Positions 1 through 46,231 of a stretch of DNA of 46,231 nt are shown here, one piece after another (position 1 is the first letter of the stretch; every line of letters starts with the position of its first letter). A program made the position numbers and the translations under genes. The stretch is from assembly GCA_029266455.1 (NCBI GenBank), contig JAQSWV010000017.1, positions 1 to 46,231 of the forward strand, in the 5' to 3' direction. The DNA is from Nocardioidaceae bacterium. Lineage in GTDB: Bacteria; Actinomycetota; Actinomycetes; Propionibacteriales; Nocardioidaceae. The notes beneath the pieces were generated by a model. That model saw nothing but the letters and a program-made list of their open reading frames with translations, made no database searches and was not told the DNA's origin.

Positions 1-38
1 TTCGGCGTAACGTCGACAGCCGGAGCCAGGGGGACTTC

Positions 39-1700
39 ATGCTCACGAGACGACGACTGCTCACCGCCGCTGCGGCCACTCCGCCAGCGGTCGCACTAGG
101 TGCCGCAGCGAGGCCCGACCCTGCCGGAGCGGCGGCCGCCTCCTCTGCAGCGGGAAAGAACATCCTGATTTTCATCACCGACCAGCAACGCAAGATCATG
201 CACTTCCCGACCGGGTGGGAGCAGGAGAACCTTCCCGGCATCACCCGCCTCAAGTCGCATGGCATGAGCTTCGAGAACGCCTTCTGCAACACGGCCATGT
301 GCTCGCCCTCGCGAGCGACTCTGCTCACCGGGCTCTACCCGGCGCAGCACGGGGTGAAGTACACCCTCGAGGAGGACATGTCGGCAGACGCCTACCCGCA
401 GGTCGAGCTCTCGACGGAGCTCGTGAACCTCGCCTCGGTCATGAAGGCAGCCGGCTACGAGATGGCCTACAAGGGCAAGTGGCACCTGTCCAAACCGATC
501 GGTGCCGACTGGTCACCGGAGGACCTGGCGCGCTACGGCTTCGACCGCTGGAGCCCGCCGGACGGGGGCAGCAACCAGGACATCAGCGAGGCCGGTGGCG
601 GTGACGTCAACCACGACGGTCACTACATGAACGACGACGGTGACGCCGAGGACGGACCGAAGGCGTCCTGAAGTTCATCAACGACCGGGCTGGGGCGACC
701 CAGCCGTGGTGCCTTGTCGTCGCGCTCGTCAACCCCCACGACGTGCTCCTCTACCCCGGCCCACCGTCCATGGATCCTCCGAAGTACATCCAGGCCGGGT
801 ACGACGACCCCGCCTGGCTCGAGGGGGACATCGAGCTTCCCGCGACCTTCAACGAGGATCTGTCGACCAAGCCGGGGTGCCAGGCGCAGTTCGCCAAGCT
901 GTTCGACGCCTCCGGGCCCCCTCGTCTTCTCCAACCCCGAGCTCTACGCCGGAGCGCGCCGGTCGAACCAGCTGGTGTCGCACGTCGACATGCTGCCTAC
1001 CCTGGCCTCGTTGGTGGGCGCACCACGTTCGGCGCGCAACCCGGAGTGGGCAGGAATCGACTACTCCGACCATGTGCTCGGCGTCGACGCCACGCCGACC
1101 CAGCAGCGCGTGGTCTTCACCTTCGACGACTGGCAGTCCGGTCAGGCCCAGGGGCCATACGTCCCGCCTCCGAACCACATCGTGATGGTCCGCGAGAAGC
1201 GGTGGAAGCTGGCGAAGTACTACGGCGCCGTCGGCTCGGCGGCCGCCGTGTGGGAGATGTACGACTTGAGGCAGGACCCGCTGGAACGCCGGAACCTGGC
1301 TTACCGACCCTGGCGCATGACCGCGTTCCAGCGACGCCACTTCAAGCGGCTCAGAGGCCGCATCCACCACGACCAGCTCAACCTCCTGCAGCCGCTGCTC
1401 GGGGACGCGTTCACAGTGCGCAGCATCGACCCGCAAGGGGCCGTGCTGGAGAGCGACCTGCGGCTGCCGGGCCGGGGCACGGTTCAGCAGGAGGCCTTCG
1501 CCCGCGTCGACGGCAAGCGCCGGCGGGTCGGTCGGAGCGCCCAGCTCTTTCCCGCTGCCGGCAGGGTGACTCTCCAGCTGGAGCTCAATGACCGGATGCC
1601 CAGGCGCTGGACCGAGGTGTCCGTCGTCACCCGCTGGCGACCGGACGGCGGCGCTCGGAAGCGGGTGCGCCGGACGGTACGTGCCCGCCGCCGGAGCTGA
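39..1700 (+). pseudogene. Tat-exported sulfatase, frameshifted and internally deleted
   Basis: This was a secreted type I sulfatase (alkaline phosphatase superfamily). The ATG at 39 follows a GGGGGA ribosome site. The N-terminus carries a Tat-like signal (TRRRLL, then an Ala-rich stretch). Metal-site residues DQQ (48-50) and the formylglycine motif CSPSR (88-92) are intact. The first frame stops at 671. Homologous sequence (TEGVLKFINDR..NPHDVLLYPG) continues one frame away from about 655, and the C-terminal part (PLVFSNPELY onward) returns to the first frame at about 915. At that second seam, LFDASG joins directly to PLVFSNPELY. From family knowledge this removes roughly 75 residues including the TADHGEM metal-binding segment. 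Two frameshifts plus a lost catalytic segment make it non-functional. It converges on bsaP. Confidence 0.85.
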
Positions 1701-1725
1701 CCAGCTCCCCCCGTGCGCGAGCTGG
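1701..1725. terminator. hairpin between convergent sulfatase remnant and bsaP
   Basis: CCAGCTC (1701-1707) and GAGCTGG (1719-1725) form a perfect 7-bp stem with an 11-nt C-rich loop. It begins right after the stop at 1698-1700. It could act as a bidirectional terminator, although there is no T-tract. Confidence 0.4.
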
Positions 1726-1740
1726 GTGGCCAGGGGTACG

Positions 1741-1965
1741 TCAGTCGGGCTGGGGCCCCTGCGTACGGCCGTGCTGGACGCACGATGCCCACCAGCCGCG
1801 AGGCAGCACCTGCACGACCATCCTGCGCCGGCAGTGCGCGCACCAGCGGGGCGGTTCGAGCTCGGCTCTGCGAATGCACCGCTCGTGGCCGCCGTCGGCC
1901 AGCGCATGGCCGCACTGGGGGCACCACAGCGCGTGTCCCGATCGGTCCGTCGTGGGCCTGCTCAC
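1741..1965 (-). CDS. bsaP: biotin synthase auxiliary protein BsaP
   Basis: A 74-residue cysteine-rich protein directly downstream of bioB. Its GTG start (1963-1965) overlaps the bioB stop in a GTGA junction, which implies translational coupling. Cysteines lie at 15, 18, 30, 42, 45 and 62, in the contexts [24 protein letters not shown] and [13 protein letters not shown]. This matches the small Fe-S protein that actinobacterial BioB enzymes use, thought to supply or protect the auxiliary cluster that donates sulfur to dethiobiotin. The assignment rests on position, size and the Cys pattern. An unrelated zinc ribbon is the alternative but less likely. Confidence 0.85.
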
Positions 1966-2993
1966 AGAGTCTTGCCGAGCTCCTTGACGGGCATCCGCAG
2001 CTCGGACAGCAGCGCCAGGTCCTCGGCCGGCTCACGGCCCAAGGTGGTCAGGTAGTTGCCGACGATGACCGCATTGATCCCACCGGTCAGGCCGTCGCGC
2101 GTGCCGAGGTCGCCGAGGGTGATCTCTCGGCCGCCGGCGTAACGGAGGATGGTCCGCGGCATCGCCAACCGGAAGGCCGCAATAGTGCGCAGCGCGTCCG
2201 CGCCGTCCATCACCGGGAGGTCACCGAACGGGGTGCCCGGCCGTGGGTTGAGGAAGTTCAGCGGCACCTCGTCGGGCTCCAGCGCTGCCAGCTGGACGGC
2301 GAGCTCGGCGCGCTGCTCGAGACTCTCACCCATGCCCACCAGGCCGCCACAGCACAGCTCCATGCCGGCCTCGCGCACCATCCGGCACGTGTCCATGCGC
2401 TCCTCCCACGAGTGGGTCGTCACCACCTTCGGGAAGTACGAGCGCGCCGCTTCCAGGTTGTGGTTGTAGCGGTGCACGCCCATCGCGGCGAGGTCGTCGA
2501 CCTGTTCCTGGGTGAGCATGCCCAGCGAGCACGCGATGTTGATGTCGACGGCCTCGGTGATCGCGCGCACGCCGTCTCGGACCTGCTGCATCAGCCGGTG
2601 GTCGGGCCCGCGCACGGCCGCGACGATGCAGAACTCGGTGGCGCCGGTGGCAGCGGTCTGCTTCGCAGCCTCGACCAGCTCGGGGATGTTCAGCCACACC
2701 GCCCGCACCGGCGACTCGAACTGGCCCGACTGGCTGCAGAAGTGGCAGTCCTCCGGACAGCCGCCGGTCTTCAGCGACACGATCCCCTCGACCTCGATCT
2801 CGGGCCCGCACCAGGTCATCCGTACCGCGTGCGCAAGCTCGAGCAGCTCGGTGACCCGCTCGTCGGGCAGCCGCAGGACCGCCGCCAGCTGATCCTCCGA
2901 CAGTCCGACCCCCTGCTCGAGCACCTGGACACGGGCGGCCGCGAGCACATCGGTCTCGTACGTCGGCGAGGAGGTCGTGGACGACACAGTCAT
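1962..2993 (-). CDS. bioB: biotin synthase
   Basis: Radical SAM enzyme that inserts sulfur into dethiobiotin, the last step of biotin synthesis. The 343-residue protein has the SAM-cluster motif C79-PED-C83-HF-C86 and the BioB context [20 protein letters not shown]. It also has the downstream signatures [10 protein letters not shown] and [11 protein letters not shown]. The ATG at 2993 lies 6 nt after a TAGATT -10 box (3000-3005), so a leaderless transcript is likely even though the phosphate-transport genes lie just upstream on the same strand. BsaP follows with a stop/start overlap. BioA, BioF and BioD are encoded divergently at 4655-7865. Confidence 0.97.
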
Positions 2994-2999
2994 GGCGGC

Positions 3000-3005
3000 A
3001 ATCTA
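3000..3005 (-). promoter_or_regulatory. -10 box TAGATT of bioB
   Basis: TAGATT reads on the minus strand with exactly 6 nt between it and the bioB ATG, so transcription would start at or next to the start codon. Confidence 0.6.
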
Positions 3006-3081
3006 GCCACTGCCGCGCGGAGCGCACCGGGCACCGCCCGGGCGGGCGTTCAGGCACACCGCCGGACGACTGCTGCACGAG

Positions 3082-3297
3082 TCACGCGGACACCAGCAGG
3101 TACAGACCGATCAACACGCCGGCCACCACCACGGTGAAGCTCGCCACGGCGACCACGGTCGCGCCTCGGCGGCCCTCGTCCTGGCCCACCGCCAGCGCGC
3201 GGATGCCGACGGCGTACAGCGCGATGAGGCCCACGCCCCCACCGAAGCTGGCGAGCAGCACCAGGGCGAGCGCACGCAGGTCGACGTAGTCAGTCAC
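3082..3297 (-). CDS. small two-helix membrane protein next to PiT transporter
   Basis: A 71-residue protein with two hydrophobic helices (about residues 8-34 and 47-70) joined by a charged loop (VGQDEGRRG). The GTG at 3295-3297 is chosen because it starts VTDYVDLRALALVLL. The longer in-frame start at 3366 would add a tail with no membrane character inside pit. It overlaps the pit stop by 8 bp and so is probably translated with it. A small transmembrane gene downstream of pitA is a recurring actinobacterial arrangement (from memory, Rv0544c after Rv0545c). Its function is unknown; an accessory role in phosphate transport is inference. Confidence 0.75.
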   Translation of the reverse strand: MTDYVDLRALALVLLASFGGGVGLIALYAVGIRALAVGQDEGRRGATVVAVASFTVVVAGVLIGLYLLVSA

Positions 3298-4489
3298 TTC
3301 GGCCTCCGGCTGGAGGGCGAGACGTTGCCCGTTCCCGGGTGCGTCTCTTGGGACGCTTGGCGACAACGGCGCCGTCGTGAGTCCATTCGTCGTTGACGTT
3401 GGTGTGGTCCACCCTGGTGCGCCGGGACAGGGCGTACAGTCCGCAGACCGTGATCACCGCGAGCACGGACACCGCGGCGAACCCGGTGGCGCCGCCGAAC
3501 GCGTCGGCGATCGAGAGGGCTACGGCACCGACCAGAGCAGCCGCCGGCAGGGTGACGAGCCAGGCCAGCGCCATCCGCCCGGCGACCGCCCATCGCACCT
3601 CGGACTTCCTCCGCCCGAGTCCCGACCCGAGGATCGACCCGGTCGAGACATGCGTGGTCGACAACGGGAACCCGAGATAGCTGGAGGCGAGGATGACGGT
3701 GGTCGAGGAGCCCGCGGCAGCAAAGCCCTGCGGAGGCGTGATGTCCACGAGCCCCTTCCCCAGGGTCCGGATGATGCGCCAGCCGCCGAGGTAGGTGCCC
3801 AGGCCCATGGCCACCGCGCACGAGAACACGACCCAGAAGGGGGTCCCTGCGTCCTCGCTCTGCGAGCCGCTCACGATGAGCGCGAGAGTGATGATGCCCA
3901 TCGTCTTCTGCGCGTCATTGGTGCCGTGTGCCAGCGACATCAGCGAGGCGGTGCCGATCTGACCGATGCGGTACCCATCGCTGCGCAGCGACTTCGGTGC
4001 GCCCTTCGAGATGCGATAGATCGAGACCGTACCCAAGTAGCAGACCCCCGCTGCCACGACGGGAGCCACCAACGCGGGCACCATCACCTTCGCGATCACT
4101 CCCTCGAACAGCACGGCGCCCAGCCCCCCGGCCATCAGCGCCGCACCTACGACGCCGCCGATGAGGGCGTGGGACGAGCTGGAGGGAAGTCCCATCAGCC
4201 AGGTGACGAGATTCCACGTGATGCCGCCGATGAGGCCCGCGAAGACCACGGTGATGGTCACTGAGCCGCTGTCCACGATGCCGCTGGCGATGGTCGCGGC
4301 CACCGACAGGCTCAGGAACGCGCCCACGAAGTTCAACACCGCAGCCAGCGCGACGGCGACCTTGGGCTTGAGCGCACCGGTCGAGATGGGCGCAGCCATC
4401 GAGTTGGCCGTGTCATGGAAGCCGTTGGTGAAGTCGAACGCCAGCGCCGTGATCACGACGGTCGCGAGCATCACAGTTGCGGGATCCAC
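3290..4489 (-). CDS. pit: low-affinity inorganic phosphate transporter (PiT family)
   Basis: An integral membrane, cation-coupled phosphate permease of 399 residues. Both PiT signatures are present: DFTNGFHDTANSMA near residue 20 and AHGTNDAQKTMG in the middle, with about ten hydrophobic segments and a basic C-terminal tail (KRPKRRTRER). The GTG at 4489 is selected because AGAGGA lies about 6 nt upstream. The open frame extends much further upstream, but only as antisense to bioA. It is divergent from bioA and followed, with overlap, by the small membrane gene and then by bioB. No PhoU-like DUF47 partner gene is adjacent. Confidence 0.93.
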   Translation of the reverse strand: MDPATVMLATVVITALAFDFTNGFHDTANSMAAPISTGALKPKVAVALAAVLNFVGAFLSLSVAATIASGIVDSGSVTITVVFAGLIGGITWNLVTWLMGLPSSSSHALIGGVVGAALMAGGLGAVLFEGVIAKVMVPALVAPVVAAGVCYLGTVSIYRISKGAPKSLRSDGYRIGQIGTASLMSLAHGTNDAQKTMGIITLALIVSGSQSEDAGTPFWVVFSCAVAMGLGTYLGGWRIIRTLGKGLVDITPPQGFAAAGSSTTVILASSYLGFPLSTTHVSTGSILGSGLGRRKSEVRWAVAGRMALAWLVTLPAAALVGAVALSIADAFGGATGFAAVSVLAVITVCGLYALSRRTRVDHTNVNDEWTHDGAVVAKRPKRRTRERATSRPPAGGRSD

Positions 4490-4639
4490 GCGGTCCTCTC
4501 GCACGGGATGTCGGGATCCATGCGAAGGCGAGACGGGCCGCCCGCTCATGAACTGATTGAGCATGGCACGGCAAGGCTCGGCGTGAAGGCGAAGCGCCAG
4601 CATCGGTGCCCGCACGGACATACGTGGGCAGCGGCGTCC

Positions 4640-4645
4640 TAGCCT
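4640..4645 (+). promoter_or_regulatory. -10 box TAGCCT of bioA
   Basis: TAGCCT lies 9 nt before the bioA ATG, giving a leader of only two or three nucleotides. It sits in the 165-bp gap between divergent pit and bioA. Confidence 0.5.
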
Positions 4646-4654
4646 GAGCAGACC

Positions 4655-6043
4655 ATGCCTGATCGGATGCGCGACCCGACGCCTGCCCCGACGCCTGCCC
4701 CGACGCCTGCCCCGACGCCTGCCCCGACGCCCGATCTTGCTGACCTGGTGGAGTACGACCGGGCCCACCTGTGGCACCCGTACACGTCGATGACGACGCC
4801 CGGCCCGGTACGCGTGGTCACCGACGCCAGGGGGGTGCGGCTCCGTCTCGGCGACGGGCGCGAGGTGATCGACGCCATGTCCTCGTGGTGGTCGGCCATC
4901 CACGGCTACCGTCACCCGGTCATGGACGCCGCGGTGCGCGACCAGGTCGGCAGGATGGCGCACGTGATGTTCGGCGGCCTCACCCACGAGCCGGCCGTGT
5001 CCCTGGCCCGTCGCCTCGTCGCGCTGGCGCCCGCCGGGCTCGACCACGTCTTCTTCGCCGACTCGGGGTCCGTGGCCATGGAGGTGGCCCTCAAGATGGT
5101 CCTGCAGACGCAGCGCGGCCGCGGAGCAGGGCACCGCACCCGGTTCCTGTCCCTGCGCGGCGGCTACCACGGCGACACGTTCGGGGCGATGTCGGTGTGC
5201 GACCCCGTCGGGGGCATGCACACGATGTTCACCGACGTCCTCCCCCAGCAGCTGTTCGCCCCCCGGCCGCCGGCGCCGGGCGGGGATGTCGCCGGGTGGG
5301 CCGCCATCACCGAGGCGCTCGCTGACGAGCACGCCGACACGCTGGCCGGGGTGACGGTCGAGCCGGTTCTCCAGGGTGCCGGCGGCATGCACGTCTACGA
5401 CCCCGAGTGCCTCCGGGTCCTGCGCCGCATCTGCGACCGGCACGACCTGCTGTTGGTCGCCGACGAGATCGCGACCGGCTTCGGTCGCACCGGCACGATG
5501 TTCGGGTGCGCGCACGCGGATGTCGTCCCGGACGTGATGTGCGTGGGCAAGGCGCTGACCGGCGGCTATCTCACCCTCTCGGCGGTGCTCGCCAACGGGC
5601 GCGTCGCAGCCGGCATCTCGGCGTCCGAGTCCGGGGTGCTGATGCACGGGCCCACGTACATGGGCAACCCGCTGGCCTGCGCGGTCGCGTGCGCGTCCCT
5701 GGACCTGCTGGCCGACACGGACTGGTCGGCGCGGGTCGGCGCGGTGTCCCGCGGCCTGGAGGCGGGCCTGCGGCCTCTCGCCGACCGTCCCGGCGTCCGT
5801 GAGGTGCGAGTGCTGGGCGCCGTGGGAGTGGTGCAGCTCGACCAGCCGGTCGACGTCGAGGCGGCCACCGCCGCCGCCTTGGCGGCCGGTGTCTGGGTCC
5901 GCCCCTTCCGCGACCTCGTCTACACCATGCCGCCGTACGTCGCCGACGACGAGGACGTGGCGGCGATCGGGGCCGGCGTCGGCGCGGCGGTCGGCGCGGC
6001 GGTCGGCGCGGCGGTCGGCGCGGGCACAGGGCAGGACCGATGA
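4655..6043 (+). CDS. bioA: adenosylmethionine-8-amino-7-oxononanoate aminotransferase
   Basis: PLP aminotransferase that makes 7,8-diaminononanoate from 7-keto-8-aminopelargonate with SAM as amino donor. The 462-residue protein shows HLWHPYTSM (38-46), [10 protein letters not shown] (76-85), the PLP-binding Asp in [13 protein letters not shown] (D270) and the Schiff-base lysine in VGKALTGG (K299). It begins with a Pro-Thr-Ala run (residues 8-26) and ends with a Gly-Ala-Val run, each encoded by a 12-bp tandem repeat. These runs lie outside the conserved fold and look like low-complexity additions. A start after the N-terminal run is possible, but the -10 box fits the ATG at 4655. The stop overlaps bioF as ATGA. 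Confidence 0.95.
4677..4732. repeat. 12-bp tandem repeat in bioA 5' end
   Basis: Four perfect copies of CGACGCCTGCCC (4677-4724) plus a partial fifth. The unit length is a multiple of three, so it encodes repeating Pro-Thr-Pro-Ala at the BioA N-terminus. Confidence 0.95.
5981..6022. repeat. 12-bp tandem repeat in bioA 3' end
   Basis: Three perfect copies of GGCGCGGCGGTC (5981-6016) plus a half unit. They encode repeating Gly-Ala-Ala-Val at the BioA C-terminus, just before bioF. Confidence 0.95.
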
Positions 6044-7182
6044 GCGGGCTCGACGACTGGTTGGCCGAGTCCGCCCGGGAGCGCCGACGGGCGGGTCTGC
6101 GCCGCGCACTGGTCCCCCGCGAACCTCCGCCGGCCGCGCCGGGGACACCGGTCGCCGGTCCGCTCGACCTGGCCGGCAACGACTACCTCGGGCTGGCTCG
6201 GGACGCGCGAGTGGTGGCCGCCGCCGTGGACGCCGCAGCCACCTGGGGAGCCGGCGCGGGTGCCTCCCGGCTGGTCACCGGGACGCTTCGGCTGCACGAG
6301 CAGCTCGAGTCCCGGCTGGCCGACGCCCTCGGATTCGAGGCGGCACTGGTGACGTCCAGCGGCTACCACGCCAATCTTGCGGCCGTGACCGCGCTGGCCG
6401 ACGCCGGCACCCTCATCGTCTCGGACGCCCACGTCCACGCGTCGCTGGTCGACGGGTGCCGACTCAGTCGCGGCGAGGTGCGGGTGGTCCCGCATGTCGA
6501 CGTCGCCGCGGTGGAGGCTGCACTGGCGGCGCGCAGCCAACCGCGTGCCCTGGTGCTGACCGAGTCGGTCTTCTCGGTGCTCGGCGACGCCGCGCCGCTG
6601 CGCGACCTCGCCACGGTGTGCGCCCGCCACGACGCAACCCTCCTCGTCGACGAGGCGCACGCTCTCGGTGTGGCGGGAAAGGCTGGACTCGGCCTGGTCG
6701 CCGACCATGGCCTGAGCGCCCCGGGCGTCGTAGTGACCCTGACGCTGTCCAAGTCGCTGGGCAGCCAGGGCGGCGCCGTGCTGGCCAGCCGCGCGGTGGT
6801 GGAGCACCTGATCAACACCGCTCGGCCGTTCATCTTCGATACCGGCCTGGCCCCTGCCGCCGCCGGCGCCGCCCTGGCGGCGCTCGAGGTGCTGCTGGCC
6901 GAACCAGGTCTGCCCGAACGGGCACGGTCCCGCGCTGCTGCGCTGGCGTCCGGGTGCCGGGTACCCGCGACCGCCGGAGCGATCGTCCCCGTGCCCATGC
7001 CCGGCCCCGAGCAGGCGGTTTTCGCGCAGGCGTCGGCGCGTGAGCGCGGGGTTCTGGTGGGCTGCTTCCGACCACCGTCGGTGCCCGACGGGGTGTCCCG
7101 GCTGCGGTTGACCGCGAGGGCGGATCTCACCGACGCCGACACCGCCCGCGCGGTCGGCGTACTGACGGGGGTGGTGCCGTGA
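6040..7182 (+). CDS. bioF: 8-amino-7-oxononanoate synthase
   Basis: PLP-dependent alpha-oxoamine synthase that condenses pimeloyl-ACP (or CoA) with alanine. The 380-residue protein has LAGNDYLGL (44-52), [10 protein letters not shown] (72-81), SDAHVHAS (128-135), VDEAHALG (203-210) and the PLP lysine in [13 protein letters not shown] (K238). The length is normal for the family. Its ATG overlaps the bioA stop and its stop overlaps the bioD GTG, so bioA-bioF-bioD form a tightly coupled operon. Confidence 0.96.
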
Positions 7183-7865
7183 GCCTGCGCCTGCGCCTGG
7201 TCACCGGCACGGACACCGGCGTGGGAAAGACGGTGGCAACCGCCGCTCTGGCAGCCGCCCACCACGCCACCGGCCGGCGCGTCGCGGTGGTCAAGCCGGT
7301 GCAGACCGGCCTGTCGCCCGAGGAGCCGGGAGACAGCGCAGAGGTCCACCGGCTGGCCGGGGTGGACACGACCGAGCTCGTCCGGCTGCCGGAGCCGCTC
7401 GCGCCCGAGTCGGCCGCCTTTCGCAGCGGAGCCGTGCTCCCGACGGCCGCCGAGCTGGCCCGGCGGATTGCGACGTGGAGCGACTCGACAACGCCCCCCG
7501 AGGTCGTCCTGGTCGAGGGGGCCGGCGGCGTCGCGGTGCGGCTGGACAATGCGGGCGGCACCCTGCTGGACCTCGGCATCGCACTGGAGTCGTACGGCGC
7601 GGTCGACGTCGTCCTCGTGGTGCGGGCGGGGCTGGGGACGCTCAGCGTCACCGAGCTCAGCGTCGAGGCCATCCGTCGGGCCGGTCTCGAGCCGGCCGGC
7701 ATCATCATCGGCTCGTGGCCGGCCGACCCGGACCTCGCGGAGCGCAGCAACGCCGAGGACCTGCCGCGGCTGACCGGGGTGCCGCTCATCGGCCGGATCC
7801 CGGCCGGGGCCGGGGCGCTGCCGACCGGAAGGTTCCGTGCCGACGCCATCTCCTGGCTGGCATGA
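7179..7865 (+). CDS. bioD: ATP-dependent dethiobiotin synthetase
   Basis: Closes the ureido ring of dethiobiotin using CO2 and ATP. The 228-residue P-loop protein has G10-TDTGVGKT (10-18), VVKPVQTG with K39, and VEGAGGVAVRL. The GTG start overlaps the bioF stop (GTGA). It is the last gene of bioAFD; its product feeds BioB, encoded on the other strand at 1962. Confidence 0.96.
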   Translation: MSLRLRLVTGTDTGVGKTVATAALAAAHHATGRRVAVVKPVQTGLSPEEPGDSAEVHRLAGVDTTELVRLPEPLAPESAAFRSGAVLPTAAELARRIATWSDSTTPPEVVLVEGAGGVAVRLDNAGGTLLDLGIALESYGAVDVVLVVRAGLGTLSVTELSVEAIRRAGLEPAGIIIGSWPADPDLAERSNAEDLPRLTGVPLIGRIPAGAGALPTGRFRADAISWLA

Positions 7866-7903
7866 CGGAAGGAGCCGCCGTCCGCGGCGCCACCCGCGCT
7901 CAC

Positions 7904-7909
7904 TAGCCT
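7904..7909 (+). promoter_or_regulatory. -10 box TAGCCT of def
   Basis: TAGCCT with 6 nt before the GTG at 7916, the geometry expected for a leaderless transcript. Confidence 0.6.
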
Positions 7910-7915
7910 GCGCTC

Positions 7916-8509
7916 GTGGACGAGCTACCTGCTGGCGGCACCGTGCGACCCATCACCCGGTGGGGCGCGCCGGTGATGCACCGCCGGCTGACACCGGTGA
8001 CGTCGTTCGACGACGAGCTGGCCGCGCTGGTGGCCGACATGGTGGCGACGATGTACGCGGCCGACGGCGTCGGCCTGGCCGCGAACCAGATCGGGGTGGA
8101 CCGGGCCGTCTTCGTCTTCGACTGCCCCGACGACGAGCACGTGCGGCAGCGCGGGGTCGTGTGCAATCCCCGGCTGACCCTGCCGGAGGGCAAGGACCGC
8201 AACCTCGACGACGGCGACGAGGGGTGCCTGTCGTACCCGGGCGGGTTCGTCTCGTGCACCCGTCCCGACTGGGCGCGGGTCGACGGGGTCGACCACACCG
8301 GGGCAGAGGTCTCCTACGAGGGCAAGGGTCTGCTGGCCCGGTGCCTGCAGCACGAGAGCGACCACCTGTACGGCACCGTCTTCGGCGACCGGCTGCCCAA
8401 GAAGCTCCGGCTCGAGCTGAAGCGCGAGCACGAGGCGGTCGCCGACGAGTTCCCGGCCGACTGGCCGGTCGGCGCGCCAGTCCACCGGCACGAGGACGGC
8501 AGCGTCTGA
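7916..8509 (+). CDS. def: peptide deformylase
   Basis: Metallo-hydrolase that removes the N-formyl group from nascent proteins. The 197-residue protein has all three motifs: GVGLAANQIG (51-60), EGCLSYPG with metal ligand C104, and QHESDHLYG with H146, E147 and H150. The C-terminal tail after about residue 165 is charged. The GTG start is supported by the -10 box 6 nt upstream. It is tail-to-tail with the methyltransferase gene, with only 7 bp between stops. Confidence 0.95.
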   Translation: MDELPAGGTVRPITRWGAPVMHRRLTPVTSFDDELAALVADMVATMYAADGVGLAANQIGVDRAVFVFDCPDDEHVRQRGVVCNPRLTLPEGKDRNLDDGDEGCLSYPGGFVSCTRPDWARVDGVDHTGAEVSYEGKGLLARCLQHESDHLYGTVFGDRLPKKLRLELKREHEAVADEFPADWPVGAPVHRHEDGSV

Positions 8510-8516
8510 TCTCCGC

Positions 8517-9323
8517 TCAGCCGGGGTCGTGCGACCACACCGCGTACGCCGCCACTGCCGCCGCCGCAGCGACGTTGAGCGAGTCGACACCTCCCGCCAT
8601 GGGGATGCGTGCCCGTACGTCGGCCTGCTGCTGCCAGCGGTGGGAAAGGCCTGGCCCCTCCGACCCCACGACCAAGGCGACCCGGCCGACCGGGCGTACG
8701 TCGGTGATGTCGACCGCGTCGGCGGCGGGAGTGAGCGCGACGGTGGTGAACCCCGCGGCGCGCAGTGCCGGGACGGCGTCGACCCAGGAGTCGACGCGTG
8801 TCCACGGCAGCGAGAAGACGGTGCCCATCGACACCTTGACGGCGCGCCGGTAGAGCGGGTCCGCGCAGCGCGGAGACAGCAGCGCTGCCTGCGCACCGAG
8901 CGCGACGGCCGAGCGCACGACAGCCCCGACATTCGTCGGCTCGACCACGTCCTCGAGGACGATGACCCGGTCGGCGGTGGCCAGCACCTCCCGCACCCGC
9001 GGGAGCGGTCGCCGGTGCATCGCCGCGAGCGCACCCCGGTGCACGTGGAAGCCGGCCACCTGGGCGGTCAGCCGCTCATCGGCGAGGAAGCACGGCACAT
9101 CCACCGGTTCGAGCAGGTCTGCGAGATCCTCGAGCCACGCCTGCGTCAGCAGCACCGACCGAGGTTCGTACCCGGCGGTCAACGCCCGACGCAGCACGGT
9201 CGCCCCCTCGGCGATGAACAGCCCGTGCTCGGCCTCGAGCAGTCTGCGCAGGGCAACGTCCCGCAGGTCGCGGTAGTCGGCCAGCCGCGGATCCTCGGGA
9301 TCGGTGACCGGCACGACACGCAT
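8517..9323 (-). CDS. TrmH/SpoU family RNA 2'-O-methyltransferase
   Basis: SAM-dependent SPOUT methyltransferase acting on rRNA or tRNA ribose. The 268-residue protein has the three SpoU motifs: PTNVGAVVRSA (129-139), VVGSEGPGL (218-226) and IPMAGGVDSLNVAAAAA (240-256), which form the knotted cofactor site. The N-terminal part (FIAEGATVLRRAL) resembles the substrate-binding domain of this family. The target nucleotide cannot be read from sequence. A pair of REP-like palindromes lies between this gene's start and the upstream cysG-like stop. Confidence 0.9.
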   Translation of the reverse strand: MRVVPVTDPEDPRLADYRDLRDVALRRLLEAEHGLFIAEGATVLRRALTAGYEPRSVLLTQAWLEDLADLLEPVDVPCFLADERLTAQVAGFHVHRGALAAMHRRPLPRVREVLATADRVIVLEDVVEPTNVGAVVRSAVALGAQAALLSPRCADPLYRRAVKVSMGTVFSLPWTRVDSWVDAVPALRAAGFTTVALTPAADAVDITDVRPVGRVALVVGSEGPGLSHRWQQQADVRARIPMAGGVDSLNVAAAAAVAAYAVWSHDPG

Positions 9324-9341
9324 CCCATCACCCTTCCACCG

Positions 9342-9448
9342 GACGTCATACCCGGCGCGGCGTACCGCCGGCGCGTCCGATGACGCAACCCAGCGGCGGG
9401 CGAGACGTCATCGCCGACGTGGCGTACCGCCGGCGCGTCGTATGACGT
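9342..9448. repeat. two REP-like palindromic elements (copies 1 and 2)
   Basis: Copy 1 spans 9342-9385 and copy 2 spans 9404-9448. Each starts with GACGTCAT, ends with ATGACG and shares the core GGCGTACCGCCGGCGCGTC. The ends are reverse complements of each other, so each copy can fold into a hairpin. The same element, read on the other strand, occurs at 35326-35423. Confidence 0.85.
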
Positions 9449-9455
9449 TGCGGGG

Positions 9456-10727
9456 TCAGACGCGGGCGGTCGAGAGGGCGGCCGAGACTCCGGCGGCAGT
9501 GGCCGCGACGGCGACGACGTCGCCGATGACGACCGTGGCGGGGGCGGCGATGCCCTCGCGCTCCACCACCTCGGCGACCGTCGACAGGGTGGCCAGCACC
9601 CGCCGCTCGGAGGCGGTCGAGCCCGCGTGGATCACCGCGACCGGGGTGTCGGCGGCACGCCCGTGGCCGACCAGCGCCGCGGCGATCGCGGCCAGGTTCT
9701 CCACCGCCATCAGCAGCACCAGGGTGCCACGCAGCCGGGCCAGCGCTGGCCACTCGACCAGGGAATGCGGGTGACCGGGGGGCAGGTGCCCGGACACGAC
9801 CGTCATCTCGTGGGTGACCCCGCGGTGCGTGACCGGTACGCCGGCCAGCTCCGGCACGCTGATGGCACTGGTGACACCGGGGACGACCGTGCACGGCACC
9901 CCCGCCTCGGCGCAGGCCAGCACCTCCTCGAAGCCACGGCCGAACACGAACGGGTCGCCCCCCTTGAGCCGTACCACCCGGTTGCCGGCACGGGCGTGCT
10001 CGACCAGCAGCCGGTTGATCTCTGCCTGGGTCGCCGAGCGGCCACGGGGCAGCTTGGCTGCGTCGATGACCTCCACGTGCGGCGGAAGCTCCTCCAGCAG
10101 AGCCGCGGGCGCCAGCCGGTCGGCGATCACCACATCGGCCTCGGCCAGGGCCCGCCGCCCCGCCAGCGTGATCAGCTCGGGGTCACCCGGGCCTCCACCG
10201 ACCAGCACCACCCCGGGGTCGCGGCGCCGGTGCCTCGGGGCCGCCAGGTCGCCCGTACGCAGCGCCTCGACCACACCGTCACGTACGGTCGCCGCCCGGC
10301 GGGGGTCGCAGTCGGCGTGGACCGCGATGGTCACCCCGTCGTGGCGCCCGCTCGCAGGCGTCCACGCCGTCGACCGGCTGGCGTCGTCGGCACGGGCGCA
10401 GAAGACGCGGTGCTGTTCGGCCTCATCGGCGACGGCAGCGTTCACGGACGGGTCGTCCGTCGCGGCGAGGGCGTACCACGCCTGCGCCAGGTCGCCGGAG
10501 CGGTAACCGCGTGCCACCCACGCCATCTCCCCCAGCGCCACTCGACCCTCGAGCGCCGGACGCAGCCACGGGGACACGACCGTGACCCGGGCTCCCGCAG
10601 CCAGCAGGCCGGGGATGCGCCGCTGGGCGACCTGTCCGCCCCCGACCACGACCACCGCACGCCCCGCGAGGCGCAGGCCCAAGGGGTAGACAGCACTGTC
10701 GGAATGGGGGAGATCTGTCGCCTGCAT
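9456..10727 (-). CDS. cysG: siroheme synthase / uroporphyrinogen-III C-methyltransferase (two-domain)
   Basis: The N-terminal domain (about 1-165) is a precorrin-2 dehydrogenase/ferrochelatase-like Rossmann fold with [13 protein letters not shown] (24-37). The C-terminal domain (about 172-410) is the SAM uroporphyrinogen-III methyltransferase with [13 protein letters not shown] (174-187), [13 protein letters not shown] and a [20 protein letters not shown] stretch. It supplies siroheme for sulfite or nitrite reductase, or precorrin-2 for cobalamin. At 423 residues it is slightly shorter than enterobacterial CysG. The ATG at 10727 is chosen because TACCGT lies 6 nt upstream. The much longer open frame upstream is antisense to the PEBP gene. 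Confidence 0.9.
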
Positions 10728-10733
10728 GCTCTG

Positions 10734-10739
10734 ACGGTA
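10734..10739 (-). promoter_or_regulatory. -10 box TACCGT of cysG-like gene
   Basis: TACCGT on the minus strand, 6 nt before the ATG at 10727; leaderless geometry. Confidence 0.55.
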
Positions 10740-10796
10740 CGACCCGGCGGGCCGCTGCCGGCGCCGTCCCAGCACGCGGACGGGCGCACCGCGGGG

Positions 10797-10802
10797 TACC
10801 GT
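10797..10802 (+). promoter_or_regulatory. -10 box TACCGT of PEBP gene
   Basis: TACCGT divergent from the cysG promoter. It would give a leader of about 36 nt that includes the AAGGAG ribosome site at 10831. Confidence 0.45.
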
Positions 10803-10844
10803 CGCGGGCATCTCGAGTCCCCGTCCGAACAAGGAGCGCCACCG

Positions 10845-11372
10845 ATGAGCCTGGACCGGCCCGTCAGCCCGGACCCGTACGACCTTCTGCCTCCCACTGC
10901 GTCCTTCGACGTGGTCAGCGATGACGTGAGCCAGGGCAAGCCGCTCAGCGACGACCATGCCGCCTCCGGGGGCAACACCTCCCCGCACCTGTCCTGGTCC
11001 GGCGCTCCGGAGGGCACCAGGAGCTTCGTGGTCAGCTGCTTCGACCCGGACGCGCCCACCCCGGCGGGGTTCTGGCACTGGACGGTCGTGGACATCCCGG
11101 CCGACGTCACCGAGCTGGCCAGGGGGGCGGGTGACAGTGACGACTCGCTCCCGGACGGCGCGTTCCATGTGCGCAACGACATGAGCACGCGCGACTACGC
11201 AGGCTGTGCCCCGCCGGCAGGCGACGTGGCGCATCGCTACTACTACGTCGTACACGCCCTGGACACCGACTCGCTCGGCGTCACGGCCGATGCAACACCG
11301 ACGTTCGTCGCCTTCAACGCGGTGTTCCACACCATCGGGCGGGCGGTCCTGAAGGCCACCTACGAGGCCTGA
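10845..11372 (+). CDS. YbhB/YbcL family Raf kinase inhibitor-like (PEBP) protein
   Basis: A 175-residue cytoplasmic phosphatidylethanolamine-binding-protein fold. It shows [12 protein letters not shown] (about 44-55), the anion-site motif [19 protein letters not shown] (about 67-85) and the C-terminal YYYVVHALD strand. Bacterial members have no firmly known role; ligand binding or protease/kinase modulation has been suggested for relatives. The ATG at 10845 is preceded by AAGGAG. Longer frames upstream are shadow sequence over the siroheme gene. Confidence 0.88.
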
Positions 11373-11462
11373 GCCGATCCCTGTGTCAGTGCGGCTCTCC
11401 GCGCGGCCGGGCGCGACCGGCCCGGCCGGGGCCCGCCGGGCGCCGCCGGACCATGGCTCGGG

Positions 11463-11468
11463 CAGACT
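11463..11468 (+). promoter_or_regulatory. -10-like box CAGACT of alpha/beta hydrolase gene
   Basis: CAGACT, an imperfect TANNNT match, lies 7 nt before the ATG at 11476. Confidence 0.35.
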
Positions 11469-11475
11469 CCGCGCC

Positions 11476-12639
11476 ATGAGCGAGCGCACTGCGGACGTCC
11501 TCGGAGAGCCGTTCGTCGCGGAGGTCATCGAGCTGCCCGACGACTCCGAGGGACGTGTCATCGCCACGTTGGTGCACGCTCCTGCCCCGGACCGCAGCGA
11601 GCGGGCCGTGCTGTACGTCCACGGCTTCTGCGACTACTTCTTCCAGACCCAGCTGGCGGAGTTCTTCACCCGGCTCGGCTACGACTTCTACGCCCTGGAC
11701 CTGCGCAAGTACGGCCGGTCACTGCTGCCGCACCAGACGCCGAACTTCTGCCTCGACCTCGGCGACTACGACCCGGAGCTGGACGAGGCGTACCGGCGCA
11801 TCACCGAGCGCGACGGTCACACCGACGTGGTGGCCGTGGCGCACTCGACCGGCGGCCTGGTGCTCCCGCTCTGGGGCCACCATCGTCGCGAGCGCGGACT
11901 GCCCCATCCCAGCGCGTACGTGCTCAACAGTCCCTGGTTCGACCTGCGGGGATCGTTCCTGCTGCGCACGGTGGGCACGCGGGCGATCGACCAGGTCGGC
12001 GCCCGGCGGCCCTACCAGGTGATCCCGCGCAACGTCTCGGCCGTCTACGGGGAGTCGATCCACTCCGACCACAGAGGTGAGTGGACCTACGACACCGCGT
12101 GGAAGCCGATGACGAGCTTCCCCGTACGCGCGGGGTGGCTGCGCGCGGTCCGGAGAGGGCACCGGCGGCTGCACCACGGCATCGAGGCGGGCGGCCCGGT
12201 GCTGGTGCTCGCCTCGCAGCGGACCGCGTTCACGGCGGTGTGGTCCGAGGACGTGCCCTCCGCCGACGTCGTGCTCGACGTCGGTCAGATCGCGCGCTGG
12301 TCGCACCGGCTCGGGCGGCTCGTCACGATCGCCCGCTTCGATGGCGCCCTGCACGACGTGTTCCTGTCGGCGCAGCCGGTGCGTGACACGGTCTACGCCA
12401 CCGTGGAGCGCTTCCTGGCGGCGAGCGCTCCCTTCGACCTCGCGCCACCCCCGCACGCGGCGTCACCCTCCGACGCGGCGCCACGGAAAGAGGGGGCGTC
12501 ACCCTCCGACGCGGCGCCACCGACCGAGGGGGCGTCACCCGCCGACGCGGCGCCACCGACCGAGGGGGCGCCACGCTCCGGGACGGCAGCTGCGACCGAG
12601 GCGGCATCACCGTCCGAGACGGGGTTCTCCCCCGCCTGA
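11476..12639 (+). CDS. alpha/beta hydrolase (lysophospholipase-like) with repetitive tail
   Basis: A cytoplasmic serine hydrolase of 387 residues. LYVHGFCDYFF (46-56) supplies the oxyanion region, VAHSTGG (121-127) the nucleophile S124, and GALHDVFLS the catalytic histidine H293; the acid is probably in VVLDVGQ (about 268). No signal peptide is visible. Residues 321-387 are a Pro/Ala/Ser tail containing three copies of a 12-residue repeat and look disordered. The substrate is unknown; the family acts on monoacylglycerols or other esters. The 3' end overlaps the convergent GNAT gene by 33 bp. Confidence 0.85.
   Translation: MSERTADVLGEPFVAEVIELPDDSEGRVIATLVHAPAPDRSERAVLYVHGFCDYFFQTQLAEFFTRLGYDFYALDLRKYGRSLLPHQTPNFCLDLGDYDPELDEAYRRITERDGHTDVVAVAHSTGGLVLPLWGHHRRERGLPHPSAYVLNSPWFDLRGSFLLRTVGTRAIDQVGARRPYQVIPRNVSAVYGESIHSDHRGEWTYDTAWKPMTSFPVRAGWLRAVRRGHRRLHHGIEAGGPVLVLASQRTAFTAVWSEDVPSADVVLDVGQIARWSHRLGRLVTIARFDGALHDVFLSAQPVRDTVYATVERFLAASAPFDLAPPPHAASPSDAAPRKEGASPSDAAPPTEGASPADAAPPTEGAPRSGTAAATEAASPSETGFSPA
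12460..12567. repeat. 36-bp tandem repeat in hydrolase 3' end
   Basis: Three contiguous 36-bp units (12460-12495, 12496-12531, 12532-12567) encode ASPSDAAPxxEG. Units 2 and 3 differ at a single visible base; unit 1 differs from them at three bases (RK instead of PT). Confidence 0.9.
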
Positions 12640-13068
12640 GCGCCGCATCGGCAGGTGCGGGATGCCGTCCTCGACGAACTCCGCTCCGCTGACCACGAAG
12701 CCCTGGCCCTCGTACCAGCCCCGCAGGTGCGACTGTGCGTCCAGCACCAGCGTCGTGCCCCCGGCCAGGCGCAGCGCCTCGGCCATGACCAGCGCCGCCA
12801 GTCCTTCCCCCCGGTGCCCGCGGTCGACGCACACCCGGCCGATCCTGCCCGTGCCGTCCGCCTCGGCAAGCAGCCGCAGGTACGCGACCGGCTGCCGCTC
12901 GACGGCTGCCCACACATGTCGGGTGGCGGGGTCGGTGTCGCGGCCGTCCAGCTCGGGGTAGGCGCAGGCCTGCTCGACCACGAACACGTCGACGCGCAAC
13001 CGCAGCAGGGCATACAGGGTGCTGGTGTCGAGTGAGGCGAAGGCGCAGGCATGCAGGCTCGCTGGCAC
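12607..13068 (-). CDS. ElaA-like GNAT family N-acetyltransferase
   Basis: Acetyl-CoA-dependent acyltransferase of about 153 residues. LYALLRLRVDVFVVEQACAY (18-37) is the ElaA-type N-terminal signature, and GRVCVDRGHRGEGLAALVM (77-95) includes the acetyl-CoA loop. The C-terminus has GWYEGQGFVVSGAEFVEDGIPH. The GTG at 13068 gives the usual ElaA length; GTG at 13077 is an alternative. The start lies two bases from the divergent YbaK start, so promoter elements must lie inside the opposite coding regions. The substrate is unknown. Confidence 0.85.
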   Translation of the reverse strand: MPASLHACAFASLDTSTLYALLRLRVDVFVVEQACAYPELDGRDTDPATRHVWAAVERQPVAYLRLLAEADGTGRIGRVCVDRGHRGEGLAALVMAEALRLAGGTTLVLDAQSHLRGWYEGQGFVVSGAEFVEDGIPHLPMRRSGGGEPRLGR

Positions 13069-13069
13069 G

Positions 13070-13615
13070 ATGACCACGATGGACCCCGTGACCGGCACGC
13101 TCGACACCACCCCGGCCGTCGACCGCCCCGACCTGCTCGCGGCACCGGTCGCAGCGGCCGTGGCCGGCCTCGCGGATGCCCGCGTCGCGGAGATCGATCC
13201 CGATCTCGCCGATACGGCCGCCCTGTGCACGGCCTACGACCTCCCCCTGTCCACCAGCGCGAACTGCGTGGTCGTCACCGGCCGCCGCGGCGGGACACAG
13301 CGGCACGCCGCCTGCGTGGTGCTGGCCACCACACGGGCCGACGTCAACGGGCTGGTCCGCCGGCGCCTCGACGCCCGGAAGGCGTCGTTCGCCTCCACCG
13401 ACTTCGCCACCGAGGCGACGGGGATGGAGTACGGCGGTATCACGCCCGTCGGCCTGCCCGGTGACTGGCTGCTCCTGATTGACTCGGCCGTCGTGGCAAC
13501 GCCGGTGGTGATCATCGGCAGTGGTCTGCGCCGCTCCAAGCTTGTGGTGGCCGGCGCGGCGCTGCTGTCCCTGCCCGGGGCGGAGACCGTCGACGGCCTC
13601 GGCAGACCCGCCTGA
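13070..13615 (+). CDS. YbaK/ProX-type aminoacyl-tRNA deacylase
   Basis: A single-domain trans-editing protein that hydrolyses mischarged tRNA. The 181-residue protein has an early variable region, SANCVVVTGRRGG (about 79-91), the RRRLDARKASFAS segment with the conserved lysine, and the GGITPVGLP loop (about 120-128). The ATG at 13070 (or the one at 13079) is preferred over the longer frame, which runs into the GNAT gene. Which tRNA it edits cannot be told from sequence. Confidence 0.87.
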   Translation: MTTMDPVTGTLDTTPAVDRPDLLAAPVAAAVAGLADARVAEIDPDLADTAALCTAYDLPLSTSANCVVVTGRRGGTQRHAACVVLATTRADVNGLVRRRLDARKASFASTDFATEATGMEYGGITPVGLPGDWLLLIDSAVVATPVVIIGSGLRRSKLVVAGAALLSLPGAETVDGLGRPA

Positions 13616-13650
13616 CGCGTTCCGCAGTCGCGGTAAGGATCGCCCCGACG

Positions 13651-14415
13651 TCAGTCGACCAGGAACGCAACGATGGCGACGACCCCGACCACGACGATGA
13701 AGCCGCGCAGAAGCCAGTCCGGCAGCCGCCGGCCCACCGTCGCACCGAGCTGTCCCCCGATGGTGGCCCCGACCGCCAGCGCGCCCGCCGCCCACCAGTC
13801 GACGTCGGCGGCGAAGCAGAAGAACACGCCGGCCACCCCGTTGACCAGCGCCGCGAGGACGTTCTTGGTGGCGTTCAGGCGCTGCAGCGCGTCGTCGATC
13901 CCCAGCCCCAGCACCGCCATGTAGATCACGCCCTGCGCCGCGCCGAAGTACCCGCCGTACACGGAGGCGAGACCGATGGCGAGCAGCGTGAGCCACGAGC
14001 CGTGCGGGGCCGGGACGTGCCCCTCGCCCCGGCGGCGACGCATCCACGCCGACAGCCGTGGCTGGACGATCACCAGCGCACAACCCAGCCCGATCAGGAT
14101 CGGGACGACCGTCTCGAAGACGTCGTCATCGAGGGTCAGCAGCAGGATCGCGCCGCACAGGCCACCGATCAGCGCTGCGACGCCCAGCCACAACAGGCGG
14201 CCCAGCTGGCCGGCGAGCTCGCGACGGTAGCCGACCGCACCTGAGATCGATCCTGGGACGAGGCCGACCGTGTTCGTGACGTTGGCGACGATGGGGCTGT
14301 AGCCGAGCGCTACCAGCGTCGGGAAGGTCACCAGCGACCCCGAGCCGACAACGGTGTTGATCGTGCCGGCTCCGATGCCGGCCGCCAAGACCGCGAGCGC
14401 ATCCAGCCAGGTCAC
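13651..14415 (-). CDS. TauE/SafE family sulfite-exporter-like permease
   Basis: A 254-residue membrane protein with about eight hydrophobic helices. It has the family features GAGTINTVVGSGSLVTFPTLVALG near the N-terminus and the internal counterpart YGGYFGAAQGVIYMAVLG in the second half. Relatives move sulfite, sulfonates or other organic anions; the substrate here is not evident. The GTG start (14413-14415) overlaps the stop of the SPFH gene as GTGA, so it is the third gene of an NfeD-SPFH-TauE transcript. Confidence 0.9.
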   Translation of the reverse strand: MTWLDALAVLAAGIGAGTINTVVGSGSLVTFPTLVALGYSPIVANVTNTVGLVPGSISGAVGYRRELAGQLGRLLWLGVAALIGGLCGAILLLTLDDDVFETVVPILIGLGCALVIVQPRLSAWMRRRRGEGHVPAPHGSWLTLLAIGLASVYGGYFGAAQGVIYMAVLGLGIDDALQRLNATKNVLAALVNGVAGVFFCFAADVDWWAAGALAVGATIGGQLGATVGRRLPDWLLRGFIVVVGVVAIVAFLVD

Positions 14416-15644
14416 GCCGACCCGGTCGTCGGCTCCTCGGATGTGCTTCTTGCATGCGACCCCGTCGACAGCTCGGCTGCCGTACCGGACTCTGCGTCAG
14501 CCGGTGTCCCGGTCAGCTCCTGCGGGGCCTCGGTGCCGGTCGCCGGTGCCTGGGTCCCCGTGCCGGCGGGAGACGGGCGCACACGTCCACTGGTGCGGGC
14601 CGCCGCCTCGGCCGACGCGATGGCCTCGGCCACCGCGTCGTGTGCCCGGGACAGGCTGGGGTCGGAGCCCGCGGTTCGCGCGTCGGGCGGCGGTGAGCCC
14701 ATGTCCATGCGGGTCCGCGGCCCGTCGGTCTCGACCGGTATGCCGGCGGCCCGGCTCATCGTGGAGCCCAGACCCTCGAGGGCGGCACCGATCTCGCTCG
14801 GGACGATCCAGACCTTGTTGGCATCACCCTCGGCGATCTTGGGCAGCATCTGCAGGTACTGGTACGCGAGCAGGGACTGGTCGGGCTGCCCGTCGTGGAT
14901 GGCCTGGAAGACCGTCTGGATCGCCTGCCCCTCGCCCTGCGCCCGCAGGATCTGCGACTCGCGGTCGGCCTGGGCACGCAGGATCTGCGCCTCGCGATCG
15001 CCCTCAGCCGAGAGGATGGCGGCCTGCTTGCCGCCCTCGGCGGTCAGGATCGCCGACTGCCGGGCACCCTCGGCGGTCAGGATCGACGCCCGCTTGTCCC
15101 GATCGGCCCGCATCTGCTTCTCCATCGAGTCCTTGATGGACGGCGGCGGGTCGATGCCCTTCAGCTCGACCCGGTTGACCCGGATGCCCCACTTGCCGGT
15201 CGCCTCGTCGAGAACGCCACGCAGGGCGGTGTTGATCTCGTCGCGGCTGGTCAGCGCCTGCTCGAGGTCCATGCCGCCGATGATGTTGCGCAGCGTGGTC
15301 ATGGTGAGCTGCTCGATGGCCTGGATGTAGTTCGCGATCTCGTACGTCGCCGCCACCGCATTGGTCACCTGGAAGTAGATGACGGTGTCGATGGACACCA
15401 CCAGGTTGTCCTCGGTGATCACCGGCTGGGGTGGGAACGACACCACCTGCTCACGGAGGTCGATGGTGTAGCGCACCTTGTCGACGAAGGGCGTCACGAT
15501 GCTCAGCCCCGCCGTCAGCGTCGTGCGGTACTTGCCGAAGCGCTCGACGATGCCGGCCCGTGCCTGCGGCACTATCTGCACGGTCTTGCCCAGCACAAGG
15601 ATGGCGAACAGCGCGAGTATGCCGAGGACGATCAACCATTCCAT
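14412..15644 (-). CDS. SPFH/band 7 (stomatin-like) membrane protein
   Basis: A 410-residue scaffold protein with one N-terminal membrane helix (LIVLGILALFAILVLGK). The SPFH domain follows (about 25-200, including VPQARAGIVERFGKY and ELKGIDPPPSIKDSMEKQM). After it comes an Ala/Glu/Gln coiled coil built of short repeats of the type ILxAEGxxQAAIL (about 205-250), and then a Pro/Thr/Ala-rich tail after about residue 320. Paired with NfeD it should form oligomeric assemblies in membrane microdomains, as stomatin/NfeD pairs do. It is 12 bp downstream of nfeD. Confidence 0.92.
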   Translation of the reverse strand: MEWLIVLGILALFAILVLGKTVQIVPQARAGIVERFGKYRTTLTAGLSIVTPFVDKVRYTIDLREQVVSFPPQPVITEDNLVVSIDTVIYFQVTNAVAATYEIANYIQAIEQLTMTTLRNIIGGMDLEQALTSRDEINTALRGVLDEATGKWGIRVNRVELKGIDPPPSIKDSMEKQMRADRDKRASILTAEGARQSAILTAEGGKQAAILSAEGDREAQILRAQADRESQILRAQGEGQAIQTVFQAIHDGQPDQSLLAYQYLQMLPKIAEGDANKVWIVPSEIGAALEGLGSTMSRAAGIPVETDGPRTRMDMGSPPPDARTAGSDPSLSRAHDAVAEAIASAEAAARTSGRVRPSPAGTGTQAPATGTEAPQELTGTPADAESGTAAELSTGSHARSTSEEPTTGSA

Positions 15645-15656
15645 GAGTGCAGCCTC

Positions 15657-16118
15657 TCAGTCGGCCGGGTAGACAACAGCGGTCGCGCCATCGATCTCGA
15701 ACACCTCGACCTCGGCGCCGGGATCGATCGTCAGGCCAGGGTCGAAGCTGCGCGCCGTCCAGACCTCGCCGGCCAACCGGATCTGGCCGGTCCGCCTGCC
15801 GACGGGGCTGAGCACGACACCCGTACGACCGATAAGCGCATCGTGGCCGGTGGTCAGCTCAGCCCCTCCGTGCATCCGCTTGACCATGCTCGGTCGCACC
15901 GCACCCAGCATGGCGACCGACACCACGATCGCGGCGACGAGAGCGATGGCGGTGCTGCCACCCAGGGCGGCGGTGATCGCCCCCGCGCCCGCGCCGATCG
16001 CGAGCATGAGCAGCACGAAGTCGAGACTGATCAGCTCGGCGGCAGCCAGGACAAGCGCCACCGAGACCCAGGCCGCCCAGGAGTGGTCACCCACCCACTC
16101 CCACATCTCGGCCCACAC
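15657..16118 (-). CDS. NfeD-like membrane protein
   Basis: A 153-residue partner of the following SPFH gene. It has three hydrophobic helices (about 16-80), then an OB-fold NfeD C-terminal domain with the patterns LIGRTGVVLSPVGRRTGQIRL and PGAEVEVFEIDGATAVVYP. It lacks the ClpP-like protease domain of long NfeD proteins, so it is the short form. The GTG start follows TAGGCT by 6 nt. Confidence 0.88.
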   Translation of the reverse strand: MWAEMWEWVGDHSWAAWVSVALVLAAAELISLDFVLLMLAIGAGAGAITAALGGSTAIALVAAIVVSVAMLGAVRPSMVKRMHGGAELTTGHDALIGRTGVVLSPVGRRTGQIRLAGEVWTARSFDPGLTIDPGAEVEVFEIDGATAVVYPAD

Positions 16119-16124
16119 GCCACC

Positions 16125-16130
16125 AGCCTA
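16125..16130 (-). promoter_or_regulatory. -10 box TAGGCT of NfeD-like gene
   Basis: TAGGCT overlaps the stop codon of the upstream ABC ATPase gene and lies 6 nt before the GTG at 16118; leaderless geometry. Confidence 0.55.
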
Positions 16131-16937
16131 GACGTTGACGCTGCTGGACCTGTTGTCTCGTCGTCGCGCCGTCCACCGGCCGTCCCGTTGGTCGAGAGCC
16201 AGCGGTAGGCCGAACGTCTCGGTGAGCGACTCCTCGGTGAGCGCGTCGTCGAGCGGGCCCGCCGTCACGACGCGGCCCTCGCGCAGCAGCAGCACGTGAG
16301 TGAACCCGGCGGGCACCTCCTCGACGTGATGGCTGACCAGTACCAGAGCGGGCGCGAATGGGTCGGCAGCCAGCCCGCTCAGGGTGCTCACGAGGTCCTC
16401 GCGGGCTCCCAGGTCGAGCCCGGCGCCGGGCTCGTCCAGCAGCAGCAGCTCGGGGTCGGTCATCAGCGAGCGGGCGAGCTGGACCCGTTTCCGCTCACCC
16501 TCACTCAGGGTGCCGAAGGTCCGGTCGGCCAGGGCCCGGACTCCCACGGCCGCCAGCAGACCGTCGGCCCGGTCGAGGTCGCTCTCGTCGTAGGCCTCAC
16601 GCCAGCGTCCGACGACGGCGTACGCGGCGGACACGACGACGTCGCGCACCCTCTCGCCCCGCGGGATGCGGTCGGCCATGGCTGCGCTCATCCACCCGAT
16701 CCGTGGCCGCAGCTCGAAGACGTCGACGGTGCCGAGCACCTCCCCCAGCACGCCGGCCACACCGGCGGTGGGGTGGATCTGGGTGCTCACCACCTGAAGC
16801 AGCGTGGTCTTCCCGGCACCGTTGGGGCCGAGAACAGCCCATCGCTGGTCCGGCTGGATGATCCACGAGACGGCGTCCAGCAGGCGCGCGCCGCCGCGCA
16901 CGACCGTCACGTCAGCGAGCTCGACGACGGGTGTCAT
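16128..16937 (-). CDS. ABC transporter ATP-binding protein, stand-alone
   Basis: A 269-residue nucleotide-binding domain with Walker A LGPNGAGKTTL (36-46), signature LSEGERKRVQLARSLM (144-159), Walker B LLLLDEPGAGLDLG (164-177) and a switch histidine in VLVSHHVEE. An AGAGG ribosome site precedes the ATG at 16937. No permease gene is adjacent, so it either pairs with a distant permease or has a non-transport role. Confidence 0.88.
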   Translation of the reverse strand: MTPVVELADVTVVRGGARLLDAVSWIIQPDQRWAVLGPNGAGKTTLLQVVSTQIHPTAGVAGVLGEVLGTVDVFELRPRIGWMSAAMADRIPRGERVRDVVVSAAYAVVGRWREAYDESDLDRADGLLAAVGVRALADRTFGTLSEGERKRVQLARSLMTDPELLLLDEPGAGLDLGAREDLVSTLSGLAADPFAPALVLVSHHVEEVPAGFTHVLLLREGRVVTAGPLDDALTEESLTETFGLPLALDQRDGRWTARRRDNRSSSVNV

Positions 16938-17001
16938 GGAACCTCTCGATGGGCCGGCGCAGGCACGGGGTGGGAAGCAGTGCCAAACCTACGGCACCAC
17001 T

Positions 17002-17076
17002 TTGAGCGCCTGCCTGAGCACCTGCCCTTGAGCACCTGCCCTGGGCACCTGCCCTTGGCGCCTACTCTTGGGCACC
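17002..17076. repeat. degenerate 12-14 bp tandem repeat upstream of 17077
   Basis: Successive units of the form TGAGCACCTGCCCT (variants TGAGCGCCTGCC, TGGGCACCTGCCCT, TGGCGCCTACTCT) run up to the GTG at 17077. The last divergent unit contains the presumed -10 box TACTCT. Confidence 0.75.
17063..17068 (+). promoter_or_regulatory. -10 box TACTCT of conserved hypothetical gene
   Basis: TACTCT with 8 nt before the GTG at 17077. It sits inside a repeat unit. Confidence 0.5.
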
Positions 17077-17814
17077 GTGTCGGACACCGCTCCGGAGCTG
17101 TTCCGGTCCGCGCGGCTCGCCTGCTGGTTCTCGGCGTGGGCGGCCGGTGCCTGCAGTCTCGACGACGCCCGCGACGCCGTGGTCGGGACTGACGCCGCAC
17201 ACGACGTGCTGGGCTTGAGCGATGAGCCCGTGCCGTTGGTGCTCGCGCTGGGCATGCTGCGGACGACGGGCGCGGGCGTGGCCACGCTCGCCCTGCCGGC
17301 GCCCGGCGACCTGACCGGCCTCGGCGGACCTCCCGGCTTCAATGCCGACGCCCTCGAGGCGGGAGAGGCCGTGCTGCTCCCCTCGTCGGGGCTCGGCCTG
17401 GTCCCCACCGCGGTCGGGGCCGGTGTGACCTGGCAGGTGTCCCCCGCCCACCAGTCGCACACCGTGCCGGACCTCGCCGAAGCCGACACAGCACTGCGCG
17501 AGACGCTGCTCGAGAGCTCGGCGCGGCTGGCCGATCTGGACGTACCGCGTTGGCGCCCGGAGGCCGCCGAGGGGCTGCAGGCGCTGCGGCACCCGGCCGG
17601 CGAGCCGCTCCCAGCCGCGTACAGCGCCCGGGCGCAGCGGGCGGCCACCCTGGCGCTGCGCTGCCTGGCTTTGTGCGATCTGGCGCTCGACGACGACGGC
17701 GGTGCGGTATCTGCCTGGGAGGCTGCCGAGCGGCGCGACGCGCTGGGTCGACTGGCACGTTCTGCCCGCCACGCTCTGGTGGCTGCGTGCTCGGTGGGTG
17801 TGCGGGCCGCCTGA
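17077..17814 (+). CDS. conserved actinobacterial protein of unknown function
   Basis: A 245-residue soluble protein without a family I can name. It starts VSDTAPELFRSARLACWFSAW and is rich in Ala and Leu. It has no signal peptide, membrane helix, metal motif or nucleotide-binding motif. The GTG at 17077 is preferred to the TTG at 17068 because of the -10 spacing. It lies 38 bp upstream of serB on the same strand, but serB has its own -10 box. Codon use and frame are clearly protein-coding. Confidence 0.75.
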   Translation: MSDTAPELFRSARLACWFSAWAAGACSLDDARDAVVGTDAAHDVLGLSDEPVPLVLALGMLRTTGAGVATLALPAPGDLTGLGGPPGFNADALEAGEAVLLPSSGLGLVPTAVGAGVTWQVSPAHQSHTVPDLAEADTALRETLLESSARLADLDVPRWRPEAAEGLQALRHPAGEPLPAAYSARAQRAATLALRCLALCDLALDDDGGAVSAWEAAERRDALGRLARSARHALVAACSVGVRAA

Positions 17815-17838
17815 GCCGGCCCTATCGCCAGCCCGACT

Positions 17839-17844
17839 AGCCTG
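17839..17844 (+). promoter_or_regulatory. -10 box TAGCCT of serB
   Basis: TAGCCT with 8 nt before the serB ATG. Confidence 0.55.
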
Positions 17845-17852
17845 CCCGTGCC

Positions 17853-19058
17853 ATGACGACTCCACTCGCTCCGGCGCCGTACGACGGACCGACCGTGCTG
17901 GTCACACTGACCGGCCGGGACCGGCCTGGTGTGACGGCTGCGCTGTTCTCCGGCTGCGCCGAGCACGCCGTCGACGTCCTCGACATCGAGCAGGTGGTGA
18001 TCCGGGGCCGGTTGGTGCTGGGCGTACTGCTCACCGCACCTCGCGACGGCGCCCGACTGCGCTCGACGCTGGCGTCGGTGGCCGACGGGCTGGGGGTGGA
18101 CATCGAGGTCGAGCCCGGCACGGGAGACGCGGCGCGCCGCCCTGGCGGCCGGGTGAGGGTGACGCTGCTCGGTGCGCCGCTGCGCCCCGGGGCGGTCGCG
18201 GCGGTGGCCGGCCGCGTGGCCGACACGGGCGCCAACATCGACCGGATCGTACGGATGGCCCGCTATCCGGTGACTGCGGTCGACCTGGACGTGTCCGGCG
18301 CAGACCCGCAGCGGCTGAGGATGCTGCTGGCTCAGGAGTCGGTGCGCCAGCGAGTGGACATCGCCGTGCAGGCGGCCAGCATCCACCGGCACGCCCAGCG
18401 TCTCGTCGTGATGGACGTCGACTCGACGCTGGTGCAGGGTGAGGTGATCGAGATGCTCGCCGAGCACGCCGGCTGCCGCGACGAGGTGGCGCGGGTGACT
18501 GAGCAGGCCATGGCCGGCGAGATGGACTTCTCGGCATCCCTGCAGGCCCGGGTCGCGCTGCTGCAAGGGGTCCCGGCGGGTGTCCTCGACGAGGTCTACG
18601 CCGACCTCGTGCTGACGCCGGGCGCGCGCACGCTGATCCGCACCCTGCGCCGGCTCGGGTACCGGTTCGCGCTCGTGAGCGGCGGTTTCACTCACGTCAT
18701 CGACCCGCTCGCTGCCGACCTCGGCGTCGACTACTCGGCCGCGAACACGCTGGAGATCGTGGACGGCAGACTCACCGGGCGGCTCGTCGGCCCGGTCCTC
18801 GACCGCGCGGGCAAGGCTGCCGCGCTGCGGCGGTTCGCCACCGAGGCGGGGATACCGATGGCCAACACCATCGCGATCGGGGACGGCGCCAACGACCTCG
18901 ACATGCTCACCGAGGCAGGGCTGGGTGTCGCCTTCAACGCCAAGCCAGTGGTCCGGCAGGCGGCCGACGCTGCGCTGTCAGTGCCGTACCTGGACGCCAT
19001 CGCCTACCTGCTCGGCGTCACTCGCGAGGAGATCGAGGCGGCCGACGCCGAGCAGTGA
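17853..19058 (+). CDS. serB: phosphoserine phosphatase with N-terminal ACT domains
   Basis: Final enzyme of serine synthesis, in 401 residues. Two ACT-like regulatory domains occupy about 12-175 (VLVTLTGRDRPGVTAALFSG, then VRVTLLGAPLRPGAVAAVAG). The HAD phosphatase domain follows: VVMDVDSTLVQGE with nucleophile D188 and D190, ALVSGGFTHV with S276, K321, and AIGDGANDLDML (341-352). The ACT domains suggest amino-acid feedback, as in mycobacterial SerB2. Confidence 0.94.
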   Translation: MTTPLAPAPYDGPTVLVTLTGRDRPGVTAALFSGCAEHAVDVLDIEQVVIRGRLVLGVLLTAPRDGARLRSTLASVADGLGVDIEVEPGTGDAARRPGGRVRVTLLGAPLRPGAVAAVAGRVADTGANIDRIVRMARYPVTAVDLDVSGADPQRLRMLLAQESVRQRVDIAVQAASIHRHAQRLVVMDVDSTLVQGEVIEMLAEHAGCRDEVARVTEQAMAGEMDFSASLQARVALLQGVPAGVLDEVYADLVLTPGARTLIRTLRRLGYRFALVSGGFTHVIDPLAADLGVDYSAANTLEIVDGRLTGRLVGPVLDRAGKAAALRRFATEAGIPMANTIAIGDGANDLDMLTEAGLGVAFNAKPVVRQAADAALSVPYLDAIAYLLGVTREEIEAADAEQ

Positions 19059-19077
19059 CCCGACTGCGCCGATGGCG

Positions 19078-19608
19078 CTAAGCGCGCCCGACCTCCAGCC
19101 GCTCCAGCCGACAGGAGCCCGTCTCGAGCTCTGACCACGACCCGTCCTGCTCCAGCACGGCCAGACCTGCCTTCGGGAACCCGTCCTCAGCCAGCCGCCC
19201 GGCAAGATCCTCGTCGTCACCGTTCTCGAGCTGGTTGACGAGAGCCTCCATGGTGGGGTTGTGACCGACGACCACCACCACCTCGGTCTCATCCGGCAGC
19301 AGCGCCAGCATGTCGACCAGCTCGTTGCTGTCGGCCTCGTACAGCTCGTCGAGCTGCCGCTCCTCGACGGTCATGGCCAGCTCTGCCGCCGCCGCCTCCC
19401 ATGTCTGGCGGGCACGGACGGCAGTCGAGACCAGCGCAACGGTGTCGGCATCGGGATCGAGGATGTCGGTCAGCAGCTCACCCACTGCGGTGGCGTCCCT
19501 CCGGCCACGAGCCGTCAGCTCGCGCGCGTGGTCGCTGGCCGCCGACTTCTCCGCCGCAGCGTGGCGCAGTACGACGATCCGGTGCGTTCCTGCTCCTCCA
19601 ACCGCCAT
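19078..19608 (-). CDS. SixA-like histidine phosphatase
   Basis: A 176-residue phosphoglycerate-mutase-fold phosphatase. The catalytic motif is IVVLRHAAAEK (R15, H16), and the second histidine is in VVVVVGHNPTMEAL. It is small and has the SixA architecture, so it probably dephosphorylates a phosphohistidine protein or a small metabolite. The ATG at 19608 follows CAGGCT by 6 nt. The longer frame upstream runs antisense through csbD. Confidence 0.87.
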   Translation of the reverse strand: MAVGGAGTHRIVVLRHAAAEKSAASDHARELTARGRRDATAVGELLTDILDPDADTVALVSTAVRARQTWEAAAAELAMTVEERQLDELYEADSNELVDMLALLPDETEVVVVVGHNPTMEALVNQLENGDDEDLAGRLAEDGFPKAGLAVLEQDGSWSELETGSCRLERLEVGRA

Positions 19609-19614
19609 GGGCAA

Positions 19615-19620
19615 AGCCTG
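19615..19620 (-). promoter_or_regulatory. -10-like box CAGGCT of SixA-like gene
   Basis: CAGGCT on the minus strand, 6 nt before the ATG at 19608; imperfect match at the first base. Confidence 0.35.
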
Positions 19621-19788
19621 CCACGTGGTGTGCGCGGAGTCCCGGCCCGCCCCGGCGACGCGCGCCACCGCACCGACCGGCCCCACCGAGGCAGCACACG
19701 GCGTCAGTGTCTGTCTGCAACGCGCCCAGCACATGCAGTAGCGGCGCAGCCGTGCTTTGCTGGTGCGTATCCGACGAAGGGAACTTCC

Positions 19789-19959
19789 ATGAGCACCGAC
19801 AAGGCCAAGCACTCGGCCGAAAGCGCGATCGGAAAGGCCAAGGAGGCCACCGGCAAGGCGTCCGACGACAAGGACATGCAGGCCGAGGGCAAGAACGAGC
19901 AGTCCAAGGCTGACCTGAAGAAGGCCGGCGACAGCGTGAAGGATGCCTTCAAGCGCTGA
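19789..19959 (+). CDS. CsbD-like general stress protein
   Basis: A 56-residue hydrophilic Lys/Asp/Ala-rich protein: KAKHSAESAIGKAKEATGKA followed by MQAEGKNEQSKADLKKAGDSVKDAFKR. This is the CsbD pattern of short amphipathic helices. Family members accumulate in general stress but have no known biochemical activity. The GAAGGGAA ribosome site precedes the ATG at 19789. It is the last gene before the repeat-rich block. Confidence 0.88.
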   Translation: MSTDKAKHSAESAIGKAKEATGKASDDKDMQAEGKNEQSKADLKKAGDSVKDAFKR

Positions 19960-19990
19960 TCTCCCCGAATCGGCGACCCACCCACCCAAA

Positions 19991-20131
19991 GTCAACGATC
20001 CGCGACTTGCGCAGGCAACGATCCGCGACTTGTGCAGGCGCCACCGACCCCCGCCGCCGCCCCCCGTCGACGATCCGCGACTTGCGCAGGCGTCACCGAC
20101 CCCCAGGTCGACGATCCGCGACTTGCGCGGG
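19991..20131 (+). repeat. repeat cluster A: four copies, forward
   Basis: Copies at 19991-20015, 20016-20038, 20066-20090 and 20107-20131 share CGATCCGCGACTTG flanked by GTCGA/GTCAA on the left and (T/C)GCAGG or GCGGG on the right. The first two abut; the others are separated by Pro-like CACCGACCCCC spacers of 27 and 16 bp. Confidence 0.95.
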
Positions 20132-20686
20132 CCGCCGTTGCTACCCAGGCCAGCGCGGCATGAAAAATCCTGCGCGGTCGTCAGTCGGCCTATCCTGGTG
20201 CGGCGGTGGGGTGGCCCTCATTGGGGTGATCGGTGCTTGGCCAGAGATGCTGGCGATCGGGGAGGAGGCCGAGCGTGCGGCGTAACCCGGTCCGCGCTGC
20301 GTTCTACGACAGCCGCGGCCTCACCACCCTCGAGCGCACGTCCGGCAACTAGCGCGCCGCCACCCACGCAATGCGCTGCCTCGGGTGGCGTTCATCCGCG
20401 CCGCACAACGCGTGCGGCCCATCGCTCGAGGACATCGCCGCCACCTTGCGCACCCTCTCGCGAGGACGCACTCCCACTGAGGACGACTGGGAGCAGCTAT
20501 CCCAGTCACGGCAGCTTTTGATCGTCAGTTGAATTGTGAAATGGAAGTTCTGAGCGACCGCTTCAGGCGGCTGCATCGGACCGGTTGGGGTATGTCTGCG
20601 CGGCACACCAGCCGCGCCGCCAGCATCTATTGGGGCGGGGCGATCCCGACCCGCGGCCGGGTCATCGATGCCGGGTAGGTCCCCGT

Positions 20687-20834
20687 CCTGCACAAGTCGC
20701 GGATCGTCGATCTGTGGGGACTCGAGCTCTGCACAAGTCGCGGATCGTCGACGAGGGTGGGTCGAGCTCTGCACAAGTCGCGGATCGTCGACTGGGGGTG
20801 GGATGGGTCCCTGCACAAGTCGCGGATCGTCGAC
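20687..20834 (-). repeat. repeat cluster B: four copies, inverted
   Basis: Copies at 20687-20710, 20729-20752, 20769-20792 and 20811-20834 are the reverse complement of cluster A (CTGCACAAGTCGCGGATCG with GTCGAC or GTCGAT following). Spacing is regular at 40-42 bp. Spacers are G-rich and of 16-18 bp. The last copy ends 15 bp from the fabI stop. Confidence 0.95.
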
Positions 20835-20849
20835 GAGGGGTGGGGCGGG

Positions 20850-21620
20850 TCAGGCACCCATCGCGTGGTAGCCACCGTCGACGTGCACGATCTCGCCGGT
20901 AGTGGCGGGGAAGAAGTCGCTGAGCAGTCCGACGACGGAGCGGGCCGTCGGTCCCGTGTCCTGATGGTCCCAGCCGAGAGGCGACCGCTCCGCCCACATC
21001 CCCTCCAGCTGCTCGAACCCGGGAATGGCCTTGGCCGCCAGGGTCTGCAGCGGGCCGGCAGCGACGAGGTTGACCCTGATGCCCTGCGCGCCGAGGTCGC
21101 GTGCGAGGTAGCGGGCGGTCGACTCGAGGCTGGCCTTCGCGACCCCCATCCAGTTGTACGCCGGCCAGGCGACCGTCGCGTCGAACGTCATTCCGACCAC
21201 GGAGGAGCCGCGACTGAGCATCGGTAGCACGGCCTCGGTCACCGCCGCCAGTGAGTACCCGGACACCTGGACCGCCTGGGCGACGTCGGCCCAGGGCGCA
21301 CCGAGGAAGCCGCCCCCGAGCACGGTCTCGGGATTGCCGTAGGCGATCGAGTGCACCAGCCCGTCGAGGCCGTCCACGTGCTCGCGGAGCCGGTCGCCCA
21401 GGGTCGCCAGATGCTCGTCGTCGCTGACGTCGAGCTCGATCACCGGGGCGGGTTCGGGGAGTCGGCCAGCGATGCGACGGGTGATGCCGAGCGCCCTGCC
21501 GAAGTTGGAGATCACCACCGTCGCGCCCTGCTCCTGCGCCGTCCGTGCGACCGCGAAACCGATCGAGCTGTCCATGGTGACGCCGGCCACCAGGATGCGC
21601 TTGCCCTCGAGGATCCCCAC
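20850..21620 (-). CDS. fabI: enoyl-ACP reductase (NADH), InhA-like
   Basis: Reduces trans-2-enoyl-ACP in type II fatty-acid synthesis. The 256-residue protein has the FabI nucleotide site GVTMDSSIGFAVA (13-25), S91 in VHSIAY, and the Tyr-x6-Lys pair Y155/K162 in PAYNWMGVAKASLES. The M-G-V-A-K context is closer to InhA than to enteric FabI. The GTG at 21620 is chosen because AAGGAGC lies just upstream. The preceding fabG on the same strand gives the mabA-inhA order known from mycobacteria. Confidence 0.94.
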   Translation of the reverse strand: MGILEGKRILVAGVTMDSSIGFAVARTAQEQGATVVISNFGRALGITRRIAGRLPEPAPVIELDVSDDEHLATLGDRLREHVDGLDGLVHSIAYGNPETVLGGGFLGAPWADVAQAVQVSGYSLAAVTEAVLPMLSRGSSVVGMTFDATVAWPAYNWMGVAKASLESTARYLARDLGAQGIRVNLVAAGPLQTLAAKAIPGFEQLEGMWAERSPLGWDHQDTGPTARSVVGLLSDFFPATTGEIVHVDGGYHAMGA

Positions 21621-21676
21621 TGTGCTCCTTGTCCGTTGCTCGTCGTCCGCCTGCCGCACGACGGTCTGCGCTGCCG

Positions 21677-22387
21677 CTAGTGGCCCATCCCTAGGCCGCC
21701 GTCGACCGGCACCAGCGCGCCTGTGACGTACGCGGCCTCGTCGGACGTCAGGAAGCTGACGACCGCCGCCACCTCCTCGGCGCTGGCGAAGCGACCCAGG
21801 GGGATCTGGCTCCGGTACTGCTCCTGGGTCGCCTCCGGCAGGACCGCCGTCATGTCGGTCTCGACGAACCCAGGCGCCACCACGTTGACCGTCACGCCGC
21901 GACTGCCGAGCTCACGTGCCACCGAGCGCGCAAGCCCGACCAGCCCTGCCTTGCTGGCGGCGTAGTTGGCCTGGCCGGGCGAGCCCAGCATGCCGACCAC
22001 CGACGACATCAGCACCACCCGGCCCCAGCGGGCCCGCATCATTCCGCGGGCGGCCCGCTTCAGAAGCCGGAAGCTGCCGGTCAGATTCGTGTCGAGGACG
22101 GCATCCCACTCGTCCTCCCCCATCCGCAACAGCAGCGTGTCGGAGGTGATGCCGGCGTTGGCGACCAGCACCTCCACCGGACCGTGCTCGCGTTCGACCT
22201 CCGAGAACGCTGCGTCGACCTGTCCGGAGTCGGTGACGTCGCACGTGACGCCCAGGACGCCGTCCGGGGGCTCCCCGCTGCGATAGGTGACCGCGACCTT
22301 GTCGCCGCGCTCGGCCAGTGCCGTCGCGATGGCCCTGCCGATGCCCCGGTTGCCACCCGTGACGAGAACCGACCTGGCCACGCCCAC
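21677..22387 (-). CDS. fabG: 3-oxoacyl-ACP reductase
   Basis: NADPH-dependent SDR that reduces 3-ketoacyl-ACP, in 236 residues. It has TGGNRGIGRAIA (10-21), NAGI (77-80), N101, S129 and Y142-xxx-K146, and the FabG C-terminus DEAAYVTGALVPVDGGLGMGH. The GTG at 22387 has GGAGGT about 4 nt upstream. It is 56 bp upstream of fabI. A strong hairpin sits at the predicted 5' end of its mRNA (22398-22420). Confidence 0.93.
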   Translation of the reverse strand: MGVARSVLVTGGNRGIGRAIATALAERGDKVAVTYRSGEPPDGVLGVTCDVTDSGQVDAAFSEVEREHGPVEVLVANAGITSDTLLLRMGEDEWDAVLDTNLTGSFRLLKRAARGMMRARWGRVVLMSSVVGMLGSPGQANYAASKAGLVGLARSVARELGSRGVTVNVVAPGFVETDMTAVLPEATQEQYRSQIPLGRFASAEEVAAVVSFLTSDEAAYVTGALVPVDGGLGMGH

Positions 22388-22397
22388 CTCCGATCGT

Positions 22398-22420
22398 GGC
22401 GACCGCGCGCTGCGGTCGCC
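22398..22420 (-). promoter_or_regulatory. 5'-leader hairpin of fabG-fabI mRNA
   Basis: GGCGACCGC (22398-22406) and GCGGTCGCC (22412-22420) form a perfect 9-bp stem with a 5-nt loop, just upstream of the fabG ribosome site. With a TAGCGT -10 box at 22427-22432 the transcript would begin at this stem. It could stabilise the mRNA or act as a weak terminator for dodecin transcripts. Confidence 0.5.
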
Positions 22421-22452
22421 ACCGGGACGCTACCGGCTCGCGGCCGAACCCG

Positions 22453-22668
22453 TCACTCGTCGTCCTCCAGCCGGAAACCCAGCTTCATCGTGACCTGTAC
22501 GTGCGAGACGGAGTCGTCGTCGATCTGGCCCCGGATCTGGGTGACCTCGAACCAGTCGAGATGCCGCAGGGTCTGCGCCGCGCGCGAGATCCCGTTGCGC
22601 AGCGCCTGGTCGATGCCGTCCGGCGAGGTGCCGACGATCTCCGTGACACGGTAGGTGCGGTTGGCCAT
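22453..22668 (-). CDS. dodecin family protein
   Basis: A 71-residue dodecameric flavin-binding protein: MANRTYRVTEIVGTSPDGID, then AAQTLRHLDWFEVTQIRGQI and a final VQVTMKLGFRLE strand. The tryptophan in LDWFEV is the flavin-stacking residue in dodecins. It acts as a flavin store or buffer. An AGAGGAG ribosome site precedes the ATG at 22668. Confidence 0.92.
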   Translation of the reverse strand: MANRTYRVTEIVGTSPDGIDQALRNGISRAAQTLRHLDWFEVTQIRGQIDDDSVSHVQVTMKLGFRLEDDE

Positions 22669-22823
22669 GAGCACTCCTCTGCCTCGATTCGGGGCGTTGT
22701 CCGGCTGGTCTCGCGAGCCGGCCCGGCGACGTTTCCGGATCCCCGGTGGGTCGCCGCACAGTGTCTCCCGCGAACAGCAGTCCCCCCGCCTCCGACCGGC
22801 GTGCCCCGCGGCGACCGGCGACG

Positions 22824-22829
22824 TACCGT
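22824..22829 (+). promoter_or_regulatory. -10 box TACCGT of DUF3099 gene
   Basis: TACCGT with 6 nt before the ATG at 22836; leaderless geometry. Confidence 0.55.
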
Positions 22830-22835
22830 GGCGGT

Positions 22836-23144
22836 ATGGAACGCCGCGCCGACCGGACAGCACCGGTGAGCATCACCGCAGCGCGCAGGTCGCGCAGCGA
22901 GGACATCCGGGGGCGTGAGGTGCGCTACGTGCTGTCGATGCTCGCCCGCACAGCGTGCTTCGTCGGGGCGGTGTTCACCGACGGTGTCCTGCGCTGGGTG
23001 CTGGTGGCCGGAGCCCTGTTCCTGCCGTACATCGCCGTGGTGCTTGCCAACGCCGGCGTGCAACGGGATCCCACGCCGCCCGAGGCGTTCACCGCCGGAC
23101 CAGCACCCGAGCTGGACCCGGGCCGCCAGCCACGTCCCCTGTGA
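22836..23144 (+). CDS. DUF3099 family small membrane protein
   Basis: A 102-residue actinobacterial protein. A short N-terminal segment, SITAARRSRSEDIRGREVRY, is characteristic of DUF3099. Two hydrophobic helices follow (about 33-50 and 54-73, VLRWVLVAGALFLPYIAVVLA) and then a Pro-rich tail. Function is unknown. The ATG at 22836 is chosen from the -10 spacing. Confidence 0.85.
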   Translation: MERRADRTAPVSITAARRSRSEDIRGREVRYVLSMLARTACFVGAVFTDGVLRWVLVAGALFLPYIAVVLANAGVQRDPTPPEAFTAGPAPELDPGRQPRPL

Positions 23145-23200
23145 CCACTCGCCGCGACGCCCTGCTGGTCACGAAGGCGCCGACATGTCATGATTTGCAC

Positions 23201-23362
23201 GTGCCCCGTCTCCCCCGTCGGGGCGCGCCGTGCCGGACGACTCCCCCCGTGGTCGTCCGGCACCTCACTGTCCGGGTCCAGGCGCCGTCATGCCGCCCGC
23301 AGAGCTGTCGCCGGTGCCGCGCCGCGGGACCGCCGATCCGACCACCGGAGCCGGCACGGTGA
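23201..23362 (+). CDS. possible leader ORF before Cys-rich protein gene
   Basis: A 53-residue Arg/Pro-rich frame with four cysteines (VPRLPRRGAPCRTTPP..). It starts at a GTG 6 nt after CATGAT (23189-23194) and ends in a GTGA overlap with the next gene. Two hairpins lie within it. It may be a translated leader rather than a protein with its own role. No homologue is recognised. Confidence 0.3.
   Translation: MPRLPRRGAPCRTTPPVVVRHLTVRVQAPSCRPQSCRRCRAAGPPIRPPEPAR
23203..23263 (+). promoter_or_regulatory. two adjacent stem-loops upstream of 23359
   Basis: GCCCCG (23203-23208) pairs with CGGGGC (23219-23224). Next to it, GTGCCGGACGAC (23230-23241) pairs perfectly with GTCGTCCGGCAC (23252-23263) around a 10-nt loop. 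The 12-bp stem is strong enough to be a terminator or attenuator, but it has no T-tract. Confidence 0.55.
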
Positions 23363-23754
23363 GCGTCGGGCCACCCGGTCCGCCGACGCCGCCACCCGGC
23401 CCGCCGATCTGCTCGGCGCGTGACTGCCGACTGCCGGCGGCCTGGGCCCTGCAGTGGAACAACCCCAAGCTGCACTCCCCGGACCGGCGGAAGACGTGGA
23501 CGGCGTGCGACCTGCATCGCGAGTCTCTGGGGGACTTCCTCGGCCGTCGGGGGTTCCTGCGCGAGGTCGAACCGCTCGACCGGTCAGCGGGCCCCGAACC
23601 CGCAGGCCCTGAACCCCCGGGCCCCGAAACCGCAGGCCCCGAACCCGCCCGCCCCGAACCCGCGGGCCCCGAAGCCGCAGGTCCGCACCCGCAGGCCCCG
23701 AGTGGGCCGCCCGAGTCCGGCGACGAGTCGGGAGGGCCGCGGTCGAGGGACTGA
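23359..23754 (+). CDS. conserved small Cys-containing protein, function unknown
   Basis: A 131-residue protein with a conserved core about residues 19-75: ICSARDCRLPAAWALQWNNP, then a basic HSPDRRKTW stretch, ACDLHRESLGDFLGRRGFL and REVEP. The Cys (x2), Cys and His in this core could bind a metal. I know this core from actinobacterial proteins of unassigned function. The C-terminal part is a Gly-Pro-Glu-Pro-Ala repeat. The GTG at 23359 gives the core a short Pro-rich lead and overlaps the leader ORF stop. Confidence 0.7.
   Translation: MSVGPPGPPTPPPGPPICSARDCRLPAAWALQWNNPKLHSPDRRKTWTACDLHRESLGDFLGRRGFLREVEPLDRSAGPEPAGPEPPGPETAGPEPARPEPAGPEAAGPHPQAPSGPPESGDESGGPRSRD
23590..23679. repeat. 15-bp tandem repeat in 3' part of Cys-protein gene
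   Basis: Six degenerate copies of GGCCCCGAACCCGCA encode repeating GPEPA-type pentapeptides. Confidence 0.85.
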
Positions 23755-23764
23755 GCCCGGAGGC

Positions 23765-24832
23765 TCAGCCGCCGATGGCGCTCATCGGACGGACCGGCTG
23801 GAGGAAGCGAGGGTCGTCGATGCCGTGGCCGGGACGCTTTCCCCACATCGCCGTCTGCCAGCGCCGCGCGATCTCGTCGTCACCGGCACCGGACCGTAGC
23901 GCCGCCCTCAGATCGGACTCCTCGCGCGCGAACAGGCAGTTGCGCACCTGACCGTCGGCAGTGAGGCGGACCCGGTCGCAGTCACCGCAGAAGGGTCGGG
24001 TGACCGAGGCGATCACCCCGACGGTGGCCGGGCCACCGTCGACCAGGAACTCCTCCGCGGGAGCACTGCCACGGAGACGACCTGTCGGGGTCAGGTCGAA
24101 CTCCGCCTCGAGGCGCTCCAACGTCTCGGCAGCCGTGACCATCTGCTCGCGGTTCCACGCGTGCTGTGCATCGAGCGGCATCTGCTCGATGATCCGCAGC
24201 TGGTAGCCGCGGTCGAGGCACCAGCGCAGCAGCTCGCCGGCCTGGTCCTCGTTCGCGCCTCGCATCAGTACCGCGTTGACCTTGACCGGCGTCAGCCTGG
24301 CCGCCGCGGCGGCCTCCAGCCCGGCGACGACGTCGGCCAGCCGGTCGCGCCGCGTCATGTGCTCGAACGTGTCCGGCCGGACCGTGTCCAGGCTGACGTT
24401 GACGCGGTCGAGGCCGGCATCGGACAAGGCCTGCGCGGAACGGGCCAGGCCAAGAGCGTTGGTCGTCATGGCGATCTGCGGGCGCGGACGCAATGCCGCG
24501 ATCTCGGCGACAAGGCCGACGAGTCCGCGGCGCAGGAGTGGTTCGCCGCCGGTGAGTCGCACCTGGTGGACGCCCAGCCGCTGGACGGCGATGCGCACAA
24601 GACGTACGACCTCCGCATCGCTCAGTGTCTCGTCGGTCGGCAGCCACTCCAGGCCCTCGGCCGGCATGCAGTACTGGCAGCGCAGGTTGCACCGGTCGGT
24701 CAGCGACACCCGCAGGTCAGTGGCGACCCGGCCATGCCGGTCGAGCAGTGCGCCGACGTCGCCGGACCCCGTGCCCGCGTCGACGTGAGCGGCCGCGGCC
24801 GCGACGGCGTCTGCAGCGGTGGACGGGGTCAT
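23765..24832 (-). CDS. moaA: GTP 3',8-cyclase (molybdenum cofactor)
   Basis: Radical SAM enzyme of the first molybdopterin step, in 355 residues. The SAM cluster motif is C48-NLR-C52-QY-C55 (TDRCNLRCQYCMPAEGL). The second, GTP-binding cluster is in FCGDCDRVRLTADGQVRNCLF. The C-terminus ends in Gly-Gly (SAIGG), as MoaA requires. The ATG at 24832 follows TAGCAT by 6 nt. No other Mo-cofactor gene is in the window. Confidence 0.96.
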   Translation of the reverse strand: MTPSTAADAVAAAAAHVDAGTGSGDVGALLDRHGRVATDLRVSLTDRCNLRCQYCMPAEGLEWLPTDETLSDAEVVRLVRIAVQRLGVHQVRLTGGEPLLRRGLVGLVAEIAALRPRPQIAMTTNALGLARSAQALSDAGLDRVNVSLDTVRPDTFEHMTRRDRLADVVAGLEAAAAARLTPVKVNAVLMRGANEDQAGELLRWCLDRGYQLRIIEQMPLDAQHAWNREQMVTAAETLERLEAEFDLTPTGRLRGSAPAEEFLVDGGPATVGVIASVTRPFCGDCDRVRLTADGQVRNCLFAREESDLRAALRSGAGDDEIARRWQTAMWGKRPGHGIDDPRFLQPVRPMSAIGG

Positions 24833-24838
24833 CGCCTC

Positions 24839-24844
24839 ATGCTA
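24839..24844 (-). promoter_or_regulatory. -10 box TAGCAT of moaA
   Basis: TAGCAT on the minus strand, 6 nt before the ATG at 24832; leaderless geometry. Confidence 0.55.
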
Positions 24845-24901
24845 CGTGGCCGGGCCGACGGTGCCTTCGCGGGCACGATGGGAGCGGCAGAGATCGGCGG
24901 G

Positions 24902-24907
24902 TACCGT
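24902..24907 (+). promoter_or_regulatory. -10 box TACCGT of SURF1 gene
   Basis: TACCGT with 6 nt before the GTG at 24914; divergent from the moaA -10 box. Confidence 0.55.
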
Positions 24908-24913
24908 CACGAC

Positions 24914-25705
24914 GTGTACCGGTTCCTGCTGAGTCCGCGGTGGCTGGCGCTCGCAGCGGCGGTGCTGCTGCTGGCGACGGTGTCGGTCCGCCTGGGCTTC
25001 TGGCAGCTGTCCCGGATGCACGACCGGGTCGCCGAGAGCTCCGTGATCGAGCGAAACCTCGGGGAGGCCCCGGTGCCGGTGTCCGCGCTGTCCGGCCCGG
25101 CAGGGTCGGTGACCGGTGCGGAGGAGTGGCGGCCGGTCACCGCAGCCGGCGAGTACGACCCGGTCCACCAGCTGCTCGTGCGCTACCAGACCAATGCAGG
25201 GGCACGGGGTGTCGACGTGCTCACGCCGCTGGTGACCCAGGACGGGACCGCGGTGCTGGTGGACCGCGGCTTCCTGGAGGCGCCCTCCGGCACGCCTGAC
25301 CTCTCCGACGTCCCCGCGCCACCCACGGGTGCGGTCACCGTGACCGGCTGGCTGCGCGAGGACAGCGATGCCCCCTCGGATGCCACCACGGCGGCCGACG
25401 GCACCGTGCGAGCGATCTCGTCGGATGCCCTGGCCCGCGAGCTGCCGTACCCCGTGGCCGCCGGCTGGGTGCAGGCGAGCGCCGAGGACCCCCCGGCCGC
25501 GCAGCCCCTGATCGGCCCCGAGCAGCCCGAGCTGGACTCGGGACCGCACTTCTTCTATGCCATGCAGTGGTGGTTCTTCGCACTGCTCGCGCTGGTCGGC
25601 TACGGCTACTTCGCCTGGGACGAGGCGCACCCCGCCAGACGCCGGTCAGCTGAGCCGTCGGGTCACCGAGTGCCGGCCGATCGGCTCCCGGCCCGGAGGC
25701 TGTGA
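24914..25705 (+). CDS. SURF1-like cytochrome oxidase assembly protein
   Basis: A 263-residue membrane protein with the SURF1 layout. The N-terminal helix (WLALAAAVLLLATVSVRLGFWQLSRM) is followed by an extracytoplasmic domain (EWRPVTAAGEYDP, VDVLTPLVTQDGTAVLVDRGF, VTVTGWLRED). A C-terminal helix ends the fold (FFYAMQWWFFALLALVGYGYFAWDE). Its role is heme a insertion or assembly of cytochrome c oxidase. The GTG is supported by the -10 box. The 3' end overlaps the convergent GH65 gene by 60 bp. Confidence 0.92.
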   Translation: MYRFLLSPRWLALAAAVLLLATVSVRLGFWQLSRMHDRVAESSVIERNLGEAPVPVSALSGPAGSVTGAEEWRPVTAAGEYDPVHQLLVRYQTNAGARGVDVLTPLVTQDGTAVLVDRGFLEAPSGTPDLSDVPAPPTGAVTVTGWLREDSDAPSDATTAADGTVRAISSDALARELPYPVAAGWVQASAEDPPAAQPLIGPEQPELDSGPHFFYAMQWWFFALLALVGYGYFAWDEAHPARRRSAEPSGHRVPADRLPARRL

Positions 25706-28012
25706 GGGCCGCTCGACGACCGGCGGGCGCTCCTGGCTGCACTCCACGGTCTCTCCGGGCGACAGGCGTACGTCCTGGCCGTGGTGGCACAGATCGACCG
25801 GGTGGTCGCCGGCCACGAGCTGGTAGCGGGTCCGGTCGGGGAACACCTCCACCCGCAACAGCGCATCGCCCCGGACCAGGCCGAAGGCGAGCCGGTCGAG
25901 ACCGTCGGGCAGCTGCGGAGTGAACTTCAGCCGCTGCTCGTCGCGCATGCCTCCCAGCCCCTCGACCAGGGCGACCCAGGCACCGGCGAGGGACGCCATG
26001 TGCAGGCCGTCGGCGGTGTTGCCCCCCAGGTCGTGCAGATCCATGAACGCGGCTTCGCACGCGTAGTCGTACGCCAGCCCGAGGTGACCCACCTCCGCGG
26101 CCACGACGGCCTGGCTGCAGGCCGACAGCGACGAGTCGCGCACCGTGATGGCCTCGTAGTAGTCGAAGTCGCGGCGCTTCTCCTCGGGGGTGAAGGCATC
26201 GCCGCAGCGCTGGATCGCCAGCACCAGGTCGGCCTGCTTGACCACCTGCTTGCGGTAGAGGTCGAAGTACGGGTAGTGCAGGAACAGCGGATGTGCCTCG
26301 TCCGGTGTGGCCGCGAAGTCCCAGCGCTCGTACACCGTGAAGGCCGCGGACTGCGGGTGGACGCCCAGCTCGTCGTCCCAGGGGATGACGATGGCCTCCG
26401 CGGCGTCCCGCCAGGCGGCGGCCTCCTCGTGGTCGGCGTCGAAGCTGCCGGCCAGACGCGGGTGGCGGGCCACCATCTCGGCTGCCGCCCGCAGGTTGCG
26501 CCGGGCCATCAGGTTGGTGAAGACGTTGTCGTCGGCGATCGCGCTGTACTCGTCCGGACCGGTGACGCCCACGATGTGGAAGGCCCCGGAACGGTCATGG
26601 TGCCCCAGCGAGCGCCACAGTCGGGCGGTCTCGATGAGCAGCTCCACGCCGATGTCGCGCTCGAGCGTCTCGTCGCCCGTCGCCTGCAGGTGGCGGACCA
26701 GCGCGTCGGCGATGTCGGCGTTGACGTGGAAGGCGGCAGTCCCCGCCGGCCAGTACGCGGAGCACTCGGCGCCGTTGATCGTCCGCCACGGGAACGCGGC
26801 GCCTTCGAGGCCGAGCTGGTGGGCGCGTTCGCGGGCGATCGGCAGGGTCGAGTGCCGCCACCGCAGCACATCGGCGGCGGCCTTGGGCACGGTGTGGGTG
26901 AGGACAGGCAGGACGAACGTCTCCGTGTCCCAGAAGCAGTGACCGTCGTAGCCGGGCCCGGTGAGGCCCTTGGCGGGGATGGACCGACCCTCGGCTCTCG
27001 CGCCTGCCTGCAGCACGTGGAACATCGCGAACCGCACCGCCTGCTGCAGCTCCGCGTCACCATCGACCTCGACGTCAGAGCGCTCCCAGAACCAGCGCAG
27101 GTAGTCGCGCTGCTCGTCGACGAGCCCCTGCCAGCCGCTGTCGCGAGCCGCGGCCATCGCGGCTGCCACCTGGTCCCGCAGGGCGGGAACGGTGCGCTGC
27201 TGAGACCACCCGTACGTCACGTACTTGACGACCCGCAGCGTCTCGCCTGCCCTGAGCTTCGTCGAGAACGTGATCCGTGCCCAGTTGTCGTTGAGCTCGG
27301 TCCCGATGTTCACGTCCTGTGGGCATTCGGTCTCGTGGTCCATCGCGGCGGCGATGCGCAGCTGGCTGGCCCGGGTCTGGTGCACCAACGTCGCGCCGGT
27401 CCCCTTGGCGTGGCCGGTCTCGTGCACGAGCGGCTCCTTGAGGGCGGCGGCCACGCGCGGATCGCCACCGCGGACCGGCAGGTCCTCGTCCGCCACCAGC
27501 TCGGACTGCACGACGACTCGCGCCTCCTCGCCCACCACCTCGACTTCGAGGCAGAGGGCGACGACCGAGCGCTGCGTCAACGACACGAGCCGCCATGACC
27601 TGATGAGCACCTGCTGCCCCGCAGGGGAGGTCCACTCGACCTCGCGCTGGAGGACGCCCTCCCGGAAGTCGATCCGACGCTCGTGCGCGTGCAGCTCGCC
27701 GTACCGCACGTCGAACGGCTCGTCGTCGACCAGCAGGCGCATGATCTTGCCGTCGGTGACGTTGATGGCCGTCTGGCCGTCCTCGGGAAAGCCATAGCCC
27801 GCCTCGGCGTACGGCAACGGCCGCCGCTCGTAGACCCCGTTGAGGTACGTGCCCGGGAGTCCGGACGGCTCGCCCTCCTCGAGGTTCCCCCGCACGCCGA
27901 CGTGCCCGTTGGACAGCGCGAACAGGGACTCGGTACGAGCCAGGTGCTCGAGCTCGAGTGCCGACTCGCGAAGCCCCCACGGCTCGATGGTGAAGACGTC
28001 ACTGGCGGTCAT
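25646..28012 (-). CDS. glycoside hydrolase family 65 disaccharide phosphorylase
   Basis: An inverting phosphorylase of 788 residues that splits an alpha-linked disaccharide (trehalose, maltose, kojibiose or nigerose class) with phosphate to give beta-glucose 1-phosphate and glucose. Domains: N-terminal beta-sandwich (about 1-270), linker, (alpha/alpha)6 barrel (about 310-690) and a short C-terminal beta domain. Key features are CFWDTETF (359-366), the catalytic acid E488 in VTGPDEYS, and YRKQVVKQADLVL at the phosphate site. The ATG overlaps the stop of the beta-phosphoglucomutase-like gene, which would use its product. The exact linkage specificity is not readable. Confidence 0.9.
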   Translation of the reverse strand: MTASDVFTIEPWGLRESALELEHLARTESLFALSNGHVGVRGNLEEGEPSGLPGTYLNGVYERRPLPYAEAGYGFPEDGQTAINVTDGKIMRLLVDDEPFDVRYGELHAHERRIDFREGVLQREVEWTSPAGQQVLIRSWRLVSLTQRSVVALCLEVEVVGEEARVVVQSELVADEDLPVRGGDPRVAAALKEPLVHETGHAKGTGATLVHQTRASQLRIAAAMDHETECPQDVNIGTELNDNWARITFSTKLRAGETLRVVKYVTYGWSQQRTVPALRDQVAAAMAAARDSGWQGLVDEQRDYLRWFWERSDVEVDGDAELQQAVRFAMFHVLQAGARAEGRSIPAKGLTGPGYDGHCFWDTETFVLPVLTHTVPKAAADVLRWRHSTLPIARERAHQLGLEGAAFPWRTINGAECSAYWPAGTAAFHVNADIADALVRHLQATGDETLERDIGVELLIETARLWRSLGHHDRSGAFHIVGVTGPDEYSAIADDNVFTNLMARRNLRAAAEMVARHPRLAGSFDADHEEAAAWRDAAEAIVIPWDDELGVHPQSAAFTVYERWDFAATPDEAHPLFLHYPYFDLYRKQVVKQADLVLAIQRCGDAFTPEEKRRDFDYYEAITVRDSSLSACSQAVVAAEVGHLGLAYDYACEAAFMDLHDLGGNTADGLHMASLAGAWVALVEGLGGMRDEQRLKFTPQLPDGLDRLAFGLVRGDALLRVEVFPDRTRYQLVAGDHPVDLCHHGQDVRLSPGETVECSQERPPVVERPSQPPGREPIGRHSVTRRLS

Positions 28013-28755
28013 CGCAGCAGCTCCTCGAGGTCGATCACGACACGGTCCGCGCCGTGCTCCTGCAATGCCTGTCCATGACCGACGCGGTCCACCCCGACGA
28101 CGGTGGCAAAACCTCCGGCTCGACCGGCCGCCACGCCCGACAGGGCATCCTCGAATACGGCCGCAGTGGCCGGATCAGCACCCAGCTCACGCGCGGCCTC
28201 GACGAAGGTGTCCGGCGCCGGCTTCCCCCGGAGACCGCGCTCGTCGGCCACATTGGCGTCGACCACGGTGTCGAAGAGGTCGGCGATACCGGTGATCCTC
28301 AGCACGTCCGTGGTGTTGGCCGACGCCGAGACGACGGCCGTGGGCATGCCGGTCTCGCGGACCGCGCGAACGTACCGGACGGAACCCTGGTAGACCTCGA
28401 CACCCTGCTCGCGCATCGAGCGCAGCAGGATCTCGTTCTTGTGATTGCCGACCCCGTGCACCGTGCGCGCCTCCGGGGGGTCGTCGCGCGCACCCTCCTC
28501 GAGCCGGATGCCGCGCGAGGCCAGGAAGTCACGTACGCCGTCGTCGCGCGGCTTGCCGTCCACGTAGGTGTTGTAGTCCGCGCCGGGGTCGAATGCACGG
28601 AACGGCTCGCCGGTCTCAACAGCACGTTCGCGCAGAAAGGTGTCGAATGTCTCGGTCCAGGCGGCGTTGTGCACCGCCGCGGTCCTGGTCAGAACCCCGT
28701 CGAGATCGAAAAGGCATGCGCGCACGTCCGGTGCGAGGCCGAACCGTCCCGCCAT
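28009..28755 (-). CDS. beta-phosphoglucomutase-like HAD enzyme
   Basis: A 248-residue HAD-superfamily enzyme with nucleophile motif CLFDLDGVLT (D17, D19), the cap-domain phrase YVDGKPRDDGVRDFLASRGI, AVVSASANT, RGLRGKPAPDTFVEAA and VFEDALSGVAAGRAGGFATVVGVDR. The motifs and the coupling to GH65 (ATGA overlap) indicate conversion of beta-glucose 1-phosphate to glucose 6-phosphate. AAAGGGG lies about 7 nt before the ATG at 28755, which decides the start against the longer frame. Confidence 0.9.
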   Translation of the reverse strand: MAGRFGLAPDVRACLFDLDGVLTRTAAVHNAAWTETFDTFLRERAVETGEPFRAFDPGADYNTYVDGKPRDDGVRDFLASRGIRLEEGARDDPPEARTVHGVGNHKNEILLRSMREQGVEVYQGSVRYVRAVRETGMPTAVVSASANTTDVLRITGIADLFDTVVDANVADERGLRGKPAPDTFVEAARELGADPATAAVFEDALSGVAAGRAGGFATVVGVDRVGHGQALQEHGADRVVIDLEELLR

Positions 28756-28766
28756 CCACAGCCCCT

Positions 28767-29519
28767 TTACGGAGAGCGTGTCGCCGACTGCACTGACCGT
28801 ACGGGCCGACGTCGGGCGGCGGCCACCAGCGCCTCGAAGAGTCTCGGGTCGGAACCGACCTCCGGGTGCCACTGGACTCCCACCCGGAACCTGGCGTGCG
28901 GGTCCTCCACCGCTTCGAGCACGCCGTCCGGGGCCCATCCCGACTCCACCAGCCCCGGATGCGAGATGACCCCTTGGTGGTGGTACGTCGGCACCGTCAC
29001 CTCCTCGCCGAGCACCTCCGCGAGCCGGCTACCGGGCACCGTGCGCACGGCGTGCTCGCCGTACGAGCCGGGGGCCGGCGCGTGCCCGTCGTGCCCGAGG
29101 TCGTCGGGCAGGTGCTGGTGGAGCTCGCCCCCGGCGGCCACCGCCATCACCTGCATGCCGCGGCACACGCCGAGCAATGGCAGGTCCCGGGCCGCGCAGA
29201 GGCGGGCGAGCACGAGCTCGGTCGAGTCCCGGTCGGGCCGGGGCGCCTGGACGCTCGGGTGCGGCTCGGCGTCGTAGCGGCCGGGCTCGACGTCGACCCC
29301 CCCGGACAGCACCACGCCGTCGACCCGCTCGAGCAGCTGCGCGACCGTCTGCTCGTCGGTGCCGGGCGGCAGCGGCGGCAACACCATGGGGAGACCCCCC
29401 GCATCGCGGACGTGACGGACGTACGCGAGGGGCAGCAGCACGGCCGGAACGTCGCGCCATACCGCCCACGAGGCCGGCTCGACATAGGCCGAGATGCCGA
29501 TGACCGGTGGCCCGCTCAC
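28767..29519 (-). CDS. class I glutamine amidotransferase-like gamma-glutamyl hydrolase (PuuD-like)
   Basis: A 250-residue peptidase C26-type enzyme with the full triad: C119 in LLGVCRGMQVM, then H218 and E220 in VGVQWHPE. VDGVVLSGGVDVEP (67-80) and PTYHHQGV are typical of gamma-glutamyl-GABA hydrolases. It would release glutamate from a gamma-glutamyl product of the upstream enzymes. The GTG at 29519 overlaps the SDR stop (GTGA); only 11 bp separate it from the following phosphoglucomutase-like gene. Confidence 0.88.
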   Translation of the reverse strand: MSGPPVIGISAYVEPASWAVWRDVPAVLLPLAYVRHVRDAGGLPMVLPPLPPGTDEQTVAQLLERVDGVVLSGGVDVEPGRYDAEPHPSVQAPRPDRDSTELVLARLCAARDLPLLGVCRGMQVMAVAAGGELHQHLPDDLGHDGHAPAPGSYGEHAVRTVPGSRLAEVLGEEVTVPTYHHQGVISHPGLVESGWAPDGVLEAVEDPHARFRVGVQWHPEVGSDPRLFEALVAAARRRPVRSVQSATRSP

Positions 29520-30289
29520 AGCGGCGTGACGTACGCCGCGTGAATCCCACCGTCGACCAGGAAGGTGGACGCGGTGATGAAGCTGGCGTCGTCGCTGGCG
29601 AGGAAGAGCGCGGTACCGGCGATCTCGTCGGGATCGGCGAAGCGGCCCATCGGCACGTGCACCAGCCGTCGCGCCGCGCGCTCGGGGTCGGCGGAGAACA
29701 GCTCCCTCAGCAGCGGGGTGTCGACCGGGCCCGGGCACAGGGCGTTGACCCGGATCCCCTCCCGGGCGAACTGCACCCCGAGCTCACGCGACATGGCCAG
29801 CACGCCGCCCTTGCTGGCCGAGTAGGAGATCTGGGAGGTCGCTGCACCCATCACCGCGACGAAGGAGGCGGTGTTGATGATGGAGCCGCGCTGCTGGCGA
29901 CGCATGAAGGGCAGCTGCGCCTTGCAGCAGAGGTAGACGCTGGTGAGGTTCACCTCCTGTACGCGCAGCCATGCGTCGAGACCGGTCTCGAGGATCGAGG
30001 CGTCGTCCGGCGGGTTGATGCCCGCGTTGTTGAACGCGATGTCGACGCTGCCGAAGACCCGGTCGGTCTCCGCGACCATCGACTCCACCTGGTCGGCGTC
30101 GGTGACGTCGCAGTGCACGAAGCGCCCACCCACCTCGTCGGCGACCCGCTTGCCGGCGTCGTCGTCGACGTCGGCGATCACGACATGGGCGCCCTCGCGG
30201 GCGAACCGCCGCGCGCTGGCCAGCCCGATCCCGCTGCACCCGCCGGTCACGATCGCCGACCGTCCCGCGAGTCGTCCCTCGGTAGTCAT
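29516..30289 (-). CDS. short-chain dehydrogenase/reductase of the gamma-glutamylation cluster
   Basis: A 257-residue classical SDR: TGGCSGIGLA (15-24), NNAG (87-90), N114, S142, Y156-xxx-K160, and the C-terminus STFLVDGGIHAAYVTPL. An acidic residue after strand 2 (VVIADVD, D40) favours NAD. Between the ligase/aldehyde-dehydrogenase pair and the hydrolase, the likely role is oxidation of the hydroxyl of a gamma-glutamyl amino alcohol to the aldehyde. It takes the place that the FAD oxidase PuuB has in the putrescine route. That role is inference. Confidence 0.88.
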   Translation of the reverse strand: MTTEGRLAGRSAIVTGGCSGIGLASARRFAREGAHVVIADVDDDAGKRVADEVGGRFVHCDVTDADQVESMVAETDRVFGSVDIAFNNAGINPPDDASILETGLDAWLRVQEVNLTSVYLCCKAQLPFMRRQQRGSIINTASFVAVMGAATSQISYSASKGGVLAMSRELGVQFAREGIRVNALCPGPVDTPLLRELFSADPERAARRLVHVPMGRFADPDEIAGTALFLASDDASFITASTFLVDGGIHAAYVTPL

Positions 30290-30292
30290 GAC

Positions 30293-31663
30293 TCAGGCCT
30301 CCGTCGAGAGGAAGACGTTCTTGAGCTCGGTGAACGAGTCGAGCGCGTCCGGCCCGAGCTCCCGGCCGAGCCCGGAGGACTTGAACCCACCGAACGGCGT
30401 CGAGTAGCGCACCGACGCGTGGGAGTTGACCGACAGGTTGCCCGCTTCCACTCCCCTGGCGACGCGCAGGGCGCGGCCCAGGTCGCGTGTCCAGATCGAC
30501 CCCGACAGCCCGTACTCGGTGTCGTTCGCCTTCGCCACCGCGTCGGCCTCGTCGTCGAAGGGCAGCACCGCGACCACCGGGCCGAACACCTCGTCGCGCC
30601 AGACGCGGTCCTGCGCACTGTGGGGCAGCACGACGGTGGGCGCGTACCAGTAGCCCGGCCCTTCGGGCGCGCTCCCCCGGATGGCGACCTCGAGCCCGTC
30701 GCCCTCGACGAAGGAGCGGACCGTGTCGCGCTGGCCGGCACTGATCAGCGGGCCCATCTCGGTGGCCTCGTCGCCCGGCTCCCCCACCCGGACGCCGGTC
30801 ACCGCCGGCTCCAACAGCTCCAGGAAGCGATCGTGCACCGACCGTTCGACGAGGATCCGGCTGCGGGCACAGCAGTCCTGGCCGGCGTTGTCGAACACGC
30901 CGTACGGCGCCGAGGCGGCGGCGAGCTCGAGGTCCGAGTCGGCGAAGACGATGTTGGCGCTCTTGCCACCGAGCTCCAGCGTCACCCGCTTCACCTGCTC
31001 GGCGGCACGCGCCATGATCCGGGTGCCGACCTCGGTCGAGCCGGTGAAGCACACCTTGCGCACCGACTCGGAGGTGACGAAGCGCTCGCCCACCACAGAA
31101 CCCTTGCCGGGCAGCACGGTCAGCACCCCCTCGGGCAGCCCCGCCTCCAGCGCCAGCTCCCCGATCCGGATGGCGGTCAGCGGCGTCAGCTCGGCCGGCT
31201 TGAGCACCACCACGTTGCCCGCCGCCAGAGCCGGGGCCAACCCCCAGGACGCGATGGGCATGGGGAAGTTCCAGGGCACGATCACGCCGACCACGCCGAG
31301 CGGCTCCTTGAACGTGATGTTCACGCCCCCTGCCACCGGGATCTGCCGGCCGAACAACCGCTCGGGCGCTGCCGAGTAGTAGGTCAGCACATCGCGGACG
31401 TTTCCTGCTTCCCAACGGGCGTTGGAGATCGTGTGCCCGGCATTGCGCACCTCCAGGGCCGCGAGCTCGTCGACCGCGCCGTCGACGGCCACGGCGAACC
31501 TGCGCAGCAGCAGGCCGCGGTCGGCGGGGGCGAGATCGCGCCAGGCGGGGTACGCGGCCTGTGCCCGGCTGATCGCTGCATCGGTCTGCTCCAGGGTGGT
31601 CGCCGGGACCTCGGCGACCGGCTGCTCGGTCGCGGGGTCGAGGACGACGGACGTGGTGCTCAC
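30293..31663 (-). CDS. NAD(P)-dependent aldehyde dehydrogenase (PuuC-like role)
   Basis: A 456-residue ALDH with PWNFP (130-134), K155 in VLKPAE, FTGSTEVG (206-213), E230 in TLELGGKSAN and the catalytic C264 in NAGQDCC. In context it would oxidise a gamma-glutamylated aldehyde to the acid. The GTG at 31663 overlaps the stop of the glutamine-synthetase-like gene (GTGA). The stop is 3 bp from the SDR start. The longer upstream frame is a shadow of the ligase gene. Confidence 0.92.
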   Translation of the reverse strand: MSTTSVVLDPATEQPVAEVPATTLEQTDAAISRAQAAYPAWRDLAPADRGLLLRRFAVAVDGAVDELAALEVRNAGHTISNARWEAGNVRDVLTYYSAAPERLFGRQIPVAGGVNITFKEPLGVVGVIVPWNFPMPIASWGLAPALAAGNVVVLKPAELTPLTAIRIGELALEAGLPEGVLTVLPGKGSVVGERFVTSESVRKVCFTGSTEVGTRIMARAAEQVKRVTLELGGKSANIVFADSDLELAAASAPYGVFDNAGQDCCARSRILVERSVHDRFLELLEPAVTGVRVGEPGDEATEMGPLISAGQRDTVRSFVEGDGLEVAIRGSAPEGPGYWYAPTVVLPHSAQDRVWRDEVFGPVVAVLPFDDEADAVAKANDTEYGLSGSIWTRDLGRALRVARGVEAGNLSVNSHASVRYSTPFGGFKSSGLGRELGPDALDSFTELKNVFLSTEA

Positions 31664-33024
31664 AGCCGCTCGAACCCCCGGATGCGCTCCCAGTCGGTGA
31701 CGGCCGACTCGAACGCGGTCAGCTCGACGTCGGCCGCGTGCAGATAGTGGTCGACCACCTCGTCGCCGAACACCTCCCGGGCGATCTCGGAAGCGGCAAA
31801 GGCGTCCCTGGCCTGCCGCAGCGTGTGCGGCACCAGCTCCTTGTCCGACTCGTAGGCGTTGCCCTCCATCGGAGGCTCGAGCTCGAGCTTGTGCTCGATG
31901 CCGTACAGACCCCCGGCGAGCATTGCGGCCAGTCCCAGGTAGGGGTTGACGTCCCCGCCGGGTAGCCGGTTCTCGATCCGGAGCCCTCCGCCGTGTCCCA
32001 CCGCCCGCAGCGCGCACGTGCGGTTGTCCCAGCCCCACGCGACGGCGGTGGGCGCGAACGAACCCGGCGCGAACCGCTTGTAGGAGTTGACGTTCGGGGC
32101 GTACAGAAGGGTGAAGTCCGCGAGCGTGCTCTGCACCCCCGCGACGAACTGCCGGAACATGTCGGTGGGCCCGTCGTCGTCGGCGAAGACCACCGAGCCG
32201 TCCGTGCCGCGCAGGCTCATGTGGATGTGGCAGGAGTTGCCCTCACGCTCGTCGAACTTGGCCATGAAGCTCAGCGCCTTGCCGTGCAAGGACGCGATCT
32301 CCTTGGCGCCGTTCTTGTAGACGGAGTGGTTGTCGGCGGTACGGATGACCTCGTCGAACAAGAAGGCGATCTCGTGCTGGCCGAGATTGCACTCACCCTT
32401 GGCGGACTCGGGCACCAGGCCGCTTGCGTACATGTAGTTGCGCAGGTCGCGGAGCAACGGCTCGACGCGGGTGGTGCCCAGGATGGAGTAGTCGACGTTG
32501 TACTGGTTGGCCGGTGTGAGGTCCTGGTAACGCGCGTCCCACGCCTGCTCGTAGGTGTCGTTGAATACGAAGAACTCGAGCTCGGTGCCGGCAAACGCCG
32601 TCCACCCCTGCGCCGCCGCCTTGTCGACCTGCGCCTTCAGGATCTGGCGAGGCGACTGCACCACGGGTGAACTCTCGTCGTCGAGCCACCTGAGGTCGCA
32701 CTGCACCATGACGGTGGCGGGCAGCCACGGCACCGGTCGCAACGTGTCGAGGTCGACGGCGAACTCCATGTCCCCGTAGCCGCTCTCCCACGAGCTCATC
32801 GCGTATCCCTCGACGGTGTTCAGGTCCACGTCGACCGCGAGAAGGTAGTTGCAACCCTCCGTCCCCTCCTCCAGGACGTGGTCCAGGAAGAAGCGGGCAT
32901 GCAGCCTCTTGCCTTGAAGCCGGCCCTGCATGTCGGTGAACGCGACCACGACCGTGTCGACCTCTCCGCGCTCGATCTGGGCGCGCAGCGTGTCGAGCGC
33001 GAGCACCGGGGTGCGGTCAGCCAT
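31660..33024 (-). CDS. glutamine-synthetase-like gamma-glutamylamine ligase (GlnA4/PuuA type)
   Basis: A 454-residue ATP-dependent ligase of the GS fold. FTDMQGRLQGKRL lies in the beta-grasp part. WTAFAGTELEFFVF and NSCHIHMSLRG are metal and nucleotide sites, and NSYKRFAPGSFAPTAVAWGW with RIENRLPGGDVNPYLGLAAM gives the C-terminal active site. The 'AWGWDNR' phrase, in place of the normal GS ATP loop, and the neighbours indicate an amine rather than ammonia as acceptor. GlnA4 of Streptomyces coelicolor is reported to glutamylate ethanolamine. GGAGG precedes the ATG at 33024. It is the first gene of the operon and is divergent from the FadR regulator. Confidence 0.9.
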   Translation of the reverse strand: MADRTPVLALDTLRAQIERGEVDTVVVAFTDMQGRLQGKRLHARFFLDHVLEEGTEGCNYLLAVDVDLNTVEGYAMSSWESGYGDMEFAVDLDTLRPVPWLPATVMVQCDLRWLDDESSPVVQSPRQILKAQVDKAAAQGWTAFAGTELEFFVFNDTYEQAWDARYQDLTPANQYNVDYSILGTTRVEPLLRDLRNYMYASGLVPESAKGECNLGQHEIAFLFDEVIRTADNHSVYKNGAKEIASLHGKALSFMAKFDEREGNSCHIHMSLRGTDGSVVFADDDGPTDMFRQFVAGVQSTLADFTLLYAPNVNSYKRFAPGSFAPTAVAWGWDNRTCALRAVGHGGGLRIENRLPGGDVNPYLGLAAMLAGGLYGIEHKLELEPPMEGNAYESDKELVPHTLRQARDAFAASEIAREVFGDEVVDHYLHAADVELTAFESAVTDWERIRGFERL

Positions 33025-33045
33025 CGGGTCTCCTCCGTGGTCGGT

Positions 33046-33060
33046 GCAGCAATGGGCTGC
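33046..33060. promoter_or_regulatory. palindrome GCAGC-N5-GCTGC in divergent promoter
   Basis: A 15-bp interrupted palindrome in the 82-bp gap between the ligase operon and the FadR gene; a candidate operator. Confidence 0.4.
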
Positions 33061-33065
33061 GGTCA

Positions 33066-33076
33066 GGGCATTGCCC
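33066..33076. promoter_or_regulatory. palindrome GGGCA-T-TGCCC over FadR -35
   Basis: A perfect 11-bp palindrome whose right half contains TTGCCC (33071-33076), placed 17 bp before TAGTCT. A repressor bound here would block the regulator gene's own promoter. Confidence 0.5.
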
Positions 33077-33093
33077 GGACTGAAGCACCGCTC

Positions 33094-33099
33094 TAGTCT
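33094..33099 (+). promoter_or_regulatory. -10 box TAGTCT of FadR-type regulator
   Basis: TAGTCT lies 17 bp after TTGCCC and 7 nt before the ATG at 33107. Confidence 0.55.
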
Positions 33100-33106
33100 C
33101 CTGTCA

Positions 33107-33838
33107 ATGTCAGTGACCGAGCTCCCCACCACTGCGCACGACGCGCTGCTGCGTCCGGTGCGGGAGAGCAACGTCTTCGAGGGCACGGTCGAGCGGATCC
33201 TGCAGCTCATCAGGCTCGGGGTCGTGTCTGCCGGTGACCGACTGCCGCCTGAGCGTGAGCTCGCCGCACGACTGGGCGTGAGCAGGGTGACCGTCCGCGA
33301 GGCGATTCGCGCCCTGCAGGAGGCAGAGTGCGTCGTGTCGAGGCGCGGCCGCTACGGCGGCACGTTCGTGCGCTCCATCCCCTCGCCGCGGCGAAGCTCC
33401 GACCGCCCTCAGTCGGTGCGAGCCTGCGACGACCTCGAGGACGTACTCGCCTTCCGCCAGGTCGTCGAGGGAGGCGCTGCCGAGCAGGCCGCCCAGCGAC
33501 AGCTCACTGCCGCCGAGGTGTCCCACGTAGAGCGGATGCTGGAGCTGACGTCGGCCGCCTCGCTCGCCGACTACCGGCGCGCCGACTCCCGGCTGCACCT
33601 CGCGATCGCGGAGCTGAGCGGCTCACCGTCGGTGACGGCCGCTGTCGCGGACGCGCGGATGCGGGTCAACGAGCTGCTCGACACGATCCCCCTGCTCGAG
33701 CAGAACATCGTCAACTCCGACGAGCAGCACAGCGCCATCGTCCGTGCCGTCCTGGCCGGTCGACCCGCCCGGGCCCGCAGGGCAATGACCGAGCACCTGG
33801 AAGGCACCGCAGTCCTGCTGCGGGCCTTCCTCGACTAG
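33107..33838 (+). CDS. GntR/FadR-family transcriptional regulator
   Basis: A 243-residue repressor-type protein. The N-terminal winged helix-turn-helix includes GDRLPPERELAARLGVSRVT and VREAIRALQEAECVVSRRG with a GGTFV wing. The C-terminal helical FCD domain (about 105-240) contains DSRLHLAIAELSG, where an Asp and histidines usually bind metal or ligand. It lies divergent from the ligase operon and 15 bp upstream of the permease, so it most likely controls both in response to the amine or an intermediate. Confidence 0.9.
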   Translation: MSVTELPTTAHDALLRPVRESNVFEGTVERILQLIRLGVVSAGDRLPPERELAARLGVSRVTVREAIRALQEAECVVSRRGRYGGTFVRSIPSPRRSSDRPQSVRACDDLEDVLAFRQVVEGGAAEQAAQRQLTAAEVSHVERMLELTSAASLADYRRADSRLHLAIAELSGSPSVTAAVADARMRVNELLDTIPLLEQNIVNSDEQHSAIVRAVLAGRPARARRAMTEHLEGTAVLLRAFLD

Positions 33839-33853
33839 GAGAAGGAGCCGGCC

Positions 33854-35317
33854 ATGGCCGACAAGAGACACCGCAGCGTCGAGTACGACAAGGTCGGGGA
33901 CGACTACCTCGAGCACCGCAGTCTGCAGGGTGGCACGGTCGGCTGGGTGCTGCTCGCCGGACTCGGCGTGGCCTACGTCATCTCCGGCGACTTCGCGGGC
34001 TGGAACTTCGGGATCGACGAGGGCGGCTGGGGCGGTCTGCTGATCGCCACCGTCCTGATGGCACTCATGTACACCTGCATGGTGCTGGGCCTGGCCGAGC
34101 TGTCCTCCACACTCCCGGTGGCCGGAGCGGGCTACGGCTTCGCCCGACGCGCGCTGGGGCCGCTCGGGGGCTTCGCCACCGGCACCGCGATCCTGATCGA
34201 GTACGCGGTGGCACCGGCCGCGATCGTGATCTTCATCGGCGGCTACATCGAGGCGCTCGGACTCTTCGGGCTCACGAACTCGTGGCCGGTGTACCTGGTG
34301 GCGTACGCGATCTTCGTGGGCATCCACCTGCGCGGGGTCGGTGAGGCACTGCGGGTGATGTTCGCCATCACCGCGGTCGCTGTCGTCGGGCTCGTGGCCT
34401 TCGTGGTGGCGATGATCCCGAAGTTCGACGTCGACAACCTCTTCGACATCGCTCCCACCGGGGCGACCGGCGCCAGCGAGTTCATCCCGTACGGCTACGC
34501 CGGCGTCCTCGCCGCGCTGGTCTACGGCATCTGGTTCTTTCTCGCGATCGAGGGCGTGCCACTGGCGGCCGAGGAGGCTCGCGACCCACGCAAGGACATG
34601 CCCAGAGGCATCATCACCGGCATGCTGGTGCTGCTGGTCTTCGCCGCGCTGATGCTCACCCTCGCGCCCGGCGGCGCCGGTTCGAAGTCGATCGCGACCT
34701 CCGACAACCCCCTGCCCGAGGCGCTGCGGCAGGCGTACGGCGGCAACACCTGGGTGGCCGACCTCGTCAACTACATCGGGCTCGCCGGCCTCGTCGCGAG
34801 CTTCTTCTCCATCATCTACGCCTACTCGCGACAGCTGTTCGCCCTCTCCCGGGCGGGCTACCTGCCGCGGTTCCTGTCCACCACCGGGTCGCGGAAGACA
34901 CCGTGGGTGGCGCTGATCGTGCCGGGGACCATCGGCTTCCTGCTGGCGACGTTCGTGAGCCTCGCCATCGGCGCCGCCGAGGCCGGGGCACGGATGATCC
35001 AGATCGCGGTGTTCGGTGCCACGGCGTCCTACATCCTGATGATGGTCGCCCACATCATGCTGCGGCGTCGCGAGCCGGAGCTGGAACGGCCCTACCGCAC
35101 CCCGGGCGGCGTCGTCACCACGGGCATCGCACTCGTGCTCGCCTGCGCAGCGTTCGTCGCGGTCTTCCTCGTCGACGTGACCGCAGCCCTCATCACCCTC
35201 GGGCTGTTCGTGCTGGCACTGGCGTACTTCTGGTTCTTCAGCCGGCACCGCCTGGTCGGCGTCGCCCCCGAGGAGGAGTTCGACGCGATCACGTCGGCCG
35301 AGTCCGAGCTGTCCTGA
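33854..35317 (+). CDS. ethanolamine permease-like APC transporter
   Basis: A 487-residue APC-superfamily permease with about 12 membrane helices. The opening, DYLEHRSLQGGTVGWVLLAG followed by VAYVISGDFAGWNFGIDEGGWGG, and FATGTAILIEYAVAPAAIVIFIGGYIEA match the ethanolamine permease subgroup as I know it. The KSEE-type polar tail follows the last helix. AGGAGAAGGAG precedes the ATG at 33854; it is co-transcribed with the FadR gene. Uptake of ethanolamine or another small amine is the likely role. Confidence 0.88.
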   Translation: MADKRHRSVEYDKVGDDYLEHRSLQGGTVGWVLLAGLGVAYVISGDFAGWNFGIDEGGWGGLLIATVLMALMYTCMVLGLAELSSTLPVAGAGYGFARRALGPLGGFATGTAILIEYAVAPAAIVIFIGGYIEALGLFGLTNSWPVYLVAYAIFVGIHLRGVGEALRVMFAITAVAVVGLVAFVVAMIPKFDVDNLFDIAPTGATGASEFIPYGYAGVLAALVYGIWFFLAIEGVPLAAEEARDPRKDMPRGIITGMLVLLVFAALMLTLAPGGAGSKSIATSDNPLPEALRQAYGGNTWVADLVNYIGLAGLVASFFSIIYAYSRQLFALSRAGYLPRFLSTTGSRKTPWVALIVPGTIGFLLATFVSLAIGAAEAGARMIQIAVFGATASYILMMVAHIMLRRREPELERPYRTPGGVVTTGIALVLACAAFVAVFLVDVTAALITLGLFVLALAYFWFFSRHRLVGVAPEEEFDAITSAESELS

Positions 35318-35325
35318 CCCGCCCG

Positions 35326-35423
35326 GACGTCATACAACGCGCCGCGGGTACGCCACCAGCGGTATGACGTCCGCCGGGGCGTCATACAACGCGCCGCGGG
35401 TACGCCACCAGCCGTATGACGTC
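35326..35423. repeat. two REP-like palindromic elements (copies 3 and 4)
   Basis: Copy 3 spans 35326-35371 and copy 4 spans 35380-35423. GACGTCATAC and GTATGACGTC form a 10-bp perfect stem in copy 3, and the inner sequence AACGCGCCGCGGGTACGCC is identical in both. Reverse-complemented, they align closely with the pair at 9342-9448. They lie between the convergent permease and kinase genes, where a transcript hairpin could end or protect either mRNA. Confidence 0.85.
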
Positions 35424-35433
35424 CGGGCGGGGG

Positions 35434-36366
35434 TCAGCGGGCGGCGGCGCGGTCGAGCAGGGAGTCGAACCCCGGGTGCTCGAACTCCGCCACGGCGCGC
35501 TCGTACTGCTGCCTGCCCCATGACCTGGCGTCGAACCCGACCGGGCTGGCAGCGGCCTGGAGCACCGCCCACAGGGTCCATCCGTACCTCGACATCAGGG
35601 CGAACAGCCGTGCCCGGGCCACCTTGTCGTCGTGGTGACCGCCGTAGTAGGCGTCGACGAGCGACCCGAGGTGCTCGTGGTCGAGTTCAGCCTCGCCCCA
35701 GAGATTGCCGAGCTCGAAGCAGGCGTCGTTGTTCCCCGCGTACTCGTAGTCGATGATCCACACTCGCTCGCCGTCGTCGACCAGGTTGGCGGCGACCAGG
35801 TCGTTGTGGCAGGGCACCGACGCACCGGCCCGGGGCGCGAGCGCGCTCCGGATCCTCTCCACGGCGGGCATGTACTCGAGGTAGCGGTCGGGGAGCCGCA
35901 GGCCGTGTTCGTGCACCAGCCGCAGGTACCGCCGCTGGACGGCGAACACGTCGACGTCGCCCTCGAAGCGCGGTCCGGCGTGCAGCAGCCGACACGCCTC
36001 GGCCACCCGGCGCAGACTGGTCTCGTCGCGCAGGTCCTCGGCCGCGTACGTACGACCCCGGACCCACGCCACCACCAGGACGCCCTCCCCCGGCAGGTGG
36101 TCGACGACCTCCGGTGCCGCCCCGGACTCCGCTGCCCGGCACGAGTTGGTGTACTCGGCAGCACGGTCGACCGTGACCAGCCCGCCGTCGCTGCGCGGCA
36201 GGCGTACCACGACGACCCGGTTCCCGGTGTCGACGCGGAAGCTGGCATTGCCGAGTCCGCCCTCCAGCGGCTCGACCACACGATGCTCGCCGCGGAGGGA
36301 CGGCAGCCGCTCCAGCACCTCGTCGAGACGGGCGCGTACCGACGCGGTGACCTCAGGCTGCGGCAT
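35434..36366 (-). CDS. choline/ethanolamine kinase-like phosphotransferase
   Basis: A 310-residue protein-kinase-fold phosphotransferase. GGLGNASFRV (36-45) is the nucleotide loop. The Brenner motif CHNDLVAANLVDD (186-198) has D189 and N194, and the metal Asp is D206 in VWIIDYEYAGNN. This motif set is that of choline/ethanolamine (LicA-like) kinases rather than antibiotic kinases. Its position facing the permease suggests it phosphorylates the imported amino alcohol. The ATG at 36366 is chosen because TAGATT is 7 nt upstream; the longer frame is repeat-derived. Confidence 0.82.
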   Translation of the reverse strand: MPQPEVTASVRARLDEVLERLPSLRGEHRVVEPLEGGLGNASFRVDTGNRVVVVRLPRSDGGLVTVDRAAEYTNSCRAAESGAAPEVVDHLPGEGVLVVAWVRGRTYAAEDLRDETSLRRVAEACRLLHAGPRFEGDVDVFAVQRRYLRLVHEHGLRLPDRYLEYMPAVERIRSALAPRAGASVPCHNDLVAANLVDDGERVWIIDYEYAGNNDACFELGNLWGEAELDHEHLGSLVDAYYGGHHDDKVARARLFALMSRYGWTLWAVLQAAASPVGFDARSWGRQQYERAVAEFEHPGFDSLLDRAAAR

Positions 36367-36373
36367 CCCCGGC

Positions 36374-36379
36374 AATCTA
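36374..36379 (-). promoter_or_regulatory. -10 box TAGATT of kinase-like gene
   Basis: TAGATT on the minus strand, 7 nt before the ATG at 36366. It is the same hexamer as at bioB. Confidence 0.55.
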
Positions 36380-36397
36380 GTGCGGCCGGCCGGCGGC

Positions 36398-36436
36398 ATC
36401 CGGCGGCGGCATCCGGCGGCGGCATCCGGCGGCGGC
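36398..36436. repeat. 13-bp tandem repeat in divergent promoter region
   Basis: Three perfect copies of ATCCGGCGGCGGC lie between the divergent kinase-like and FAD-oxidoreductase genes, upstream of both -10 boxes. Confidence 0.9.
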
Positions 36437-36492
36437 ACTGGCCGCGGCGGTCCTGCGGGGTTGTGTGTGGTCCCGCCGGGTACCTCCGGTCA

Positions 36493-38094
36493 ATGACATC
36501 AGCGGCTGCACAGACGGCCGACGCCGTCGTCATCGGCGCCGGCCCCAACGGACTGGTCGCCGCCAACGCGCTCGTCGACGCCGGCTGGGACGTCGTGCTG
36601 CTCGAGGCGAACGACGAGTCCGGCGGGGCGGTCCGCTCGGCCCAGGTGACGGTCGACGGCTATCTCAGCGACATGTTCAGCGCCTTCTATCCGCTTGCTG
36701 CCGCATCGCCGGTGATCAAAGGCCTCGGCCTGGAGGCGTACGGGCTGGCATGGGCGCACGCGCCGGCGGTGCTGTCGCACGCCCTTCCCGACGGGCGCTC
36801 CGCGACGATGTGGACCGACGTGGACCGCACGGCCGCCAGCGTGGAGGCCTTCGCGCCCGGTGACGGCGACGCCTGGCGGGACATGGCGGCGCACTGGGAC
36901 CGCGTGCGCGACCCGCTGCTCGACGCCTTGTTCACCCCCTTCCCCCCGATCGCGGCAGGAACCCGGCTGCTGCGCGTGCTCGGCGCGTCCGGCGCGATCG
37001 ACCTGGCCCGCCTGGGCGTGCTTCCGGTGCGCCGCCTCGGTGAGGAGCGGTTCAGGGGCGACGGGGGCCGGCTGCTGCTGACCGGCAACGCCATGCACAG
37101 CGACGTGCCACCCGACGGTGCCGGGAGCGGCATCTTCGGGTGGCTGCTGGCCATGCTCGGTCAGGACGTCGGCTTCCCGGTCCCGCGCGGCGGCGCTCAG
37201 CGGCTGGCTGACGCCCTCGTGCGCCGGTTCGAGGCGGCCGGGGGTCTGCTGCGGACGTCTGCTCCCGTCGAGGGCGTCGTGGTCTCGGGCGGCCGGGCGG
37301 CCGGCGTGCGACTCGCTGACGGGACCGTGGTGCGCGCTCGGCACGCGGTCCTCGCAGACGTAGCGGCACCCGTCCTGTACCGCGACCTGGTGGGGCTGCA
37401 GCACCTGCCCGAGCGGCTCGGCCGTGACCTGGACAGGTTCCACTGGGACGACCCGACCGTGAAGGTCAACTGGGCACTCAACCGCCCGGTCCCGTGGCGG
37501 TCCGTCGATGCCAGGTCAGCAGGAACCGTGCACCTGGGTGTCGACCTGGACGGCTTCGTGGACTTCGCGGCCGACCTGTCCGTGCGGCGGGTGCCGAGGG
37601 AGCCGTTCGTCCTCTTCGGCCAGATGACCACCGCCGACCCCACCCGGTCGCCGGCCGGGACCGAGTCGGCCTGGGCGTACACGCACGTCCCCCAGGGCCC
37701 CGAGTGGACGCCGGAGCGCGTCGACGAGCAGGTGGCGCGCGTCGAGGCGGCCGTCGAGACCGTGGCACCGGGCTTCGCCGCCACGGTCGTCGGCCGCCAC
37801 GTCCAGTCACCCGGCGACCTCGAGCGGGCCGACGCGAACCTCGTCGGTGGCGCCGTCAACGGCGGCACGGCGTCGGTGCACCAGCAGCTGTTCCTGCGAC
37901 CCACGCCGGGGACCGGGCGCCCCGAGACACCGCTGGAGGGCCTCTTCCTGGCCAGCGCGTCCGCGCACCCCGGTGGTGGCGTGCACGGCGCCTGCGGCTG
38001 GAACGCCGCCCGGTCGGCACTGTCCGCCAACGGACGGCTGGGACAGGCCCGGCGGTCGCTGGTACGCACGGCCTGGGGGCGTCTGCTGCGCTGA
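36493..38094 (+). CDS. phytoene-desaturase-like FAD-dependent oxidoreductase
   Basis: A 533-residue flavoprotein with an N-terminal Rossmann motif AVVIGAGPNGLVAANAL (11-27), an acidic strand end LLEAND, and a C-terminal FAD motif around LASASAHPGGGVHGACGWNAA. The middle is a substrate domain with no membrane helix. It belongs to the CrtI-like NAD(P)/FAD oxidoreductases, many of which have unknown substrates. No carotenoid genes are nearby. The ATG at 36493 lies 6 nt after TACCTC, a weak -10. Confidence 0.85.
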   Translation: MTSAAAQTADAVVIGAGPNGLVAANALVDAGWDVVLLEANDESGGAVRSAQVTVDGYLSDMFSAFYPLAAASPVIKGLGLEAYGLAWAHAPAVLSHALPDGRSATMWTDVDRTAASVEAFAPGDGDAWRDMAAHWDRVRDPLLDALFTPFPPIAAGTRLLRVLGASGAIDLARLGVLPVRRLGEERFRGDGGRLLLTGNAMHSDVPPDGAGSGIFGWLLAMLGQDVGFPVPRGGAQRLADALVRRFEAAGGLLRTSAPVEGVVVSGGRAAGVRLADGTVVRARHAVLADVAAPVLYRDLVGLQHLPERLGRDLDRFHWDDPTVKVNWALNRPVPWRSVDARSAGTVHLGVDLDGFVDFAADLSVRRVPREPFVLFGQMTTADPTRSPAGTESAWAYTHVPQGPEWTPERVDEQVARVEAAVETVAPGFAATVVGRHVQSPGDLERADANLVGGAVNGGTASVHQQLFLRPTPGTGRPETPLEGLFLASASAHPGGGVHGACGWNAARSALSANGRLGQARRSLVRTAWGRLLR

Positions 38095-38227
38095 GGCGTC
38101 GAGGTGCGGTCTGCGGTGAGGTATCTACCGTGGACGTGGGAACCGAGAGGAACGGAACCGGTGGCGTCACCCGCAGCCGGTCCACCGAGGGCGCCCAGTC
38201 CGGCGAACACAACTCAGGGAGCGATGC

Positions 38228-39418
38228 GTGAAGGCACTGACGTGGCAGGGCAAGCGGGACGTCCGGGTCGAGGAGGTGCCGGATCCCCAGATCCAGGAGC
38301 CGACCGACGCGGTGATACGGGTGACGTCGACCGCCATCTGTGGCTCCGACCTGCACCTGTACGAGGTGCTGGGCCCCTTTCTCACCCCCGGCGACGTCCT
38401 GGGGCACGAGACGATGGGCGTCGTCGAGGAGGTCGGATCCGGCGTCACGAACCTCAAGCGCGGAGACCGCGTCGTGGTGCCGTTCAACATCTCCTGTGGC
38501 TCGTGCTGGATGTGCTCGCGGGGTCTGTACGCCCAGTGCGAGACGACGCAGAACCGGGAGACCGGCAAGGGCGCCTCGCTGTTCGGCTACACCTCGCTGT
38601 ACGGCCAGGTGCCGGGCGGGCAGGCGGAGTACCTGCGGGTGCCGCAGGCCCACTTCGGCCCGGTCAAGGTGCCGGACGACGTCAGTGACGAGCGGTACCT
38701 CTACCTGTCGGACATCCTGCCGACCGCCTGGCAGGCGGTGGCCTACGCCGACGTGCCGGAGGGCGGCACCCTGGCCGTGCTGGGACTCGGCCCGGTGGGA
38801 CAGCTGGCCTGCCGGATCGCCCTGCACCAGGGCGTCGAGCGAGTCATCGGCGTCGACCCCGTGGCCGATCGCCGCGCGCTCGCCGCGGCGTACGGTGTCG
38901 AGGCGGTCGAGGGCGGCACGGACAACGTCGACGAGTCGGCCGAGCTGTTGATCCAGATGACCGGCGGCCGCGGGCCGGATGCCGTGGTCGAGGCGGTCGG
39001 CATGGAGGCGCACGGGTCACCGATGGGCAAGGCCGCGCACACGGCGGTCGGGCTGCTGCCGGACAGCCTGGCTCAGCCGCTCACCGACAAGATGGCCATC
39101 GACCGGATGCACGCGCTGCACACGGCCATCAAGGCGTGCCGCCGCGGCGGGACCGTGTCGATCAGCGGGGTGTACGGCGGTGAGATGGACCCGATGCCGG
39201 TCATGGAGATGTTCGACCGCGGGCTTCAGCTCCGCATGGGGCAGTGCCACGTGCGTCGCTGGACCGACGACATCCTCCCGGTGGTGCTGGAGGACGGCGA
39301 CCCGCTGGGCCTGGAGACCTTCGCCACGCACCGGCTGCCGCTCGACGCCGCACCCGATGCGTACGCGATGTTCCAGGCCAAGAGCGACGGCTGCCTCAAG
39401 GTCGTCCTGAAGCCGTGA
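38228..39418 (+). CDS. zinc-dependent alcohol dehydrogenase (MDR family)
   Basis: A 396-residue zinc alcohol dehydrogenase. Catalytic zinc ligands are C38 (AICGSDLH) and H60-E61 in VLGHETMGVVEEVG. The structural zinc loop is C90-GS-C93-WM-C96-x7-C104. The Rossmann segment is LAVLGLGPVGQLACRIAL. The long insert around 250-290 is typical of the glutathione-independent formaldehyde dehydrogenase-like subgroup. The GTG at 38228 has GGGAG upstream. An SDR gene follows 16 bp later, probably in the same operon. Confidence 0.92.
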   Translation: MKALTWQGKRDVRVEEVPDPQIQEPTDAVIRVTSTAICGSDLHLYEVLGPFLTPGDVLGHETMGVVEEVGSGVTNLKRGDRVVVPFNISCGSCWMCSRGLYAQCETTQNRETGKGASLFGYTSLYGQVPGGQAEYLRVPQAHFGPVKVPDDVSDERYLYLSDILPTAWQAVAYADVPEGGTLAVLGLGPVGQLACRIALHQGVERVIGVDPVADRRALAAAYGVEAVEGGTDNVDESAELLIQMTGGRGPDAVVEAVGMEAHGSPMGKAAHTAVGLLPDSLAQPLTDKMAIDRMHALHTAIKACRRGGTVSISGVYGGEMDPMPVMEMFDRGLQLRMGQCHVRRWTDDILPVVLEDGDPLGLETFATHRLPLDAAPDAYAMFQAKSDGCLKVVLKP

Positions 39419-39434
39419 GCGGACGTCGTCGACC

Positions 39435-40382
39435 GTGAGCCGGGTCGTGCTCGTGACCGGAGCCTCCAGCGGCATCGGCCGGGCGCTGTGCCTGCGACTG
39501 GCCGCCGAGCGCGGTGACCATCTGGTCCTGCTGGCCCGCGCACCGGGACCCCTCGACGAGGTGGCCGACCGGTGTCGGGCAGCGGGAGCCGCGTCCGCCG
39601 AGGTGTGTCCGGCCGATGTGCTCGACCAGGCCGCCCTGGAGCGCGCCGTCGGCGCCACCGTCGCCCGGCTGGGAGGCATCGATGCCGTCGTGCACTCCGC
39701 CGGCGTGGTGGCGTACGGGCGTTTCGACCAGGTGCCCGCCGAGGTGTGGAACCGGGTGCTCGAGACCAACGTGCTGGGTGCTGCCAACCTCGCTCGTGCG
39801 GTGCTGCCGGAGATGCGGGCCCGCGACTCCGGCACGCTCGTGCTGCTCGGCTCGGTGATCGGCCAGATCGCCGTGCCGAACATGTCCGCGTACATGGTCA
39901 GCAAGTGGGCGCTGCACGCGCTCGGCCGCGAGCTGCAACTCGACAACCGGGACCGCAGCGGTGTGCGCGTCAGCATGGTGGCCCTGGGCAGCGTGGACAC
40001 GCCGATCTACGCGCAGGCAGCCAACTATCTCGGTCGGCAGGGGCGGCCACCGCCGCCGGTCTACTCCGCCGATCGCGTGGCCCGTCGGCTGGTCGGTGTG
40101 CTGGACCACCCCTCGAAACGCGTCAACATCGGAGTGGCCAACCGCGCCATGCGGCTGGGCTTCTCGCTCACCCCGGGACTCTTCGATGCCCTGGTCGGGC
40201 CGCTGTTCGGCACCGTCGCCAGCGGGCGCGCCACCGCTCCGGAGACGACCGGAAACGTCCTTCAGCCGCAGCCGGAGCTGGAGGACGTCGCCGGAGGGCA
40301 CGGCTACGGGGTGCGGGCGATCGCCACGGACCTGGCCACCGGCGCACTCTCCGGCGTCCAGCGGGTGCTGGGCCGCGGTTGA
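39435..40382 (+). CDS. short-chain dehydrogenase with C-terminal extension
   Basis: A 315-residue SDR: TGASSGIGRAL (8-18), NAG-type HSAG (87-90), N112, S140, Y153-xxx-K157. Residues 200-315 extend beyond the normal 250 and contain a hydrophobic stretch (FSLTPGLFDALVGPLFGTVA), a feature of DltE/Orf5-type SDRs that may associate with membranes. The start is GTG. Pairing with the upstream alcohol dehydrogenase suggests a shared substrate, which I cannot name. Confidence 0.87.
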   Translation: MSRVVLVTGASSGIGRALCLRLAAERGDHLVLLARAPGPLDEVADRCRAAGAASAEVCPADVLDQAALERAVGATVARLGGIDAVVHSAGVVAYGRFDQVPAEVWNRVLETNVLGAANLARAVLPEMRARDSGTLVLLGSVIGQIAVPNMSAYMVSKWALHALGRELQLDNRDRSGVRVSMVALGSVDTPIYAQAANYLGRQGRPPPPVYSADRVARRLVGVLDHPSKRVNIGVANRAMRLGFSLTPGLFDALVGPLFGTVASGRATAPETTGNVLQPQPELEDVAGGHGYGVRAIATDLATGALSGVQRVLGRG

Positions 40383-40440
40383 CCCGGCAGGACTTCCGGC
40401 TGCGATCGAGCGTGCCCCGGCGCGTCGGCGCTGACGTTCG

Positions 40441-42345
40441 CTAGCCGACGGCGTCGAGAACGTCGGCCGACGCCCCCGTGGCGAACTGCGTGCGGTAGAG
40501 CTCGGCATACAGACCGGGCTGGTCCACCAGCTGCTCGTGGGTGCCCCGCTGTACCACCCTGCCCTGGTCGAGGACGACGATCATGTCCGCGTGCCGCACG
40601 GTGGACAGCCGGTGGGCGATCACCAGCGACGTGCGGCCCTCGAGAGCCACCTCGAGCGCCCGCTGGACGGCCGCCTCCGACTCGGAGTCGAGGTGCGCCG
40701 TGGCTTCGTCCAGGACGACCACGCTGGGCGCCTTGAGCAGCAGGCGGGCGATGGCCAGCCGCTGACGTTCGCCACCGGACATGCGGTAGCCGCGGTCGCC
40801 GACGACGGTCTCCAGGCCGTCAGGCAACGAGGCGATGAGGTCACCGATGCGGGCGGCCCGCAGCGCCTCCCAGATCTGCTCATCGGTTGCGTCGGGTGCC
40901 GCATAGCGCAGGTTCGCGGCGATGGTGTCGTGGAACAGGTGGGCGTCCTGCGTCACCTGGCCGACCACCTGGTGCAGCGACTGCTGCGTGACCTCACGCA
41001 CGTCTCGGCCGCCGACCCGCACGGCGCCGCTGTCCACGTCGTACAGCCGGGCCACCAGGTGGGTCAGCGTGGTCTTGCCGGCTCCCGAGGGACCCACCAG
41101 GGCGACCATCTGCCCGGGCTGGACGGTGAGGTTCACGTCGCGCAGGACCGGACCCGAGTCGCCGGTCTCGCGCCGGGCCACGGACTCGAGGCTGGCCAGG
41201 CTGACCTCTGCGGCCCCCGGGTAGTGGAAGTTCACCGAGTCGAGCTCGACACCGACGCCGGCCGGGCTGGGCACCAGCTCCGCCGCGTCGGTCCGGTCGG
41301 TGAGCATCGGTCGCAGGTCGAGTACCTCGAAGACGCGCTCGAAGCTCACCAGGGCCGTCATCACGTCGACCTTCACGTTCGACAGGGCCGTCAATGGCCC
41401 GTACAGGCGACCCATCAGGGCGGCCAGCGCGAGCAGCTCGCCGGGCGACAACGTGCCGTTGATGGCGAACAGTCCGCCGACGCCGTACACCAGCGCGGTG
41501 GCGAGGGCGGCCACCAGCGCGAGAGCGGAGAAGAACACCCGGCTGCTCATCGCGATCTGCACGCCGAGGTCGCGTACTCCCGCCGCCTTGACCGCGAAGG
41601 CCGCATCCTCCTCCTCCGGACGGCCGAAGAGCTTCACCAGCAGGGCGCCGCTCACGCCGAAGCGCTCGGTCATGGAACCGCCCATGTCCGCGTTGAGCTG
41701 CATCTGCTCGCGGGTGAGGCCGGCAAGCTTCCGGCCGGCCCAGCGCGCGGGAAGCAGGAACAGCGGCAGCAGCGCCAACGCCACGACGGTGATCTGCCAG
41801 GACAGGATGGCCATGGTGCCCACGACGAGGGCCAGGGTGATCACGTTGGAGACCACCCCGGACAGAGTGGAGGTGAACGCCTGCTGGGCACCGATGACGT
41901 CGTTGTTGAGCCTGGACACCAGCGCGCCGGTCTGGGTGCGGGTGAAGAAGGCCAGCGGCATGCGCTGCACGTGCCCGAACACCTGTGTGCGCAGGTCGTA
42001 GATCAGGCCCTCACCGATCCGGGCGGAGTACCACCGCTGCGCCAGGGTCAGAGCTCCCTCGACGATCGCCAGGCCGGCGATGATCAGCGCGGAGACCACG
42101 ACGACGCTGCGGTCCTCGGCGAGCACCCCGTCGTCGATGATCCGCTGGAAGAGCAGGGGAGTCGCCACCACCAGGCCCGCCGACACCACCACGAGCACCA
42201 GGAAGCTGTAGATCAGCCGCTGGTACGGCTTGGCGAAGGCCAGGATGCGATGGACCGTCTCCCGCGACACAGGCCGGGCCTGCGCCGGGTCCCGGGTGAA
42301 GGACCGCAGCGTCGAGAAGCGCGCGCCTCCGCCGGGTGGTGTCAT
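40441..42345 (-). CDS. ABC exporter, fused membrane and ATPase domains
   Basis: A 634-residue half-transporter. Six membrane helices occupy about 45-330 (with YSFLVLVVVSAGLVVATPLLF) and the ATPase domain about 375-615. Walker A is LVGPSGAGKTTL, the signature MSGGERQRLAIARLLL and Walker B VVVLDEATAHLDSE, with a switch in LVIAHRLSTVRHAD. It presumably works as a homodimer exporting lipids or hydrophobic compounds; the cargo is unknown. The ATG at 42345 is 125 bp downstream of the enoyl-CoA hydratase stop. Confidence 0.93.
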   Translation of the reverse strand: MTPPGGGARFSTLRSFTRDPAQARPVSRETVHRILAFAKPYQRLIYSFLVLVVVSAGLVVATPLLFQRIIDDGVLAEDRSVVVVSALIIAGLAIVEGALTLAQRWYSARIGEGLIYDLRTQVFGHVQRMPLAFFTRTQTGALVSRLNNDVIGAQQAFTSTLSGVVSNVITLALVVGTMAILSWQITVVALALLPLFLLPARWAGRKLAGLTREQMQLNADMGGSMTERFGVSGALLVKLFGRPEEEDAAFAVKAAGVRDLGVQIAMSSRVFFSALALVAALATALVYGVGGLFAINGTLSPGELLALAALMGRLYGPLTALSNVKVDVMTALVSFERVFEVLDLRPMLTDRTDAAELVPSPAGVGVELDSVNFHYPGAAEVSLASLESVARRETGDSGPVLRDVNLTVQPGQMVALVGPSGAGKTTLTHLVARLYDVDSGAVRVGGRDVREVTQQSLHQVVGQVTQDAHLFHDTIAANLRYAAPDATDEQIWEALRAARIGDLIASLPDGLETVVGDRGYRMSGGERQRLAIARLLLKAPSVVVLDEATAHLDSESEAAVQRALEVALEGRTSLVIAHRLSTVRHADMIVVLDQGRVVQRGTHEQLVDQPGLYAELYRTQFATGASADVLDAVG

Positions 42346-42470
42346 CGTCTGCAGTCAACGCTGCGCCACCCCCGCCTTGTTCCGTCGCGGCAACCGGGGG
42401 CAGCCACGGGGTGGCCGGTCCGAGCAGACCGGGCGATACCGGAACGGTTTCCGGCCGGCAGGCCGCGGGG

Positions 42471-43277
42471 TCACGCCCCCCGCATCGCCTGGGCGAGGTC
42501 GCGCAGCCGAGCCGCCTGGACGACCCGTTCGGCGAGCAGCTGCTCGTCATGGGCACGGTCGGCCGCACCCACCAGCAGCTGCTTGAGTCCCGCCACCGCG
42601 CCGTGCAGCGGCTCGGTCAGCGCGGCGACCAGGTCGGCCACCGAGTCGGCCAGCCGTTGGCGCGGCACCACGATGGTGGCCAGACCGAGCTCACGAGCCT
42701 CCCCTGCCTCGACCCAGCGGCCGGTCGCACAGATCTCGAGCGCGCGGGCGTAGCCGACCGCGTCGACCAGCGGCTTCGTGCCGCCGAGGTCGGGCACCAG
42801 GCCGAGCGAGGTCTCCCGCATGGCGAAGCGGGCATCGTCGGCGACCACGCGCAGGTCGCAGGCCAAGGCCAGCTGGAACCCCGCCCCGACAGCCGCGCCC
42901 TGCACGGCGGCGACCGAGACCAGCTCGGGCCTGCGCCACCAGCTGAAGCCCTGCTGGAAGGCTGCGATCGTCTCGTCCAGCTCGTCGTCGTCGAGGGCAC
43001 CCAGCTCGGCGAGGGACTGCTCGCCGGCCAGACCCGCCGGGGCGAACAGGGCGCGGTCCAGGCCGGAGGAGAACGACTCCCCCTCCCCCCGCAGCACCAC
43101 CACGCGAACGTCGTCGCCGATCGCATCGCCGATCCCCGCCAGCGCACGCCAGGTGGCCGGCGTCTGGGCGTTGCGCTGCTCCGGCCGATCCAGTGTCACG
43201 GTGACGACCGCTCCTGCATGCTCCAGCCGCAGTCCGGCCGCGGCCAGGGTCGCCTCATCGGGGTACGGAGCGGTCAT
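42471..43277 (-). CDS. enoyl-CoA hydratase/isomerase family protein
   Basis: A 268-residue crotonase-fold protein. SFSSGLDRALF supplies one oxyanion residue, and VQGAAVGAGFQLALACDLRV the second with the family signature. RETSLGLVPDLGGTKPL holds the acidic catalytic positions (E and D). A C-terminal helical segment completes the fold. Substrate is unknown; there is no neighbouring beta-oxidation gene. The ATG at 43277 follows TAGGGT by 8 nt. Confidence 0.9.
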   Translation of the reverse strand: MTAPYPDEATLAAAGLRLEHAGAVVTVTLDRPEQRNAQTPATWRALAGIGDAIGDDVRVVVLRGEGESFSSGLDRALFAPAGLAGEQSLAELGALDDDELDETIAAFQQGFSWWRRPELVSVAAVQGAAVGAGFQLALACDLRVVADDARFAMRETSLGLVPDLGGTKPLVDAVGYARALEICATGRWVEAGEARELGLATIVVPRQRLADSVADLVAALTEPLHGAVAGLKQLLVGAADRAHDEQLLAERVVQAARLRDLAQAMRGA

Positions 43278-43285
43278 GGGACGCG

Positions 43286-43291
43286 ACCCTA
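43286..43291 (-). promoter_or_regulatory. -10 box TAGGGT of enoyl-CoA hydratase gene
   Basis: TAGGGT on the minus strand, 8 nt before the ATG at 43277. Confidence 0.5.
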
Positions 43292-43353
43292 GTCGCCGCC
43301 CGCCACGGCCACCCCACCCAGCGCGCCGATCGGTCTCGAGGCGCAGCCCAGGG

Positions 43354-44952
43354 TCAGGCCAGGGCGACCAGCTCGGCGTAGTCCGGGGACCACAGGTCCT
43401 CCGTGCCGTCGGGCAGGATCAGCACCTTGTCGGGCTGGAGGGCTTGAACGGCACCCTCGTCGTGGGTGACCAGCACGATGCCGCCGGCGTAGGCACGGAT
43501 GGCGTTGAGCACCTCCTCGCGTGAGGCCGGGTCGAGGTTGTTGGTGGGCTCGTCGAGCAGCAGCACGTTCGCCGCCGACACGACCAGCGACGACAGCGCC
43601 AGCCGGGTCTTCTCCCCGCCGGACAGCACCGAGGCTGGCTTGTACGCGTCGTCACCGGAGAACAGGAACGACCCGAGCACGCTGCGGGCCTGGGTGTCGG
43701 TGAGCTGCGGGGCGGCCGCGTGCATGTTCTCCAGCACGGTCCTGGACAGGTCGAGGGTCTCGTGCTCCTGGGCGTAGTAGCCCAGCTTGAGCCCGTGCCC
43801 GGCGACGACCTCGCCGGTGTCCGGCGGGTCGAGGCCGGCGAGGATGCGCAGCAGGGTGGTCTTCCCCGCCCCGTTGAGCCCGAGCACCACGACCCGCGAG
43901 CCCCGGTCGATGGCCAGGTCGACGTCGGTGAAGACCTCCAGCGACCCGTACGAGCGCGACAGCCCCTGCGCCCGGAGCGGTGTCTTGCCGCAGGGGGCGG
44001 GGTCGGGGAACGAGATGCGGGCCACCTTGTCGTTCCTACGCTGGCTCTCCAGCCCGGAGAGCAGCCGCTCGGCACGGCGCGCCATGTTCTGCGCGGCCAC
44101 GGCCTTCGTCGCCTTGGCGCGCATCTTGTCGGCTTGCAGCATCAACGCCCCGGCCTTCCGCTCAGCGTTGTGCCGCTCGCGCTTGCGGCGCCGCTCGTCG
44201 GTCTCACGCTGGGCGAGGTAGGCCTTCCAGCCGACCGCGTAGACGTCGAGCTCGGCGCGGTTGGCGTCGAGGTGGAACACCTTGGTGACGGTGTGCTCGA
44301 GCAACGCGGTGTCGTGACTGATCACCACCAGTCCCCCGGCGTGCGATCGGAGGAACTCGCGCAGCCACGCGATCGAGTCCGCGTCGAGATGGTTGGTGGG
44401 CTCGTCGAGCAGCAGGGTCTCGGCCCCGGAGAACAGGATCCTGGCCAGCTCGATGCGCCGACGCTGGCCACCCGACAGGGTCCGCAGCGGCTGGCCGAGG
44501 GTGCGGTCCGGCATACCCAGGCTCGCGGCGATCTGCGCGGCCTCCGACTCCGCTGAGTACCCGCCGCCCGCATGCAGCTCGGCGTCGGCCCGGCTGTAGC
44601 GCCGCATCGCCCGGTCCTGCACGTCCGGGTCGGCGCTGCCCATCTGCTGCTCGGCCTCGCGCAGCCGGCGTACGACGTCGTGCAGTCCCCGGGCGGACAG
44701 GATCCGCTCGCGGGCCGAGACGTCCAGGTCACCGGTCTGGTTGTCCTGCGGCAGATACCCGACGCTGCCGGTGCGGGTCACCTGGCCCGCCGCAGGCTGT
44801 GCCTCGCCGGCGAGAATACGGGTGAGCGTGGTCTTGCCCGCGCCGTTGCGTCCGACCAGACCGACGCGGTCACCAGGCGCTATCCGGAACGACGCCGACT
44901 CGAGCAGCAGCGAGGCACCGGCACGCACCTCGAGACCGGAGGCTGTCAGCAT
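43354..44952 (-). CDS. ABC-F family ribosome-associated ATPase
   Basis: A 532-residue protein with two ATPase domains and no membrane helix. Domain 1 has LVGRNGAGKTTLTRILAG, LSGGQRRRIELARILF and LLLDEPTNHLD. The linker (about 240-320) is a basic helical hairpin (RETDERRRKRERHNAERKAG). Domain 2 has VLGLNGAGKTTLLRILAG, LSGGEKTRLALSSLVV and LLLDEPTNNLD. ABC-F proteins act on the ribosomal E site in translation or antibiotic protection. AAGGA lies 6 nt before the ATG, and a TACACT box at 45043-45048 would give a leader of roughly 85 nt, unlike the many leaderless genes here. Confidence 0.93.
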   Translation of the reverse strand: MLTASGLEVRAGASLLLESASFRIAPGDRVGLVGRNGAGKTTLTRILAGEAQPAAGQVTRTGSVGYLPQDNQTGDLDVSARERILSARGLHDVVRRLREAEQQMGSADPDVQDRAMRRYSRADAELHAGGGYSAESEAAQIAASLGMPDRTLGQPLRTLSGGQRRRIELARILFSGAETLLLDEPTNHLDADSIAWLREFLRSHAGGLVVISHDTALLEHTVTKVFHLDANRAELDVYAVGWKAYLAQRETDERRRKRERHNAERKAGALMLQADKMRAKATKAVAAQNMARRAERLLSGLESQRRNDKVARISFPDPAPCGKTPLRAQGLSRSYGSLEVFTDVDLAIDRGSRVVVLGLNGAGKTTLLRILAGLDPPDTGEVVAGHGLKLGYYAQEHETLDLSRTVLENMHAAAPQLTDTQARSVLGSFLFSGDDAYKPASVLSGGEKTRLALSSLVVSAANVLLLDEPTNNLDPASREEVLNAIRAYAGGIVLVTHDEGAVQALQPDKVLILPDGTEDLWSPDYAELVALA

Positions 44953-45122
44953 CAGCGGTCCTTCGTGAGGTCAGGGCGGCAGGGCGGACGTGTCCCGCAA
45001 AGGGCACTCCGGCGCTACCCCACGAGAACGGACGTGCACCCGAGTGTACGGGCCGACGCCTCCACGAGTCGCCCCCGAACAGGTGCCGTAGACCTTGCCG
45101 CACCGGCGAGCACCGCAGTGGT

Positions 45123-45947
45123 CTACTGCCCCGAAGGCCGCCTCCCCGCCGTTCCGGGGCCGTCGAACACGGCCACCCGCACGGCACAGGCGGCGACGGC
45201 CGCATCGTCGAGCACCCGGCGACGTGGATCGGGCACGTCCAGGCGCCGACCCGCCACCGTCAGCCGGGCACCGGTGCGTTCGAGGCCGGCCAGGGTGTCC
45301 CGGAGCAGCAGCCGATCGCCACCGGTGACCAGCAGTCGCTGGCCGCCGAGCCGGTCACTGGGCCGGTCACTGGGCCGGTCACTGGGCCGGTCACTGGGCC
45401 GGTCACTGGGCCGGTCACTGGGCCGGTCACTGGGCCGGTCACTGGACCGGTCACTCGGCTGCACGCTGTGCCGGGCGCCGAAGAGCTCTGCGGCCGCGCT
45501 CACGGCCGCGTCGACCACGGTGTCGGCCTGCCGCGCCCGCCGACGGGCGTAGCGCTGCTGGCTCCACCCGCCCGCCTTGGTGCGTCCCTGCACGTACCTC
45601 GTGCCGACCCGGCTGGCACCCACCCGCACCCCCTCGGCCAGGGCGACCGCCCAGCCCCCACGGCGCACGAGCAACAGCGCGTACGGGTGCGGGCGCAGCG
45701 CCCACTCCACCAGGCCGGCGACGTCGTCGTACGCGGCTGGGTCGTCGACGACCAGCTCGCACACGGCCGTGGTGCCGTCGGGAGCCACGAGCAGGGGACG
45801 GCCGTTGTTGTCCCGGCACAGGTCGGGTGCGCCGCCGTGGCCGGCGGTGAAGCGGTCGACCCAGCCGCCGAGACGGTCGGCCGGCACGGTGGCCCGCCGC
45901 GACGGCGCCTGCCCGCCGCGACGGCGCCTGCTGCCGGGCCCCGCCAC
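45123..45947 (-). CDS. acVLRF1-type peptidyl-tRNA hydrolase, start region disrupted
   Basis: Actinobacterial Vms1-like release factor that frees nascent chains from stalled large ribosomal subunits. The signature VGASRVGTRYVQGRTKAGGW followed by SQQRYARRRARQ, with the catalytic glutamine, is intact. A run of nine SDRP-type tetrapeptides, encoded by a 12-bp repeat, is inserted before the last domain. The natural start is probably the ATG at 45993, 6 nt after a TACGTT box. A 19-bp tandem duplication at 45892-45929 now puts that ATG out of frame. Removing one copy restores QQAPSRRATVPADRLGGW. As it stands, only internal starts such as the GTG at 45947 can make the protein (274 residues). Confidence 0.8.
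   Translation of the reverse strand: MAGPGSRRRRGGQAPSRRATVPADRLGGWVDRFTAGHGGAPDLCRDNNGRPLLVAPDGTTAVCELVVDDPAAYDDVAGLVEWALRPHPYALLLVRRGGWAVALAEGVRVGASRVGTRYVQGRTKAGGWSQQRYARRRARQADTVVDAAVSAAAELFGARHSVQPSDRSSDRPSDRPSDRPSDRPSDRPSDRPSDRPSDRLGGQRLLVTGGDRLLLRDTLAGLERTGARLTVAGRRLDVPDPRRRVLDDAAVAACAVRVAVFDGPGTAGRRPSGQ
45351..45458. repeat. 12-bp tandem repeat, nine units, in acVLRF1 gene
   Basis: Nine consecutive units of CCGGTCACTGGG; the first seven are identical and the last two carry single or few changes. In frame it encodes SDRP/SDRS tetrapeptides on the minus strand. Confidence 0.97.
45892..45929. repeat. perfect 19-bp tandem duplication
   Basis: GCCCGCCGCGACGGCGCCT occurs at 45892-45910 and again at 45911-45929 with no mismatch. 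Nineteen is not a multiple of three, so it shifts the acVLRF1 frame. Confidence 0.97.
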
Positions 45948-45999
45948 CCGTGCCGAGGGGTTCCTCGCCCCGATCCGAGCCCCCGCCGTCCATCCACCG

Positions 46000-46005
46000 A
46001 ACGTA
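46000..46005 (-). promoter_or_regulatory. -10 box TACGTT of acVLRF1 gene
   Basis: TACGTT on the minus strand, 6 nt before the ATG at 45993. This ATG enters the acVLRF1 frame only if one 19-bp unit is removed. Confidence 0.5.
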
Positions 46006-46015
46006 CTGCGGGCGC

Positions 46016-46102
46016 GCGGCGTGCGAGACTGCCGCCGACCTGGCGCGGCGTGCGCGGCTGCCCCGGACGTGGCGCGGCGTGCGAGACTGCCGCCGACCTG
46101 GC
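46016..46102. repeat. 29-bp tandem repeat, three units
   Basis: Units at 46016-46044, 46045-46073 and 46074-46102. Units 1 and 3 are identical and contain GTGCGAGACTGCCGCCGACC; unit 2 differs at several positions. The block lies in the gap between acVLRF1 and the last partial gene, just upstream of the acVLRF1 -10 box. Confidence 0.93.
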
Positions 46103-46139
46103 GCGTTGCGCCGGCCTCGACCGCTGGGAGTTTGACCGG

Positions 46140-46231
46140 GTGACTGCAGGAGCCGTCGGGCCGGCTGCGAACGGCCTCACACCGTACGTCCATGCGGGCG
46201 GCCTGGAGCTGCTGGTGCCGGGACGCTGGGA
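46140..46231 (+). CDS. start of an unidentified gene, cut by window end
   Basis: An open frame from GTG (46140) that runs off the window: VTAGAVGPAANGLTPYVHAG, then GLELLVPGRW. Too short to assign to a family. No ribosome site or clear -10 box was seen, so even its reality is uncertain. Confidence 0.35.
   Translation, partial: MTAGAVGPAANGLTPYVHAGGLELLVPGRW

Follow-up and report, generated by a model that had tools for sequence, protein, structure and literature searches.

Why should two clusters of one short repeat face each other across several hundred base pairs between two convergent genes? The question is raised by a block within the window, the stretch of 46,231 nucleotides from a member of the Nocardioidaceae that is considered here. 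The initial annotation had described eight copies of a 24-25 bp unit in two clusters of opposite orientation, and a search with the 25-mer at up to three mismatches recovered exactly these, four forward (19991-20131; match starts at 19991, 20014, 20066 and 20107) and four inverted (20687-20834; match starts at 20687, 20728, 20768 and 20810), against an expectation of zero matches from dinucleotide shuffles of the window. Pfam bears out the placement of the block between convergent csbD and fabI (Table 1). The near-constant spacing reported for the second cluster is real (start-to-start distances of 41, 40 and 42 bp), and the forward cluster is irregular (23, 52 and 41 bp). Helical phasing, which had been read from this spacing, is not established because a single mode at 41-44 bp dominates the distances; periodicity is similarly strong at all periods from 9.5 to 12 bp.

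Table 1. Features of the repeat block in the window, and locations of the 22-bp arrays in the two species of the genus
Feature	Position	Strand	Basis or remark
csbD-like stress-response gene	19789..19959	+	Pfam CsbD 2.5e-14; stop codon 36 bp ahead of first core
Core copy 1 (CGATCCGCGACTTGCGCAGG)	19996..20015	+	motif match
Core copy 2 (CGATCCGCGACTTGTGCAGG)	20019..20038	+	motif match
Core copy 3	20071..20090	+	motif match
Core copy 4, GCGCGGG variant	20112..20131	+	motif match
soxR (MerR-family) pseudogene, frameshifts and in-frame stop(s)	20236..20643	+	tblastn and blastn against same-genus soxR
Core copy 5, inverted	20687..20706	-	motif match
Core copy 6, inverted	20728..20747	-	motif match
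Core copy 7, inverted	20768..20787	-	motif match
Core copy 8, inverted, exact consensus	20810..20829	-	motif match; fabI stop 20 bp away
fabI-like enoyl-ACP reductase, convergent with csbD	20850..21620	-	Pfam adh_short_C2 5.6e-68; same-genus orthologue 90% identical
22-bp arrays	host L121-L127, L032, L044, L059; same-genus L112-L120		directly after stop codons

The 555 bp between the clusters (20132-20686) had been described as a geneless, decayed core and, as one option, as the remnant of a mobile element. Length and decay hold, but the interval is not featureless. The SoxR protein of the same genus matches it in tblastn (2e-20, 39% identity), and 258 bp (20248-20503) align with the intact gene at 73% DNA identity. 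These alignments identify the decayed core as a soxR pseudogene, and the mobile-element reading of it is therefore wrong. In the one genome on which our same-genus comparison rests (G001, whose FabI protein is 90% identical), the order csbD-soxR-fabI is found with an intact MerR-family soxR (locus L071), and this orthologous site contains no repeats, that is, it is an empty site.

Searching the unit through the host genome, a check proposed in the initial annotation, revealed about 150 copies at about 50 intergenic sites of a 3.43 Mb draft that comprises 128 contigs, is about 97% complete and has several repeat clusters at contig ends. At up to three mismatches GATCCGCGASTTGTGCAGG occurs at 158 places (8 for the reversed control), and at one mismatch the core occurs at 142 places (3 for the control). 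In the set of 143 copies in 48 clusters collected for the analysis of motif and arrangement, the conserved unit has sharp edges and consists of 20 bp, CGATCCGCGA[C/G]TTGTGCAGG, with C and G equally frequent at the bracketed position; the 24-25 bp unit thus describes the matches in the window but not the conservation across the genome. By inspection the core is non-palindromic. It is preceded by a weaker C-rich stretch, CCCCCCAGGCGA, of which GTCGA/GTCAA beside the cores in the window is a local variant. Only one of 52 clusters lies inside a called gene, and single copies have more mismatches on average (1.57) than clustered copies (0.75-0.86).

Within arrays, the core is far better preserved than the DNA between the copies. 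Among 35 adjacent pairs with recognisably homologous spacers, which are partly non-independent, core divergence was 3.1% and spacer divergence 22.3%, with the core less diverged than the spacer in 32 pairs and more diverged in one; stricter homology cut-offs gave 2.7% versus 17.4%, and then 2.0% versus 9.4%. This contrast is not merely a detection limit, because the score distribution contains nearly no low-scoring copies. The low divergence of the core relative to the spacers indicates that it is under selection or homogenised, and recent spread or gene conversion could also yield such conservation. As the motif is maintained and the intervening DNA drifts, it is probably recognised by something in the cell. 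The earlier idea of a protein-binding array gains indirect support from this contrast, with the binding factor itself still putative.

The arrangement of the copies is polar. Where runs of opposite orientation meet, 19 of 21 junctions are convergent, i.e. face inward, and two are divergent (p about 0.0002). Direct runs reach five copies opposed by an inverted run, and across the 48 clusters direct spacing has its mode at 41-44 bp, while a further group spreads broadly over 50-63 bp. Both orientations are present in 20 clusters, with 28-1100 bp between inverted partners and unrelated interiors, and 28 clusters have a single orientation. The initial annotation had also proposed to map the copies relative to genes. 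Sites prefer convergent gene ends, with 15 clusters between convergent genes (3.4-4.3 expected), and they avoid divergent promoters, with six clusters between divergent genes (9.6-16.1 expected), as judged from genes called on the 128-contig draft by a home-made finder based on codon usage. Of 61 scored runs, 26 are not downstream of the stop codon of a codirectional gene; gene ends are thus favoured but not obligatory. Concordance with transcription is automatic, and hence uninformative, between convergent genes; between codirectional genes 13 runs point with transcription and 11 against it, and a strict 3'-end orientation rule was rejected. The repeats neighbour ordinary chromosomal genes (e.g. 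ftsQ/ftsZ, ispD, ispF, dapB and a radical-SAM enzyme), and no transposase was found among 40 neighbouring genes scanned. One repeat copy is located between ftsQ and ftsZ (L038:4571-4589), and at L045:10508-11640 the gene of a 239-residue protein lies between convergent ispD and ispF with inward-facing repeat runs on both sides. Genes enclosed by inverted arrays are unrelated to each other, and a shared cargo was therefore rejected.

Outside the host genome the family practically disappears. The initial annotation had suspected that the unit is dispersed across related genomes; this was not borne out, as the exact 18-mer core is absent from all 97 relatives searched, the same-genus genome included, and none of them exceeds background in counts at one mismatch. 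Public contigs yielded one match in a genome contig and two in viral contigs, all isolated and without arrays. A plasmid or phage origin of the repeat found no match in the searches and was dropped. In the literature searched, the repeat sequence was not found in any paper, nor did we find a paper joining repetitive extragenic palindromic and intergenic repeats with Actinobacteria. The 20-bp repeats are best read as REP-like extragenic repeats that make up a new, lineage-limited family.

A second tandem family, with a 22-bp unit (GCGGTCCGCGGSTTGTGGTTGC and variants), occurs at 39 places in the host, at 17 in G001 and close to zero elsewhere. Its unit matches 15 of 20 core positions of the 20-bp family, which only 5 of 20,000 shuffled units do, and it occupies the same intergenic regions; it differs in its contiguous 22-bp period, its position after stop codons and its presence in both species of the genus. 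Array starts lie between -4 and 37 bp past stop codons, and between codirectional genes 9 of 10 runs have the direction of the gene. At two adjacent gene ends both species have retained 22-bp arrays whose copy numbers differ, and one orthologous convergent region carries a 22-bp array in G001 and the 20-bp family in the host. Many other tandem minisatellites with units of 12-24 bp are found by stop codons of the host genome (L168-L182; e.g. L169:8093-8232, L174:662-798 and L175:7794-7881), and a relative from another genus (G011, L164:13920-13992) has a 36-bp tandem unit with TGGTCGAGCCTGTCGACACCAC 1 bp past a stop codon. Because minisatellites of unrelated sequence also favour post-stop positions here, location alone is weak evidence, and strand coupling and the shared core are the stronger points.

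At the RNA level, a strand running through both clusters of the window folds into a long, very stable stem (z = -13), in agreement with the folding anticipated in the initial annotation. Close inverted pairs elsewhere, down to 28 bp apart, give hairpins that are nearly perfect (z = -6.6 and -7.9). Taken by itself, the forward array does not exceed shuffled sequence in folding (z = -1.06), and a search of Rfam gave no match at E<=1. A structured RNA, as had been proposed, is thus possible only where both orientations are present, and an RNA stem is not the general function because 28 of the 48 clusters have a single orientation.

The repeats are dispersed and tandemly amplified, face inward, prefer gene ends and keep a constrained core. 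We give an even chance to the reading that the block belongs to a lineage-limited REP-like family whose core is recognised, at gene ends, by a putative DNA-binding factor. The direct arrays arise when a core is amplified locally in tandem together with its spacer, and the 20-bp core would serve as the site of a sequence-specific factor; we infer recognition at the DNA level because core orientation is indifferent to transcription between codirectional genes. Bound arrays at gene ends would then form boundaries between convergent genes at which transcription is stopped or insulated, and in transcripts that cover both orientations the long RNA stem could aid termination or 3'-end protection. At the window site, the arrays flank a soxR gene that has lost its function. 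Transcript termination and the insulation of convergent genes are plausible but hypothetical roles.

The main rival, to which we assign a smaller though substantial probability, is a selfish, non-autonomous mobile repeat of REPIN- or MITE-like type, whose transposase was lost, lies outside the draft or is of an unrecognised type, whose placement reflects tolerated insertion and whose core is kept for mobilisation. That the repeat occurs in one species and is lacking in the same-genus genome implies recent spread; convergent pairs as near as 28 bp form REPIN-like hairpins, single copies are slightly more diverged, as reported for REP singlets (PMC3116915), and the unrelated post-stop minisatellites of the host fit simple tolerance. 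However, the 97%-complete genome encodes no Y1_Tnp (RAYT) domain, none of the 40 scanned neighbouring genes is a transposase, inverted partners lie at distances from 28 to 1100 bp around unrelated interiors, and the core is non-palindromic. Rather unlikely, in our estimate, is a 3'-UTR element that acts in the transcript via an RNA factor or termination. The sister 22-bp family, with its tight post-stop placement, its gene-directed runs and its persistence at two adjacent gene ends of two species despite different copy numbers, speaks for such an element, but the 20-bp family shows a 13:11 orientation in tandem contexts and its one-way array folds like shuffles. The related spacers of similar length within arrays would suit plain local tandem duplication of no wider meaning; as this cannot explain why one core recurs at about 50 sites whose flanks are unrelated, ordinary local duplication is ruled out as an account of the family, and we attach next to no probability to it.

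Should the core be a site for a protein, some 50 natural gene-end arrays would reveal a new actinobacterial termination or chromosome-organising protein. If the repeat is mobile, it is a REP-like family that spread recently in the absence of a RAYT, and it would inform the question of how repeats of this type propagate. The two species, with the 22-bp family common to both and the 20-bp family in one, show a repeat family before and after its emergence.

Among known repeats, REP, REPIN and BIME elements of gamma-proteobacteria and other bacteria are the closest: their units of 20-40 bp occur in more than 100 intergenic copies and are limited to species (PMC3116915, PMC3733652, PMC2817692), and they lie between convergent or unidirectional gene pairs, where numerous units are closely grouped and oppositely oriented (PMC3733652, PMC3116915). 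The 20-bp family shares the copy number above 100, the intergenic placement between convergent or unidirectional genes, the close opposed units, the species limit and a unit that is conserved while its spacers vary. Inverted doublets, a REPIN feature, may have a counterpart in the clusters with both orientations (20 of 48, junctions 19:2 convergent), but their spacing is unfixed (28-1100 bp), direct runs of up to five face an inverted run, and the unit is non-palindromic and forms no hairpin by itself (forward array, z = -1.06). A RAYT (Y1) transposase (PF01797) was not found in the host genome, whereas 5 of 14 control genomes were positive. With palindromic unit and RAYT both absent, we use the label REP-like and not REP. 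MITE or IS termini would enclose a homologous interior, and the sequences enclosed here are unrelated chromosomal genes. A CRISPR array does not fit, the copies being dispersed, in both orientations, often with related spacers and with periods of 23-137 bp; no cas gene was among the 40 scanned neighbours. The MIRU minisatellites of mycobacteria are also actinobacterial, dispersed intergenic units with tandem amplification by stop codons, but they have longer units and run with genes, whereas the 20-bp family is shorter and shows no strand coupling (13:11). In Beggiatoaceae, TAACTGA direct repeats form 169 intergenic tandem sets at gene boundaries, for which a bound regulator was proposed (PMC4679880); these are heptamers just upstream of start codons, in contrast to 20-mers at gene ends in our host. 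TTF-I with its Sal boxes and Tus with Ter are site-specific, protein-bound terminators. By analogy, a putative actinobacterial protein on tandem, non-palindromic sites of 20-22 bp might polarly block RNA polymerase or replication forks, inward arrays insulating convergent genes; improbable as we consider this specific version to be, the gene-end arrays described here would then be the proposed bacterial counterpart of such terminators.

Follow-up and report, generated by a model that had tools for sequence, protein, structure and literature searches.

The window analysed here, 46,231 nt in length, is the entire contig C77, one of 128 contigs in a draft assembly of 3.43 Mb. Its minus strand carries a gene that, by its sequence, is acVLRF1 (actinobacterial/chloroflexi Vms1-like release factor 1), as the initial annotation had proposed. 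Both the domain PF18859 (E = 8e-31; 107.4 bits, cutoff 27.1) and the family model NF041024 (169 bits, cutoff 125) score above their curated cutoffs, and over the conserved region the coding signal of the gene is normal, with no stop codon. The product contains the motif GGWSQQR, and the relatives that we read show GGWSQQR or GGQSQQR. It also shares with the family a short N-terminal extension, as described in PMC6514570; however, the leader is longer here and unconserved, and an in-frame (PSDR)n array separates two conserved blocks. The congener G001 lacks this array, its two blocks being joined without an insert. In the window, the exact part of the array (96 bp) falls just under the inferred k-mer size of the assembly (k = 99), and more copies than assembled may therefore exist. 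Among solved structures no useful structural relative emerged; the best match (9ufe, chain CA) aligns to the low-complexity linker.

Matches to acVLRF1 were obtained in 50 of 58 genomes in the first search and in 274 of 341 genomes of the family. The gene lies near a cluster of genes that we take, from their sequences, to be suf-like. This neighbourhood recurs in G035 and G001, and a large-scale chimeric join at the locus was therefore judged unlikely. In G035, the GTG of acVLRF1 follows immediately on the end of a suf-like gene (TGAGTG). Between acVLRF1 and the suf-like cluster of the present genome, a divergent gene (46140-46231 and L002:8-547) has a weak match to DcrB (E = 3e-4, below the cutoff).

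At the upstream end of the conserved region, a unit of 19 bp, GCCCGCCGCGACGGCGCCT, is present in two exact and adjacent copies, and the match continues for two further bases (Table 1). The perfect duplication noted at the outset is thus confirmed and slightly extended. Scanning for the unit with up to two mismatches returned these two sites only, compared with an average of 0.03 sites in shuffled sequence, so that chance does not explain the duplication. The contig ends 301 bp beyond it. The duplication is absent from G001, one congener among the 341 family genomes searched, and was seen in none of the acVLRF1 relatives inspected. Folding of the repeat as DNA and of the start region as RNA was ordinary for their composition (z = −0.14 and −0.64, respectively).

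Table 1. Features of the acVLRF1 locus (positions in the window).
Feature	Position	Strand	Remarks
acVLRF1 conserved coding region to stop codon	45123..45899	-	NF041024 position 1 at about 45899; strong coding signal
12-bp array	45350..45459	.	9.2 copies; encodes (PSDR)n; keeps frame
GTG, in frame	45885..45887	-	9 residues before conserved Trp; would cut conserved N-terminal motif
19-bp unit, copy 1	45892..45910	plus-strand order	exact
19-bp unit, copy 2	45911..45929		exact; two more matching bases to 45931
GTG, domain frame in two-copy sequence	45945..45947	-	29 residues to conserved Trp; weak, distant SD-like GAGGA
ATG, likely leaderless start	45991..45993	-	out of domain frame while two copies present
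TACGTT, -10-like box	46000..46005	-	6 nt before ATG 45993
Contig end	46133..46231		exact 99-bp overlap with contig C114

Reading frames and candidate start codons

The conserved domain sits in a minus-strand frame of 356 aa, in which the match to NF041024 begins at residue 99, where the duplication ends. Ahead of the conserved Trp, this frame offers only three ATG, GTG, or TTG codons, i.e., ATG 46193, GTG 45947, and GTG 45887. ATG 45993 instead opens a frame of 180 aa (MDGGGSDRGEEPLG...) that crosses the conserved domain out of frame and runs to 45451. As 19 is not divisible by three, the two frames join only when a single copy of the unit is present, and the arithmetic of the initial annotation is correct on this point. 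With one copy, 38 residues precede the Trp from ATG 45993; with two copies, 29 residues precede it from GTG 45947, which keeps the whole conserved domain. An SD-like sequence, CGAGGAAC, lies 12 nt upstream of GTG 45947 (duplex energy −5.9 kcal/mol). Codon usage in the 62 nt before the duplication was best in the frame of ATG 45993 (0.39 versus −3.65 and −8.05), a weak margin that is small beside those of true genes and does not separate this segment from non-coding DNA. A change in the copy number of the 19-bp repeat would alter the reading frame, as in a phase-variable switch, whereas one in the 12-bp array would not. The nine-unit array had also been suspected of slippage; it is present, but its unit is a multiple of three, which rules it out as the cause of the frame change.

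All 128 loci in a comparison of N-termini matched acVLRF1. Once duplicates and the locus of the window itself were removed, the conserved Trp could be placed in 106 relatives and not in three. An in-frame stop codon occurs within 30 codons before the Trp in 41 of the 106, and in 101 a start codon precedes the Trp by 12-30 residues, which indicates that the leader of the family is short and unconserved. It was fair, in this light, to state initially that with two copies the enzyme has to begin internally or else is lost, as GTG 45947 is in frame and its distance to the Trp falls within that range. No relative inspected shows a sequence resembling VAGPGSRRRR, the longer N-terminus of the 45947 frame, whose presence in homologues had been named at the outset as grounds for refutation.

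ATG 45993, 6 nt from a −10 box, had been predicted as the natural start, and this prediction holds up well. Leaderless genes are common in Actinobacteria and have TANNNT about 12 bp ahead of the start codon, according to Zheng et al. (PMC3160421); TACGTT, the 6-nt gap, and the ATG reproduce this box and spacing. Across 731 kb of the genome, 26 of 367 first starts (7.1%) have TANNNT in front of them at a gap of 6 nt; the share is about 0.04% for 8063 internal start codons and 0.27% for 739 out-of-frame start codons close to starts. When gaps of 6-8 nt were tested in the relatives, 27 of 106 combined a TANNNT box, at a gap of 6 or 7 nt, with an acVLRF1 start codon located 14-25 residues from the Trp. 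The rates in the 731 kb, the published arrangement, and its recurrence among relatives together suggest that ATG 45993 is likely a real, leaderless start, although, unlike in known leaderless genes, it is out of the domain frame in the assembled two-copy sequence. A sigma-70 promoter scan, which requires a −35 box, gave no match. Directly upstream of the TACGTT box, the divergent promoter region contains a 29-bp array (46014-46105; 3.2 copies, 84%). Compared with the 19-bp pair, this array is the likelier place for copy-number effects on expression.

Exact duplications near contig ends

We surveyed exact tandem duplications (unit of at least 13 bp, at most 2.25 copies) in a sample of 1,086,610 bases (32% of the genome). 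Of the 20 simple two-copy cases, seven fall in the outermost 500 bp of a contig, a zone that holds 7.5% of the sampled bases (p = 4e-4); this 500-bp limit was chosen once the first cases were known, and in the second batch alone one of two qualifying cases was near an end. Removal of the 19-bp duplication of the window left six of 19 (p = 0.002), additional removal of arrays in the last 100 bp left five of 18 (p = 0.004), and the excess persisted across copy limits from 2.1 to 3.0 (p from 0.007 to 1e-5). Expressed as rates, 86 duplications per Mb occur within 500 bp of contig ends and 12.9 per Mb in the interior, compared with 12.5 per Mb in the finished relative G023 (400 kb) and 15.2 per Mb in the draft congener G001 (132 kb). 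The near-end rate thus exceeds both the interior rate and that of a finished genome, a pattern expected of local assembly errors. The sampled sequence contains no N runs. Exact 99-bp overlaps join five pairs among 162 contig ends, including C77/C114, and the start of contig C4 also has one; an overlap of 99 bp is what short-read assemblers with a maxK of 99 or 100 are expected to leave (PMC10914622).

Judged by the codon usage of their flanks, two duplications in the sample break a reading frame, one in contig C20 (374-412, locus L182; 19 bp) and one in C4 (431-462, locus L137; 16 bp). Both are perfect and begin 374 and 431 bp from the contig starts, respectively. None of 13 interior duplications broke a frame by the same test. 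The 19-bp duplication of the window was not flagged either, because the DNA upstream of it lacks a clear coding signal. For the C20 gene, the pieces on either side of the duplication are in one frame in seven of nine relatives, the later piece alone was found in the other two, and none of the nine has the pieces in two frames. For the C4 gene, whose product is presumably LytR-CpsA-Psr-like and has a poorly conserved C-terminus, both pieces share a frame in one of 11 relatives, while two gave weak unlinked matches and eight had no match to the later piece.

Other repeats were observed away from the locus. Tandem arrays at 19993-20039 and 20688-20844 occur in both orientations with the common core AAGTCGCGGATCGT and form a dispersed repeat family. 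Tandem repeats of 52 bp and 63 bp (35319-35425 and L152:4923-5101) share the core GACGTCATAC and have coding flanks on opposite strands; they are possibly REP-like elements.

Origin of the second copy

The initial annotation had left three outcomes side by side, a reversible switch, a recent knock-out, and an assembly error. The last of these is the best supported, and on balance we favour a local assembly or consensus error near the contig end as the source of the second 19-bp copy; the underlying reads would then carry one copy. Local errors in metagenome assemblies, such as duplicate sequence kept at overlapping scaffold flanks and wrong local repeat counts, are documented by Chen et al. 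(PMC7111523). The present case resembles them in that a short, perfect duplication lies close to the end of a contig, in a draft assembly whose contig ends have k-sized overlaps, but differs in having no N gap beside the duplicate. Several points speak against an error. At 40 bp, the array does not reach the inferred k of 99, and a plain de Bruijn assembly should therefore have resolved it; moreover, real repeats and strain variation may gather at contig ends. The 38-residue leader from ATG 45993 exceeds the 14-25 residues of the 27 relatives with a leaderless-type start, and the continuation of the C4 gene after its duplication is confirmed by a single relative of 11. The main rival is a genuine recent tandem duplication in the lineage, which is possible, though we think it rather unlikely; the putative leaderless start would now be out of frame, and the enzyme lost or weakly made from GTG 45947. 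The perfect unit points to a recent event, ATG 45993 is spaced from its promoter box as real starts are, and in the two-copy sequence GTG 45947 is in frame, with the whole domain retained. Tandem arrays are also numerous in this genome (103 with a TRF score of at least 60 in 731 kb, compared with six in a shuffled copy). However, frame-breaking duplications cluster at contig ends with none found inside contigs, and the remainder of the acVLRF1 gene is without decay.

It is improbable, in our judgement, that two copies are the normal state, with the protein made from GTG 45947 and the ATG with its TACGTT box coincidental or serving transcription only. The 29 residues from this GTG to the Trp come close to the maximum of the range in the family and an SD-like site is available, but that site is far upstream, the segment before the duplication scores best in the frame of ATG 45993 (by the small margin given above), and TACGTT followed by 6 nt and ATG is rare by chance. 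A reversible on/off switch, in which slippage would add or remove one 19-bp copy, toggle the leaderless start and the rescue enzyme, and create a subpopulation without acVLRF1, found no support and appears very improbable. The unit length is suited to it, as a step of 19 bp shifts the frame and the one-copy form would bring ATG 45993 into frame, and copy number of tandem repeats in promoters is phase-variable in M. tuberculosis, as reported in PMC12817950 for repeats that likewise lie near a promoter and a start codon. Here, by contrast, there are only two copies, no copy-number variation and no second allele in the one assembly, and the duplication is in no relative inspected; the 12-bp array of the same gene keeps its frame. 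Similar gene-breaking repeats lie close to contig ends in two unrelated genes, which indicates a general artefact or mutation and not a selected switch; for the 19-bp repeat, an assembly slip or an ordinary mutation is accordingly more probable than a genetic switch.

If the second copy is an assembly error, the real locus would be an ordinary acVLRF1 ribosome-rescue gene. Its mRNA would probably be leaderless, transcribed from TACGTT and opening with ATG 45993, and the N-terminal leader of the protein would be specific to the lineage and unconserved. Pseudogenes or switches should then not be deduced from short perfect duplications that lie within about 500 bp of contig ends. If the duplication is real, a rescue factor that is widespread in the family (274 of 341 genomes) would have lost its start in one lineage.
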